From contig JAFAZI010000197.1 in assembly GCA_019239875.1 (NCBI GenBank), positions 1 to 64,000 of the forward strand: a DNA stretch of 64,000 bases. The letters are read 5' to 3'. Made by a program: the position numbers and the translations under genes. Each line of letters starts with the position of its first letter. Within the stretch, counting starts at the first letter, position 1. Under the pieces are notes generated by a model. The model made no database searches and was not told where the DNA came from. It worked only from the letters and a program-made list of their open reading frames with translations. Shown here in pieces: positions 1 through 64,000 of this stretch. This DNA comes from Frankiaceae bacterium (GTDB taxonomy: Bacteria > Actinomycetota > Actinomycetes > JAFAQI01).

Positions 1-1319
1 TCACGGTCGAACACGACGGTCGCGGCCTCGACGTCGCCGCCGCCGTCCCAGTCCGGGCCGACGCCAGGTCGTGATCGCAGGTCGGAGGGCTGCGCCTCGA
101 TGCGGGCGAACGGCTTGTTCGGTGGCTCGGCGGAGTACACGCCGAACCCGTGCTTGGTCGCGTTGCCGCCGTTCGCGTGAACGAACCCCCAGCCTCCGTT
201 GCGAAGCAGCGGCACCATCGCAGCGATCGCCTGACCGCTGGAGTTGGAGACCGGCGCGCCGGCGAAGCCAAGACCGCCCGTGACCGTGAGCTCTCGCGTC
301 AAGTCGAAGCCCAGCGCCGCCGCCGACATGCGCACGATGGCGGGGAAGCACGCGTAGAGGTCGACGTGATCAACCGTCTCGGGAGTGACACCGGCGTACT
401 CCATCGCCGCGCCGCCGGCGGCAGCCAGCGCCGGCGTCTCATGGAGCAGGTTGCGGTGCACCACCTGCCAGGTCTCGTGACTCGAGGTCGACACATGGGG
501 ATAGACGAACCGATCCTCGGCGATCCCCGCCGCCTCGGCGGTCGCAACGCTGGTGATGATGACCGCGGAGCTCATGTCGACGGTGTTGTTCGCGACGTGT
601 GCCTTCGTATAGGGAAACGAGATCATCCGGTTGTCGGGAGTCGCCTCGCGGATCTCCGCCGCCGTTCTTGGCGTTCGATCCCACGCGTAGGGGTTGCGCG
701 CCGCCACCTGGCTGAACCGCTCCCACAGCTCGGAGATCTCGTTGCGGTGGTCGTCCATCGACGTACCGGTGTGGATCCGGAGGCTGTCGTCGAGCAGTGC
801 GTACGCCGTCGCGGCAACGCCCAGCACGCGCATCTCCTCGATCATCTCGGGCTCGAACGCACCGATCGACTCCGGAGTGCCGGCACCCGCATCCGTGTTC
901 CATGCGCGCTCGACGTCGAGCGCCCGCAACTTCTTACGGGCTGCGCCTGCCTCGCCGCCGACGACGACCGCGACGTCGATCTCGCCGCGCGCGACGCGTT
1001 CCGCCGCGATGCCGACCAGGTCTTGCGGCGCACTGCCCGAAATGGCGGCGAGTGCGGTGCGGGCGCCAGGCGCATCGATCGCCGCTGCAACGAGACGGCC
1101 CGGGTCCTGGTAGCTCCAGAAGCCGCCGACGACGGCGATCCAGTCGGCCTTGTTGAGCAGGCCGGGTGCGCCGGCGTCGGCAGCGGCATCTCGAACTGCT
1201 TGCGTCATGAGCTCGATCGGGCCGAGCACCTCGGCGGGATCGGACCAATCCTCGGAGCGTTGGATGACCTGCGCCGCCCCGACGATGACCGGTCGCTGTG
1301 CCTCCGCCACGTCGAGCAT
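1..1319 (-). CDS. acetyl-CoA acetyltransferase / SCP2-type thiolase-like protein (3' end cut by window edge)
   Basis: Reverse translation from ATG at 1319 gives MLDVAEAQRPVIVGAAQVIQRSEDWSDPAEVLGPIELMTQAVRDAAADAG...; open to base 1; missed by the ORF track because no stop lies inside the window. Confidence 0.85.
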   Translation of the reverse strand, partial: MLDVAEAQRPVIVGAAQVIQRSEDWSDPAEVLGPIELMTQAVRDAAADAGAPGLLNKADWIAVVGGFWSYQDPGRLVAAAIDAPGARTALAAISGSAPQDLVGIAAERVARGEIDVAVVVGGEAGAARKKLRALDVERAWNTDAGAGTPESIGAFEPEMIEEMRVLGVAATAYALLDDSLRIHTGTSMDDHRNEISELWERFSQVAARNPYAWDRTPRTAAEIREATPDNRMISFPYTKAHVANNTVDMSSAVIITSVATAEAAGIAEDRFVYPHVSTSSHETWQVVHRNLLHETPALAAAGGAAMEYAGVTPETVDHVDLYACFPAIVRMSAAALGFDLTRELTVTGGLGFAGAPVSNSSGQAIAAMVPLLRNGGWGFVHANGGNATKHGFGVYSAEPPNKPFARIEAQPSDLRSRPGVGPDWDGGGDVEAATVVFDR

Positions 1320-1343
1320 TGTTTCCTGTCGTGCCCGACGCCG

Positions 1344-1349
1344 TAGGGT
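1344..1349 (+). promoter_or_regulatory. candidate -10 (TAGGGT, TANNNT type) for leaderless transcript of the DHp-only gene
   Basis: TAGGGT ends 7 nt before the ATG at 1357, the spacing expected for a leaderless actinobacterial start. Confidence 0.35.
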
Positions 1350-1356
1350 CGGCCTC

Positions 1357-1581
1357 ATGACCGATGGTGATCTTGCTCAGTACGTCGTGTCGATGGCGCA
1401 CGATCTGCGGACACCGCTCACCTCGATCCGAGGATTCGCCGACGTGCTGGTTCGCGGTGCGGACCGGCTGTCGGATGAGAACCGGCTGGACTACCTCGAG
1501 CGGATCAAGGCCGCGGCGGCCTCGCTCGACGAGATGATCACCCAGCTGGCGACGACCGCCGGTGACGCCGTACCGGACTGA
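1357..1581 (+). CDS. 74-aa stand-alone histidine kinase DHp (HisKA) domain protein
   Basis: MTDGDLAQYVVSMAHDLRTPLTSIRGFADVLVRGADRLSDENRLDYLERIKAAAASLDEMITQLATTAGDAVPD; intact H-box (MAHDLRTPLTSI), no ATPase domain. Confidence 0.75.
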   Translation: MTDGDLAQYVVSMAHDLRTPLTSIRGFADVLVRGADRLSDENRLDYLERIKAAAASLDEMITQLATTAGDAVPD

Positions 1582-1624
1582 GCCGTACCGGTGAGCCGTC
1601 GCGGATCTGCTCGCTGAGGTCTGC

Positions 1625-3784
1625 CTACGCTGCGGCGGGGTCGGGGTACATCGTCAGAAGCGTGTCGGCGTTCACCGGTCGGCCGTAGAGCCAGCCCTGA
1701 GCATGCGGGCAGCCGAGCTCGATCAGGCGATCGGCCACCGGCGGCTCCTCGATCCCCTCGGCCACGATGTCGAGGTTGAGGGCCGTGCCAAGGCGGATCA
1801 CCGACTCGACGATGGCGAGGTCGGTCGGTGAGGACAGGACGCCGGAGACGAACGACCGGTCGACCTTGACCGTGTCGACAGGCAGCGACCGGAGGTAGGT
1901 GAGCGACCCGTAGCCCGTGCCGAAGTCGTCGAGCGCGATCTTCACGCCGTTCTCCGACAGCGTGCGCAGTTCACTCAGCCCGGAACCGACCAGGTCGACC
2001 AGCTGGCGTTCGGTGACCTCCAGGGTGAGGGCGCCGGGTTTCAGCTCGTAGTCCTCGCACATCCGGGCCACCGTCGCCGCCAGGTCGGACCGGAGCAGCT
2101 GCTTCGCGGAGACGTTGATCGACATGGACAGGTTGCTGTTCGGGGACTGCCATTGCGCGAGCGTTGCGCACGCCTGCTCGAGCACCCACTGCCCGATCGG
2201 GACGATGAGGCCGGTCTCCTCGGCGACCCGAATGAACTCGGCCGGCGGCATCAACCCGGACTGCGGGTGATGCCAACGCAGCAACGCCTCCGCGCCGACG
2301 ACGCCGCCACTCGCGAGATCGACGATCGGCTGGTAGACCGCGGCCAGCTGGAACTTGTCGAGCGCGTCGCGCAGGTCGCGCTCGGTTTCGAGTCGGCCCA
2401 CGGCCTCCGCTCGCAGTGCGTCGTCGAACACCTCCCACCGCGACCGGCCCTTGTCCTTGGCGCGGTAGAGCGCGGTGTCGGCGTCACGCAGCAGTTCCTC
2501 CGCCGTACGGCGCTGATCACCGGAGATCGCGATGCCGACGCTCACCGTCACCGCCAGCTCATTGCCGTCGACCGTGACGGGTCGTTCGAGCGTGGCGCGG
2601 GTGCGGTCGGCGATCGCGACCGCTTCCAGCTCCGCGGCCCCGGGCTCGGCCGGCAAGTCGTCGCAGCACACGATGAACTCGTCGCCGCCGATTCGCGCGA
2701 CGGTGTCGACCGGCCGCACCGCCTCAGGCAAGCGGGCGCCAACGACGCGTAGGAGCTCGTCGCCGGCGTCATGACCGAGCGAGTCGTTGATCACCTTGAA
2801 GTGGTCGAGGTCGAGGTACATCACCGCGACGCTTCGCCCGGAGCGAACCGACCGGGCCAGCGCCTGCCGGATCCGGTCGAGCGCCAGCAACCGGTTCGGC
2901 AGCTGGGTCAAGGCGTCCACGAAGGAGTACTGCTCGATCTGCTCCTGCGCCCGCCTGCGGTCGTTGACGTCCTCGATCTGGGCGATCGCCTGCCACATGT
3001 TGCCGTCGCGGTCACGCAGCAGCGACCCGGTCATCTCGACCCAGGTGGGCTCACCGTCGGCACGGATCATGCGAATCTCGATGGCGAACGGACGGTCCGG
3101 CCGACCGAGTGCGCGGGTGTAAGCGGCGATCGCCCCGTCGACGTCCTCCGGGTGGATCCAGTCGACCAGCGGTCGGCCCTCGATCTCCTCGGCGCGGGCT
3201 CCGAGGATGACGTGCAGCGCGTGGTTGCTGGCCACGACGCGGCGCGTGCCATCGGGCTCAAAGGTCGTCAGCGCCATGCCGACGTGGCTGTCCTCGAAGG
3301 CGCGGCGGAACCGGTGTTCGCTGACCGCGAGCGCCTCGATCGCTTCGGTCCGCTCGGCCAGCGCTGTGGCCAGCTCGTTCTGTATCCGTTGGCGCTCGAC
3401 GGCGTAGCGAACCGTGCGCACCAGGTTGTCGACGTCGATGCGTCCTTTGACGAGGTAGTCCTGAGCGCCGGCTGCGACGGCTTGGATCGCGAGGCTGTCG
3501 CTGTCGGTCCCGGTCAGTACGACGGTGGCCGTGCCGCGGCTCGCCTCCGTGAGGCTCAACAGCCCGGAGAGACCTTGCGCATCCGGCAGTCCGAGGTCCA
3601 GCAGGATGCAGTCGTACGCCTGCGTCGCGAGCCGGGCCGTCGCCTCGGCGATGCTGCTCGCGTGCGACGTGGTGACAGGAGATGTCGAGTGCCCGAACAT
3701 CGCGTCGATGAGGACATGGTCGTCGGGCGAGTCGTCGATGACGAGGACTCGGTCGGCCGCCGTCGGGGGGTTGCTGGCGGTCAT
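1625..3784 (-). CDS. REC-PAS-GGDEF-EAL bifunctional cyclic-di-GMP enzyme
   Basis: REC ([15 protein letters not shown]...[14 protein letters not shown]), PAS, intact ARIGGDEF and [21 protein letters not shown]. Start taken at [18 protein letters not shown]. Confidence 0.95.
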
Positions 3785-4020
3785 TTCACCCCCATGTTGA
3801 CTAGTTGGTTGTCCGACCCCCTCCCGATGCTGAGCATCAGGAGTGACTCGAACCAAGTCCGCACGCGAGTACTCGCAGTCTGACCCGCCGACACAAGCCC
3901 GACAAGTAGCCTGCAGCTTTCATTTCTTGTGTATCGCCCGTCACACTGGCATCAATCCGGCAAATGGGTGAATTTCAAAACGCTACCGAATTGGATTCTT
4001 TTACAGAACAGGCGGGCGAA

Positions 4021-4077
4021 GCGGATTTGGTGTCGTGAATGGCCCGCCAGAAACTCACGTCGCAACACCAAATCCGC
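4021..4077. repeat. intergenic palindromic element (family D): gcggatttggtgt ... acaccaaatccgc
   Basis: 13-bp perfect inverted arms 4021-4033 / 4065-4077, plus inner CGTGA/TCACG pairing. Confidence 0.75.
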
Positions 4078-4116
4078 GTCGCTCCTCGCCCGACCGCTGG
4101 CCCGGGCGGGCAGGAC

Positions 4117-4734
4117 TCAGTCGGCGTAGATGTTGACCAGCGGTTCGGGGTACGCCGACTCCGGTGCGCGGCCCGTTGCGACGAGGACGTACGCCATACC
4201 GGTCTCATCCGCGGACGGTGCCGTCGGTGTGCAGCCGAGCTTGCCGAGTTCGGTCGTCACGTGCGAGATCGCGGGCGCCAGGCCAGGACCCAGCTCGGAA
4301 GGCCGGCCGACCGCCGCGCGGATGTCGTCGGCGTGCAGGAACGCGTCGTACCAGAGGGCCTCGACGGCATCGGCGAGCGTGCCGTCGTACCCACCCGGTG
4401 CGGGCTGCGACCACGACTCCTCCGGGAACGCGGGAAGCAGCGCCTCGGTGGCCTTGCGGACCTCGGCGCACTCGTCGGCCAGCTCCTTCAGCGAGGACGA
4501 GCGGCGCTCTGCGACCTCGCGCTCGGTAACCTCAGGCGTGCCCAAACCCTCCAGCCGGCCGGCGGCGATGTCTGCCATCGTGCCGATCATGTGGGCGGAC
4601 ACGTCGCCGACGCTCCAGCCCGTGCAGCGGGTGGGGGTGTCCCGGTCCTCACTCGGCAGCGAGCGGAGGAGTTCCTCGAACCGGTCGAGCTCGGACAGCA
4701 GTCCGGCGCTGAGCTGGTCTCTCGTGAAGATCAT
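4117..4734 (-). CDS. maleylpyruvate isomerase / mycothiol-dependent DinB-like (TIGR03083-type) protein
   Basis: MIFTRDQLSAGLLSELDRFEELLRSLPSEDRDTPTRCTGWSVGDVSAHMIGTMADIAAG...; typical 'T.C.GWSV.D...H..G' signature. Confidence 0.8.
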   Translation of the reverse strand: MIFTRDQLSAGLLSELDRFEELLRSLPSEDRDTPTRCTGWSVGDVSAHMIGTMADIAAGRLEGLGTPEVTEREVAERRSSSLKELADECAEVRKATEALLPAFPEESWSQPAPGGYDGTLADAVEALWYDAFLHADDIRAAVGRPSELGPGLAPAISHVTTELGKLGCTPTAPSADETGMAYVLVATGRAPESAYPEPLVNIYAD

Positions 4735-4759
4735 TGACGGCCCTCCCAAGGCAACTAAC

Positions 4760-4776
4760 ATGCAGGCTGCACGCAT
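4760..4776. promoter_or_regulatory. candidate TetR operator ATGCAGGCTGCACGCAT
   Basis: Imperfect palindrome (6 of 8 pairs) between divergent starts at 4734 (-) and 4779 (+). Confidence 0.45.
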
Positions 4777-4778
4777 TT

Positions 4779-5402
4779 ATGTCAGATAAGGAGCCCGCCG
4801 TCAAGCCGTCGTCAGCGACGCCCGCCAGGCGCACGCAGAGTGAACGCAGAGCGGCCACCCGCGGCGCGCTCGTCGCGGCGGCTCGCGCGCTGTTCGCCGA
4901 ACGCGGTTTCGCCGGAGTGAGTCGCGAGGAGATCGTCGAGCGCGCCGGCGTGACCCGCGGCGCGATGTATCACTACTTCGCGTCGAAGGAGGACCTGTTC
5001 CGCGCGGTCTACGAGGAGGTCGAACGCGACTTGTGCGAGGCGATCGCCGTCGCGGCGATGACCGCAGGGGACGACCCGGTCGAGGAGCTGCGCCTCGGCT
5101 CGGTCGAGTTCCTGCGGTCGGCGACCCGGGGCGAGGTACGGCGGATCGCGGTGCTCGACTCTCCGGCGGTACTCGACGCCGAGACCCGCAACGCCGTTGC
5201 GGAGCAGTACGGCCTCGGAATGCTGCGGGCCGCGCTCGCCGCCGTCGACGGCGCCGGGCGACTCGCCGCCGGTCCGGCCGACCAGCTGGCGCCGATGCTG
5301 ATGGCGGTGCTTCACGAAGCGGCGACGCAGATCGCCGACGGTGCCGACCCGGCCACCACGATCGGGCTGGTCGAAGCGCTGCTCGAGCGCATCACGACGT
5401 GA
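4779..5402 (+). CDS. TetR/AcrR family transcriptional regulator
   Basis: RGALVAAARALFAERGFAGVSREEIVERAGVTRGAMYHYFASKEDLFRAVYEEVE HTH. Confidence 0.92.
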   Translation: MSDKEPAVKPSSATPARRTQSERRAATRGALVAAARALFAERGFAGVSREEIVERAGVTRGAMYHYFASKEDLFRAVYEEVERDLCEAIAVAAMTAGDDPVEELRLGSVEFLRSATRGEVRRIAVLDSPAVLDAETRNAVAEQYGLGMLRAALAAVDGAGRLAAGPADQLAPMLMAVLHEAATQIADGADPATTIGLVEALLERITT

Positions 5403-5433
5403 CGCGCAGGCGGCCACCTTGCCGGAAGGCTGA

Positions 5434-5450
5434 CACAACGCGCCGTTGTG
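5434..5450. promoter_or_regulatory. inverted repeat CACAACG-CGC-CGTTGTG upstream of the Hsp70-like/dynamin operon
   Basis: Perfect 7-bp arms, 3-nt spacer, 50 bp upstream of the start at 5500; no T tract follows. Confidence 0.4.
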
Positions 5451-5499
5451 GTTGAGCACTCCGATTGCCAGTGCGAGACTGCGGCTCTCTGCAACGGAC

Positions 5500-7581
5500 A
5501 TGGGGGACTGGGTGGGCTACTACATCGGGGTTGACCTCGGGACGACGTACACGGCTGCTGCCGTCGCCCGAGACGACCGCGTCGAGGTAGCGGCGCTCGG
5601 CAACCACTCGACGGCTGTGTCGTCCGTCCTCTGGGTGGGTGAGCAGGGTGACGTGCTCGTCGGCGATGCCGCGCAGCGCCGAGCGCTGTCCGATCCCGCC
5701 CGCGTTGCCCGGGAGTTCAAGCGCCGCCTCGGTGACACGACCCCGCTGTTGCTCGGCGGCACGCCGTACTCGGCGGAGGCACTGTCGGCGAAGCTGCTGT
5801 CGTGGGTCGTCGCGGAGGTGACCCGGACTGAGGGCGCGCCGCCGGACGGCGTCGCCGTCACCCACCCGGCCAACTGGGGCTCGTACAAGAAGGACCTGCT
5901 CGCCCAGGCCGTCCGGCTGGCCGACCTTCCGGCGGCGACAACCCTCACCGAGCCACAGGCCGCCGCGATCTTCTATGCCTCGCAACAGCGGGTCGAGGCG
6001 GGTGACGTGGTCGCGGTCTTCGACCTGGGTGGCGGCACCTTCGACGCGGCTGTGATCCGCAAGGTCGACGACGGCCGGTTCGACATCCTGGGCGAGCCGG
6101 AGGGCATCGAGCGACTCGGTGGGATCGATTTCGACGATGCGGTCTACGCCCATGTCACCGCGATGGCGCAGGAGGCCATCGACGGTCTCGACCCGGACGA
6201 TCCGACGGCGGTGACCGCGGTCGCGAGGCTGCGCGAGGAGTGCGTCGAGGCGAAGGAGGTGCTGTCCTCCGACACGGAGACGACGGTTCCGGTGATCCTG
6301 CCGTCGATGTCCACCGAGGTGCGGTTGACCCGGGCCGAGTTCGAGGACATGATCCGGCCCCGGATCGAGGACGCCATCGGGGCGATGCGCCGCTCGCTGG
6401 CCACCGCCGAGGTCGAACCGAAGGACGTCAAGGCGATCCTGCTGGTCGGCGGGTCGTCGCGGATCCCGCTGATCGCGCAGATGGTGTCGGCGGCCTTCGG
6501 CCGGCCGGTGGCCGTTGACGCCCATCCCAAGAACGCCATCGCGATGGGGGCGGCGATCGCTGCCCGGACGGCCGCGGAGGGGCCGGTTGCCGAGGCGGCC
6601 GCCGTCGAGGAGCCGCCGCTGCCCGTGCAGCCGGAACGGGACACGACCGCAGTGCTGGGATCACCGCTTGCCGATGCCGAGCTGGCTCCGACCACCCCCC
6701 TCGTCACGCCGCCGTCGGTGCCCCCGCCGCCCCCGACCGCGAAGGGCGGCCGGAGCAAGGCAGCGATGATCCTGCCGGCGTTGCTCGGCCTCGCGCTCGT
6801 CGCCGGCGGCGCCTATTACATGTTCGGGCGCGACAAGGGCCACGACCACAACAAGTCCAAGGCGTCGTCATCGTCAGGGACTTCGGGGTCGAGCGGGTCG
6901 AGTGGCTCGAGCAGCGGGGGGACACCGACCACGGCACCGACGCCGCACGAGATCCTGACCGAGGACCTCCTGCTCAACCCGGCGAGTGACACCACACCGG
7001 TCGACTCCCACGGCTCGATCGAGTGCCAGAACGTCGCCGCCTGGGCGCGCGGGGTCGACCCGTCGACGGCTGGCTCCAACTTCCAGACGCAGTGCGTCCG
7101 GGTCACGTGGCAGAAGGACGGGTCGGACGAGCAGGTTGTCGCGGCCTTCACGACGACCGCCGATGGGTCGCTGTCGCCGCGGGTGGAGATCCTGACCCAG
7201 GACGCCTCCGGCATGTGGATCCCGGTGCTCGACGCGGACGGATCGGCGGAGAGCTTCTCGAAGGCCACGATCAGCGACCCCTCCCTGACCGGGAGCGGCG
7301 AGGTCGACCCCGAGTTCGTCGTCAACTGGCACAAGAACGACGGCGCTCAGCAGACCACGATCGTGCAGAGCAACAACGGGGTGCCGGCGGTCATCGGCCA
7401 GACCATCGAGGCGTTCCAGGCGAGCCTCGTGATCAGCGGCTCGCGAATCGTCATCTACGGCGCCAAGACCGACGGCGGCGACCTGCGGCAGAACACCATC
7501 ACCTGGAACTCCTCGCAGGGGAAGTACTTCGGGTTGTTCAACTACGACGTGCACCCGCCGGTCCCGTCGTCCTCGCTGTGA
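5500..7581 (+). CDS. membrane-anchored Hsp70-family protein (DnaK-like ATPase domain + TM + Ser/Gly linker + C-terminal domain)
   Basis: Phosphate-1 YIGVDLGTTYTAAAV, phosphate-2 VAVFDLGGGTFDAAVI, adenosine ILLVGGSSRIPLIAQMV; TM AAMILPALLGLALVAGGAYYMF; SSSSGTSGSSGSSGSSSGG linker. Confidence 0.93.
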   Translation: MGDWVGYYIGVDLGTTYTAAAVARDDRVEVAALGNHSTAVSSVLWVGEQGDVLVGDAAQRRALSDPARVAREFKRRLGDTTPLLLGGTPYSAEALSAKLLSWVVAEVTRTEGAPPDGVAVTHPANWGSYKKDLLAQAVRLADLPAATTLTEPQAAAIFYASQQRVEAGDVVAVFDLGGGTFDAAVIRKVDDGRFDILGEPEGIERLGGIDFDDAVYAHVTAMAQEAIDGLDPDDPTAVTAVARLREECVEAKEVLSSDTETTVPVILPSMSTEVRLTRAEFEDMIRPRIEDAIGAMRRSLATAEVEPKDVKAILLVGGSSRIPLIAQMVSAAFGRPVAVDAHPKNAIAMGAAIAARTAAEGPVAEAAAVEEPPLPVQPERDTTAVLGSPLADAELAPTTPLVTPPSVPPPPPTAKGGRSKAAMILPALLGLALVAGGAYYMFGRDKGHDHNKSKASSSSGTSGSSGSSGSSSGGTPTTAPTPHEILTEDLLLNPASDTTPVDSHGSIECQNVAAWARGVDPSTAGSNFQTQCVRVTWQKDGSDEQVVAAFTTTADGSLSPRVEILTQDASGMWIPVLDADGSAESFSKATISDPSLTGSGEVDPEFVVNWHKNDGAQQTTIVQSNNGVPAVIGQTIEAFQASLVISGSRIVIYGAKTDGGDLRQNTITWNSSQGKYFGLFNYDVHPPVPSSSL

Positions 7582-7610
7582 TCACCGCCGAAGGAGACTG
7601 AGAGCACGCC

Positions 7611-8435
7611 ATGGCATCGCTGCAGGAGCTGTTGAAATGGCTCGAGCAGTTCATGCACGGCAACCTCTCGCAGCACAACCAGCCGCACGCCCCAACCAGC
7701 GCAGCCGGCGCGGTGCCTCATGCGTCCATGCCCTCCATGTCGTCGATGCCGCACGCGCCGATGCCGGCCGGCGCGGATCATCCAGGGCTGCCGCCTGGGC
7801 TGGCCGGCGCCTCACCGCAGGAACTTCAGGCGGCCATGCAGCAGTTCACCGAGCGCCACCCGGAGCTCGCGCCGTACCTGCACATCGACGGGTCGACCGA
7901 TCTGCAGTCGATGCTCAGCCAGCTGCAGTCGATCCCGGTGGAGGCGTTGCAGGGCTTCACGCCGTCGACCGACCTGGCCGAACCTGACGGCTTCGACCTC
8001 GGCGGCCCGATGGCCGCGGAGTTCGGCGTGCCCGGGTTCGATGCCGAGGACGTCAGCAACTTCAACAGTTTCGCTGATGGGCTCGGGTCCGGCGGCGCCG
8101 GCGAGCTCTCCGATCTGCCGTCCGTGCTGCTGGACCCGACAGCCGGTGAGTTCGGCCCGTTGCCGACGTCGGTGGGCGCCGGCATCGGCGACGACTACGA
8201 CGCGTTGGCCGGAGCCCTGTCGGGTGACCTGGGCGCCGACTACACCGACCTGCTGGAGAACGTGCCGACGGTCAGCTTCGAGCCAGATCTACCGACCGTC
8301 GAGCCGATCGGGGAGAGCTTCGATCCGGCCACCCAGGACTTCGACGCCGGGCTTCCGGCGTACGACGAGCAGCAGTTCGAGGCACCGCTGCACGGCGAGG
8401 ACTTCACCCAGGTCGAGGACTACCAGGACCAATGA
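7611..8435 (+). CDS. uncharacterised protein in IniB-like operon position; His/Met/Pro-rich N-terminal region
   Basis: MASLQELLKWLEQFMHGNLSQHNQPHAPTSAAGAVPHASMPSMSSMPHAPMPAG...; 29-bp gap after the Hsp70-like gene; stop overlaps next start (ATGA). Confidence 0.8.
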   Translation: MASLQELLKWLEQFMHGNLSQHNQPHAPTSAAGAVPHASMPSMSSMPHAPMPAGADHPGLPPGLAGASPQELQAAMQQFTERHPELAPYLHIDGSTDLQSMLSQLQSIPVEALQGFTPSTDLAEPDGFDLGGPMAAEFGVPGFDAEDVSNFNSFADGLGSGGAGELSDLPSVLLDPTAGEFGPLPTSVGAGIGDDYDALAGALSGDLGADYTDLLENVPTVSFEPDLPTVEPIGESFDPATQDFDAGLPAYDEQQFEAPLHGEDFTQVEDYQDQ

Positions 8436-10303
8436 CAGCGCCGAATCCAACCCCCGCGGCCGCGCCCGATGCGGGCAAGCAACGCGGCGAGCTGATCAAG
8501 GTCATGGCGGCCGCCGCCACCGCGGCGCAGAACGGCAAACGCGGCGACCTGGTCAAGAAGCTGCAGTCGGCGACGGCGCGCCTGACCTCCAGCGGTGCGC
8601 GGGTCGCGGTTGTCGGGGAGTTCAAGAAGGGCAAGAGCTCGGTCGTCAACTCGCTCATCGGCGGCGCGGTGTGCCCGGTCGACGACGACATCAGCACCGC
8701 CGTACCGACCGTTCTGCGCTATGCGGACACGCTGTCCATCACAGGCGTCGCCCTCGAGGGCGAGCCACCGAAGGAGGTCGCCAAAGAGCTCAGCAAGGAG
8801 CAGATGGGCAAGGCGATTCGCGGTGCGGGTGACTTCCAGCGCGTGGAGATTGCGCTGCCGAGCCCCTTGCTCAAGACCGGACTGGTGGTCATCGACACGC
8901 CGGGTGTCGGTGGTCTGCAGTCGGAGCACGCGTTGCGAACGCTCGCGATGCTGCCGTCCGTGCATGCGCTGCTGTTCGTCTCGGACGCGACGCAGGAGCT
9001 GACCGCTCCAGAGATCGCCTTTCTCGCCAACGCGCGGCGCCTGTGCTCCAACGTCGTCTGCGTCCTCGCGAAGACCGACATCTTCCCGTTCGTCGATGCG
9101 GTGGTCGAGGCGAACCAGAAGCATCTGACGAACGCCGGGATTGCCGCTCCGATGATGACGGTCTCCTGCGAGCTTCGAGCCCGCGCCCGGGCGGCGAAGG
9201 ACCCGGTGCTGGGCGAGGCGTCGGGATTCGGGCCGCTCGAGGCGATGCTCGTCACGCGGATCGCGGCGAACGCCGAGGCGTTGGCAATGCGCGCCGCCGC
9301 CGCCGATGTGTTGAGCGTTCTCGACCAGCTGTCCAAGCCGCTGGCAGCGGTGCGGGAGGCGCTGAAGACGCCCGAGAACCAGGCCGAGCTGCAGGCCAAT
9401 CTCGAAGCGGCGAAGCACCGTGCCGAGTCGCTGCGGGCGCAGACCGCCAAGTGGCAGATGGTGCTCTCCGACGGCGTGATGGACCTGCAGAACGAGGTCG
9501 ACCACGACATGCGGGCGCGGATGCGAGCCATCAGCCAGGAGGCAGAAGCGTCACTCGACCAGAGCGATCCAGTGAAGATGTGGGACGAGTTCGGGCAGTG
9601 GCTCGAGACTCGGGTCGTGTACGACGTCACCGAGAACTACGTGATGTTCACCCAGCATGCGCTCGCCCTGACCGAGCGGGTCGGCGCGATGTTCGCCGAG
9701 GACGCCGCTGACCTCGGCGAGGTCGCGAACGTCGCCGCCCCGACTCATCTGCTCGACAAGGTGATCGACCCTGAGCTCCCGAAGGCCGCCCTGCAGGGAG
9801 GCGGTGGTTCGGCCGCGATCTCGTTGTTCCGCAACACCTACAGCGGAATGTCGATGTTCGGGGCGCTCGGGGGCCAGGGAATGATGCACATCTTCACCGG
9901 GGCGATGAACCCGTTGACGCTCGGTCTCGGTCTCGTCCTCGGCAGCCGGTCGGTCAGCGACGAGCACACCCGGCAGCTCGAGGCTCGCCGAAACCATGCC
10001 AAGGCGGCGGTCCGCAAATACACCGACGAGGCGTCGTTCGTCGTCGGCAAGGACTCCCGCGACGCGATCCGCACCTTGCAGCGGTCGGTGCGTGACACGT
10101 ACTCCGCACTCGCCGAGGAGCTCGTCAGGTCGACCACGACCGCGGTGCAGCAAGCCACCGCGGCTCTGCAAGGCGCGCAACAGGATCACCAGAAGAAGCT
10201 GCAGGCGATCGACGCGACGTTGAAGGCGTATCAGACGCTCGCCGCGCAGGCGGCGAAGTTCGCGCCGCCCGTCGCCAAGGCAGCCCCGAAGGCAACCGGC
10301 TGA
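8432..10303 (+). CDS. dynamin-family GTPase, IniA-like
   Basis: GEFKKGKSSVVNSLIG P-loop, DTPGVGGL G3, AKTDIF G4; C-terminal hydrophobic GAMNPLTLGLGLVLGSRSVSDE and KSRD-type ending resemble mycobacterial IniA. Confidence 0.93.
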   Translation: MTAPNPTPAAAPDAGKQRGELIKVMAAAATAAQNGKRGDLVKKLQSATARLTSSGARVAVVGEFKKGKSSVVNSLIGGAVCPVDDDISTAVPTVLRYADTLSITGVALEGEPPKEVAKELSKEQMGKAIRGAGDFQRVEIALPSPLLKTGLVVIDTPGVGGLQSEHALRTLAMLPSVHALLFVSDATQELTAPEIAFLANARRLCSNVVCVLAKTDIFPFVDAVVEANQKHLTNAGIAAPMMTVSCELRARARAAKDPVLGEASGFGPLEAMLVTRIAANAEALAMRAAAADVLSVLDQLSKPLAAVREALKTPENQAELQANLEAAKHRAESLRAQTAKWQMVLSDGVMDLQNEVDHDMRARMRAISQEAEASLDQSDPVKMWDEFGQWLETRVVYDVTENYVMFTQHALALTERVGAMFAEDAADLGEVANVAAPTHLLDKVIDPELPKAALQGGGGSAAISLFRNTYSGMSMFGALGGQGMMHIFTGAMNPLTLGLGLVLGSRSVSDEHTRQLEARRNHAKAAVRKYTDEASFVVGKDSRDAIRTLQRSVRDTYSALAEELVRSTTTAVQQATAALQGAQQDHQKKLQAIDATLKAYQTLAAQAAKFAPPVAKAAPKATG

Positions 10304-11769
10304 TGTCGAACTCGCTGCTGGCGCGAACCGCGTCGGTCGCCGACCGAGCCGTCGCGGCGTATGCCGGGTCACCCGTCGAGGCCGCCAGCGTGGAGATCCG
10401 TCGCCGGCTGGACCTGCCGGTGCAGGTTGCGATCGCTGGAAAGGTGAAGGTCGGCAAGTCGACGCTGCTCAACGCGCTGGTCGGCGAGGAGCTCGCGCCG
10501 ACGAACGCCAGTGAGTGCACGCGCATCGTGACCTGGTATCGCCGCGCCGAGGTGACGCAGGTGACCGCCGTGCCGTACCAGGGGTCGCCGCACCCGGTGG
10601 CGTTCTCGCGCAACGGCGCCCTCGACGTCGAGCTCGGCGCCGAGTCCGCGGAGTCGCTGCGATGGCTGATGGTCGACTGGCCGACCGAGCGGCTCCGGGC
10701 GATGACCTTGGTCGACACGCCAGGCATCGCGTCGCTGTCGACCGACCTCTCGCAACGCACGACCGCCTTCCTCGATCCGACCAGCGAGGACCCGGGCACC
10801 GTCGATGCGGTCATCTACCTGATGCGACACATGCACACCGCAGACGTCCGGCTGCTCGAGAGCTTCCACGACCACGACCTCGCGCAGCCGAATCCGGTCA
10901 ACTGCATCGCCGTGCTCTCGCGCGCCGACGAGATCGGAGTGTGCCGGCTTGACGCGATGAAGTCGGCGCACGCCATCGCAGATCGATACATCGTGCAACC
11001 CTCGATCCGGCGCCTGGTGCAGGACGTCGTACCGGTCGCCGGCCTCCTTGCCCAAGCCGCCGTGTCGCTCCGGGAAGAGGAGTTCCGGTTCCTACGGTCG
11101 ATGGCGCAGGCAGGGGTCCGCTCGAACTCGCCGGTGCTCGGTTCGGTGCAGGAGCTCTCCGCGGCGGACACCGAGATCGACGACGTCGTCAGCGCCTCGG
11201 TGCGTCGGGCACTGGTCGAACGATTCGGGCTGTTCGGGGTGCGGTGGGCGATGGAGTGGCTGTCCCGGGCGCCGGAGGCGACGGCGACCGAGCTCGCCGA
11301 AGCGCTCGCGAAGGTGAGTGGCCTCACCCATCTCCGCGAGATCGTGATGCAACAGATCGCCGCACGGTCCGGGCTGCTCAAGGCCCGCTCGGCGATGACC
11401 GCGCTGACGCGCCTCGCGGCGACGAACCCGGTCAACGGGCTGTCGGAGGAGCTGGAGGCGCTGGCGGCGGGCGCACACGAGCTCGCCGAGCTCCGCATGC
11501 TCAACGCCCTCCGGCTCGGCGCCGTACCGCTGAAGGACGACCAGCTCGCAGAGGCGGAGCAGATCCTCGAACGCTCCGGCCAGGCGGCCGCGGCGCGGAT
11601 CGGGTTGCCACCGGACGCGGAGGTGGGCGAGGTACGACGCAAGCTGCTGGCCTCGCTCGAGACGTGGCAGAAGCGGGCCGAGAACCCGCTGTCCAAGCAG
11701 GCCGTGGTCGATGCCTGCCGCGTGCTCATCCGTAGCTACGAGGGGATGCTCACCGACCTCGCCGGTTGA
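10303..11769 (+). CDS. dynamin-family GTPase, IniC-like
   Basis: QVAIAGKVKVGKSTLLNALVGEELAPT P-loop, VDTPGIASLS G3, LSRADEI G4; TGATG overlap with upstream gene. Confidence 0.93.
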   Translation: MSNSLLARTASVADRAVAAYAGSPVEAASVEIRRRLDLPVQVAIAGKVKVGKSTLLNALVGEELAPTNASECTRIVTWYRRAEVTQVTAVPYQGSPHPVAFSRNGALDVELGAESAESLRWLMVDWPTERLRAMTLVDTPGIASLSTDLSQRTTAFLDPTSEDPGTVDAVIYLMRHMHTADVRLLESFHDHDLAQPNPVNCIAVLSRADEIGVCRLDAMKSAHAIADRYIVQPSIRRLVQDVVPVAGLLAQAAVSLREEEFRFLRSMAQAGVRSNSPVLGSVQELSAADTEIDDVVSASVRRALVERFGLFGVRWAMEWLSRAPEATATELAEALAKVSGLTHLREIVMQQIAARSGLLKARSAMTALTRLAATNPVNGLSEELEALAAGAHELAELRMLNALRLGAVPLKDDQLAEAEQILERSGQAAAARIGLPPDAEVGEVRRKLLASLETWQKRAENPLSKQAVVDACRVLIRSYEGMLTDLAG

Positions 11770-11772
11770 TGG

Positions 11773-12387
11773 CTAGAACAGGTCCCCGATGTCGTCGATG
11801 ATGCTGGAGCCGACGTCCGCCACGTCGTCGACCACGCTGGTCGCAACATCTGCGACCGCACCGCCGACGAACTCTGCGTCGTCGACGAGCACATCGCCGA
11901 GCAGGCCGGCACCGTCGCCGATCGTCTCGCCGACGTCACTCGCAGCGTCGCCGACCCAGCCGGCGACTGAGCCGAGGGCACCGCCCACGTCATCGACGAC
12001 ATCCATGGCGGCGTCGCCGATCGCGCCATCTCCGATATCGCTGAAGACCTCGCCGACGTCGTCGACGATGCTGCTCCCGATGTCGATGATCGGCGCGGCG
12101 ATCCACTCGGCGTCGTCGACCAGCACGTCGCCGAGGACCCCGGCGCCTTCGCCGATCGCCTCACCGACGTCAACCACCGCCCCCGCGATCCCGCTCGCGA
12201 CGTCACCGGCGGTGTCGACGACATCCATCGCCGCGCCGCCGACGATGTCCGCCGCCTGACCGAAATCACCGTCGACGACCGCACCAGCGATGCCGCCGAT
12301 TCCCTCAGCGACATCACCGACCGCGTCGATCACCGGCTCCGCGAGGTACTCAGCGCCTTCCGCTACGCCCTCGAAGTACTCCGTCAT
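11773..12387 (-). CDS. low-complexity Gly/Asp/Val-rich repeat protein ending in IDDIGDLF
   Basis: MTEYFEGVAEGAEYLAEPV...SSIIDDIGDLF; two internal ~75-aa repeats (AAMDVVD...GAG(V/L)LGDVLVDDAE). Confidence 0.78.
   Translation of the reverse strand: MTEYFEGVAEGAEYLAEPVIDAVGDVAEGIGGIAGAVVDGDFGQAADIVGGAAMDVVDTAGDVASGIAGAVVDVGEAIGEGAGVLGDVLVDDAEWIAAPIIDIGSSIVDDVGEVFSDIGDGAIGDAAMDVVDDVGGALGSVAGWVGDAASDVGETIGDGAGLLGDVLVDDAEFVGGAVADVATSVVDDVADVGSSIIDDIGDLF
11824..12234 (-). repeat. two diverged tandem protein-level repeats within the MTEYF protein
   Basis: Unit 1 aa 52-110 (12058-12234) and unit 2 aa 126-188 (11824-12012) share AAMDVVD, VGE(A/T)IG(E/D)GAG(V/L)LGDVLVDDAE, (I/V)VDDV. Confidence 0.7.
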
Positions 12388-12398
12388 GACGGGCTTGG

Positions 12399-13181
12399 TC
12401 AGAACAGGTCGCCGATGTCGTCGATGACGCTGCCGACCGCGTCGCCGATAGCTTCACCGGCACCTTCGACTGCGTCCACGACTCCACCGCCGACGTCACC
12501 GACGACTCCGCCGACGTCAGCGAGGCCGCCGAACAGGCCACCGCCGATGTCCTCGACCTCGTTGACTACGCCGCCGAACACGTCGCCGACCGCGCCGGCA
12601 CCGGCTTCGAGGCCGCCGAGCAGGCCGCCCGCGGCGTCCTCGACGCCGCCGACGACTCCGCCCACCCCGGACTCGATGCCGCCGAGCAAGCCCCCTCCGA
12701 CGTCCTCGACGGCTCCGATCACACTTCCGACACCGCTCGCGACACCTCCGACGACGCCCATGCCGATGTCCTCCGCGCCGGTCAGCAGACCGCCGCCGAT
12801 GTCCTCCAGGCCGCCGAGCACGTCACCCGACGCGATCTCGCCCACCCCGTCGACCAGACCACCGACCGCTGCCTCGCCGCCGCCGATCACACCGCCCGCG
12901 ATGGACTCGACGCCGTGCAGGGCACCACCGGCGATGTCACCGGCTCCGGCCAGCGCGCCACTCGCCACCGACTCGACCCCGTGCAGTGCCCCGCCGGCGA
13001 CTGACTCGGCCGCGCCGAGCTCGCCACCTGCGACCGACTCGAGCCCTTCCAAGCCGTGGCCCATGACGCCTTCCGCGGTCCCCAGCGCGTCGTGCCCCAG
13101 CTCCTCGGCGATTCCCAGTTCGCTCTCGAGCTGATGCTCGATGGCGGAGACGCCATCAGAAAAGCCGTCCTCGATGCTCAT
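12399..13181 (-). CDS. Gly/Val/Glu-rich repeat protein (IniB-like composition) ending in IDDIGDLF
   Basis: MSIEDGFSDGVSAIEHQLESELG...GGLLGGIESGVGGVVGGVEDAAGGLLGG...AVGSVIDDIGDLF; same C-terminus as neighbouring gene. Confidence 0.78.
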   Translation of the reverse strand: MSIEDGFSDGVSAIEHQLESELGIAEELGHDALGTAEGVMGHGLEGLESVAGGELGAAESVAGGALHGVESVASGALAGAGDIAGGALHGVESIAGGVIGGGEAAVGGLVDGVGEIASGDVLGGLEDIGGGLLTGAEDIGMGVVGGVASGVGSVIGAVEDVGGGLLGGIESGVGGVVGGVEDAAGGLLGGLEAGAGAVGDVFGGVVNEVEDIGGGLFGGLADVGGVVGDVGGGVVDAVEGAGEAIGDAVGSVIDDIGDLF

Positions 13182-13225
13182 CGCTGTCCCCGATTCTCAG
13201 ATGTCAGTGGTTGATGGAGAGGGCG

Positions 13226-13747
13226 TCAGCCCTCAAAGACCCCGCCGGGCCCCTGGTCGATCGTGTAGTCCGGCTCGGCTTGCATCGTCTCGAGCGTGTG
13301 ACCTTGGTCTTCGAAGCTCGAGAACTCCTGCGTCGGGTTGAGGTGAGCCTCGAGCTCCTCGATCTGCTGCTCGATCTGGTGCAGCTCCTCGAGCGGGCTC
13401 ATCGACTGCGGGTCGGATCCGGCGACTGGGTCGGATCCGGCACCTGGGTCCGCCGGGTGCTGCGCGAGCAGGTCCTGGTAGGCCTCGCCCATGGTCTGGT
13501 GGTTGGCGTCCTGGTAGGCCTGACCGACGGTCTCCACGTTGCCAAGCGTCGGCGGCGCGTCGCCGGCCAGCTCGTTCACAACCTCGACGAAGCCCGGCTC
13601 GAGAACTTCGGCGAGCAGGTTCGGGTCCTCCCGCAGCGCTGCCATCACGGCGTCGTGGTCGTTCTCGATCGCGCGCTGCTCGGTGTACTGGGTGCCCGCG
13701 AGGATGTCCGGGATGTTGTTGGCGGAGATGTCGTCGTTCTGACTCAT
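13226..13747 (-). CDS. uncharacterised acidic protein, first gene of the repeat-protein operon
   Basis: MSQNDDISANNIPDILAGTQYTEQRAIENDHDAVMAALREDPNLLAEVLEPGF...; AGGGGGA Shine-Dalgarno upstream of ATG at 13747. Confidence 0.75.
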   Translation of the reverse strand: MSQNDDISANNIPDILAGTQYTEQRAIENDHDAVMAALREDPNLLAEVLEPGFVEVVNELAGDAPPTLGNVETVGQAYQDANHQTMGEAYQDLLAQHPADPGAGSDPVAGSDPQSMSPLEELHQIEQQIEELEAHLNPTQEFSSFEDQGHTLETMQAEPDYTIDQGPGGVFEG

Positions 13748-13783
13748 GCGAGTCCCCCTTGACACAGGATCCGATCCGAAGGG

Positions 13784-13822
13784 GTCAAACGGTCGCACCG
13801 GGCGTAGTAGGTGTCAAACGGT
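13784..13822 (-). promoter_or_regulatory. paired direct repeats ACCGTTTGAC upstream of the repeat-protein operon
   Basis: GTCAAACGGT at 13784-13793 and 13813-13822 (+ strand), 29 bp apart start to start. Confidence 0.4.
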
Positions 13823-13912
13823 TCCGGAAACTCGCCAAAAGTTTTGTCAGATTCGCGACAACTCTGCTGTTGATGGCCTGCGTCGGCGCCAATAGAGGGT
13901 GCCGACTTGGTG

Positions 13913-13965
13913 ACCTTGACGCTTGTGGCCCTTGAAGGTGCGCAGGAGACCACAAGCGTCAAGGT
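13913..13965. repeat. intergenic palindromic element (family E): accttgacgcttgtgg ... ccacaagcgtcaaggt
   Basis: 16-bp perfect inverted arms with 21-nt loop between divergent genes. Confidence 0.8.
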
Positions 13966-14056
13966 GACGGGCTTCAGGAAGCGCCTGGAAGCCGTGGCCT
14001 AGCCGCAGTCCCGTCGTACCGATAATCTGACGCCTCGTCAGATTGCGGAGGGGAAC

Positions 14057-14545
14057 GTGGCGCGGATCGATCTGCCCGACGGCGACCAGCCGGATGTCGT
14101 CAAGGCGCTCGTCCTGCGGCCCGCGTTCGCCAAGGGCGTCGGCGCGATGAACGAGGCGTGCTTCGCGAGCACTCTCGACTGGCGACTGCACGAGCTGGTG
14201 CGGTACCGGATCGCGATCATCAACGGGTGCGCGACCTGCCTCAGCTGGCGCACACCGGAGGCGGTCGAGGCGGGTGTCACCGAGGACCTGCTCGTGGGCG
14301 TCGCGGACTGGCGCACCTCCGAGCGCTACACGGACCGCGAGAAGATCGCGCTCGACTTCACTGAGCAGTTCTGCGGTGACTCGGCGGGGATCAGTGACGA
14401 GTTCATGGCGCGGCTCGGCGAGCACTTCGACGCCGGCGAGATCGTCGAGCTGGCGCTCGTGATCGGCAAGTACCTCTCACAGGGCCGGTTCATGCAGGTG
14501 CTCGGCCTGGACCAGGCCTGCGTGGTGCCGACGGCTGCTCCGTGA
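14057..14545 (+). CDS. carboxymuconolactone decarboxylase / AhpD-like family protein
   Basis: LRPAFAKGVGAMNEACF...HELVRYRIAIINGCATCLSWR with CxxC; GTG start. Confidence 0.87.
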   Translation: MARIDLPDGDQPDVVKALVLRPAFAKGVGAMNEACFASTLDWRLHELVRYRIAIINGCATCLSWRTPEAVEAGVTEDLLVGVADWRTSERYTDREKIALDFTEQFCGDSAGISDEFMARLGEHFDAGEIVELALVIGKYLSQGRFMQVLGLDQACVVPTAAP

Positions 14546-14565
14546 CCGACTCCGCGCGCGGGGGG

Positions 14566-14781
14566 TCAGGGCTTGGACTGGTCGGCTTGCTTCGCTTCCT
14601 TCTCGATGTAGTCCTCCGCCTTGTCGGCGAACTTCGAGATCTGGCCGTGGTGCTTGCCGCCGGTCTTCTTGTCGACGATGCCCTCGACCTTGGACAGCGC
14701 CGACTTCAACTGATCGGGATGCTCGCCGACCGCCTTCTCGACCTGCGACGCGGTCTTCTTGATCTTGTCCAGGAATCCCAT
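14566..14781 (-). CDS. MT0933-like antitoxin family small protein
   Basis: MGFLDKIKKTASQVEKAVGEHPDQLKSALSKVEGIVDKKTGGKHHGQISKFADKAEDYIEKEAKQADQSKP. Confidence 0.72.
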   Translation of the reverse strand: MGFLDKIKKTASQVEKAVGEHPDQLKSALSKVEGIVDKKTGGKHHGQISKFADKAEDYIEKEAKQADQSKP

Positions 14782-14814
14782 GCCGTCACCTTATTGCCGG
14801 GAGGCTGATCGTTC

Positions 14815-15891
14815 ATGTCACGCACTTTTCGCGTCGTCCAGTGGAGCACCGGTCATGTCGGCAAGCACGCGATCGCCGGCATCGACGCCCGCCCCGACCT
14901 GGAGCTGGTCGGCGTTTGGGTCTCGAATCCGGACAAGGTGGGCAAGGACGCCGGAGAGCTGGCCGGGCTCGGCCGGACGCTTGGCGTCACGGCGACGAAC
15001 GACGCTGCCGAGCTGCTTGCGCTGCAGCCCGACTGCATCGTCCACACCGCGTGGGCCGACACCCGGCTGTTCGAGGCGCTCGCGGATCTGGCGCAGTTCC
15101 TGCGAGCCGGCATCAACGTGGTGTCCACGAGCCCGGTGTTTCTGCAGTACCCGCACGGCGACGCCGCCACGATGGCCGGCGACGTGATCGCGGCCGCGCA
15201 CGAGGGCGGCGCGTCGATCTTCGTGAACGGCGTCGACCCCGGTTTCGGCAACGATGCGTTGCCGCTCGTCGTGTCGGGGATCTCCGAGCGGATCGAGGAG
15301 GTTCGTTGCGTCGAGCTGCTCAACTATGCGACGTACGACCAGGCCGACGTGTTGAAAGACATCATGGGCTTTGGTACGCCGCTGGACGAGACGCCGTTCC
15401 TGCTCAACCCCGGCGTCCTGACCCTGGCCTGGGGGAGCATCGTCCACCAGCTGGCGGCCGGCCTCGACGTCGAGCTCGACGGCACCGAGGAGTGGTACGA
15501 GCGGTGTCCGGCGCCGGAGGACTTCGACATCCCGACCGGCACCATCCCGAAGGGCACGCAGGCGGGGCTTCACTTCGAGGTGCGCGGCATGAAGGACGGC
15601 AAGGCGGTCTTCGTCCTCGAGCACGTGACGCGGCTGCGCGACGACCTCGCGCCTGAGTGGCCACAGCCGGCGGGCCAGGGTTGCTACCGCGTGATCATCA
15701 CGGGCGAGCCGATCTACACCGTCGACCTGCAGCTGCTGGGCACCGATGGCGACCACAACACGGCCGGGCTGAAGGCCAGCGCGATGCGGATCATCAACGC
15801 GATCCCCGACGTCGTGGCGGCCGCGCCCGGCCTGGTGACCGCCCTCGACCTCCCGATGATCACCGGCCGCGGCCTGGTCCGCACCGACTGA
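14815..15891 (+). CDS. NAD(P)-dependent dihydrodipicolinate-reductase-like / amine dehydrogenase-like oxidoreductase
   Basis: FRVVQWSTGHVGKHAIAGIDARPDLELVGVWVSNPDKVGKDAGELAGLG N-terminal dinucleotide fold. Confidence 0.82.
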   Translation: MSRTFRVVQWSTGHVGKHAIAGIDARPDLELVGVWVSNPDKVGKDAGELAGLGRTLGVTATNDAAELLALQPDCIVHTAWADTRLFEALADLAQFLRAGINVVSTSPVFLQYPHGDAATMAGDVIAAAHEGGASIFVNGVDPGFGNDALPLVVSGISERIEEVRCVELLNYATYDQADVLKDIMGFGTPLDETPFLLNPGVLTLAWGSIVHQLAAGLDVELDGTEEWYERCPAPEDFDIPTGTIPKGTQAGLHFEVRGMKDGKAVFVLEHVTRLRDDLAPEWPQPAGQGCYRVIITGEPIYTVDLQLLGTDGDHNTAGLKASAMRIINAIPDVVAAAPGLVTALDLPMITGRGLVRTD

Positions 15892-15918
15892 CCCCGCCGT
15901 ACCCCACCGCCCCGTTTT

Positions 15919-15982
15919 CGCCAAACCGTCTCGAATCGTTGGTTCGAACCGACTAAAAGCAACGATTTGAGACGGTTGGGCG
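15919..15982. repeat. 64-bp palindromic repeat family A, copy 1
   Basis: cgccaaaccgtctcgaatcgttggttcgaaccgactaaaagcaacgatttgagacggttgggcg. Confidence 0.92.
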
Positions 15983-16047
15983 ATGAAATCCCGGGGGGTG
16001 GGGGCGGGAGGATGGTGTGACGGGGGCTGAGCGAGGCTGGTGATGAC

Positions 16048-16881
16048 GTGGCGGATGAGCGGGTGAGCCCGACCGCGCACTACACGGGGTACGTGTGGGC
16101 ACGGGCCGGCCTGTCGGACCCGGCCTTCGTGACCAACGAAGGCCGTCTCCTTCACTCCACCCTCGCCCCGTTGAACCTGACGTCGCAGCTGTGGCGCGGG
16201 CCGACGCTCGACGGCTTTCTGCTGGCCCGGCACCGCCTGATCGACCAGCTGCTCGAACAGGCCGTGGAGTCCGGGGAGATCAGCCAGGTGATCGAGGTCG
16301 CGGCCGGGCTGTCACCCCGGGGCTGGACGTTCGCGAAGAAGTACGGCGACCGGATCACCTACGTGGAGACGGACCTGCCCGGAATGGCAGCCCGAAAGCG
16401 CAAGGTGCTCGCCGGGCTCGGGTCGCTGAGTGAGCATCACCAGGTCGTCGAGCTCGACGCGCTCGCCGACGCGGGCGCCGGGAGCCTGCTCGAACTGACC
16501 GGCCGGCTCGATGCCGGCCGTGGCACCGCGATCGTGACGGAGGGACTGGTCAACTACTTCGATCGCGACACCGTCGTCGCGATGTGGCGACGCTTCGCCA
16601 CCGCACTCGGCAGGTTCTCGACCGGCAGGTACCTCTCCGACCTACACCTGCACGGGGATACGAACCCCACCCTCACGTGGGTGTTCACCCTCGGTCTGTC
16701 GGCGTTCGTCCGCGGCCGGGTCCATCTTCACTTCGAGAATGTCGACGAGGCGACGACCGCACTTCTGGACTGCGGGTTCGGCACCGCGGTGCTGCACCTT
16801 CCAACCGACTTTCCGAAAGTCATTGGCAATCGTCGCGATCCGGCGGCGAAGATGGTCCGGATCGTGGATGCTTGCCGCTGA
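16048..16881 (+). CDS. SAM-dependent methyltransferase, leucine carboxyl methyltransferase-like family
   Basis: TAHYTGYVWARAGLSDPAF...QVIEVAAGLSPRGWTFAKKYGDRITYVETDLPGM; GTG start. Confidence 0.8.
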   Translation: MADERVSPTAHYTGYVWARAGLSDPAFVTNEGRLLHSTLAPLNLTSQLWRGPTLDGFLLARHRLIDQLLEQAVESGEISQVIEVAAGLSPRGWTFAKKYGDRITYVETDLPGMAARKRKVLAGLGSLSEHHQVVELDALADAGAGSLLELTGRLDAGRGTAIVTEGLVNYFDRDTVVAMWRRFATALGRFSTGRYLSDLHLHGDTNPTLTWVFTLGLSAFVRGRVHLHFENVDEATTALLDCGFGTAVLHLPTDFPKVIGNRRDPAAKMVRIVDACR

Positions 16882-17007
16882 TGCACCCGGGTGAAGCAGT
16901 GGTCGGACCCGCCGGAGCCGACAGGAATATCTCGCCCCTGGACCGGCGCTCATGACAAAATAGGTAGTCGCGACGGCGGGACGCGAGCGGTGAGGGGAGA
17001 GCTCTGC

Positions 17008-17895
17008 ATGACTCAAGAGCGCCTCGATATCGCATCGGTCGGGTTCACCGGTAGCGAGGCCGCTCCCTCCGAGAGGTTGGGACTCCTCGACCGGCTCCGA
17101 GCCCGGCGGCGCACCTGGCTCGCCATTCGCGGGGTCCGTGAGTTCATCGTGTGCGCGGCCGTATACGTGTGCTACGACGGCACGCGATACCTCATCGCGC
17201 GCGACCACGACGCGGCCTACAAGCACGGCCGCGATCTGCTGAAGTTCGAGAACAGCTGGCACCTGAATCCCGAGCACGCGCTGAACCAGGTGTTCACCGC
17301 GCACATCTCGATAGGACTCCCGGCTGACTACATCTACGCGACGCTGCACTACATCGTCACGCCGTGGGTGCTGATCTGGTTGTGGCGCCGCTACCCGATG
17401 TCGTACTCGAACGCACGGTCGGTGATCATCGCCACCACGGTCGTCGGGCTGATCGGCTTCACGCTCTACCCCGTGGCGCCGCCGCGCCTGCTCGGCGGGT
17501 TCCAGGACACGATGTCTCACTTCTCTCACTGGGGCTGGTGGAGCGACGCGGGCTCCGCTCCGCGAGGCCTCGGGGCCGACACCAACCAGTTCGCCGCCAT
17601 GCCGTCGTTGCATGTTGGATGGGCGCTGTGGGCCGGCTATCAGATGGTGCGACACGGCCAGCATCGCGTCACCCGCTGGCTCGGCGCCCTGTACCCGATC
17701 GTGCTGTCGGTCGTCGTCATGGCGACGGCCAACCACTACCTGGTCGACGTCCTCGCCGGCGTCGTGGTGGTGGGAATCGGGGCGGTCATCGGGACCAACT
17801 TCACGAAGCTCACCAGGCGGATCTGGCCGGATCACGTTCCCGGTGCGATCCAGGCGACGGTGGCCAACCACGCCGAGTCCACCGCGCCTGCCTAG
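17008..17895 (+). CDS. PAP2-superfamily membrane phosphatase / inositol phosphotransferase-like
   Basis: AAMPSLHVGWALWAG and ANHYLVDVLAGVVVV PAP2 signature, multiple TMs. Confidence 0.87.
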   Translation: MTQERLDIASVGFTGSEAAPSERLGLLDRLRARRRTWLAIRGVREFIVCAAVYVCYDGTRYLIARDHDAAYKHGRDLLKFENSWHLNPEHALNQVFTAHISIGLPADYIYATLHYIVTPWVLIWLWRRYPMSYSNARSVIIATTVVGLIGFTLYPVAPPRLLGGFQDTMSHFSHWGWWSDAGSAPRGLGADTNQFAAMPSLHVGWALWAGYQMVRHGQHRVTRWLGALYPIVLSVVVMATANHYLVDVLAGVVVVGIGAVIGTNFTKLTRRIWPDHVPGAIQATVANHAESTAPA

Positions 17896-17923
17896 TGCCG
17901 CACGCCATCGACTCGGGGCACTG

Positions 17924-19570
17924 ATGCCCTCCACCTACACAGGGATCGGCGTCAGCAGCGGCGCCGCGGCCGGGCCGGTCGCGCGAGTGCACGGACCAGT
18001 GCTGCCGCAGCGCGACGGCGCGCCGGTCGACGTCGAGACGGAGTCCAACCGCGCTGCCGATGCGCTCGACGCCGTCGGCGGTGAGCTCGAGGCGCTTGCG
18101 CAGCGCGCCGGCGCTTCCGGGTCGGTGCTGGTCCGGCAGGCCCGGATCTCGCGTGACCCGTCCCTCGCCTCGATCGTCGGTCAGCTGGTCAGCTCCGGCC
18201 GGCCCGCGCCTCGGGCGGCGTGGGAGGGTTTCGGCGCCTACCGCGACATGCGCGCCGCCGACCCGATGCGCGCCGTCCCTGACCGCGTCGAGCTCGACGA
18301 CATCCGGGACCGGGTGGTGGCGAAGCTGCTCGGCGAGCCGGCGCCTGGGATCCCGGATCCTGGTACGCCGTTCGTGCTCGTCGCGCGCGACCTGTCGCCG
18401 GCTGTCACGGCGGGGCTCGACCCGCAGCGCGTCCTTGCGATCGTCACCGAGCGCGGTGGGCCGACGAGTCACACCGCAGTGCTGGCCAAGGCGCTCGGCA
18501 TCCCGGCGGTCGTGGCGTGCCCGGGCGCCGCATCACTGCGAAGCGGGCAGCAAGTGCTCGTCGACGGCGCTGCGGGCTCGGTCACGGCCGAACCCGATGC
18601 CGAGGCGCTCGGTGCGGTGAGCCGCCCCGGTGCATCGGCAGCCGGCGGGCCGAAGGGTCCCGGGCGCACGGCGGACGGTCGCCCCGTCACCCTGACGGCC
18701 GCGGTCGGATCGATGTCCGACGTGGCCGACGCGATCGAGGCGGGCGCCGAAGGGGTCGGCGTGTTCCGGACGGAGTTCGCGTTCCTCGACCGGTCGGAGC
18801 CGCCGTCGGTGGCCGAGCAGGCGGCCGCCTACCGCGAGGTGTTCGACGCCTTTCCCGGCCGGCAGGTGACGGTTCGCACGCTGGACATCGGCGCGGACAA
18901 ACCGGCGTCCTTCGTCCGACTCGGCGACCAGCCGAACCCTGCACTCGGCGTGCGCGGCCTGCGCGTCGCTCGCCGGCATCCCGACCTGCTCGGCGACCAG
19001 CTGACCGCGATCGCGAGCGCCAGCCGCGGAACCAAGGCCGAGGTGCGCGTGATGGCGCCGATGGTGGCGACCAGCGCGGAAGCGGCCTGGTTCGCCGCGC
19101 AGGCGCACCAGGCGGGTGTGAACACAACCGGCGTCATGGTGGAGGTGCCAGCGGCCGCCCTACGTGCCGCGGACCTGCTCCGCGTGGTCGACTTCGTGTC
19201 GGTCGGCAGCAACGATCTCGCGCAGTACACGTTCGCGACCGACCGGGCCGACGGCGAGCTCTCCGACCTGCTCGACCCGTGGCAGCCCGCCTTCCTCGAC
19301 CTTGTGGCGACCGTGCTGCGGGCGGGCGCCGTCGCGGGGCGCCCGGTCATGGTGTGCGGCGAGGCGCCGAGCGATCCGCTGTTGGCGCTGGTGCTCGTCG
19401 GCCTCGGTGCGGCCGGGTTGTCGATGACCCCGCGCGCCCTCGCCGACGTACGCATGACGTTGGCGCGCCACACCATCGACGACTGCATCAACGTCGCGGC
19501 GGCTGCTGTGTACGCCGACGGCCCGTCAGAGGCCCGGGCCCGAGTCCGCGAGGCCCTCGACCACCCCTGA
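17924..19570 (+). CDS. ptsI: phosphoenolpyruvate-protein phosphotransferase (PTS enzyme I)
   Basis: ERGGPTSHTAVLAKALGIPAVV active site His; GVGVFRTEFAFLDR; FVSVGSNDLAQYTFATDR; VMVCGEAPSDP. Confidence 0.92.
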   Translation: MPSTYTGIGVSSGAAAGPVARVHGPVLPQRDGAPVDVETESNRAADALDAVGGELEALAQRAGASGSVLVRQARISRDPSLASIVGQLVSSGRPAPRAAWEGFGAYRDMRAADPMRAVPDRVELDDIRDRVVAKLLGEPAPGIPDPGTPFVLVARDLSPAVTAGLDPQRVLAIVTERGGPTSHTAVLAKALGIPAVVACPGAASLRSGQQVLVDGAAGSVTAEPDAEALGAVSRPGASAAGGPKGPGRTADGRPVTLTAAVGSMSDVADAIEAGAEGVGVFRTEFAFLDRSEPPSVAEQAAAYREVFDAFPGRQVTVRTLDIGADKPASFVRLGDQPNPALGVRGLRVARRHPDLLGDQLTAIASASRGTKAEVRVMAPMVATSAEAAWFAAQAHQAGVNTTGVMVEVPAAALRAADLLRVVDFVSVGSNDLAQYTFATDRADGELSDLLDPWQPAFLDLVATVLRAGAVAGRPVMVCGEAPSDPLLALVLVGLGAAGLSMTPRALADVRMTLARHTIDDCINVAAAAVYADGPSEARARVREALDHP

Positions 19571-19581
19571 CCCGCCGCGGG

Positions 19582-21120
19582 TCAGCCGTCGAGCAGGCCG
19601 GGTGAGGTGTAGAGCAGACAACCGGCGACCCCGCGAGCGTTGGGCCGCCGGGCATCCGGGCGGTCGACGTTGGCGAACTCGGTCGCGAACTTGCGGTAGA
19701 TCGGCGCCCGCCCCTGCTCCCGGATCGCGATCATCGACTCGTCGTTGCGGTGCAGGCCCTGCGCGTTCCAGTTCTCGCTGCCGGTCAACACGAGATTCTG
19801 GTTCTGCTTGCCGCCGATGGCGCCGCTCACCAGCAGGTACTTGGAGTGCACGAACAGGCAGCGCGGCACGACCGGGAAATCGGGGTTGTGGAACTCGGGC
19901 CGGATCCCCTGCCACATGCGGAAGGTCGGTCCTTGCAACGGCGCCAGCTGCCGAAAGGTCTCGACGTCGGTCTCGCTGTAGACCAGCTGCACGTCACAAC
20001 CGACCCGAATCAGGCGCTGGAGCTGTCGGGTGATCTGTGGCCGGTCGTGGAACTGGTACATCGCGATCTGGATCAGCGTCCGGCCGCGTGTCATGTGGCC
20101 CAGGGCGTGTCGGACCCGCCGGTAGGACGGCGTCGCGCCGGGATCGGTGCAGTTCGTGACCTCGCTGAGCAGGTTCGCCACGGTGTCTACCCGCGCGTCC
20201 TGATGCTTGGTGTCGGTCCGGCCCTTCTTCGGGAAGCCCTGGTTCGGCCCGCCCTTGATCTGGCCGTGGAATGAGGGGTCGTTGCGGGGGAAGAAGTAGC
20301 TGCTGACCCGGGCCGTGCCGACCCGATGGGAGCGCGTGGTGCCCATCGCACCCCCGAGATTCGGGTGGCGACGGCTCGTGAGAAGCGTCTTGAAGTACCG
20401 GTGGTAGCGCGCGAAGGCCGACGTGCCGCCGACGAGCTGCACTGCATTGTTGTAGGTGTTGTTCTCCGCCTCCGGCGTGAGGTTCTGTGACGTCACGATC
20501 ATCGCCGGCTTGCGGTGGCGTCCGGTCTGCGAGACGAGCAGCACCTTCGAGTGCATGATGTTGTCGCCCGCGCAGGCCGTGTCCTTGGAGTGGTGGGTGC
20601 AGACCACGAGCTGTGACGGTCGCTTCAGCCCGCTGGCGGGCGCACGGAGCATGGTGTACGCCGGATTGGGCGCGGGATAGCTCGACCGTGGAACGCCGCC
20701 GTCGAAGACCACGCGCACCCGAGCATGTGCGGTGTTCTGGGCCCAGATCAGCGCCTTCACGAGGCGGCCGATCGCGCCGTCGTCACGGATGCCGTCCGAG
20801 CCAGGCGCACTGTCGAACAGGTACATCGCGAGCTCGATCGTCGGATGGTGCTTCGCGTCGGCCTTCACCTGGGTGACGCTGCAGATGAGGGACGTCATCG
20901 CATGCGTGATCCGGTCCTGGTCGGCTCGCGACTTGCCCAGCGGATTGGTGAAGTACGCGCTGGATCTCGGGTGGGCCTGGATCAGGCCACCGCACGGCCC
21001 GGACGGCACCGCCGTGGCGGGGGTCGGCGCGACGACGGTGCCGCTGACCAGTCCGGAGGTCATCAGCGCTGCCGATGCCAGCGCGGCATGGCGCAACACG
21101 CGGCGTGCGCGGCGTCGCAT
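19582..21120 (-). CDS. secreted phospholipase D-like protein with two HKD motifs
   Basis: Signal peptide MRRRARRVLRHAALASAALMTSGLVSG; IMHSKVLLVSQ and VHSKYLLVSG HxK motifs. Confidence 0.87.
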   Translation of the reverse strand: MRRRARRVLRHAALASAALMTSGLVSGTVVAPTPATAVPSGPCGGLIQAHPRSSAYFTNPLGKSRADQDRITHAMTSLICSVTQVKADAKHHPTIELAMYLFDSAPGSDGIRDDGAIGRLVKALIWAQNTAHARVRVVFDGGVPRSSYPAPNPAYTMLRAPASGLKRPSQLVVCTHHSKDTACAGDNIMHSKVLLVSQTGRHRKPAMIVTSQNLTPEAENNTYNNAVQLVGGTSAFARYHRYFKTLLTSRRHPNLGGAMGTTRSHRVGTARVSSYFFPRNDPSFHGQIKGGPNQGFPKKGRTDTKHQDARVDTVANLLSEVTNCTDPGATPSYRRVRHALGHMTRGRTLIQIAMYQFHDRPQITRQLQRLIRVGCDVQLVYSETDVETFRQLAPLQGPTFRMWQGIRPEFHNPDFPVVPRCLFVHSKYLLVSGAIGGKQNQNLVLTGSENWNAQGLHRNDESMIAIREQGRAPIYRKFATEFANVDRPDARRPNARGVAGCLLYTSPGLLDG

Positions 21121-21265
21121 GGTCCCCCCGTGGCTGGGTCGGCGGTCGGTGGTGAATGGTTCGACGCGTGCGTCGCCCACCCCTGTCATGTCGTCATTCG
21201 AACAACGATGATGAACCGGTTTGGTTGCGCGATTTGGCGCAACCCTGAATTGTTACTGTCGCCCG

Positions 21266-24263
<2,998 letters not shown>

Positions 24264-24449
24264 GCTGTCAATCTACAACATTTGCTTCGGACAACCAAAC
24301 CATTTTGCTGGCCTAACAGTTATGACGTTTGTCACAATCCGATCCGCTCAAGTCCTCAAGAATCTGCGCGTTGTGGCCGTACTGAGCACAGAAGTGCTTT
24401 ACCGTTGGGCACTTCCTGCCCCCTTCCCCAGGCCGGAGTAAGGCACCGA

Positions 24450-26090
24450 ATGCACCACCGCTCATCGATGTTCCGTGGTCTGACGGCCGTTGCCGTCAGC
24501 CTCGCGATCGCCGCACCGATCGGTCTGTCCAGCCTCCCCGCGCACTCGGCGGCGAAGGTGATCGACGGGCCCGACGTCGCGTCGTACCAGCATCCGAGCC
24601 CGAGCCACCGCTATCCGTACGGGCAGCCGATCCGCTGGAACCAGGTCCGCAAGGCGGGCAAGGAGTTCGCGATCGTCAAGGCCACCGAAGGCCTGACCTA
24701 CACGAACCCGAACTTTGCCGGGCCGCACTTCAACGACTACGCGGACGCCGCCGCGGCGGGCCTGGTCCACGGCGCGTATCACTTCGCCCGACCTGCTTTC
24801 CCGATCGTCGCCTCCGCGCGGTCGCAGGCGCGCTACTTCGCACGGGTCGTCGGGCCGGTCACCACCAAGTCGACCCTCCCACCGGCACTCGACCTCGAGG
24901 TCGACGGCGGCCTGAACCCGCCCCAGCTCGTGACGTGGGCACAGGCGTTCTTGCTGCAGCTGCGCAAGATGACCAACCGCACGCCGATGCTCTACACCTA
25001 TCCGAGCTTCTGGACGACGAACCTCGCGGACCCGAAGGCGTTCGCCCGCTACCCGCTGTGGATGGCGGAGTACGGCGTCTCGCACGCGCCGGTCGCCGAC
25101 CTGTGGCAGTACACGTCCACCGCTCAGGTGAAGGGCATCGTGGGCGATGTCGATGTGTCCAAGTACGTCGGCACGTCGTCGACCGCCCTGCCGTGGAAGA
25201 CCCTCGCCAACGGCACGATCTCGACACCATGGAAGGCAACCGCCCCCGGCCCGCCGCAGCACGCCGCGGCGACCATCGACGGCACCACGGCAACGATCAC
25301 CTGGATCCCAGGCGACGCCGGCACCCAGCGCGTGACGAAGTACGTCGTGACCGCGAACCCCGGCGGCGCGACGACGACGGTGAGCGGGTCGACGTTCCTC
25401 GCCTCGGTCAACGACCTCACCACCGGTACGCCGTACACCTTCACCGTGACCGCCGTGAACAAGGTCGGCCCTGGCAAGCCATCGGCGTCGACCAACACGG
25501 TGATCCCGACGGTTCCGACCGAGCTCTCGGCCGCGGTCAACGACTCCTCGAAGTTCGGTGAGCCGTTGCCGCTGCGTGCCCGGTTGCGGCGAAGTGACAC
25601 GAAGGCTGCGTTGGCCAAACAACCGGTGCTGATCTTCCGGCGCCACGCCGGCGGGCGATGGAAGCGAATCGAGAAGCTCAGCACCAATCGGAAGGGGCGG
25701 GTGCACACCGTCCTGCATCCGAAGAGCTCCGCCCAGCTCGAGGCGGTCTTTCCGGGCGCGACCGGAGTCGCCCGTGCCGCGACGTTCGAGCGGTACACGG
25801 TGACGCCGAACGTCAGCGCGCGGCTCTCGGCGCCTGCGGTCCACCATGGTCGTCAGGTGACCCTCGATGGCGCGGTCAAGCCATTCGTCGTCGGACAGCA
25901 GGTGGCACGACAGCGAAAGATCGACGGCAAGTGGGTCACCCGCGGCCGGACCACCGTGGACAACCGCGGCCACTACCTGTTCCTGATCCGGCCGAACTTC
26001 GTCGGTGACTACGTCTTCCGCGTCGTTGCGGCCGCGACGGCTCGCCGCGGCCAAGGCTTCTCGACCAAGGTCCAGCTCACCGCCACCTGA
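24450..26090 (+). CDS. secreted GH25 lysozyme with fibronectin type III and Ig-like C-terminal domains
   Basis: Signal peptide; IDGPDVASYQHP...FAIVKATEGLTYTNPNF...GAYHFARP...LDLEVDGG; FN3 region PGPPQHAAATIDGTTATITW. Confidence 0.9.
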   Translation: MHHRSSMFRGLTAVAVSLAIAAPIGLSSLPAHSAAKVIDGPDVASYQHPSPSHRYPYGQPIRWNQVRKAGKEFAIVKATEGLTYTNPNFAGPHFNDYADAAAAGLVHGAYHFARPAFPIVASARSQARYFARVVGPVTTKSTLPPALDLEVDGGLNPPQLVTWAQAFLLQLRKMTNRTPMLYTYPSFWTTNLADPKAFARYPLWMAEYGVSHAPVADLWQYTSTAQVKGIVGDVDVSKYVGTSSTALPWKTLANGTISTPWKATAPGPPQHAAATIDGTTATITWIPGDAGTQRVTKYVVTANPGGATTTVSGSTFLASVNDLTTGTPYTFTVTAVNKVGPGKPSASTNTVIPTVPTELSAAVNDSSKFGEPLPLRARLRRSDTKAALAKQPVLIFRRHAGGRWKRIEKLSTNRKGRVHTVLHPKSSAQLEAVFPGATGVARAATFERYTVTPNVSARLSAPAVHHGRQVTLDGAVKPFVVGQQVARQRKIDGKWVTRGRTTVDNRGHYLFLIRPNFVGDYVFRVVAAATARRGQGFSTKVQLTAT

Positions 26091-26112
26091 CCCGGCTCAG
26101 GCCCGAAATCTC

Positions 26113-26208
26113 CCCGTTTCTGAACACAACGGCGCGCGGACGATGTTGTCGGAGCGCGAGAGAAGCGTGCGCGATCGCTGACGCGCGCTCGTTGTGTTCA
26201 GAAACGGG
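26113..26208. repeat. intergenic palindromic element (family B), 19-bp perfect terminal inverted repeats
   Basis: cccgtttctgaacacaacg (26113-26131) / cgttgtgttcagaaacggg (26190-26208); inner GCGCGCG pairs too. Confidence 0.85.
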
Positions 26209-26253
26209 CGAGGGTCGACGGGGGCTCGACCGCAATCACGTGGCGATGTTTTG

Positions 26254-27933
<1,680 letters not shown>

Positions 27934-27955
27934 CGTCGGTTCGGTCACGACCCCG

Positions 27956-29191
27956 CTAGCCGAGCTGCAGCGGCAGCGGGGCAGGACGACCGAGGTGGTA
28001 GCCCTGACCCCACGCGACGCCGAGCTCACGGAGTACGACGAGTTCGTCCTCGGTCTCGATCCCCTCAGCGATGATCGTGGCGCCCGTCTCGGCCGCGAAC
28101 TGGACGAGGCTGGTGACGAGCGCCCGTTTCGCAGGATCCGTGTCGATCGCGGTGATGAGCGCGATGTCGAGCTTGATGATGTCCGGTGCCATCCGCAGGA
28201 TGTGCTCGAGTCCGGCGTAGCCCGTCCCGGCGTCGTCGACCGCTATCCGGCCACCGCGCTCGATGAAGTCCGCGAGGTTGCTGCGCAGCTCGCAGTAGTC
28301 CTCGACCTTCGTGTGCTCGGTGATCTCGAGGACGATCCGGTCGGCCGGCAGCCGGCGCAGGTACGACGCGAACTCCATCGTGCAGGCCGTGCTCGCGGAG
28401 AGGTTCAGCGACACGAACGCGCCCGCCGGCAGCTCGTCGAGGTTCGACAGCGCGAGGGCGACCGCGGCGAGCTCGAGCAGCTCGAGGCGGTCGACGAGCG
28501 CTGCCTCCGCAAACCACTCGTTGGGTGGTCGCGTCACCGGGCCGGCGAAACGCGCCAGCGCCTCCGCGCCGACGATCGACCGTGTCGCGAGGTCGACGAC
28601 GGGCTGGTACGCGATCGACATTGTGCCGGGCACGAGAGCGGCATCGATCCGCTCCGCCCGTTCCGCCGCGAGGATGGCTGCCTCGTGCTCGATCGCGTGC
28701 TGCAGCTCGAGTTCGGCGACGAGCGTGTCAGTGTGCTCGCGGAGCCGCTGGTACAGCGCCCGGGTCTCCAGCAGGTTGCGGACGCGAAGCACGACGTCCA
28801 CGGCGTCGACCGGCTTGGTGAGGAAGTCCTTCGCGCCGTCGGCGAGCGCGTTGCGGCGGGTGTTGTCACTGATGTCGGCGGTCAGCACGAGCACCGGGAC
28901 GAATTCCTCCGGGTCGAGCGCCGAGTTGAGGCAGGCCAGGAACGTCAGGCCGTCCAGCCCCGGCATGTGCAGGTCGAGGATGACGAGGTCCGGCGGCTCG
29001 GTCGAGCACTCCGCCAGAGCCAGGACCGGATCCGTGTAGCCCACGACCTCGCCGACGCCCGCGTGACGCAGCATCCGGTCGACGACGTCCACGTTGGCGG
29101 CGACGTCGTCGACGACCACGACGCGAGCGTCCCGGAGCACGTCCGTCGGGTCGTCGGCCAGGACTGGCCGGGCGATGTTGGACCGGATCAT
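27956..29191 (-). CDS. response regulator with EAL c-di-GMP phosphodiesterase domain
   Basis: REC VVVDDVAANVDVV...LVILDLHMPGLDG; EAL IVGAEALARF, IAVDDAGTGYAGL, IAEGIET; ATGA overlap with upstream hybrid kinase. Confidence 0.94.
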   Translation of the reverse strand: MIRSNIARPVLADDPTDVLRDARVVVVDDVAANVDVVDRMLRHAGVGEVVGYTDPVLALAECSTEPPDLVILDLHMPGLDGLTFLACLNSALDPEEFVPVLVLTADISDNTRRNALADGAKDFLTKPVDAVDVVLRVRNLLETRALYQRLREHTDTLVAELELQHAIEHEAAILAAERAERIDAALVPGTMSIAYQPVVDLATRSIVGAEALARFAGPVTRPPNEWFAEAALVDRLELLELAAVALALSNLDELPAGAFVSLNLSASTACTMEFASYLRRLPADRIVLEITEHTKVEDYCELRSNLADFIERGGRIAVDDAGTGYAGLEHILRMAPDIIKLDIALITAIDTDPAKRALVTSLVQFAAETGATIIAEGIETEDELVVLRELGVAWGQGYHLGRPAPLPLQLG

Positions 29192-31602
29192 CGAGACACT
29201 CCTGTGGCCTGGACGATGTCGAGCAGCTGCCGGACATCGATCGGTTTGGTGAGGTATTCACTCGCACCTTCGGCTTTCAGGCGCTCGAGCGTCGACGGTG
29301 TGGCGTCGGCACTGATGACGACCACGGAGATACCGGCCGTCGCGGGGTTGCCCTGCAGGCTGGCGAGTACGGCGTCACCGGGAGCGTCCGGCAGGTGCAG
29401 GTCGAGCAGGATCAGGTCCGGCTGATGCTGACGAGCGAGCGCGATGCCTTCGGCGGCGGTCGTCGCGGTGAGCAGCCGAACCCCGAAGGCACGACCGAGG
29501 ACCCGCTCCACGAGGCGGAAGTTCGCCGGGTTGTCCTCGATCTGCAAGACGGTGCGCTGGAATGACTCGTCGGCTCGCTCGGCCGGCATCCCTGGGATCG
29601 CGGCGATCACGTCGCCCTCGACCTCCGTCGGCTCCGCCGCCGGCAGCTCGATCCAGAAGGTGCTGCCTTGCCCCACCTCGCTGTCGACGTCGATCACCCC
29701 GCCCATCGCGTCCATCAGGTGCCGCGACAGGGTCAGCCCGATGCCGGTGCCCTCGACCTCGCCAGCGTGCTTCTCCAGCCGCTGGAACGGCGCGAAGACC
29801 TGATCGCGCTCGTCGTCGTCGAAACCGAGGCCGGTGTCGGACACGAAGATCCGCGCGACGCCATCGGCTTCCTGGCGACTCGAGACGGTGACCGAGCCGT
29901 TCGGCCGGTTGTATTTCACGGCGTTCGTGAGGAGGTTCAGCAGCACCTGCTGCAACCGTTGCCGGTCGGCCATCACGGTCCGCACCTGGCCGTCGTCGGT
30001 GACGAACAGGCTGACCCCCCGTTCGTCCGCCGCTGGCCGCACCATGTTGACGGCGATGTCGAGCACCTCCGCGACGTCGACCGGCTCGACGGACATCGAC
30101 AGCCGGCCGGACTCGATGCGCGAGATGTCGAGCACCTCGTTGATGAGGGCGAGCAGATGCCGGCCGCTGGACATGATCTGCTGGACCGGCTGGCTCTGCT
30201 CCTGCTGCAGGCCTTCGATCTCGAGGATCTGCGCGTAGCCGAGGATGGCGTTCAGCGGCGTACGAAGCTCGTGGCTCATCCGCGACAGGAACTCGCTCTT
30301 GGAGCGGTTCGCCGCGTCCGCTGCGGCCTGCGCGGCTTCCCTTACCTCGGCGGCGTGGTGCCGATCGTCGATGTCGAGTGCGTAGACGAACACCGAGCCG
30401 TCGGGCACCTGTGCGCTTCTTGCCGGGACAATGACCGCCTCGACCCAGCGGGACTCGCCCGCGCCCATCCGCAGCCGGAACTCCATCGTCGTGGCCACGC
30501 CCTCCGGCTCCGATGCGGCGAAGCGGAGCGCGTCGCGCACACCCGTGGCGTCGACGGGATCGACATGACGCGCGACGAAGTCTGCCTCGACGGTGTCGGC
30601 TTCGGAGATACCGAACCGTTGCTCGATGTTCGGGCTCACGTACGACGCGGTCCCGTCCGCGGAGTCGAGCACCATCATCACGAGCGGGCCGGTCGACACG
30701 AGCCGGTTGATGAACAGCCGCGCTTCGCCGAGCTCCTGGTTGGCGCTCGCGAGTGACTCGGTGCGCTGGTCGGCCAGATCCTCGGCGTATCGGCGGCGGC
30801 GGGTGAGCGTCTCGATCACGATCGTGAGCAACGTTGCGAGCGCCAGCCCGGCGCCGAGCACGAGCCACGGGAGCGCGGCGGTCCACCAGCCGACGAGGTC
30901 GCCGCGGGCGGTGAGGTACATGCTCCACTCGTTGTCGCCGACGAGGAACGCCGTGCGGCTGCTCGGGTTGCCGACGATCGGCAGGTTGGCGTCGTTGGTG
31001 AACACCAGCGACGACGGGCGGTCGGTCGGTGCGGCGTACAGCGCGCCGCGCAGGTCGCTGAACGGCGACGCGACGGTCGAGACCGGGGTGGGGTCGATGG
31101 CGGACTCGACGAAGACGACCCGCCCGGCGATCGGTACGGCGATGCCCATCACGGGTCCGGACCGTGTGGGAACGACCATCGATGCGCCGGTCAACGAGTG
31201 CGCGCCAGCGTCCGCGAGGGTGAGATGCGCCTTGCCGGTCAGGATCGACCCGACCTGCTGCCCACCGCCGACGACGCCTTCGATGCGGTAACCGCGAGCG
31301 GTCGGGCGGACCACTGCGACGAAGGCCTGTTCGCCCGCGAGGAATGGCTTGGCGCCAGCAGTCAGGGTCTGCTGAGCGTCGCCGGGGTCGGCGGCCGCCA
31401 CTGCGCCGAGCTCCTTCAGTGAGGCGAGCTGCTCCTGGAACGTGGCCTCGATCAGATAGGTGACCGCGGCGGCTCGCTCGTCGAGGATCCGGGTGCGCTC
31501 GCTCGCGACCGACGTACGCATCGCCACGCAGCCGAGGATTGAGAGGCCGGCGATCAGCGCCGCCGTGCCGATCGACAGCGGGCGAAGTATTCGACTGAGC
31601 AT
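29188..31602 (-). CDS. hybrid sensor histidine kinase (TM sensor-PAS-HisKA-HATPase-REC)
   Basis: SEFLSRMSHELRTPLNAILGYAQILE; LLTNAVKYNRPNG; GTGIGLTLSRHLMDAMGG; REC LQIEDNPANFRLV...LILLDLHLPDAPG. Confidence 0.94.
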   Translation of the reverse strand: MLSRILRPLSIGTAALIAGLSILGCVAMRTSVASERTRILDERAAAVTYLIEATFQEQLASLKELGAVAAADPGDAQQTLTAGAKPFLAGEQAFVAVVRPTARGYRIEGVVGGGQQVGSILTGKAHLTLADAGAHSLTGASMVVPTRSGPVMGIAVPIAGRVVFVESAIDPTPVSTVASPFSDLRGALYAAPTDRPSSLVFTNDANLPIVGNPSSRTAFLVGDNEWSMYLTARGDLVGWWTAALPWLVLGAGLALATLLTIVIETLTRRRRYAEDLADQRTESLASANQELGEARLFINRLVSTGPLVMMVLDSADGTASYVSPNIEQRFGISEADTVEADFVARHVDPVDATGVRDALRFAASEPEGVATTMEFRLRMGAGESRWVEAVIVPARSAQVPDGSVFVYALDIDDRHHAAEVREAAQAAADAANRSKSEFLSRMSHELRTPLNAILGYAQILEIEGLQQEQSQPVQQIMSSGRHLLALINEVLDISRIESGRLSMSVEPVDVAEVLDIAVNMVRPAADERGVSLFVTDDGQVRTVMADRQRLQQVLLNLLTNAVKYNRPNGSVTVSSRQEADGVARIFVSDTGLGFDDDERDQVFAPFQRLEKHAGEVEGTGIGLTLSRHLMDAMGGVIDVDSEVGQGSTFWIELPAAEPTEVEGDVIAAIPGMPAERADESFQRTVLQIEDNPANFRLVERVLGRAFGVRLLTATTAAEGIALARQHQPDLILLDLHLPDAPGDAVLASLQGNPATAGISVVVISADATPSTLERLKAEGASEYLTKPIDVRQLLDIVQATGVSR

Positions 31603-31793
31603 CTCGAGCCTCCTGGTCAGTGCGATCGCGACTGAGCAGGGCGGCTCTGGTCGGGAGCTACGCGGCTTGTGCCGTACCGAAATTGTCCGGTTTGGACCCA
31701 TGCGTCGTGAATGGCTAGTCGGAGTGGTTTTGCCCCTACTCGCGATGACGGGGCCGAATGCCGTAGTGACGAGGCCGATCGGGTGACCCCAAT

Positions 31794-31857
31794 CGCCCAA
31801 CCGTCTCGAATCGTTGGTTTGAGGCAACTGAAACCAACGATTCGAGACGGTTGGACG
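31794..31857. repeat. 64-bp palindromic repeat family A, copy 2
   Basis: cgcccaaccgtctcgaatcgttggtttgaggcaactgaaaccaacgattcgagacggttggacg. Confidence 0.95.
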
Positions 31858-31929
31858 AAAGGCTGGGCAACCTTTTGCCCGGGATGGCGGTCTGATGTGT
31901 GATCGGTACGGCGAGACCTGGGGGTCGAC

Positions 31930-32424
31930 GTGGACTCACGACTTGCGGAGTACGTCCGCGGTCAGTGGCCCGCCCTCGTGCGGTACGCGACGCTGCTCTG
32001 CGGCGACCCGAGCGAGGCGGAGGAGATCGTTCAGTCCACGTTGACCCGCGTCGCCGTCCGCTGGCGCTTCATCGACGGCAAGGACAACCCGGACGGTTAC
32101 GTCCGGCGCGCACTGGTCCGCGCATGCATCGACAGCGGCAAGCGCCGACGGCGGGAGCCGGCGACAGCGATCCTGCCGGACGTCGGCACCGCCGACCAGA
32201 GCACTCGCATCGCCGACGTGGACCAAGTGCGCCGCGCGCTCGCGACGCTGCCGCCGCGGCAGCGCGCCGTGCTCGTCCTCCGCTACCTCGACGACGCGAG
32301 CGAGGCCAGGACGGCCGAGGTGCTCGGGTGCTCAGTCGGCACGGTGAAGAGCCAGACGGCCAAGGGGCTCGCCAAGCTCCGTGACCTCGTTGCCCTCGAC
32401 GAGATCGGACAGGGATCCACATGA
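31930..32424 (+). CDS. SigE-family (ECF) RNA polymerase sigma factor
   Basis: LVRYATLLCGDPSEAEEIVQSTLTRVAVRW...LATLPPRQRAVLVLRYLDDASEARTAEVLGCSVGTVKSQTAKGLAKLR. Confidence 0.93.
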   Translation: MDSRLAEYVRGQWPALVRYATLLCGDPSEAEEIVQSTLTRVAVRWRFIDGKDNPDGYVRRALVRACIDSGKRRRREPATAILPDVGTADQSTRIADVDQVRRALATLPPRQRAVLVLRYLDDASEARTAEVLGCSVGTVKSQTAKGLAKLRDLVALDEIGQGST

Positions 32425-34538
32425 CCCAGATCGAGGACCTGCTGCGGGCGGCGCTGAACGAGACTCCCGCGCCGCGCCCGACCACGGTCGACCCGATGAG
32501 CGATCTGGAGCGCCGGATCGGGCGGGCGCGGATGCGGATCGGTACGGCGGCCGTGGCCGCGGTAGCGGTGGTCGTCGCGGCGATCGTCGTGCCCCTGTCA
32601 CTGGTCGGCGGCTCGCACGACCGGGTGGTCCGGCCTGCGGTCCAGCCGTGGGCCGGCCGAGCGGACTTCGCGGTCGCGGGCGCCGGCGCCGTGTGGACCC
32701 TCGCGGCGCATCCGGCCGGGAGTACGACGTACGCGGTCGAGCAGCGCGACCCGAGCACCGGTTCGGTCGAGCACCGCTATCCGGTGCGCGACGTGACCGC
32801 GCCCGACGGCATGTGGTTCGGCCTCGGACAGGTCTGGATCGCCAATGGCGGCGAGACCACGACGACGCAGACCATCAAGCTGGTCGCGGTCGATGCCGCG
32901 ACCGGTTCGGTGGCGTCGTCGTCACTCGACCTGCCGGGCATCGTCACGTCGATCGCGTTCTCAGGTGACGGTCACGCGTGGCTGGCGAGCCGAGGGCGGG
33001 TCTACGAGCTGTACCGCAGCCGGTCACGACTGGGCGCGCCGCCGATCTTGGGATCCAACGACTCGGGCGCGGTGACGCTGTTGCCGGTCCCGGAGCCGCG
33101 ACCTGGCGCGCTGCTCGCGACCGATGGTGCACAGGCACTTCCGCCGATCTCCCTGGAGAACGCCACGCAGGCACCGGCTGACTACCCCTCGACCTGGCTG
33201 CCGGTCGCCAGCGCCGGTGGCGCCGACGTGTGGGCGACCGACGGCCTGCCCGGCGCGGGGGCCGGCGGGCGGCAGCTCGTCCGTGAGCATGTCGACGCGA
33301 CCGGCAGCGTGTCGATCCAGACGCGGATCCAGCTGCTCGGCGACTTCGAAGCCATGGTCGCGGCCCCTGACGGGATCTACGCGTGGACGCGGTCCGGGAG
33401 CCAGGGCCGGATCGCGTACTACCCGTCGAGCGAGCTCGCGAGAAGCAACCCGCAGCCGCATGCGCTCCTCGATGCCGACCCCGCGCATGTCGTCACGGAC
33501 CCGGCGGGCGGTCTCGTGGTAGTCGGCGCGGACCAGCGGCTCGAGCGCTGGGTACCGCCGACCGGCGGTCGGCTAGCGCCACCGGCGCCCCAACGGATCC
33601 GGGTCGGCACGGTGAATGCGGTGGTCACCGGCGGCGGGTACGTGTGGACCTTGCGACCCGCCGGGCACTATCGCCATCACCTCGCCGCCAACGGTGCCGC
33701 GGACGGGCTGATCACGAAGCGTGACGCCCGGACGCTCGCGCCCATCCACACCTACCGGGTCGCGGGGCCGGTCGACTTCATGGCGTACGGCGCCGGCCGG
33801 GTCTGGGCCTGGGGTGGCGGGGACGGCGCCTACCCCCACGCCTACCTGCGGGTCCTGCGGCCGAGCGACGGGAGCGTCATCAACCAGCGAATCGCCGGCC
33901 ATCGCCCGCTGTCGGACATCAAGTTCCAGGGCGGGTCCGGGTGGCTGCTCGAGGAGCTCCCGTCCGCGGTGGTGCCGGCGTCGGTCCACGCGGGCCGGCT
34001 GGTTCTCGGCACCGAGGTGCCCGCGCCCGACGCGACGACGCTCGCCGCCGGCAACGGCATCGTCTACGCACTGGCCTCGTCCAGCACACCCAGCGGCACT
34101 GCGGACACGATCGCGACGATCGACGCCAGGACGCAGCGGGCGGTCACGGTCCCGCATGCCGACGGGCACGTCTTCGCCGTACTCCCGGACGGGTTCCTCG
34201 CCATCCGTGACCGCGTTCTGGTCCGCGAGGACGCCGATGGCAACGTCGTCGGCACCTCACTCGATGCCCGCATGCGATACGTGCGGGTCGCGCAGGACAA
34301 CGGCCTGATCTACGTGGCGCTGGCCCGCCCCGGATGCCAGGCGACATCGTGTGTGAACCTCGTCGTCTATCGACCTCGGGATCTCGCTGGAGGTACGGCG
34401 AGCCCCAGCGCCGCGACGCATCTGCCGCGTGGTGGGACGCCGAGCTCGCTGGCCATCGACGGGACCGGTGCCGTCGACGCCGTTCAGGGTTTCGACGCCC
34501 TCTACCGGTGGTCCCCGACAGGTGGCGGCGCCTCCTGA
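32421..34538 (+). CDS. single-TM protein with large beta-propeller-like extracytoplasmic region; probable regulatory partner of adjacent sigma factor
   Basis: ATGA overlap with sigma gene; N-terminal cytoplasmic ~50 aa, TM IGTAAVAAVAVVVAAIVVPLSLVGG, repeated W/G-rich blades. Confidence 0.7.
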   Translation: MTQIEDLLRAALNETPAPRPTTVDPMSDLERRIGRARMRIGTAAVAAVAVVVAAIVVPLSLVGGSHDRVVRPAVQPWAGRADFAVAGAGAVWTLAAHPAGSTTYAVEQRDPSTGSVEHRYPVRDVTAPDGMWFGLGQVWIANGGETTTTQTIKLVAVDAATGSVASSSLDLPGIVTSIAFSGDGHAWLASRGRVYELYRSRSRLGAPPILGSNDSGAVTLLPVPEPRPGALLATDGAQALPPISLENATQAPADYPSTWLPVASAGGADVWATDGLPGAGAGGRQLVREHVDATGSVSIQTRIQLLGDFEAMVAAPDGIYAWTRSGSQGRIAYYPSSELARSNPQPHALLDADPAHVVTDPAGGLVVVGADQRLERWVPPTGGRLAPPAPQRIRVGTVNAVVTGGGYVWTLRPAGHYRHHLAANGAADGLITKRDARTLAPIHTYRVAGPVDFMAYGAGRVWAWGGGDGAYPHAYLRVLRPSDGSVINQRIAGHRPLSDIKFQGGSGWLLEELPSAVVPASVHAGRLVLGTEVPAPDATTLAAGNGIVYALASSSTPSGTADTIATIDARTQRAVTVPHADGHVFAVLPDGFLAIRDRVLVREDADGNVVGTSLDARMRYVRVAQDNGLIYVALARPGCQATSCVNLVVYRPRDLAGGTASPSAATHLPRGGTPSSLAIDGTGAVDAVQGFDALYRWSPTGGGAS

Positions 34539-35287
34539 GTGTCCGGGTCGGCGGGCTCGCCGGCGCGACTGCGGAGAATCTCCTCGTAGGCGTCGATCGG
34601 GCTGTGGAGGCCGAGTCCGCCGTCGGCGTCGATGATCTGACCGGTAACCCAGTCGAGACCGTGGACGGCCGCGATGACCCGCGCGACCTGTGCGGCGCTA
34701 CCAATCGATCCGAGTGCGGTGCGATGGCTGACCCGGGTGAGCCAGCCGCGGTCGAGCGGCGCCCCGCCGAGCATTGGAGTATCGGTGACGCCCGGCCCGA
34801 CCGCGTTCACACGGATTCGCGCCGCACCCCACTCCGCCGCCGCTACCTTCACGACCATGTTCAGGGCGGCTTTGGACGCGCAGTAGGCGCCCATGTTGCG
34901 GTCGGTGAGGTGAGCGCTGACGCTGGTCACCGCCACGAACGATGCCGGACGGTCGTGCTCGGCGAGTCGACGGGCCCACTCCCGCATGACCAGCATCGGC
35001 CCGCGGGTGTTGACGGCCTGCACGCGGTCCCATTCGGCCATGTCGAGGTCAGTCAGCAAGCCTGACGAACCGACGCCTGCGCAGACCGACAGCCGGTCAA
35101 CCAGTCCGACGGCGGCAACGGTGGCCTCGACAGCGGCTCGGACGCCGTCCTCGTCGGAGATGTCGACGCGGATGTCGGCGGGCGGCTGCACGTCCCACAC
35201 CGACACGTCGTGGCCGGCGTCCCGCTCCTGCTCGGCGAGTGCCGCTCCGATACCTGACGCGCCTCCCACGATCACCGACACGGTCAC
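34502..35287 (-). CDS. short-chain dehydrogenase/reductase
   Basis: VIVGGASGIGAALAEQ..., SVSAHLTDRNMGAYCASKAALNMV (YxxxK). Confidence 0.92.
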   Translation of the reverse strand: MTVSVIVGGASGIGAALAEQERDAGHDVSVWDVQPPADIRVDISDEDGVRAAVEATVAAVGLVDRLSVCAGVGSSGLLTDLDMAEWDRVQAVNTRGPMLVMREWARRLAEHDRPASFVAVTSVSAHLTDRNMGAYCASKAALNMVVKVAAAEWGAARIRVNAVGPGVTDTPMLGGAPLDRGWLTRVSHRTALGSIGSAAQVARVIAAVHGLDWVTGQIIDADGGLGLHSPIDAYEEILRSRAGEPADPDTQEAPPPVGDHR

Positions 35288-35862
35288 GGGCTGAGTCCCT
35301 TCAGGAAGAGATCGGCGAGATCATCGGCCGCGGCAGCGACCTGACGGCTGGTGGCACGCCTCGGCAGCTGTATCCCCGTGGTGTTCACGGCGCCCAGCAG
35401 CGCAAGCGCGACCGCGCGGGGCGCCTGACTGCACACCAGCGTCCCCTCGCGGATCCCTTCTGCGATCAGTTCGCTGACCGGGCGGATGAACGAGGCCTCG
35501 GCGGCGTCACGGATCTGCGGTGAACGCGCCGCGCGTCCGAGGTCGAACTGCAGCGCTGCGCTGGCTGCCCTGCGACGGTGAAACAGCGCCAAGTGAGCGC
35601 GCAGCACGGCGCGCAGCCGGTCTGGTGCCGGTCCGTCGCTTGCCGCGGCCTCGACGACGACCTCCTCCACCTCGCCGAGCAGTTCTCGGAAGATCCAGGC
35701 GAGCACGACCTCCTTGGTCACGGAGTGGTAGTACAACGTCGCCTTCGGGATACCGGTGGCGGCCGCTATCTCCGCGACCGACGTACGGTCTGCCCCTTGC
35801 GCCGCGAACAGGTCAGCCGCGGCCCACAGCTTGTTCGCCATCCCCGGCGGCAGCACCATCAT
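35284..35862 (-). CDS. TetR family regulator
   Basis: LFAAQGADRTSVAEIAAATGIPKATLYYHSVTKEVVLAWIF HTH; start/stop overlap with SDR gene. Confidence 0.9.
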   Translation of the reverse strand: MMVLPPGMANKLWAAADLFAAQGADRTSVAEIAAATGIPKATLYYHSVTKEVVLAWIFRELLGEVEEVVVEAAASDGPAPDRLRAVLRAHLALFHRRRAASAALQFDLGRAARSPQIRDAAEASFIRPVSELIAEGIREGTLVCSQAPRAVALALLGAVNTTGIQLPRRATSRQVAAAADDLADLFLKGLSP

Positions 35863-35874
35863 GACCTTTCGCGC

Positions 35875-35904
35875 TTGGACTTGTAGTCTAGACCAGCAGT
35901 CCAA
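35875..35904. promoter_or_regulatory. 30-bp palindromic operator TTGGACTtgtaGTCTAGACcagcAGTCCAA
   Basis: 12 of 15 pairs match, between divergent TetR (start 35862) and VOC/FMO operon (start 35922). Confidence 0.7.
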
Positions 35905-35921
35905 GATTCTGAGGGGCGGAG

Positions 35922-36353
35922 ATGCCGAAAGTCCATCACAGCGCCATCTGCACGCGCGACGTCGAGTCCAGCCTGCGCTTCTGGTGTGACGGTCTCGGAT
36001 TCGTGCCGTTGATGGATCTGTCGTTCGAGGGGGACTGGCCGACGCTGTTCAACGCGGCGACCTCCTCGCTGCGGTCGGTGTTTCTCGGCGACCCGGCCGA
36101 CAGCACGAGCGGCATCGTCGAGCTCGTCGACCTCGGCGAGATCCCTTCCGCATCCGCCGTTCACGAGCCCGTGGTCGGGTTCTTCCTGCTCTCGGTGTAC
36201 GCCGACGTCGACGAGGTACTTGCGCGCTTGGCTGCGCTCGGGCTGGGCGGCGTGCCAACCCGTACGGTGACCAGCGGTGTAGCGATGGCGTGCGTCACCG
36301 ACCCGAACGGAGTACGGGTCGAGCTGATCGACGCCGCTCAGGCGAAGGTATGA
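35922..36353 (+). CDS. VOC family (glyoxalase/dioxygenase-fold) protein
   Basis: MPKVHHSAICTRDVESSLRFWCDGLGFVPL...VTDPNGVRVELID. Confidence 0.88.
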   Translation: MPKVHHSAICTRDVESSLRFWCDGLGFVPLMDLSFEGDWPTLFNAATSSLRSVFLGDPADSTSGIVELVDLGEIPSASAVHEPVVGFFLLSVYADVDEVLARLAALGLGGVPTRTVTSGVAMACVTDPNGVRVELIDAAQAKV

Positions 36354-37786
36354 CTCGACGAGTCGCCGTTGTTGGAGCCGGCGCCGGCGGGATCGCGATG
36401 GGCGTCGCCCTCAAGCGGGCCGGTTACGAGTTCACGATCTTCGACGGCGCCGACGGGTTCGGCGGCACGTGGCGTCACAACACGTATCCGGGTGCTGCCT
36501 GCGACGTTCCCTCCCACCTGTACTCGTTCTCCTTCGCACTCAATCCGCGGTGGAGCAAGACCTACGCCACCCAGCCGGAGATCCTCGCCTACCTCGAGGG
36601 GGTCGCCCGTCACCACGGGCTCGACGAGCACCTGCGGGCCGGCACCCGGGTCGGGTCGGCAGCGTGGTCCGACGAGCGCCAGAGCTGGACCGTGACCACC
36701 GCGTCCGGCAGCGTGGAGACCTTCGACGTCATCGTCACTGCCGTGGGAATGCTCGACATCCCCAACATCCCGCACATCCCCGGCATCGAGCGGTTTCGGG
36801 GCCGAGTCTTCCATTCATCGAGGTGGGACCACAGCCGGTCGGTGACCGGTGAGCGCGTTGGATCGATCGGCACCGGCGCAAGCGCGATCCAGTACGTGCC
36901 AGCGATCGCTCGGGACGTCCTGTCGCTGACGGTGTTCCAGCGAACCCCGATCTGGGTCTCCCCACGCTTCGATGAACCGTTCACCGACGAGCAGATGCGC
37001 ACCTTCACCGATCAGCCCGAGCAGATGCAGGCGCTGCGCGACTACATCTGGCAGCAGTACGAGGACGCCAGTTTCGACGCCGGGGACGAGCAGACGCGCA
37101 AGGCCACCGAGCTCGCCCGTAGCTACCTGCACCGCAAAGTCCACGATCCCGATCTACGCGCGAAGCTCACCCCGGCGTACCCCGTCGGCTGCAAGCGGCC
37201 GCTGCTGTCCCGCGACTGGTTTCCGACCCTCACCGCTCCGCACGTGCGGCTGGTCACCGTCGGCGTCAGCGAGTACACCGAGGCGGGACTGCTCACCGCT
37301 GACGGCGAAGAGCATGAGCTCGACACCGTCATCTACGGCACCGGGTTCACCGCCGCGGACTACCTCAGCAGTCTGAGCATCACCGGCACAGCGGGTCGCA
37401 CGCTGCACGACGAGTGGAGCGACGGCGCTGAGGCGTACCTCGGCACGACAGTTAGCGGATACCCGAACCTGTTCACCCTCTACGGACCGAACACCAACGG
37501 GGTCAACTCCATCCTCTACATCCACGAAGCGCAGGTCCGCTACGTCATGAGCGCTCTCGACCTGCTGGCCGAGTCGGGCGCCCGGTCGATCGACGTCAAG
37601 GCTCAGGTGCAGGCCGACTACAACCAGCGGTTACAGGACGCGATGCACGGGACGGTCTGGCTGGCGAACTGCAACAACTACTACCGGCACCCCAGCGGCA
37701 AGGTCGTCACGCAGCTGCCTTACAGCGGCGGCGAGTTCGCCCGCCGTACCCAACGGGTGGACCCCGCCGACTACGACCTGACCTGA
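36350..37786 (+). CDS. flavin-containing monooxygenase, Baeyer-Villiger type
   Basis: VGAGAGGIAMGVAL (Rossmann), BVMO-like fingerprint FRGRVFHSSRWDHS; ATGA overlap with VOC gene. Confidence 0.93.
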   Translation: MTRRVAVVGAGAGGIAMGVALKRAGYEFTIFDGADGFGGTWRHNTYPGAACDVPSHLYSFSFALNPRWSKTYATQPEILAYLEGVARHHGLDEHLRAGTRVGSAAWSDERQSWTVTTASGSVETFDVIVTAVGMLDIPNIPHIPGIERFRGRVFHSSRWDHSRSVTGERVGSIGTGASAIQYVPAIARDVLSLTVFQRTPIWVSPRFDEPFTDEQMRTFTDQPEQMQALRDYIWQQYEDASFDAGDEQTRKATELARSYLHRKVHDPDLRAKLTPAYPVGCKRPLLSRDWFPTLTAPHVRLVTVGVSEYTEAGLLTADGEEHELDTVIYGTGFTAADYLSSLSITGTAGRTLHDEWSDGAEAYLGTTVSGYPNLFTLYGPNTNGVNSILYIHEAQVRYVMSALDLLAESGARSIDVKAQVQADYNQRLQDAMHGTVWLANCNNYYRHPSGKVVTQLPYSGGEFARRTQRVDPADYDLT

Positions 37787-37787
37787 T

Positions 37788-37851
37788 CGCCCAACCGTCT
37801 CGAATCGTTGGTTCGAGGCGACTGAAACCAACGATTCGGGACGGTTGGGCG
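37788..37851. repeat. 64-bp palindromic repeat family A, copy 3
   Basis: cgcccaaccgtctcgaatcgttggttcgaggcgactgaaaccaacgattcgggacggttgggcg; 1 nt after the FMO stop codon. Confidence 0.95.
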
Positions 37852-37865
37852 AAAAGCTGCGGGGG

Positions 37866-37958
37866 TGGCGGAGGCTCCGGGATTTGAACCCGGGATGGGG
37901 GGTTACCCCAAACCGCATTAGCAGTGCGGCGCCATAGACCGGACTAGGCGAAGCCTCC
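37866..37958 (-). tRNA. tRNA-Ser (anticodon GCT)
   Basis: Reverse complement GGAGGCTTCGCCTAGTCCGGTCTATGGCGCCGCACTGCTAATGCGG...GGGTTCAAATCCCGGAGCCTCCG-CCA; acceptor GGAGGCT/AGCCTCC, long variable arm, encoded CCA. Confidence 0.95.
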
Positions 37959-38023
37959 TCGCAGCGTTTCCGCCGCGCCCGACGAGGTTAGCGCAGACAG
38001 GATTCGCGCCCGAGCGTGTAGAA

Positions 38024-40537
38024 GTGGCTGCCATGCGCCGCCTCCCCCTCGTCGTCGCGACCGCTGCCGTCGCCGCCCTGTCCGTTCCGCCCGCTCTCGC
38101 CGCCGCGCCGCATCACCTGTCCGAACCTGGCGTCGCCATGACCGCGCCAGCGTCGGACAACTCGCCGGCCGCGCATCACTACAAGGTGACGGTGACCCGT
38201 ACGACGGGCGGCGTCCCGCACATCCTCGCGAAGAACTTCGGCGACGCGGGCTACGGCTACGGCTACGTCTTCGCGCAGGACAACATCTGCACGATGGCCG
38301 ACGACTACGTGACGGTCGAGGGCCAGCGGTCGCGGTTCTTCGGCCCGACCGACGGCTACACCCAGCGCGGCAACGGCGTCAGCGTGACCAACGAGGACTC
38401 CGACATCTTCTGGACCCAGATCCGCGACTCGGGGCTCGTGCCGCGGCTCGCGGCCCGCAAGCCGCCGCTCGGCCCCACGAACCAGCTCCGCCAAGGCGTT
38501 CGCGGCTACGTCGCCGGTTACAACGCCTACCTCCGCCACATCGGCGGCAGCAAGGGCATCAAGGACCCGGCGTGCAAGGGAGCGCCGTGGGTGCGGCCGA
38601 TCACGGTCGAGGACGCCTACCTGCGCTTCTACCAGCTCGTCGAGCTCGCAAGTGGCGACGTCGTCATCCCCGGGATCGCCGAGGCCGCCCCGCCAGCGCC
38701 CGGCGCGCCGCCCGCACCAGGCATGAACCCGCACCGGGCGGCGCGGCTGCTCGCGCAGGGCTGGCACCGCTCGATGGGCGATCTGGGCAGCAACGCGGTC
38801 GCGATCGGCAAGGCCGGCACGCGCGATCACAAGCACGGCATGCTGCTCGGCAACCCCCACTTCCCCTGGGTGGGCCCCGAACGCTTCTATGACGCGCAGA
38901 TCCACATCCCGGGCGTCGTCAACGTGACTGGTGCGGCGCTGTTCGGCGTCCCGCTGGTGCTGATCGGCCACAACCAGACGATGGCGTGGAGTCACACGGT
39001 GTCGACCGCGTTCCGCTTCACGCCGTACCAGCTCCAGCTCGTACCAGGCTCGCCGACGGAGTACATGGTCGACGGCAAGGTCCACAAGATGCAGCCGCGG
39101 ACCGTGACGATCGTGGAGCGGGGCGCCGGGGGCAAGCTCACCAAGCTGACCCACACGACGTGGTGGACGCGGTATGGCCCGGTGTTCAACTCGATCCTCG
39201 GGATCCCGTTGCCCTGGACCACCCAGTCCGCATTCGTTCTGAAGGATGCGAACGCCACCAACTTCCGCGTGTTCAACCACTTCCTCGCGACCGATCAGGC
39301 GAAATCGGCGACCGAGGAGCTGCGAATCCTCAAGAAGTACGAGGGCATCCCGTGGGTCAACACGATCGTGTCCGACCGTGCCGGACATGCCCTGTACGCC
39401 GACATCGGCACCGTCCCGAACGTCCCGGACACGCTCGCGGCAGCGTGCAACGTCCCGTTGGGCGATGCGACGACCAAGCTCCTCGGCCTGCCCGTCCTCG
39501 ACGGCTCCAGGAAGGCATGTGACTGGCGCAAGGACAAGGATGCGGCGATCCCGGGGATCTTCGGTCCGAAGCACCTGCCGCATCTGTTCCGCCACGACTA
39601 CGTGACGAACTCGAACGACTCGTACTGGCTCTCCAACCCGCACCACCCGCTCACCGGCTTCGCCCGCATCATCGGTGATGAGAAGAAGCCGCGGTCGTTG
39701 CGGACCCGGATCGGCCTGATCATGACCCAGAACCGGGTCTCGGGGATCCACGTCAAGAAGGGCTTCACGCTGGCCTCGATGACCCACATGGTGTTCTCGA
39801 ACCGCCAGTACGGCGGGGAGCTCATGCGGGACAAGCTGGTCACGCTCTGCCAGTCCTACGAGGCGAGCGGGACCATCCCCAGCTCGAGCGGCCCGGTGTC
39901 GGTCGACAACGCCTGCACGGTGCTCAAGCACTGGGACCTGCACGAGAACGCGCACAGCCGGGGCTCGGTGCTGTTCCGCCGGTTCTTCGACAACCTGACC
40001 GGGGCGGCACAGGGCACGATCTACAGCTTCACCGACCTGACGCCGTACTTCACCCGCCCGTTCCAGGCGGACGATGCCGTGCACACCCCGAGCGGGCTGA
40101 ACACCAGCGATCCCGAGGTGGCGACCGCGCTCGGCGACGCCATCAAGGACCTCGACGACGCCCACTACCCGTTGGGCGTCGCGCTGGACAAGGTCCAAGG
40201 AGTCCATCGCAACGGCGTATTCATCCCGATCCAGGGCGGTGAGGGCGACCCGAACGGCGAGTTCGACGCGATCTATGCACCCTGGATCGACGGCCAGGGC
40301 TTCGGCGACGTCGATGACGGGTCGTCATTCGTGCAGGCGGTGACGTGGAAGACCGGCCATCGCTGCCCGGTGGCGCGAACGATTCTGACCTACTCGGAGT
40401 CCAGCGATCCGACCAACCCGCACTACGCGGATCAGACAAGAATGTTTTCGAAGAAGCGCTGGGTCCACGACGCTTTCTGCGGCGCCGCCATCCGGCACGA
40501 TCCGAATCGGGCGGTTCTCCACCTATCGGGGCACTGA
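38024..40537 (+). CDS. secreted penicillin acylase family (Ntn-hydrolase) amidase
   Basis: Signal peptide; GGVPHILAKNFGDAGYGYGYVFAQDN; catalytic Ser region DLGSNAVAIGKAGT; LLGNPHFPWVGPERFYDAQIHIPG. Confidence 0.92.
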   Translation: MAAMRRLPLVVATAAVAALSVPPALAAAPHHLSEPGVAMTAPASDNSPAAHHYKVTVTRTTGGVPHILAKNFGDAGYGYGYVFAQDNICTMADDYVTVEGQRSRFFGPTDGYTQRGNGVSVTNEDSDIFWTQIRDSGLVPRLAARKPPLGPTNQLRQGVRGYVAGYNAYLRHIGGSKGIKDPACKGAPWVRPITVEDAYLRFYQLVELASGDVVIPGIAEAAPPAPGAPPAPGMNPHRAARLLAQGWHRSMGDLGSNAVAIGKAGTRDHKHGMLLGNPHFPWVGPERFYDAQIHIPGVVNVTGAALFGVPLVLIGHNQTMAWSHTVSTAFRFTPYQLQLVPGSPTEYMVDGKVHKMQPRTVTIVERGAGGKLTKLTHTTWWTRYGPVFNSILGIPLPWTTQSAFVLKDANATNFRVFNHFLATDQAKSATEELRILKKYEGIPWVNTIVSDRAGHALYADIGTVPNVPDTLAAACNVPLGDATTKLLGLPVLDGSRKACDWRKDKDAAIPGIFGPKHLPHLFRHDYVTNSNDSYWLSNPHHPLTGFARIIGDEKKPRSLRTRIGLIMTQNRVSGIHVKKGFTLASMTHMVFSNRQYGGELMRDKLVTLCQSYEASGTIPSSSGPVSVDNACTVLKHWDLHENAHSRGSVLFRRFFDNLTGAAQGTIYSFTDLTPYFTRPFQADDAVHTPSGLNTSDPEVATALGDAIKDLDDAHYPLGVALDKVQGVHRNGVFIPIQGGEGDPNGEFDAIYAPWIDGQGFGDVDDGSSFVQAVTWKTGHRCPVARTILTYSESSDPTNPHYADQTRMFSKKRWVHDAFCGAAIRHDPNRAVLHLSGH

Positions 40538-40779
40538 TAGGCTACGAAACCATTGCAAACACAAGGTTTCCGGACATTCGGAAGGTCTAGGATTCATCGT
40601 GTGAATGTGGGCGCGCCCCGGTTCGGCATAACTATTCGGGGGGTCCAATCGTTGGTCAATCATGACTATGTTCGTGGTCAAGTGAGCGCGGCTGATGGCC
40701 GAAATTAGGGGGGCAGGCAAGAATGGCTCCGGCTGAGGCCTTCCCCATTCCCCACCTGTAGGACGAAGCGATCGCCGCT

Positions 40780-42318
40780 TTGTGGCACGTGTCGAAATGG
40801 AGTGAGCTACTCGTGACGGGACGCCCAGCCGCTGCCGCGTTGGCAACCGCCATCGGCCTCACCGTGTCGCTAGCGCCGAGTGCAGCCAGTGCCCACACCT
40901 TCCGCCCCGGCGCGCCAAGCGGCCTCCACGTGGTCAAGGTGACCAGCTCGTCGTTCACGGTGGCGTCGAAGCCCGCGCCGCACGCGACGCGCTACCGGCT
41001 GTTCGCCTCGACGACCCGCAGCAACCTGTTCGTCCAGAACATTCGCAACGCGCAGCGCGGTCCGCTGTCGAAGTCCCCTCGCGTCCGCATCGGCCACCTG
41101 ACCGGTGGCTCGGTGCCGTACTACTACCGGGTCGAGGCGCTGAACCAGCAGCGGTGGAAGTTCTCCGGCACGATCGGCGAGGTCGGGCTTCGGCCGGCGG
41201 CGCCGGCGAACGTGCACGGACGAGCGAACGCGATGCAGACCTTCGTCACCTGGACCCCGTCGCAGACGGCGTCCGGCTACAGCATCGAGCAGTCGACCAG
41301 CCGTGACATGTCGGCCCACCGCAAGGTGTTCAACATCCGCGGCAACACGGGCTCGTACACGCCGTACGGCCTGAAGCCCGGCAAGACCTACTACTACCGC
41401 GTGCGGGCGCTGAACGCGTCGACGCCGTCGTCGTACAGCGCCACGACCGCTGTCGTGAACCACAGCCGGCACCAGTCCGTGCGGGTCATGACCTACAACA
41501 TCAAGGAAGCGCGCTTCGACGGCACCCGTGAGGGCAGCGGTCGCATCGCCCCGTGGATGTCAGCCCGTCGCCCGGCGGCTGCCGCGCTGATCAAGCAAGC
41601 CCACCCGGACGTCATCGGCATCGAGGAAGGCGCCTCCCCGATCGGCCACCGCGGCGGCCCGCGTCAGGTCGACACGCTGCGCAATGCGCTCGGCGGCGAG
41701 TACGCGCTCGCCCGGACGGAGGTCCCGCCGAGCCAGGCCGGCACCCACCGGACCGGCAACTACATCCTGTACCGCAAGGCCGCCTACCGGGCGGTCGGCA
41801 AGGGCGGGCACTGGGCGCTCGGCGACCGGCGGTGGGCCGCGCACCAGATCCTGCGCAACCGGGCGACGGGTGCGAAGTTCCTGTTCGTCGACGCGCACCT
41901 GCGCCAGCAGGCCGGGCGGGCCAACGACGTCCGCCGCAAGCACGAGACCCAGCGGCTGGTCAGCCTGGGCCATGCCCTGGCTGCTCGTCACCACGTGCCG
42001 GTCGTGTACGTCGGCGACTTCAACTCCGACCCGTTCGACCACCACGCGTTCAACGCGCCCTCGATGGTGATGAAGGCCCACCACGTCGCGGATGCGTACA
42101 ACGTGGCGCAGCACCGGCAGAATGCTCGCTTCAACACCGCGAACCACTACCTGCGCCGGCCGCCGCACGTCGGCGCCCGCATCGACTACGTGTACGCGCC
42201 GACGGGCGTCGGGGTGAAGTCGTGGCGACTCATCATGCACGTGCGTCACGGCAGCTTCGTCGGCACGATCCCCTCGGACCACAACCCGCTGGTGTCGGAC
42301 CTCAGCATCCCCTTCTAG
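40780..42318 (+). CDS. secreted FN3-containing endonuclease/exonuclease/phosphatase protein
   Basis: FN3-like repeats; VRVMTYNIKEARFDG, PDVIGIEEG, VVYVGDFNSDPFD, PSDHNPLVSDL. Confidence 0.9.
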   Translation: MWHVSKWSELLVTGRPAAAALATAIGLTVSLAPSAASAHTFRPGAPSGLHVVKVTSSSFTVASKPAPHATRYRLFASTTRSNLFVQNIRNAQRGPLSKSPRVRIGHLTGGSVPYYYRVEALNQQRWKFSGTIGEVGLRPAAPANVHGRANAMQTFVTWTPSQTASGYSIEQSTSRDMSAHRKVFNIRGNTGSYTPYGLKPGKTYYYRVRALNASTPSSYSATTAVVNHSRHQSVRVMTYNIKEARFDGTREGSGRIAPWMSARRPAAAALIKQAHPDVIGIEEGASPIGHRGGPRQVDTLRNALGGEYALARTEVPPSQAGTHRTGNYILYRKAAYRAVGKGGHWALGDRRWAAHQILRNRATGAKFLFVDAHLRQQAGRANDVRRKHETQRLVSLGHALAARHHVPVVYVGDFNSDPFDHHAFNAPSMVMKAHHVADAYNVAQHRQNARFNTANHYLRRPPHVGARIDYVYAPTGVGVKSWRLIMHVRHGSFVGTIPSDHNPLVSDLSIPF

Positions 42319-42351
42319 GTCGAGCCCCGCCTCTCGCCGGCTCGGCGCGCG

Positions 42352-42427
42352 CTAGTTGTCGCCGAGCCGTGCGAAGTGGGTCGTCCGCGCGGGGTTTTGG
42401 GCCCGCTTCGCGCGGCTCGCGGACTAG
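42352..42427. repeat. intergenic palindromic element family C, copy 1
   Basis: ctagttgtcgccgagccgtgcgaagtggg ... gcccgcttcgcgcggctcgcggactag imperfect inverted repeat. Confidence 0.72.
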
Positions 42428-42490
42428 GGGGCCCACACCGCCCCCGATCGACTCGGGTTTGAGGGGCGCTCCGCAGGAAATCGATCTTTC

Positions 42491-44104
42491 ATGCCCGACG
42501 CCGTGGTCATCGGTGCCGGTCCCAACGGCCTGGTCGCGGCAAACCGGCTAGCGGACGCCGGCTGGAGCGTCGTGCTGCTCGAGGCGGCATCGGATCCCGG
42601 CGGCGCCGTGAAGACCGCGGAGGTCACGGCACCCGGCTTCCACAACGACCTGTTCAGCGCCTTCTACCCGATGAGCGCCGTGTCCCCGGTGATCCGAGAC
42701 CTCCGACTCGAGGAGCACGGGCTCGAGTGGACACACGCGCCGCTGGTGGTCGCGCACCCCACGCCGGACGGCCGGGTCGCCATACTGTCACGGGACATCG
42801 ACCGCACCGCCGCCTCGCTGGACGCGTATCACCCCGGTGACGGCGCGGCGTGGCGCAGTCTCGCGGCCAACTTCCGCGCGATCAAAGAGCCGCTGTTCGA
42901 CGCTCTGTTCCGGCCCTTCCCGCCAGTGACGCCGGCCGTCCGAATCGCCCGCCAGCTCGGCAGCGGCGGGATGCTGCGGTTCGCGCGGTTCTTCACGCTG
43001 CCGCTGCGGCGCTGGATCGATGAGGAGTTCGGTGGCGAGGGGGCAGCGTCATTGATCGCCGGCAACGCACTGCACAGCGATCTGGGGCCGGACCAGGCGG
43101 GCAGCGCGGTGTTCGGCTGGCTGCTGGCGATGCTCGCGCAGGACGTCGGCTTCCCGGTGCCTGTCGGAGGTGCCGGCCGGCTGACCGGCGCGATGGCGAG
43201 CCGGGCGAGGAGCCGCGGTGTCGAGATCGTCTGTGACGCGCCGGTGGAGCGCGTGGTCGTGAAGAACGGCCGGGCGGTCGCCGTCGTGACCGCCGACGGC
43301 CGTGAGGTGCCGGCGGCCAGGGCGATCCTCGCGGCGGTTGACGCGCCCCAGCTGTTCCGCTCGATGGTCGGCCTGGAGGCCCTGCCCGCACGGCTCGCCC
43401 GTGACCTGGACCGCTTCCAGTGGGACAACGGCACCCTGAAGGTCGACTGGGCGCTCGACCGCCCCATCCCGTGGCGGCAGCCCGAGCTCGGCGAAGCCGG
43501 GACGGTGCATCTGGGCGGCGACCTCGACGCGATGTCCCGCTACAGCGCGCAGCTGTCGATGGGGCAGGTGCCGGACAGGCCGTACGCCGTGGTCGGCCAG
43601 ATGACGACGTCCGACCCCACCCGCTCGCCCGCGGGTACCGAGGTCGCGTGGGCCTACACGCATCTGCCACAACGAGTCCGCGGCGACGCGGGGCCTGACG
43701 GCCTCACGGGTCGATGGGACGCCAAGGAGGTCGACGTGGTCGTCGGCCGCCTCGAGCAGACGATCGAGGACGCCGCGCCGGGCTTTCGCAAGACGATCAT
43801 CGCCCGGTACGTCGTCGGTCCCTGGGAGCTCCACGCCGCTGACCGCAGCCTCTGGCAGGGTGCCCTCAACGGCGGCTCGGCGTCGATCCACCAGCAGCTG
43901 TTCTGGCGTCCGGTTCCCGGCCTCGGCCGACCCGAGACACCGATCGCGGGTCTGTATCTGGCGTCCGCGTCGGCGCACCCGGGCGGTTCAGTGCACGGCG
44001 GCTGCGGCGCAAACGCCGCGACGGTCGCGCTTCGGCACGCCGGCGTGCTCGGTCCGGCGCGTAGCCGACTGAGCCAGCGGCTACAGGACGCGATCTACCG
44101 CTGA
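42491..44104 (+). CDS. phytoene-desaturase-like NAD(P)/FAD-dependent oxidoreductase
   Basis: AVVIGAGPNGLVAANRLADAGWSVVLLEAASDPGGAVKTAEV; C-terminal GLYLASASAHPGGSVHGGCGANAA. Confidence 0.92.
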   Translation: MPDAVVIGAGPNGLVAANRLADAGWSVVLLEAASDPGGAVKTAEVTAPGFHNDLFSAFYPMSAVSPVIRDLRLEEHGLEWTHAPLVVAHPTPDGRVAILSRDIDRTAASLDAYHPGDGAAWRSLAANFRAIKEPLFDALFRPFPPVTPAVRIARQLGSGGMLRFARFFTLPLRRWIDEEFGGEGAASLIAGNALHSDLGPDQAGSAVFGWLLAMLAQDVGFPVPVGGAGRLTGAMASRARSRGVEIVCDAPVERVVVKNGRAVAVVTADGREVPAARAILAAVDAPQLFRSMVGLEALPARLARDLDRFQWDNGTLKVDWALDRPIPWRQPELGEAGTVHLGGDLDAMSRYSAQLSMGQVPDRPYAVVGQMTTSDPTRSPAGTEVAWAYTHLPQRVRGDAGPDGLTGRWDAKEVDVVVGRLEQTIEDAAPGFRKTIIARYVVGPWELHAADRSLWQGALNGGSASIHQQLFWRPVPGLGRPETPIAGLYLASASAHPGGSVHGGCGANAATVALRHAGVLGPARSRLSQRLQDAIYR

Positions 44105-44559
44105 GCCGGGTGCAGCGTGGCGCCGCGGCTCTCGCTGACCCGCTCGAGGCGTCGCAGTGTCTCCACGTTGCGCACCTTGATGACCAGGTCGAACAGCGGG
44201 TTGTGCAGCACCTTGACGATGCCGTCGAGCGGCTTCTCGTCAATCTCTACCAGCGACGTCCGCTCCGACTGTGGCGTGACGTTCAGAACGACCCGAAAGC
44301 GCCCCGCCGGCTGCGAGTTGATCGCGAGGTCCAGCCGGCGTTCGGACGGGTCGACGTCGAGCACCTCGGTGTGGCTGTCATGCCGTAGCGGGAAGTGCCC
44401 GATCGTGTAGTGCAGCCGGGAGCCCTTGGCCGGGAACGTGTCATCCACGTCACGGATCTTGCGGGTGCCGACCACCCAGTCGCTGTACGTCCAGCCGTCG
44501 GACAACGCGTCCCACACCTGGTCTGCAGGTAGCGCCATCACGCGCCGGTTGATCGCCAT
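44095..44559 (-). CDS. SRPBCC (polyketide cyclase/START-like) family protein
   Basis: MAINRRVMALPADQVWDALSDGWTYSDWVVGTRKIRDVDDTFPAKGSRLHYTIG. Confidence 0.85.
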   Translation of the reverse strand: MAINRRVMALPADQVWDALSDGWTYSDWVVGTRKIRDVDDTFPAKGSRLHYTIGHFPLRHDSHTEVLDVDPSERRLDLAINSQPAGRFRVVLNVTPQSERTSLVEIDEKPLDGIVKVLHNPLFDLVIKVRNVETLRRLERVSESRGATLHPAQR

Positions 44560-44607
44560 CTCGACAGCCTTCCCGCGCCCCGGTCCAACTATCCATTGGG
44601 TTCCGGG

Positions 44608-47202
44608 TCAGCCGGTGTTCTGCAACCCGGCGGCGACGCCATTGACGCTGAGCAGCAGCAGATTCCGCAGCCGGGCCTCCTCCGCTTCGTCCGCGAACTC
44701 GCCGAGCCGCAGGGCACGCAGCGCGCGCAGCTGGAGATGAGACAGCGCGTCGACGTAGGGGTTCCGAAGATCGACGGCGGCGGCGAGGATGTGCCGGCCC
44801 TCCAGCAGGCGGTCAGAGCCGAGGACGCCGAGGACCTGCTCGGTCGTGCGATCCAGCTCGGCGAGTACGCGGTCGGTGATGTCCGGGCGGTCACCCAGCG
44901 CGAGGTAGCGCGTGGCGACCACGCGGTCGGTCTTCGCCAACGACATCTCGGCGTTGTCGATGAGTGCGGTGAACAGCGGCCACTCGCGGTACGCCGTACG
45001 GAGATCGTCGGTCGAGGCGGCGGCGAGCCCACTCCCGAGTCCGTACCACCCGGTGAGGTTGCAGCGGGTCTGCGACCAGGCGAACACCCACGGGATGGCA
45101 CGCAGGTCGTTGAGGGTGAGGCCTCCCTTGCCCCCGGGCCGCCGCGAGGGGCGAGATCCAAGTGCGAGATCAGCGAGCTCCTCCAGCGGCGAGACCTGGG
45201 CGAAGAAGTCGGCGAAGCCGTCGGTCTCGACCAGGGCGCGATAGGCCTCCCGGCTGGCGCGCTCCATCAGCGACCCCAGCTCCGCGAAGCGTGCGGCAGC
45301 GTCGGAGTTGCGCTGCCCCACCGCGGGCGTCCCGGCGAGCAGCACGGCCGCCGTCACCTGCTCGAGGTGCCGTTCCGCGATCTTCGGGTTGCCGTAGCGC
45401 GCGAAGATGACCTCGCCCTGCTCCGTGACCTTGAACCGGCCGGCAACGCTGCCCGGCGGCTGCGCGAGGATCGCCCGGTTCACCGGCCCGCCGCCCCGCC
45501 CGAGGGACCCGCCGCGGCCGTGGAACAGCGTCAGCGCGACGCCGTTCTCATCCGCCCACCGAGCCAGCGCGGCCTGGGCGTCGTACAGCAGCAAGGTGGC
45601 GGAGAGCGGTCCCACGTCCTTCGCCGAGTCGGAGTAGCCGAGCATCACCTCGAGCCGCTCGGGTCGACCGTGCTCCGCCACCCACTCGTCGAGCGTCTCG
45701 GTGCACCGGCGAAGGTCCTCCCCAGTCTCGAACAGCGGGACGACGTCGAGCCGGAGCCCGTCCGCGCGGTCGCCGAGGGCATGGCGCACGAGCCGCGGCA
45801 CAGCGGCGAGGTCGGCGGCGGAATGGCAGAAGCTGACGACGTACCGGTGGCAGGCCCGTTCCCCCCAGCGGTCCTGCAGCGCGGCCATCACGCGGATCGT
45901 GGCAAGCACTTCGCGGGTCATGTCCTCGCTGGGCTCGCCCTCGTGCGCGTCGAGGTCGGCGAGCGCGGCCGCGTGCACGCCACTGTGCTGCCGGATCTCG
46001 AGCTCGGCGAGGTGGAAGCCGAACGTCTCCACCTGCCAGATCAGGTTCTGGAGCTCGCCGTACGCCGACCGCGCCGCGCCGGCGGCGGCGAGGGAGTCCT
46101 GGACGAGGCGGAGGTCGGCCAGCAGGTCGTCGGGTGAGCGATAGGCCAGGTCGGCGTCGCGGGTCCGGGTAGCCCGGATCCGGGCGGCCGCGAACATGAC
46201 CTTGTGCCGGTGCGGCTGACCGCTCGACGCCCGGGCCAGTGCCGCGCTCTGCTTCGGGTGCGCGGTCGCGTCGGCGTCGAGGGCGGCCCGAAGCTCGTTG
46301 CTGGGCGGCGTCATCTCGATGCTCTGCGTCAGGCTTCGGCCGATCCGCGTCGCGGCGTTCTCCAGCGCGCGCAACACGTGGTCGGCCTGCACCTCGAGCG
46401 CCTCGCGGGTGATCTCGGAGGTGACGAAGGGGTTGCCGTCACGATCGCCACCCACCCAGGATCCGAGGACGAGGTACGGCGGAGTCCGCGGCGCCGTCGT
46501 ACCGGTTCCGCCGAGCGCCTGCTCGGTCGCGCGGTAGAGCCTCGGCGCCAGCCGGAACAACGTCTCGTCGAACACCGCCATCGTGGCGCGCACCTCGTCG
46601 AGCGGATCGAGCCTCGTCGGGCGCACCAGGGCGGTCTCCCACAGCGTGGAGATCTCCTCGCGGACCCGCCGCTCCGCGTCCGCGCGCTCGCTGTCGCCCA
46701 CCCGCGGGTCGTCACCTCGCTCCAGCTCGGCCGCGATCCGGTGCAGCGCCGTGACGACCGCACGGCGTCGGGCCTCCGTCGGATGCGCGGTGAACACCGG
46801 GTGGACCTCGACGGACCGAAGGGCATCGGCCGCAGCATCTGTGCCGAGCTCAGCCACGGCGCCGGCGAGTGAGTCGCGCGACGGAGCTCGGTCGAACCGG
46901 TCACGGTGCCGCAGGACGCGGACCCGGTGCCGCTCCTCGGCAAGGTTCACGAGATGGAACAGCACGGTGAACGCCCGTGCGACGCGCTCCGCCTGGTCGA
47001 GCGGCAGCGCGTCGACGAGCTGTTGCGGATCGACGTCGGCGTCGCCGCGTCGCACGTCGCGGCAGGCCCGGCGCAGCGCCTCCACGTCGTCGTAGAGGTC
47101 GGTGCCACCAGACTCGGCAACGACGTCACCGAGCATCGCGCCGAGCCGCCGGACGTCGTCGTGAAGCGGGGTGAAGCCGTCGTCCGGTCGCTCCGCCGTC
47201 AT
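44608..47202 (-). CDS. ppc: phosphoenolpyruvate carboxylase
   Basis: VFTAHPTEARRRAVV, LGYSDSAKDVGPLSAT, LTLFHGRGGSLGRGGGPV, C-terminal NGVAAGLQNTG. Confidence 0.97.
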   Translation of the reverse strand: MTAERPDDGFTPLHDDVRRLGAMLGDVVAESGGTDLYDDVEALRRACRDVRRGDADVDPQQLVDALPLDQAERVARAFTVLFHLVNLAEERHRVRVLRHRDRFDRAPSRDSLAGAVAELGTDAAADALRSVEVHPVFTAHPTEARRRAVVTALHRIAAELERGDDPRVGDSERADAERRVREEISTLWETALVRPTRLDPLDEVRATMAVFDETLFRLAPRLYRATEQALGGTGTTAPRTPPYLVLGSWVGGDRDGNPFVTSEITREALEVQADHVLRALENAATRIGRSLTQSIEMTPPSNELRAALDADATAHPKQSAALARASSGQPHRHKVMFAAARIRATRTRDADLAYRSPDDLLADLRLVQDSLAAAGAARSAYGELQNLIWQVETFGFHLAELEIRQHSGVHAAALADLDAHEGEPSEDMTREVLATIRVMAALQDRWGERACHRYVVSFCHSAADLAAVPRLVRHALGDRADGLRLDVVPLFETGEDLRRCTETLDEWVAEHGRPERLEVMLGYSDSAKDVGPLSATLLLYDAQAALARWADENGVALTLFHGRGGSLGRGGGPVNRAILAQPPGSVAGRFKVTEQGEVIFARYGNPKIAERHLEQVTAAVLLAGTPAVGQRNSDAAARFAELGSLMERASREAYRALVETDGFADFFAQVSPLEELADLALGSRPSRRPGGKGGLTLNDLRAIPWVFAWSQTRCNLTGWYGLGSGLAAASTDDLRTAYREWPLFTALIDNAEMSLAKTDRVVATRYLALGDRPDITDRVLAELDRTTEQVLGVLGSDRLLEGRHILAAAVDLRNPYVDALSHLQLRALRALRLGEFADEAEEARLRNLLLLSVNGVAAGLQNTG

Positions 47203-47211
47203 GGCGGAAGG

Positions 47212-48408
47212 TTACGAAGTCGGCGAACTGCTCGATCCGCCGGAGGGTCGGTCGGACGGCGACGTGGTCGGTGGCGTGTGCTGGCGGGGCGGTCGTTTCG
47301 CGCTGGCCGGGAGCACGAGCGGCATCGTCGTGTAGCCACGCCGCCGCCAGGTCGGCAGCACCCTGCGCAGCGCCCGCACGGTCTCGACGCGGTTGCCGCC
47401 GCCGTCGTGGCAGAGCACGATGTCGCCCGGCCGGCCGCGCAGCATCTTCGCCTGGATCCGCTTGCGTCCAGGCATCGCCCAGTCCCGCGGATCCACATCC
47501 CAATCCAGCGGCGTGAGGCCGTAGGCGGCGAGGGCGCGGAACACGAACGGTGACCAGTCCCCGCCGGGTGAGCGGAACAGCTCGGGCGTCACCTTGGCGG
47601 CACGCTCGATCGCTCGCTGCGTCTTGGTGATCTCGGCGACGATGCGCTTCTCCGACTGGCGGGCGAATGGCTGCACATGTGTGTAGCTGTGGTTGACGAT
47701 CGCGTGGCCCGCGCGGTGGATGTCGCGGATCAGGCCCGGATAGGTGTCGGCGTGGATGCCGACCACACAGAAGGACGCCTGCATGTGATGGCGTTCCAGC
47801 AGGCGCAACACCTTGGGGGTCCAGTCCGGGTCCGGGCCGTCGTCGATCGTGAGCGCGATCGCGTGAGCCGGCGGACTCGTGTCCACGTCGTGGACGGTGT
47901 AGATCGGGTGCGATCGCTCCCGGACCTTGGCCGCGGGCAGCGACACGTGCTCCTCGCGACGTGACCGGTGACCGCTGGAGCGGTGCTTGCCGTCGTGCTT
48001 CCCGTTGTCATGGCCGTGCGGGTGGTGACCCTTGCCGCCCGCGTGCGAATGACCGTGACGGTGCAGATCAGCGTGCTGGTGGTGCGGGCCGGTCGAGTCG
48101 CCGTTGCCATGCAGGCCCTTGTCGGGCAGGGTCGGGCGGTGCGTCGGCTGGCTGCTCGTCTCCGGCGCTGTGGTCCCGCCATTCGCGCCGCCACTTCGCT
48201 GGGGCAGTGGCGTCGAGGGTCCGCCCTGGACCGTCGCCGAATGGTGGTGGGAGCTGCGAAACAGCTCCACGACCCCGCCGCCGGTGAGCAGCGCGACCGC
48301 GCCGAGGATCGCGCGTCGCGTGATGCTGGATCGCGGCGTTGTCGGCGTACGCGTCAGCCCCGCGCGCCCATACGACGTCCGCGGGTAGCCAGAATTTCTG
48401 CGCCGCAT
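47212..48408 (-). CDS. polysaccharide deacetylase (NodB domain) with Tat-like N-terminus and His-rich linker
   Basis: SITRRAILGAVALL; His-rich segment; ALTIDDGPDPDWTPKVLRLLERHHMQASFCVVG...IVNHSYTH...RSPGGDWS. Confidence 0.92.
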   Translation of the reverse strand: MRRRNSGYPRTSYGRAGLTRTPTTPRSSITRRAILGAVALLTGGGVVELFRSSHHHSATVQGGPSTPLPQRSGGANGGTTAPETSSQPTHRPTLPDKGLHGNGDSTGPHHQHADLHRHGHSHAGGKGHHPHGHDNGKHDGKHRSSGHRSRREEHVSLPAAKVRERSHPIYTVHDVDTSPPAHAIALTIDDGPDPDWTPKVLRLLERHHMQASFCVVGIHADTYPGLIRDIHRAGHAIVNHSYTHVQPFARQSEKRIVAEITKTQRAIERAAKVTPELFRSPGGDWSPFVFRALAAYGLTPLDWDVDPRDWAMPGRKRIQAKMLRGRPGDIVLCHDGGGNRVETVRALRRVLPTWRRRGYTTMPLVLPASAKRPPRQHTPPTTSPSDRPSGGSSSSPTS

Positions 48409-48579
48409 CGAAGAACTCTTACGGAAGGGGACGGGGAAGGTGTCGTGTAGTGAGACGACGGTAGGTGCTGTTTGGTTGCCTTGCCAGGCACATCGGCACC
48501 AAGGTTTTTCGTGTCGCTGCTTTTCGTTACCCTACAACGGTTTCTCGTGAGTTCTCGACTGCTGCGATACGGTGCCGCG

Positions 48580-49119
48580 GTGACCGACGACGCGTCGAGC
48601 AGCCCGAAGGTGGCAGGTCTGTCCCCGACGTTCCGGCACCTCGACGATGCTGACGTGCCCTGGCAGCAGGTCAAGCGGATCCAGCGTGCCGACGGCAGCG
48701 AAGCCGCGGTCTGGGAGAAGTGGTTCGCGTTCTCGCCGGACCCGCCGTACCTGTCGCTGTATGCGAAGTGGGACCCCGGAATGGTGATCCGCCGCCACGG
48801 TCACCACAGCCCGCACGTGTTGTTCGTCATGGAAGGCGAGATGTGGTGCGGCGACCGGCACTGTCCCGCCGGCACCCACATCGAGCTGCCATACGGCGCT
48901 GCGTTCGGGCCGTTCCTCGCCGGACCTGACGGCACTGTCTTGCTCGAGGTCATGATGGGCGACCCGCGTTCGTGGGGCGACGACCAGGCGCTGTTCGAGC
49001 AAGTGCTCGCTGACCAGGGCGCGTCGGTCCTGCCGGACGTGCCGCTGGACTTCCCGGACTGGCTCACGGACCTGCGGTCACGCTGGGTCGCCGAGGATCC
49101 GGCACCGACTGACGGTTGA
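48580..49119 (+). CDS. cupin-domain protein
   Basis: WDPGMVIRRHGHHSPHVLFVMEGEMWCGDRHCPAGTHIELPYGAAFGPF; GTG start proposed. Confidence 0.78.
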   Translation: MTDDASSSPKVAGLSPTFRHLDDADVPWQQVKRIQRADGSEAAVWEKWFAFSPDPPYLSLYAKWDPGMVIRRHGHHSPHVLFVMEGEMWCGDRHCPAGTHIELPYGAAFGPFLAGPDGTVLLEVMMGDPRSWGDDQALFEQVLADQGASVLPDVPLDFPDWLTDLRSRWVAEDPAPTDG

Positions 49120-49176
49120 CTTCGCCGCCGGGCCGCCTCTCCGGGAGCGACGGCTACACTCGTCTGCGCTTCAACT

Positions 49177-49249
49177 GCGCTCGTAGCTCAACGGATAGAG
49201 CATCTGACTACGGATCAGAAGGTTGGGGGTTCGAGTCCCTCCGAGCGCG
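49177..49249 (+). tRNA. tRNA-Arg (anticodon ACG)
   Basis: GCGCTCGTAGCTCAACGGATAGAGCATCTGACTACGGATCAGAAGGTTGGGGGTTCGAGTCCCTCCGAGCGCG; acceptor GCGCTCG/CGAGCGC, TCTGA-CTACGGA-TCAGA. Confidence 0.97.
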
Positions 49250-49289
49250 CTTCGTGTCCCGCCGCCCAGACCTATCGGCGTGAACTGAT

Positions 49290-49352
49290 CGCCGAGCCCC
49301 GCGAAACGGGCGCCAGAGAGCCTTTCGAAGGCCCGTTCCGCCCGGCTCGGCG
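49290..49352. repeat. intergenic palindromic element family C, copy 2
   Basis: cgccgagccccgcgaaacgggc ... gcccgttccgcccggctcggcg, 40 bp downstream of tRNA-Arg. Confidence 0.78.
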
Positions 49353-49368
49353 GCAGCTCGGTGGCGCC

Positions 49369-51429
49369 TCAGGTGGCGTGGCGCCGGTTCGCGCGGCGGT
49401 AGCCGATGATCAGCGCCAGCACCAGCGCCTCGGCCAGGGATGCCGACCCGGTCCGGCCGACCATCCGCCACCAGTCGGTCGGCCCGGCAGATGCGCCCAT
49501 CGGGTCAGCCGAGTCCATCCCGTCCATCGCCATCGGCGTGGCGACCCGATGGTGCGTGCCGGCCAGGTAGTAACCGGCCGGAAGGGCGTGGTGGCCTCGC
49601 TTGACGACCGCGAACTGCGCCATCATCCCGTCGTCCTCATGGTTCAGCATGTGGCAATGGATCATGAAGACACCGGTGTAGTCGGTGAACTTCGCGGCGA
49701 CCTTCACGGTCTGGCCGGGATCCACCCGCCAGGTGTCCTCGATGCCACGCAGGTACGGCGGCGGCTTCTTGCCGTTGTACTCGACCGTGCGCCAGGTCTC
49801 CTCGTGGATGTGGATGAAGTGCGTGATCGGGCTGACGTTCTTCAGCTTCCAGGTCTGTGTGGACCCGAGCGGCACCGTGTAGTCCACCCGATTGGGGTCG
49901 AACGGCTTGCCGTTCACCGACCAGTAGGTGCCGTCGGTCTCGTTGCCGCGGAGGCCGAACTTCCACACCTTCGCGACCTTCTTCGGCGCTTTCAGCTTCG
50001 GCGCCGGCTCGATCGCAGCCGGGATCCGCGACGTGTCCTTCGCGGCGTGTGTCACGCGGAACTGCATGATCTCGGCGTTCGGGGTGCCGAGGCCACTCGG
50101 TGCGGAGCCCTTGGTCGGGATCGAGTCGAGCACGATCTTCTTGTGCAGCTCGCCGTGGAAGTCGACGATCACATCGGCGCGCTGCGCCGGACCGAGGATG
50201 ATGTCCTGGCGGATCACCGGCTTCGGCAACAGCCCGTTCCCCGTGCCGATCTGTACGAACGGCCGGCCGTCGGACAGCGCAAAGTCATATGACGTGTAGT
50301 CCGACCCGTTGAGCAGCCGCAGCCGGTACCGATGGGCAGCGACCTTCTGGTACGGCGCATAGCGGCCGTCGACCAGGATGTGCGTGCCGACCGTCGCGTC
50401 GTTCGGCGGCGCCATCGGTCCGGTGATCGGACCCATCGCCGGCGGCGGGAACGGGTCGGTGAGCTGGTTGTTGTCGTTGAAGCTGCGGTCCGCGATGAGC
50501 AGCGGTACGTCGTACTTTCCCGTTGGGAGGCGCAGCTTGGGCGTCCGCTTGTCGTGCGTGATGAACATGCCCTGCAACCCCTCCCAGTTGTTCTTGGCGG
50601 TCCGGGACATGCGGTGGTCGTGGTAGTACTCGAACGCCGCTCGCTCCGGCTTTCCGGCCTCGCGCAGCGGGTAGTTGTAGGTGTGCGACTTCCCGTGCTT
50701 GATCAGGTGGGTGGTGGGCTGGCCGTCAGCGGCAGCCGAATGGTGATCGCCGTGGAAGTGGGTCGAGATCGATCCGGCGGCGTCGGGCAGGTCGTTGATG
50801 AAGGTGACCTTGGTGTCCTTGCCGGCCGGACGCTTGATCGTCGGGCCGGGATAGCTGCCGCCGTAGGTCCACATGTAGGTGCGCTGCCCGGTCGGCAGCA
50901 CCCGCACCGGTGTCTGCTTGGCGTGCAGCGTGATGTGCGCCTTGGTCTTGACCGGGGGAATGAGCAGGGGCTGGTCGAAGCTCTGCGGCGTGGGGTGGAC
51001 CCCGCCGCCCTTGCCCTCGACGATCAACTTCCCCTGCATGTTCGGGTGGAAGCTGCAGAAGAAGTCGTACCGGCCTGGCGCCAGGTCGCTCGCGGCCGGG
51101 ATCGAGGTCGTGGAGCCGGGCGACACGAGGACGCTGAACAGCGGGTCGCCGTGGGAGTCGTGCGCGACGGAGGTCACCGTGTGGTCGATGGAGTCCAGGT
51201 TGGTGGCGCTTAAGGCGCCGCCCTTGGAGATGGTGACGACGCGGGTGGCGTAGCCGTGGGTCTGCGCGTTGTGGGGGATGACGATCGTCGCCGAGGTCTG
51301 GCGCAACGCCTGCGGCGTGTGCCCGAGCGACATCCCCTCCGCCGCGGACGCGGACGGTACGACGCCGTACCCGACCGCCGCCGCGATCGCTACGCTCAAC
51401 GCCGCAGCATGCCCCCGTGCAATTCGCAT
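49369..51429 (-). CDS. secreted multicopper oxidase with N-terminal plastocyanin-like domain and C-terminal TM anchor
   Basis: RYDFFCSFHPNMQGKLIVEG (type 1 Cu N-terminal domain); STHFHGDHHSA, YYHDHRM, THFIHIHEETW, FMIHCHMLNHEDDGMM; C-terminal hydrophobic + RRANRR. Confidence 0.92.
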   Translation of the reverse strand: MRIARGHAAALSVAIAAAVGYGVVPSASAAEGMSLGHTPQALRQTSATIVIPHNAQTHGYATRVVTISKGGALSATNLDSIDHTVTSVAHDSHGDPLFSVLVSPGSTTSIPAASDLAPGRYDFFCSFHPNMQGKLIVEGKGGGVHPTPQSFDQPLLIPPVKTKAHITLHAKQTPVRVLPTGQRTYMWTYGGSYPGPTIKRPAGKDTKVTFINDLPDAAGSISTHFHGDHHSAAADGQPTTHLIKHGKSHTYNYPLREAGKPERAAFEYYHDHRMSRTAKNNWEGLQGMFITHDKRTPKLRLPTGKYDVPLLIADRSFNDNNQLTDPFPPPAMGPITGPMAPPNDATVGTHILVDGRYAPYQKVAAHRYRLRLLNGSDYTSYDFALSDGRPFVQIGTGNGLLPKPVIRQDIILGPAQRADVIVDFHGELHKKIVLDSIPTKGSAPSGLGTPNAEIMQFRVTHAAKDTSRIPAAIEPAPKLKAPKKVAKVWKFGLRGNETDGTYWSVNGKPFDPNRVDYTVPLGSTQTWKLKNVSPITHFIHIHEETWRTVEYNGKKPPPYLRGIEDTWRVDPGQTVKVAAKFTDYTGVFMIHCHMLNHEDDGMMAQFAVVKRGHHALPAGYYLAGTHHRVATPMAMDGMDSADPMGASAGPTDWWRMVGRTGSASLAEALVLALIIGYRRANRRHAT

Positions 51430-51573
51430 CTGTGAAGTTTCGCATCTCGCCCGCACGCTCGTGGCGGTTTAGCGAGGCGGCCTACTGGCTATGGCAATGA
51501 CACAGGGGTGGGCTTAAAGTGCGCGCGTCAACGTATGACCATTCGCGGCGGTCAAAATTCATGAGGAGGCTGC

Positions 51574-52491
51574 ATGTCAGGAAGAACCCGGATGTCGGTG
51601 GGAGTCGCGGTCGCGGCTACCACCTCGCTCGCGCTTGTGGGGGTGAGCGCTGGCTCAGCGATCAGCGCCCCGCACGCGACCAAGACCATCGCGGCGACAC
51701 CCAAGCTCAAGGTGAAGGTGTCCAAGCACAAGTTCAAGGTGCACGGGCCGAGCGCCTTCCAGCCCGGCACGGTCGCGCTGACCGGTATCGGCAAGGGCGG
51801 CAACGGTGCGTTCGAGATCGTCCGGCTGAAGCACGGCTACACGTACCACCAGCTGCGTCAGGACATCAAGACCTTCGGTGCCAGCTACGGCCCGAAGGGC
51901 CCGTCGAAGTCAGGGCTCAAAGCGTTTCACCGCGCGTTGGCAAACTCGACTGAGTACGGCGGCCTGGCACCGTCTCAGGGCCAGAAGCTGCGTGGCTCGG
52001 TGAAGTTGAACAAGGCGGGCACCTACTACCTGTTCAACGACAGCACCAACACTCCCAAGCCGCACCCGGTGATCCTCACGGTGTCCGGGCCAAAGGCGCA
52101 CCGTGCACCGGTCGCGACCTCCGCCACGGTGAAGGCGACCAAGAAGGCACGCTGGCATGGCGACAAGACGCTGCCGGCCAAGGGCACGATCAAGTTCAAG
52201 AACATCTCCAAGGGCATGCACAAGTCGCCGCACTTCGTGGACCTGGAGCGAGTGAAGCCGGGCACGACCCGCAAGGACGTCCTCGACTTCTTCGCCAACG
52301 GTCACGGCCGGCCGCCGTTCGCGGTCCCCGGTCCGTCGGTGGACTCCGACATCGTCGGCCCGCATCAGTCGATGACGCTGCGCTACAAGCTGCACCGCGG
52401 CTCGTACGCACTGATGTGCTTCTTCCCGGACCCGATGACGGGCATCCCCCACGCCTTCATGGGCATGGTGAGGATCGTCAACCTCAAGTAG
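51574..52491 (+). CDS. secreted cupredoxin-like protein
   Basis: Signal peptide; SPHFVDLE ... ALMCFFPDPMTGIPHAFMGMVRIV consistent with His-Cys-His-Met copper site. Confidence 0.75.
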   Translation: MSGRTRMSVGVAVAATTSLALVGVSAGSAISAPHATKTIAATPKLKVKVSKHKFKVHGPSAFQPGTVALTGIGKGGNGAFEIVRLKHGYTYHQLRQDIKTFGASYGPKGPSKSGLKAFHRALANSTEYGGLAPSQGQKLRGSVKLNKAGTYYLFNDSTNTPKPHPVILTVSGPKAHRAPVATSATVKATKKARWHGDKTLPAKGTIKFKNISKGMHKSPHFVDLERVKPGTTRKDVLDFFANGHGRPPFAVPGPSVDSDIVGPHQSMTLRYKLHRGSYALMCFFPDPMTGIPHAFMGMVRIVNLK

Positions 52492-52518
52492 TTCTGCAGT
52501 AGTACGTGGCGGTCGCCG

Positions 52519-53427
52519 TCACGCGGTCCTCGGCCTCGTCGCCGATCGACTCGCGTGGCGGCGATTGTCGTTCCACGAGACGTCAGAGAGACCGAGCACG
52601 GCGAATGCCATCAGCACGATGAGCGGACCGGTGTTCGGATCGGTCGACTGGCCCGTGGTCAGGTCGCCGAGCCCTTGGACCAGCACCCAGGCTGCAACGC
52701 CGACGCCGATTCCGGTGTAGGCCGATGCGATGCGGGCCCGGCCGGGGATCGTCGCCCAGAGCGCGATGAGGACCTCGACGGCGATGATCGCCGCAACCAC
52801 GAGGTCGGAGATGTGGTGCCGCGCGAGGGTGTTGTCGAGGTGCCGGATCCAGCCCATCGCCTCCATGCCGCCATCCTCGAAGGCCGCCGCCAGGGCGTCG
52901 CCCGAGTTGTTGCCGGCTGCCAGCTGCATCCCCGCACCCATCACCCACAGGGCGCACCAGGCTGGTAGGGCGAGCAGCGACGGCCGCACATCCGACGCCC
53001 CGGTGCGGTCGGGCCACGCCGTCACCGCCACCACGGCATACAGCAGCGCGGCTCCCGGCGCTCCGCTCAGCAGCGTCTCGCCGGTCGTGAGCCCGCCGAT
53101 GCCCTCGCCCAGCCACCACACGAGCAGCCCCCACGCGACGGATCCGAGCAACGCGACGCGCACGGTACGACGCCAGAGCAACGCCGTGCCGAGGGCGAGC
53201 TGGAATGCTGCAAAGCCGGCGTTCGTGAGCACCGGATGCGTGATGATGATGTCCGCGGCCCAGTGGGCGGGATGTGCAACCCACCACGGCGTGCCGGTGG
53301 CCGCCTCGCCGAGGATGACCTCGCGACCGAAGGACTTCGTGAACATGTACCGCTGACATTGCAGCGCGCCATCGACGATCCAGAGCGCGGCCAGGCCGAG
53401 CTGCAGGTGTCGACGGGTGACGTGCAT
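52519..53427 (-). CDS. multi-TM membrane protein of unknown function
   Basis: MHVTRRHLQLGLAALWIVDGALQCQRYMFTKSFGREVI...; several hydrophobic segments. Confidence 0.75.
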   Translation of the reverse strand: MHVTRRHLQLGLAALWIVDGALQCQRYMFTKSFGREVILGEAATGTPWWVAHPAHWAADIIITHPVLTNAGFAAFQLALGTALLWRRTVRVALLGSVAWGLLVWWLGEGIGGLTTGETLLSGAPGAALLYAVVAVTAWPDRTGASDVRPSLLALPAWCALWVMGAGMQLAAGNNSGDALAAAFEDGGMEAMGWIRHLDNTLARHHISDLVVAAIIAVEVLIALWATIPGRARIASAYTGIGVGVAAWVLVQGLGDLTTGQSTDPNTGPLIVLMAFAVLGLSDVSWNDNRRHASRSATRPRTA

Positions 53428-53465
53428 CGCGTCGATTGTCGTGCCCGTAGCCGTCCGTCGGCTAA

Positions 53466-54482
53466 CTACCCCTTGTGCGTGGAGCGGCCGCGGTCGCCGT
53501 ACGGGTCATCACGTTCTGCCACCGCCTGCCGAAACCCGACCGTCGCCGCCCGCTGCTGGAAGGCATAGCCCTCGCGGGTGTGTCGGGCGACGCCGTCGAA
53601 CACCGTGCTCACCATCATGCTGTTCGCGACCCCTTGGTTGAGCAGGACGCTGTTCATGGCGAGCTTCGCCATCATCAGCTGGTTGGTCGGCATCCGCGCG
53701 ATGCGCTCGAGCAGGTTCTCGGTCCGTGCCTCGAGGTTCTCGGCCGCCGGCGCCTCGACCACGAGGCCCCACTCGGCCGCCTCGGCGCCGGAGATCGTGT
53801 CGCCCGTGAACAGCAGTCGCTTCGCCCGCTGGTCACCGAGTCGGTGGGCCCACATGCCTGCGGCGGGGATGCCCCACACTCTGGTCGGCGGATACCCGAT
53901 CTTCGTATCCGATGCAGCGATGATCTGGTCGGCGAACAGCGCGATGTCGGTCCCACCCGCAACGCAGAACCCGTGCAGCTTCGCGACGGTTGGCTTGTTG
54001 GCATGCAGCAGGCAGGCGAAGCCGCGGTTGAACCGGCTCATCAGCGCGTAGTCCAGCATCGGGTCCCAGGTACGCCGCGGATCGTGGTTGCGGGCCTGGA
54101 CGGCCGGGTCGAGCGCCGTGCCTCGCCGGTCGACCTTCACGTCCGACTCGTCCATGCCGTGCTCGGCGAAGACCGAGAGGTCGTAGCCGCCGCAGAATCC
54201 CTTGCCGCGCCCGGCGACGACCATCACGTGCACGCGAGGGTCAAGGTCGGCGCGCTCGACCGCGTCGGCGAGCTCGACGGGAGTGTCGAGGGTGATCGCG
54301 TTGCCCTGCTCAGGGCGGTTGAAGGTGATCCGCGCGATCCGGCCGTCGACCTCGTATGTCAGGGTCCGGTACTCGCGATCGTCAGGGGGCGCTGGTCGAC
54401 CGTCGAAGGGGGCGCCGGGTCCCTCGGTCCAGCCGTCGTACCAACCAGCCGGCCGATCGCCGCCGTGGTCCTGCTCAGTCAT
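53466..54482 (-). CDS. enoyl-CoA hydratase/isomerase family protein
   Basis: RIARITFNRPEQGNAITLDTPVELADAVERADLD...VVAGRGKGFCGGYDLSVFAEHG...HGFCVAGGTDIALFADQIIA. Confidence 0.93.
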   Translation of the reverse strand: MTEQDHGGDRPAGWYDGWTEGPGAPFDGRPAPPDDREYRTLTYEVDGRIARITFNRPEQGNAITLDTPVELADAVERADLDPRVHVMVVAGRGKGFCGGYDLSVFAEHGMDESDVKVDRRGTALDPAVQARNHDPRRTWDPMLDYALMSRFNRGFACLLHANKPTVAKLHGFCVAGGTDIALFADQIIAASDTKIGYPPTRVWGIPAAGMWAHRLGDQRAKRLLFTGDTISGAEAAEWGLVVEAPAAENLEARTENLLERIARMPTNQLMMAKLAMNSVLLNQGVANSMMVSTVFDGVARHTREGYAFQQRAATVGFRQAVAERDDPYGDRGRSTHKG

Positions 54483-54529
54483 CACCGCTCCTGTCCATGG
54501 GCTCGGAGTGGTTCTATCGCGTGGCGGTC

Positions 54530-55711
54530 TCAGCCGCAGGCGACCGGTCCGCCCTTGCTCGCGGGCACCAGCTTCTTCGGGATCGCCACGCGACTCCATT
54601 CCCCGTGCCGGAACCGCTCCGCGATCGAGTGGAACGGCGACTGGCAGCTGCCCTTCTTGGCGTAGTCCCCGCCGGCGAGCACGAGCTTTCTCGAGGCGGC
54701 GACGTCATTGAGCGCGGTGTACTTGGGCACCGAGATCGGGCGGACGGCGGTACCGGACTTGCCGTGCAGGACCGCGGCGATCGCCACGGCCTCGCCGACA
54801 CCGACCAACGAGGTCCGGCCGACGGCGTAGGCATGTGATCCGGACGCGCCGATGCCCAAGAACATGCCCGGTGTCGCGCCGTCGAGGTGCTTGAGCTTGA
54901 TGGACTTCCACGTCGACCCGGCGAGCCGCAGCACGACCGGCGTCGCCGTGGTGCCGTTGCGGTAGCCGGCAACCCAGGTGTGGGTCGGGGTCGTCGCGAC
55001 TGACTCGGCGACGACCTCGGTCGGCAGCCGGACCTCGGCCCACTTGGAGCCATTCCAGTGCTGAACGGTCGACGTGTTCCCCTGCTCGGCGATCCACGTG
55101 TTCTTGGGACCCGAGGTGGCGATGGACGCGGCGCCGAATTCGGCCGCTGATGACTGCGGCAGCTTCGTGTCTTTCCACTTGTGGCCGTTCCACCGGAACG
55201 CGACGTTCGGCGTGAAGTCCCCGGGTGACCCGACCAGCCACGCGTTGCGCTTGCTCGAGGCTGCGATGTCGATCAGCCGGCCGTGTGTGAACCCAGGCAC
55301 CGGCATCCGACGGAAGACGCCGGACTTCCAACGAGCGAGTAGCGGGTGGTACGTCGTCGTTGTCGTGTCGTACGTGTCGCCGGCGACCCACGCTGTCGTG
55401 GCGGTCGCGCCCGCGATGCCGTTGAGATAGACGCCGGTCTTCGGGACGCCTGTGATGCGTTCCTTGGACCAGGTGCCGTGGTGGTAGCGCCGGATGACGT
55501 CGCCGACGCTCGAGCTGCCGGGCCGGTAGTTGAAGGCCAGGGCCCACGCATCCGTCGACTTCGGCGTGACCGACAGCTGGTAGATCTCGGAGTTCAGGCC
55601 GCGGCCGGCTTTGTCCGGTCCGGCAGCCGCGTGGCCGGTGGGTTCAATCGACAACGCCGTTAGTGGGAGCGCGAGGAGCAGCGACACCGTGGCGGTTCGC
55701 AGTCGCGCCAT
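54530..55711 (-). CDS. secreted beta-propeller-like protein of unknown function
   Basis: Signal peptide MARLRTATVSLLLALPLTALSIEPTGHAA; repeated (W)V(A/G)G....(T/G) blades. Confidence 0.7.
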   Translation of the reverse strand: MARLRTATVSLLLALPLTALSIEPTGHAAAGPDKAGRGLNSEIYQLSVTPKSTDAWALAFNYRPGSSSVGDVIRRYHHGTWSKERITGVPKTGVYLNGIAGATATTAWVAGDTYDTTTTTYHPLLARWKSGVFRRMPVPGFTHGRLIDIAASSKRNAWLVGSPGDFTPNVAFRWNGHKWKDTKLPQSSAAEFGAASIATSGPKNTWIAEQGNTSTVQHWNGSKWAEVRLPTEVVAESVATTPTHTWVAGYRNGTTATPVVLRLAGSTWKSIKLKHLDGATPGMFLGIGASGSHAYAVGRTSLVGVGEAVAIAAVLHGKSGTAVRPISVPKYTALNDVAASRKLVLAGGDYAKKGSCQSPFHSIAERFRHGEWSRVAIPKKLVPASKGGPVACG

Positions 55712-55715
55712 GGCG

Positions 55716-56174
55716 TCAGTAGACCACTTCGAAGCGATCGATGAACTCGGCCTGCGCGGCGATGAGCTTCCGCCTCGCGGTCGCGAGATCCACCCACGCC
55801 GCCCGGTCGATCTCGGGGAACTCCTGCAGCCGCCCCCACCCTCGTGGCCACTCGATCTCGAAGGTGTTGCTCACGACTGCGCCGGCGTCCAGGTCGCCCT
55901 CGAGTGCCCACGCAGTGACCACCTTGCCGTTCGATTGCGTGATCTCGCCGAGGCTGATCGGGTCGCCCTCGGGAGGCGGCTGCCCGAGCTCTTCCGCGAA
56001 CTCGCGCCGCGCGCAGGCGAGCGGTTCCTCGCTGTCGTCGTACTCGCCTTTGGGGATCGACCAGGCGCGGTCGTCCTTGCGTGCCCAGAACGGGCCACCC
56101 ATGTGGGCGATCAGCACCTCAGGGCCGGACTCGGTACGGCGAAACACCAGTAGTCCCGCACTCCGCCGCGTCAC
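55716..56174 (-). CDS. NUDIX hydrolase
   Basis: GEYDDSEEPLACARREFAEELG Nudix box. Confidence 0.92.
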   Translation of the reverse strand: MTRRSAGLLVFRRTESGPEVLIAHMGGPFWARKDDRAWSIPKGEYDDSEEPLACARREFAEELGQPPPEGDPISLGEITQSNGKVVTAWALEGDLDAGAVVSNTFEIEWPRGWGRLQEFPEIDRAAWVDLATARRKLIAAQAEFIDRFEVVY

Positions 56175-56207
56175 ACGCCCATTCTCCGGGCGCTCGTGAA
56201 GCGGCGG

Positions 56208-57308
56208 TCAACCCAGGGGCAGGGTGAACCGGAAGCTGGAGCCGCCATCGATGCGGGGCTCGTACCAGGCTGCTCCACCTTGTGCCGTAGCCAGCTCGCG
56301 GACGACGTAGAGACCGAGTCCAGTTCCGGAGGCGCGTGATCCCGTCGCACGTGCGTACTGCTCGAACAGCTGCGGCCTGAAGGAGTCGGGTACTCCCGGC
56401 CCGCGGTCGTCGACCCGCACGAGTGCGCGGCCCTCAGCGACCGATGCCGTGATCGACACCGGCGCCGCGCCGTACTTCATCGCGTTGGACACGAGGTTCG
56501 TCAGCATCTGCTGTACCCGCACCGGGTCCGCCACGACCTGGAGCTCGCCGGGGGCGTCGACCGTGATGTCTGTCTGGTCTGCGACCGCGCGAGCGGCCGC
56601 TCGCAGAGCGGGGGTGAGGTCCATCGGCTCCGGCTGCGCGGAGAGGCCGCCGCGCTGTGCCTGGGCGGACGTGAGGAGATCCGCCGTGACCCTGTCGAGC
56701 ACGCGGGTCTGCCGGACGATCGCGTCCAGCAGCTCGTCCATCCGGGCGGCGTCGAGCTTGTCGCGCCGCTGCATCAAGGTCTGCGACAGGCCGATCAGCA
56801 CGGTCGACGGTGTACGCAGCTCATGTGCGGCCGTCGCCACGGCAGCTCGAAGCGCCTCGATCTCCTCGTGCTCACCGGCCTGCTGATGCGGGATCCGTGG
56901 GGCGGCGACGGCGGGGGGCGCACCGATGCCGAGGATGTCATCGAGCATCGCCACGACGTCGTCGGGCTGAGTGCCCTTCTGGAGGTAGCCGTCTGCCCCT
57001 CGGCTGACCGCCTGCTCGGCCATCCGGTCCGCCTCGAAGCCGGACAGCACGACGACCTTGGTCGTCGGCGCCGCGCTTCGGATCCCTGGCAGCGCTTCGA
57101 GCCCGTCCATCACCGGCATCGCCAGGTCGAGCAGGACCAGGTCGGGCTGCCACTCACTCACGACCTTGATGCCCGCCGCGCCATCGCCTGCCTCGCCGAC
57201 CACCGTGTAGCGGTCGGAGAGCTCCAGCACCATGCGCAACAACAGGCGGAGGTCGGGGGTGTCGTCGATGACGACGACCGTCGCCAACCGGGAGGAGACG
57301 GTGATCAT
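56208..57308 (-). CDS. REC-HisKA-HATPase response-regulator/histidine kinase
   Basis: VVVIDDTPDLRLLLRMVLEL...LVLLDLAMPVMDG; VATAAHELRTPSTVLIGLSQTL; LTNLVSNAMKYG; GTGLGLYVVREL; ATGA overlap with 57305-57889 gene. Confidence 0.92.
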   Translation of the reverse strand: MITVSSRLATVVVIDDTPDLRLLLRMVLELSDRYTVVGEAGDGAAGIKVVSEWQPDLVLLDLAMPVMDGLEALPGIRSAAPTTKVVVLSGFEADRMAEQAVSRGADGYLQKGTQPDDVVAMLDDILGIGAPPAVAAPRIPHQQAGEHEEIEALRAAVATAAHELRTPSTVLIGLSQTLMQRRDKLDAARMDELLDAIVRQTRVLDRVTADLLTSAQAQRGGLSAQPEPMDLTPALRAAARAVADQTDITVDAPGELQVVADPVRVQQMLTNLVSNAMKYGAAPVSITASVAEGRALVRVDDRGPGVPDSFRPQLFEQYARATGSRASGTGLGLYVVRELATAQGGAAWYEPRIDGGSSFRFTLPLG

Positions 57309-57889
57309 GTAGCGGCCTCGTCCAGCGCAGCCGGTTTCGAGCGCAGCATGCCGGTCCCCAATCGCTCCGGGTGCGTCCCCAGCAGGTCAGTGATCATGTG
57401 GCTGGCGGATCCGATGGCTGTCTCGAGTGCCGCTGTCGCCTTCGCTCGATCGTCGAGGTCGAGCGCCAGCTTCGCGACGACCAGACCCTGTAGCACGTTG
57501 TCGTTGAGCTCCAACGCCTGCGCCTCTCGCTGTCGCATGTCTTCGAAGAGCTGCGCGCCGCGCATGAGGGGCCCGTAGGTCCGCCGCAACGTCCAGTAGT
57601 AGATGCCGACCGCCGCGCTGATGACGTCCCACGTGGCCATCTGCCAGTCGTACGACGCACGCATCGCCAGCCCCTGTGGCTTCTCGACGCCGAGGCCCGG
57701 CAGCAGCATGTGCACGGTGTGCCCGCCGTGATGCACGGCGCAGGTGAAGAAGATCGCAGCCGTCGCGGCGCCCAGTGCGTTGGTCCGGAGCTGACGGCTC
57801 TCGATGAGCGGCTTGACGATCGCGTACGCGATCGCGAGATACGCGAGCGCGACGAGGGCGTTCGCGACGAGTCCGATGTGCCACCACAT
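57305..57889 (-). CDS. multi-TM protein with C-terminal HisKA_3-like helix in which the phospho-acceptor His appears to be Asn
   Basis: TM region with FFTCAVHHGGHTVHMLLPG; C-terminal REAQALELNDNVLQGLVVAKLALDLDDRAKATAALETAIGSASHMITDLLG. Confidence 0.7.
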   Translation of the reverse strand: MWWHIGLVANALVALAYLAIAYAIVKPLIESRQLRTNALGAATAAIFFTCAVHHGGHTVHMLLPGLGVEKPQGLAMRASYDWQMATWDVISAAVGIYYWTLRRTYGPLMRGAQLFEDMRQREAQALELNDNVLQGLVVAKLALDLDDRAKATAALETAIGSASHMITDLLGTHPERLGTGMLRSKPAALDEAAT

Positions 57890-58554
57890 CAGGCGCTCCT
57901 TCCGCTGAGTCCGATAGTCAGGCGCTCCACGACACCGGTGCAGCGGAGCAGGCCGACCACGGTTGCGACTTCCGCGATGCTGGCGAGGAGATCGGGCGCA
58001 CCGACGGGCTCGACCTCGGCGAGACCGAACGGCAGGCCGACGGTGCGCGTGACGACCCAGAGCGTCACGGTTGTGAGGCTGGTGAGGATCCCCGCTGCGA
58101 ACAGCCCGCTGCTCGGTCGTCGTACGGCGAGCACGGACCACACGACCTGCCAGGTGGACAGTGCGAGGAAAAAGATCCCGAAGCGAAACGCCTCATGAAA
58201 ATGGGCCGGGCAGACGGCGGCATGCACGCCAGCGGCGGCGAGGCTCCCCATGATCGCGACGACGAGCGCCGGCCGCGCGCGGTCGGTGACGTGGTGTCGA
58301 TGATCGTGTCCGGCGGCTCGGAGCTCCGCGAGCCGCACCAGGTTGCCGGTAGCGGCCGCGAACCTCAGCTCGGCGAGTGCAGCGCGGCGGCGGCGCATCG
58401 CCAGCGGCGAGAGCATGGCAAGGACGGTCGCTGCACCACCGATGACCAGCCCGGCATGTGCAACGTGCACGACGGCCGTCACCGACGAAGCTGCCGCAGC
58501 CAAGCTCGCAGGATCGGTGCCCACCAACTCACTGTGCCTGACAATTGCCGGCAT
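57889..58554 (-). CDS. multi-TM His-containing membrane protein
   Basis: MPAIVRHSELVGTDPASLAAAASSVTAVVHVAHAGLVIGGAATVLAML...GVHAAVCPAHFHEAFRFGIFFLALSTWQVVWS...; TGATG overlap with next gene. Confidence 0.72.
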   Translation of the reverse strand: MPAIVRHSELVGTDPASLAAAASSVTAVVHVAHAGLVIGGAATVLAMLSPLAMRRRRAALAELRFAAATGNLVRLAELRAAGHDHRHHVTDRARPALVVAIMGSLAAAGVHAAVCPAHFHEAFRFGIFFLALSTWQVVWSVLAVRRPSSGLFAAGILTSLTTVTLWVVTRTVGLPFGLAEVEPVGAPDLLASIAEVATVVGLLRCTGVVERLTIGLSGRSA

Positions 58555-58687
58555 CGGATGGCGATCGTCGAAGTAACCCGAATGGCGGAGGCGGAAGGCC
58601 CGGGTATGCCCAACTATGGCCGACGGTTCGCAACCCGCCTGTTGCAAAGGCGGTCTCGCCGTCATGATGGGTCGCGGGAGGTTGTCG

Positions 58688-60448
58688 ATGCTCGACATGC
58701 GAATTGCCGGTGGCACGATCGTCGACGGGACCGGCGGGGAGCCGTTCGTCGGTGACGTGATGGTCAAGGACGGATCGATCGTCGAGGTCCGTCGTACCGA
58801 TGGCGCGTCGAACGGCACGCCCGAGGCGGCGGAGACGATCGACGCGACCGGGCGGCTCGTGACGCCCGGCTTCGTCGACATCCATACGCACTACGACGGG
58901 CAGGTCAGCTGGGACCCGCTGCTCGAGCCCTCGAGCGGCAACGGCGTCACCACGGTCGTGTCCGGCAACTGTGGCGTCGGCTTCGCGCCGGTGCGTCCTG
59001 GCACCGAGGACTGGTTGATCTCGTTGATGGAGGGCGTCGAGGACATCCCGGGTACGGCGCTGACGGAAGGCATCACGTGGGGATGGGAGACCTTCCCTGA
59101 GTACCTCGACGTGATCGGCAAGCGCGAGCTCTCGGTCGACTTCGGCGTCCAGGTGCCGCACGGCTCCGTGCGCGCGTACGCCATGGGCACGCGCGGCGCG
59201 AAGAACGAGCCGGCGAGCCCGGAGGACATCGCCGCGATGGCTGTCATCGTGCGCGAGGCGATGGCGGCGGGAGCCCTCGGGTTCTCGACGTCGCGCACCA
59301 TCGCCCACAAGGCGATGGATGGCGAGCCGGTGCCCGGCACGTATGCCGCGGAGGACGAGCTGTTCGCTCTCGGTCGCGCGATGGCGGCGGGCGGCGGCGG
59401 GCGGGGCATCTTCGAACTGGCGCCGGCGGGTGGCACGGGCGACGACCTCCTCGCGCCGATGCGCGAGCTCGACTGGATGCAGCGGCTGTCGAAGGAGATC
59501 GACCGGCCGGTGTCGTTCGCGCTGGTGCAGGTGCATTCCGCACCGGATGAGTGGCGCGAGCTGATGGACCTGTCCGCCGCGGCCTACGAGGCGGGGTCGC
59601 AGCTCTACCCGCAGGTGGCGGCGCGGCCGTTCGGCATGTTGATCGGCTTCCCGGGTCACAACCCGTTCAGTCACCGGCCCACCTTCCGGCGAATCTGCGA
59701 GCTGCCGCTCGAGGAGCGCGGCGCGGAGCTGTCGAAGCCGGCGATCAAGGCCGCGATCCTCTCGGAGGATGACCTGCCGGTCGACCCCTCCAAGCAGTTC
59801 GACGCGATGCATCTCGGGCTGCAGGCGGCGTGCGACCAGATCTACTCGATGGGTCAGCCACTGGACTACGAGCCGACGCCCGACCAGACGGTTGCTGCCC
59901 TGGCCGAGGCGGCGGGGATGAGCGGCCTCGAAATGTTCTACGACCTGATGCTCGCCGAGAACGCGCAGGCGCTGTTGCTGTTGCCGTTCTTCAACTACGT
60001 CGGCGGCGACCACGAGGTGATCCGCGAGATGCTGCTGCACCCGGCAGGTGTCTCCGGGCTGTCCGACGGTGGCGCGCACTGCGGGATGATCTGCGACGCG
60101 TCGTACCCGACGTACCTGCTCACCCATTGGGCGCGCGACCGGGTCCGCGGCGAGAAGCTGCCGCTGCAGTACGTCGTCAAGAAGCAGACCGCCGACACTG
60201 CGCACCTGTTCGGGCTGACCGATCGTGGCGTGATCGCCGCGGGCAAGAAGGCCGACCTGAACGTCATCGACTTCGATGCGCTGCAGCTCCAGACGCCGCG
60301 GATGGCGCATGACCTACCGGCGGGTGGTCGCCGGCTGGTGCAGGGGGCGACCGGCTACACGGAGACGATCGTGTCCGGCCTGGTCACGCGCCGCAACGGG
60401 GTCGACACCGGCGCCCGCCCCGGCCGCCTGGTCCGCGGCCCCCGCTGA
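58688..60448 (+). CDS. N-acyl-D-amino-acid deacylase / D-aminoacylase-like amidohydrolase
   Basis: MLDMRIAGGTIVDGTGGEPFVGDVMVKDG...VTPGFVDIHTHYDGQVSWDP...VVSGNCGVGFAPVRP...SDGGAHCGMICDASYPTYLLTHWARDR. Confidence 0.93.
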   Translation: MLDMRIAGGTIVDGTGGEPFVGDVMVKDGSIVEVRRTDGASNGTPEAAETIDATGRLVTPGFVDIHTHYDGQVSWDPLLEPSSGNGVTTVVSGNCGVGFAPVRPGTEDWLISLMEGVEDIPGTALTEGITWGWETFPEYLDVIGKRELSVDFGVQVPHGSVRAYAMGTRGAKNEPASPEDIAAMAVIVREAMAAGALGFSTSRTIAHKAMDGEPVPGTYAAEDELFALGRAMAAGGGGRGIFELAPAGGTGDDLLAPMRELDWMQRLSKEIDRPVSFALVQVHSAPDEWRELMDLSAAAYEAGSQLYPQVAARPFGMLIGFPGHNPFSHRPTFRRICELPLEERGAELSKPAIKAAILSEDDLPVDPSKQFDAMHLGLQAACDQIYSMGQPLDYEPTPDQTVAALAEAAGMSGLEMFYDLMLAENAQALLLLPFFNYVGGDHEVIREMLLHPAGVSGLSDGGAHCGMICDASYPTYLLTHWARDRVRGEKLPLQYVVKKQTADTAHLFGLTDRGVIAAGKKADLNVIDFDALQLQTPRMAHDLPAGGRRLVQGATGYTETIVSGLVTRRNGVDTGARPGRLVRGPR

Positions 60449-60486
60449 CCGTCCGCAGCGGTGGGCGCCCGCCGCCCTCTCTTTAT

Positions 60487-60550
60487 CGTCCAACCGTCTC
60501 GAATCGTTGGTTTCGGGGCTCCAAAAGCAACGATTCGAGACGGTTGGGCG
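60487..60550. repeat. 64-bp palindromic repeat family A, copy 4
   Basis: cgtccaaccgtctcgaatcgttggtttcggggctccaaaagcaacgattcgagacggttgggcg. Confidence 0.93.
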
Positions 60551-60614
60551 TTACTTGAGGATGGTGGGACGGCAGTGCGGTGCGGTAGGGACCTTGGTGG
60601 GGCGGGTACGGCGG

Positions 60615-62174
60615 TCAGCGCGCGTCGTCGAGAGCCTCGTAGCCGGCGTTGTAGCCGGGGACGAACGTGATGCCCGGCCCGCCGGAACATCCGGCGCCGC
60701 CGAGGTAGAGGCCCTTGATCGGCACCGGCAGGTCGCGCCAGCCGCGAGGTCCTGGTCGGTTGGCGCCCATCAGCTCCGGGTGGATCAGACCATGGCAGAA
60801 GTCGCCTTCGGGGCAGGCGAACATCGACTCCATGTGGTAGCTGGCGAAGGTCGTGTGCTTGGTGATCAGGTCGCGGAAGTTCGGCGCGAGCTTGCTCACC
60901 TTGTTGATGATCCGCTCGCCCATCTGCGTCTTCAGCCGGCCGTGGATCGTGCGGTCGTTCTCGACGGGGAAGTACATGGCGTAGACGCTCGCGGCGTGCT
61001 TGCCTGGCGGCGCCATGTCCGGGTCGAACACGGTCGGGATCTGCAGGCTCATCGACGGGTCCTCGGGGACGACGCCGCGACGGCAGTTCTCGAAGTCGAG
61101 CTGCATGTCCTCGGGTGAGCCGAAGTAGCCCACCGACGCCTGCATCCCCGGCTCGTTGAGGACTTCGTACGGCGCGTCGTACTCCGGCAGCCCGTCGAGT
61201 GCAAAGTGCATCTGCAGGTACGCCGCACGGTGGTCGACGCTGGACACGCGAGCGATCAGGTCGTCGGGCAACGACGCGGGGTCCAGCAGCTTGGTGAACG
61301 TCACTCCGGGATCGAGGTTCGAGATGACGATCGGCGCCGTGATCCGGTCACCGTCCTTCAGCTCCACTCCGGTGACCCTGCCGTCATCGGTGAGGATCCG
61401 GGCGACCGGGGTCTTGAGCCGGACCTCGCCGCCGAAGGACTCGAACTGGCTGCGCAGGTAGTCGCTGATCGCCCCGATGCCGCCCTTCAGCTTGCGGATC
61501 ATGTCGACCCCGGGCGGGGTCGCGAGCGCGTAGGCGAGACACGTGGCGCTGCCTGGCGTGTACGGCCCGCGGTACGTCGAGTTGATCGCGAGGAAGGCCA
61601 GCATGCCCCGCACCACGCGGTGCTTGTCCTTGTCCGGCAGGTAACGGTTGAGCACCTCGGCGACCGGCGAGAACAGCATCTCCTGGATGGCCTGCCGCTC
61701 GGCTTCGTTCGTCGCACAGGCGAACATCTCGTCAACCGTGTGTGGCTCGGTCCGCACCTCGAACCGGGACAGCGCGCGCGACGGAGCGGCCGCCCACGCC
61801 GTGAGGTTCGCCATGCCGAGCAGCGCGTCCACGCCGGCACCGTCGGCCAGGTGCGTCATCAGCTTCTCGACGTCGCGGTAGAAGACCATCGGCGCATCGC
61901 CGGGCCCGCCAAGGGTGACGGAGTTGACCTCCGTCTCCACCGTCGGGACCTGATCCAGACCGAGGTCCGCAACGATCGCGGGCGCCGGCGGGAAGAGGAT
62001 CGACCCCGCGATCTCGAAGTGGTACCCATCCCACAGCTCGACGGTCGACGCCATGCCGCCGGTGTACTTGTTCTTCTCGACTACCAGGGTGCGCAGACCG
62101 CCGCGGGCGAGGATCGTCGCGGCGGTCAGCCCGTTGTGCCCCGCCCCGATGACGATCGCGTCGTAGTCAGTCAT
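60615..62174 (-). CDS. phytoene dehydrogenase-related NAD(P)/FAD-dependent oxidoreductase
   Basis: MTDYDAIVIGAGHNGLTAATILARGGLRTLVVEKNKYTGGMASTVELWDGYHFEIAGS; C-terminal LYLGGAGCSGGPGITFVPGYNA. Confidence 0.93.
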   Translation of the reverse strand: MTDYDAIVIGAGHNGLTAATILARGGLRTLVVEKNKYTGGMASTVELWDGYHFEIAGSILFPPAPAIVADLGLDQVPTVETEVNSVTLGGPGDAPMVFYRDVEKLMTHLADGAGVDALLGMANLTAWAAAPSRALSRFEVRTEPHTVDEMFACATNEAERQAIQEMLFSPVAEVLNRYLPDKDKHRVVRGMLAFLAINSTYRGPYTPGSATCLAYALATPPGVDMIRKLKGGIGAISDYLRSQFESFGGEVRLKTPVARILTDDGRVTGVELKDGDRITAPIVISNLDPGVTFTKLLDPASLPDDLIARVSSVDHRAAYLQMHFALDGLPEYDAPYEVLNEPGMQASVGYFGSPEDMQLDFENCRRGVVPEDPSMSLQIPTVFDPDMAPPGKHAASVYAMYFPVENDRTIHGRLKTQMGERIINKVSKLAPNFRDLITKHTTFASYHMESMFACPEGDFCHGLIHPELMGANRPGPRGWRDLPVPIKGLYLGGAGCSGGPGITFVPGYNAGYEALDDAR

Positions 62175-62229
62175 CGCCCCTCCATGATCGACTTCACACC
62201 GATCATGTCAGGCGCGGCCACGCAGTCGA

Positions 62230-63648
62230 TCAGTCGATCGGACGATGGTGCTGCTTGGGCATCGCAGTGATTCGTACGCGGGTGCTCTTCGGCGTCTGGT
62301 CGCCGGTGTTCAGCTGGAAGTAAAGCCGGCCATGGCGGTCTGGCGGGGTGACGTACGACTTGCTGCCGGCCGGCGCGATCGAATACATGGTGCCGCGTTT
62401 GAAGATCGGTGCCGAGCGGATGATCGCGACGCCGGTGCCCTTCACGCGGAAGCCGTGCCGGTTCGCGTGGTGGATTGAGCCCCACGCGATCGGTTCGCTT
62501 CGCTGCCACCGCACCTTCCAGCCGAAGCTCTTCCAATGCTTCTCCGTCGAGACGTAGTGCACGCGTGTCGGCGGTGCGGGCGGGTTCGCGAACTGATGCA
62601 TCAGCGGCTTGATGAAGTGCCTGAGGTCGCGCGCCCAGTACGGCCAGGCATGAGTGCCGCTGTTGTAGTCGTAGACCTGCACCGGCATGTGGAGATGACG
62701 CAGCCGTTGGACGAAGTCTTGGGTGGAGAAGTGCGTCAGCGACTCGATCCCGCCCTGGCTCGCTGTGCCGACCGGGTTGGTGACCGGGTCGTCGTACTTG
62801 CCAGGTGCGCCGTCCGCGGTGGCGAGCCAGAGCCCCATGCCGCGCAGGTTGCGGACGATGTACGCCGGGTCGTGGCCCTTCCAGTTCATCTGGTCGGTGA
62901 CGACGTTGCCGAACGGCGCGTCAGGCTGCACATGATTGAGCCCAACCATGGTCGCGCTGATCACAGCATTCGCGCCGGCTCGGGCGGTGAGCGCCCGGTC
63001 GATCTCGGGCGCGCCGGAGAACGATGCCATCTCGACGAACTTGTCGGGATAACGAGCGGCGAGGATCGCTGCGCCGTACCCGCCTTGTGACAGCCCCGCC
63101 ACTGCGCGCCCGGTGCGGTTGCGGATCGTTGCAAGGTTGGCATCGATCCACGGGATCAACTGGTGGGCGTTGTAGGTCTCGAACTGCGCCTTGCCCATCG
63201 CCGTCGAGCGATCGACCCAGTTGCTGAACCACGAGCCGCCGTTGCCGTCGAAGCCGATGTCCGAGGTCACCGTGATCAGGTCGTAGGGACGAGTCGTCGG
63301 GACCGCGCCGCCCGCCTTCACCCAGTCAGTGCTGTGGCCACTGGTGCCAGGAAACAGGTACAGCGTCGGGTAGCGGCGGTCGGGGCGATAGTGCACCGGC
63401 AAGATGATGCGCACACCGAGCGGCCGCGCCAGAGCCTTCGGACGGATCGTGGCCTGAAGCTGTCGAGCGCCGACGCGCTTCACCTTGATGACCTTCACGT
63501 GATGCGCGTCGCGCAGGCTGACGGCGGCATTGGCCGCGCCTCGCTGCGGAGACGCGGGCGCCTCGCCGGCGGCGGTGACGAGGGTCGCCGCCGCCGCGCA
63601 GCAGCCGACCCCGAGGGCGACCAACCGATGCTGGGTCCTGCGTCTCAC
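62230..63648 (-). CDS. secreted esterase (antigen 85 / esterase D-like alpha/beta hydrolase)
   Basis: Signal peptide; YPTLYLFPGTSGHSTDW; GRAVAGLSQGGYGAAILAARYPDKFVEMASFSG. Confidence 0.88.
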   Translation of the reverse strand: MRRRTQHRLVALGVGCCAAAATLVTAAGEAPASPQRGAANAAVSLRDAHHVKVIKVKRVGARQLQATIRPKALARPLGVRIILPVHYRPDRRYPTLYLFPGTSGHSTDWVKAGGAVPTTRPYDLITVTSDIGFDGNGGSWFSNWVDRSTAMGKAQFETYNAHQLIPWIDANLATIRNRTGRAVAGLSQGGYGAAILAARYPDKFVEMASFSGAPEIDRALTARAGANAVISATMVGLNHVQPDAPFGNVVTDQMNWKGHDPAYIVRNLRGMGLWLATADGAPGKYDDPVTNPVGTASQGGIESLTHFSTQDFVQRLRHLHMPVQVYDYNSGTHAWPYWARDLRHFIKPLMHQFANPPAPPTRVHYVSTEKHWKSFGWKVRWQRSEPIAWGSIHHANRHGFRVKGTGVAIIRSAPIFKRGTMYSIAPAGSKSYVTPPDRHGRLYFQLNTGDQTPKSTRVRITAMPKQHHRPID

Positions 63649-63723
63649 CGCACTCCTCCCGAATGCGGAGAAACCTAGCCCAACTTGATCTTCCCCGGGG
63701 CCGATGCCTTGAATGTCAGCGGA

Positions 63724-64000
63724 TCAACGTTCGCTGTTCACGACGGTGCGACGGGTCGAGACGGGCGCGGTGGCCGTCGTGGTCTCAGTCCGTCCGTCGT
63801 CTGTCAGGTCGATGGTCTCGCGGCGGGACTCCACGGCCTCGATGTCACGGATGCCCACGACGCTCGCACGGCCGATACCGAGCGCCGCGAGGAAGACGAT
63901 CACGGCGCCGAGCCCGTAGAACATGCCGAGCTGCTCCCACACGACACGGTCCGCCGAACCCATGGGACTGCCGATGTCGCCCGGGCTCCACCACGGTGCG
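63724..64000 (-). CDS. C-terminal part of a small membrane protein (start probably beyond window)
   Basis: Frame is open to the window end (..PWWSPGDIGSPMGSADRVVWEQLGMFYGLGAVIVFLAALGIGRASVVGIRDIEAVESRRE...). Confidence 0.5.
   Translation of the reverse strand, partial: APWWSPGDIGSPMGSADRVVWEQLGMFYGLGAVIVFLAALGIGRASVVGIRDIEAVESRRETIDLTDDGRTETTTATAPVSTRRTVVNSER

Follow-up and report, generated by a model that had tools for sequence, protein, structure and literature searches.

A shared acidic, phenylalanine-ended tail on repeat proteins suggests an overlooked docking signal of a bacterial dynamin system

Bacterial dynamins are membrane-remodelling GTPases that make up a widespread, poorly understood stress system. 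In the stretch of DNA analyzed here (the window, 64,000 nucleotides from a Frankiaceae bacterium), an operon encoding two of them converges on two genes for highly acidic repeat proteins, P1 and P2, which share their last residues. The question raised by this locus is what such a shared tail does, and whether it connects the repeat proteins to the dynamins.

The dynamin operon and the convergent repeat genes

The features of the locus are listed below by position in the window.

5446–7581, plus strand: Hsp70-like protein, first gene of the dynamin operon (Pfam HSP70)
7611–8435, plus strand: small protein in the IniB position, starting MASLQELLKWLEQFMHG, without tag or tip
8432–10303, plus strand: IniA-type dynamin-like GTPase (Pfam Dynamin_N; match to M. 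smegmatis IniA, 6j72)
10303–11769, plus strand: IniC-type dynamin-like GTPase (Pfam Dynamin_N; identity to second dynamins elsewhere)
11773–12387, minus strand: P1, 204-aa acidic helical-repeat protein of two modules, tag SSIIDDIGDLF
11776–11799, minus strand: tag IDDIGDLF of P1 (stop TAG, 11773–11775)
12043–12066, minus strand: internal tag-like VDDVGEVF, residues 108–115 of P1, end of the first module
12399–13181, minus strand: P2, 260-aa acidic 11-residue-repeat protein, tag GSVIDDIGDLF
12402–12425, minus strand: tag IDDIGDLF of P2 (stop TGA, 12399–12401)
13226–13798, minus strand: 190-aa ORF, first of a three-gene run, ending GGVFEG, without tag
14566–14781, minus strand: small MT0933-like antitoxin gene near the tagged run (Pfam E 2.7e-11)

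The IniA-type dynamin matches 6j72 over residues 29–611 (E 1.4e-92), and the IniC-type dynamin directly downstream of it is 39–47% identical, over about 450–490 aa, to the dynamins that come second in other actinobacterial operons. A search for IniB_NTERM (NF038175) gave no match in the genome of the window (G000) or in G006, a genome from another genus of the same family. Since the dynamins are iniBAC-like but IniB_NTERM is absent, we class the operon as a variant and not as iniBAC proper. On the minus strand, the 190-aa ORF, P2, and P1 form a three-gene run convergent with the Hsp70/dynamin operon, with only 3 bp separating the stops of P1 and the IniC-type gene. P1 ends in ADVGSSIIDDIGDLF (ORF 11773–12387, minus strand) and P2 in DAVGSVIDDIGDLF (ORF 12399–13181, minus strand), both closing on IDDIGDLF-COOH; the two adjacent ORFs are as the first-pass annotation had described them. 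No Pfam or NCBIfam family matched P1 or P2, and no family matched the 190-aa ORF.

Both bodies are extremely acidic. P1 has 46 D/E and no K/R (net charge -46), a hydrophobic period of 3.69 residues, and autocorrelation at 11 and 18, while P2 has 44 D/E and no K/R (net charge -44), a period of 3.67, and autocorrelation at 11 and 22. The hydrophobic helical period was unmatched by any shuffle in seven of eight proteins, and in six of those seven it falls at 3.65–3.69 residues (11/3), with autocorrelation at 11 and often 22; in a further tagged protein, on contig C85 (see below), the period peaks at 3.56. Over the last 18 residues the helix is amphipathic (hydrophobic moment 0.54–0.59). P2 is predicted to be a nearly continuous helix (AlphaFold, pLDDT 82), the P1 model being weak (pLDDT 50), and comparison of the P2 model with PDB folds gave chance-level matches only, none with E < 0.001.

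Distribution and conservation of the tag

The DNA pattern for IDDIGDLF followed by a stop occurs three times in the 4.1-Mb source genome, against an expectation by arithmetic of about 1e-5 (chance of about 1e-12 per position), and gave no match in a reversed-sequence control. Three further proteins of this genome end in IDDIGDLF, IDDIEDLF, and IDEIGDLF: two make up another tagged pair, on the 2.3-kb contig C40 (SVIDDIEDLF and DIIDDIGDLF), and the third is the orphan on C85 (VIDEIGDLF). A looser terminal pattern matched six times; five of the matches are acidic low-complexity repeat proteins with the tag at the extreme C-terminus, and the sixth has TGG where the stop would be. All repeat proteins of the P1/P2 kind found in the source genome carry the tag.

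The C40 pair (L002, G000:C40:1-2267) is flanked on one side by a nucleoside 2-deoxyribosyltransferase-like gene (Pfam E 1.2e-20) and on the other by a gene for a SLATT-like 2TM protein, whose Pfam match is below cut-off; this mix of genes recalls nucleotide-signalling conflict systems. Identification of the C40 proteins as Rep_1B or CsmC, from weak Pfam matches below cut-off, was rejected.

G006 encodes a tagged protein ending in VVDDIGDLF, which is convergent to iniC as in the window, and an IniB-position protein of 762 aa ending in DDIENFL; a relative on C62 has DDIESIF as its C-terminus. Among the 13 genomes of the order, a small sample in which several relatives are incomplete, the dynamin operon and the tagged proteins or repeat module are both present in two (G000 and G006) and both missing in 11, which upholds the proposed tie between the tag and an Hsp70/dynamin neighborhood. 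Across 395 genomes of the class, no further one has the exact tag, nor were there matches to it in genome_contigs and viral_contigs, to the tag regex across dynamin loci from genome_contigs, or in plasmid tblastn searches using P1 or the C85 protein as query. Repeat-module matches in the distant genomes G059, G088, and G118 were discarded, as they fall in low-complexity frames that are either unrelated or anti-sense. In its exact form the tag is lineage-specific and occurs in two genera only.

The tag is C-terminal in all six strict proteins, and its sole internal near-copy is the VDDVGEVF that closes the first half-repeat of P1, so the C-terminal preference anticipated by the first-pass annotation held. 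When the six are anchored at the C-terminus, pairwise identity is 83% in the last nine residues and 31, 30, and 24% in the three successive upstream blocks of nine. Tag codons vary synonymously (GGG/GGC/GGT, GAC/GAT, CTG/CTC) with the residues mostly kept, and the stop codons after them vary as well (TAG/TGA/TAA). Homology also extends into the bodies. The C40a protein shares 69% identity with P2 over the last 26 aa (blast), its C-terminus also aligning to residue 115 of P1, and the last 212 aa of the G006 IniB-position protein align with the C85 protein at 50% identity. This last match is a fusion link joining the tagged proteins to the dynamin operon.

Looser tips on dynamin-operon partners

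The first-pass annotation had also proposed testing whether the tag is enriched beside dynamin/Hsp70 genes. For the exact tag there is no enrichment beside dynamins in general; what recurs is a looser acidic, Phe-ended tip on IniB-type proteins. We read 63 IniB_NTERM proteins from 35 genomes of the class to their C-termini. Phe is the last residue in 28 of the 63, against 6 of 256 other genes of the same loci, counts that are not independent, as family f5 alone supplied 44 of the 63, including 24 of the 28 that end in Phe. Phe lies within the last two residues in 40/63 and 9/256, respectively, and K/R in the last eight residues average 0.0 in the IniB_NTERM proteins vs. 0.99 in the other genes. 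Ends of the form [DN][LIVA]F(D) occur in 20 of the 63 and in none of 800 background proteins. In two mycobacterial-type orthologue groups, conservation of the last six residues is about double that of the preceding sequence. The IniB proteins of family f14 mostly end in ILG or VLA, without Phe. The six proteins P1, P2, and four others fit the proposed tip, ending in D-L-F with no K/R in the last eight residues. The tag resembles the mycobacterial IniB tips only in being acidic and in having Phe at or near the end, and homology is not implied.

Similar ends occur on proteins of other kinds. Of the seven background proteins whose ends are acidic with Phe, five are neighbors of dynamins, the latter identified by blast labels. 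Three of these neighbors, in one other bacterial family, end in ADDIDF (L152, 7650–8651), SDFTF (L171, 27–1902), and VEDIDF (L182, 8147–9475); they are unrelated proteins with N/D/S-repeat bodies and no IniB_NTERM. In two Acidimicrobiales loci (L022 and L052), dynamin neighbors end in DDVPFD.

Two observations may be added on these loci. The N-terminal helix of IniB (e.g., LLDWILDLF, LIDFILDLF; L150–L170) resembles the C-terminal tag VIDDIGDLF of the window, which may be chance or reflect a shared partner, and in the Acidimicrobiales loci L022 and L021 three successive Hsp70-like genes lie beside a dynamin pair whose IniB position is taken by low-complexity proteins.

A putative docking tip and its known counterparts

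We propose, with slightly better than even confidence, that the tag is a C-terminal acidic-hydrophobic docking tip for the IniA/IniC-type dynamin machinery. This reading draws on the near-identity of the last nine residues above a divergent body, the retention of the tag residues despite synonymous codon changes, the joint presence and absence of tagged proteins and dynamin operon, the tagging of every such repeat protein found in the source genome, the C85/G006 fusion link, and the recurrence of Phe-terminated acidic tips on IniB-type and unrelated dynamin-neighbor proteins. The tip would be a short peptide whose terminal Phe offers a free carboxylate, borne by highly acidic proteins of 11-residue helical repeats that act as partners of the dynamin pair. 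It would bind in a pocket of IniA or IniC, or of a shared scaffold, its partner most probably belonging to the dynamin system, and would tether P1, P2, and the C40 and C85 orphans to the membrane-remodelling complex; the variable repeat body would then act as a rod or as a surface coat. Against docking count the restriction of the exact tag to two genera, the f14 IniB proteins mostly without Phe, the C40 and C85 genes, which are not beside a dynamin in the available contigs, the IniB-position protein of the window itself, which lacks a tip, and the many dynamin pairs (e.g., in Micromonosporaceae) with no such partner in their flanks.

Plain paralogy, in which one repeat gene was copied, the N-termini were shuffled, and the common end is just the latest-copied or least-changed repeat, is unlikely to be the whole explanation. 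The blast homology beyond the tag (C40a with P2, C85 with the G006 protein) and the tag-like copy at the P1 module end speak for it, and duplication, which the first-pass annotation had raised, did contribute, as the tagged proteins share repeat homology. Yet identity drops from 83 to 31% directly upstream of the last nine residues, synonymous changes leave the residues in place, a second genus also keeps the tag, and non-homologous dynamin neighbors carry similar tips. That the tag caps the 11-residue amphipathic helix structurally or serves as its membrane-insertion end, with no protein docking, would suit the amphipathic last 18 residues and the 11/3 period, cf. the lipid-droplet-coating perilipin 4 (PMC5889406). 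We consider it decidedly improbable, given that a cap does not need near-invariant residues, that Phe tips are also found on N/D/S-rich proteins without this helical repeat, and that net charges of -44 and -46 with no K/R argue against direct binding to anionic membranes.

The first-pass annotation had left sorting, docking, and secretion side by side, of which docking is favored here. That a general cell machinery, not the dynamin system, reads the tag as a signal for sorting, secretion, or degradation seems very unlikely to us: the C-terminal placement and the C40 and C85 orphans away from the operon on the available contigs are compatible with it, but relatives lacking the dynamins have no tagged proteins, and an unsystematic look recognized none of the known C-terminal signals for secretion or degradation.

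Beyond the docking tip of this lineage, we suggest tentatively, and with less than even confidence, that actinobacterial IniA/IniC systems rely on acidic, Phe-ended C-termini as a general docking code, by which rapidly diversifying low-complexity partners are recruited in trans to the dynamin complex. If so, partners could be encoded in the operon or as orphans, and the connection between IniB and the GTPases would be explained despite the poorly conserved IniB body. A tip common to partners with unrelated bodies would be a concrete, peptide-sized link between the two, and missing dynamin partners might be found by their last residues.

The closest known system is the mycobacterial iniBAC operon (PMC6715688, PMC5760070), which is among the mycobacterial loci most strongly induced by drugs (PMC5760070) and has, as in the window, adjacent IniA- and IniC-type dynamins after a gene for a low-complexity protein; a dnaK-like gene near it has been reported in M. 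smegmatis (PMC6715688, PMC5760070). IniA carries out membrane fission in vitro, with help from IniC suspected (PMC6715688), and RNA sequencing has suggested that IniB may be in excess over both (PMC5760070). Like the tagged proteins, IniB-type proteins often have acidic-Phe C-terminal tips, of which a partial literature search found no description. Unlike iniBAC, the window operon is headed by Hsp70 and lacks IniB_NTERM, and its tag is borne by separate, convergent acidic helical-repeat proteins and not by the protein in the IniB position. Perilipin 4, whose 11-residue helices coat lipid droplets (PMC5889406), offers an analogy only for the P1/P2 body, as a long, weakly hydrophobic helix of 11/3 period, whereas the polar face of P1 and P2 is acidic only, without Lys/Arg, and a C-terminal tag is added. 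As a design analogy for the tag itself, bacterial SSB (tip DDDIPF; PMC5872125) likewise has a variable linker that closes in a conserved acidic peptide with Phe as its last residue. The body of the tagged proteins differs in being an acidic helical repeat with no recognized OB domain, but the tip may act as the SSB tail does, recruiting partners through a conserved Phe-ended peptide on a variable linker.
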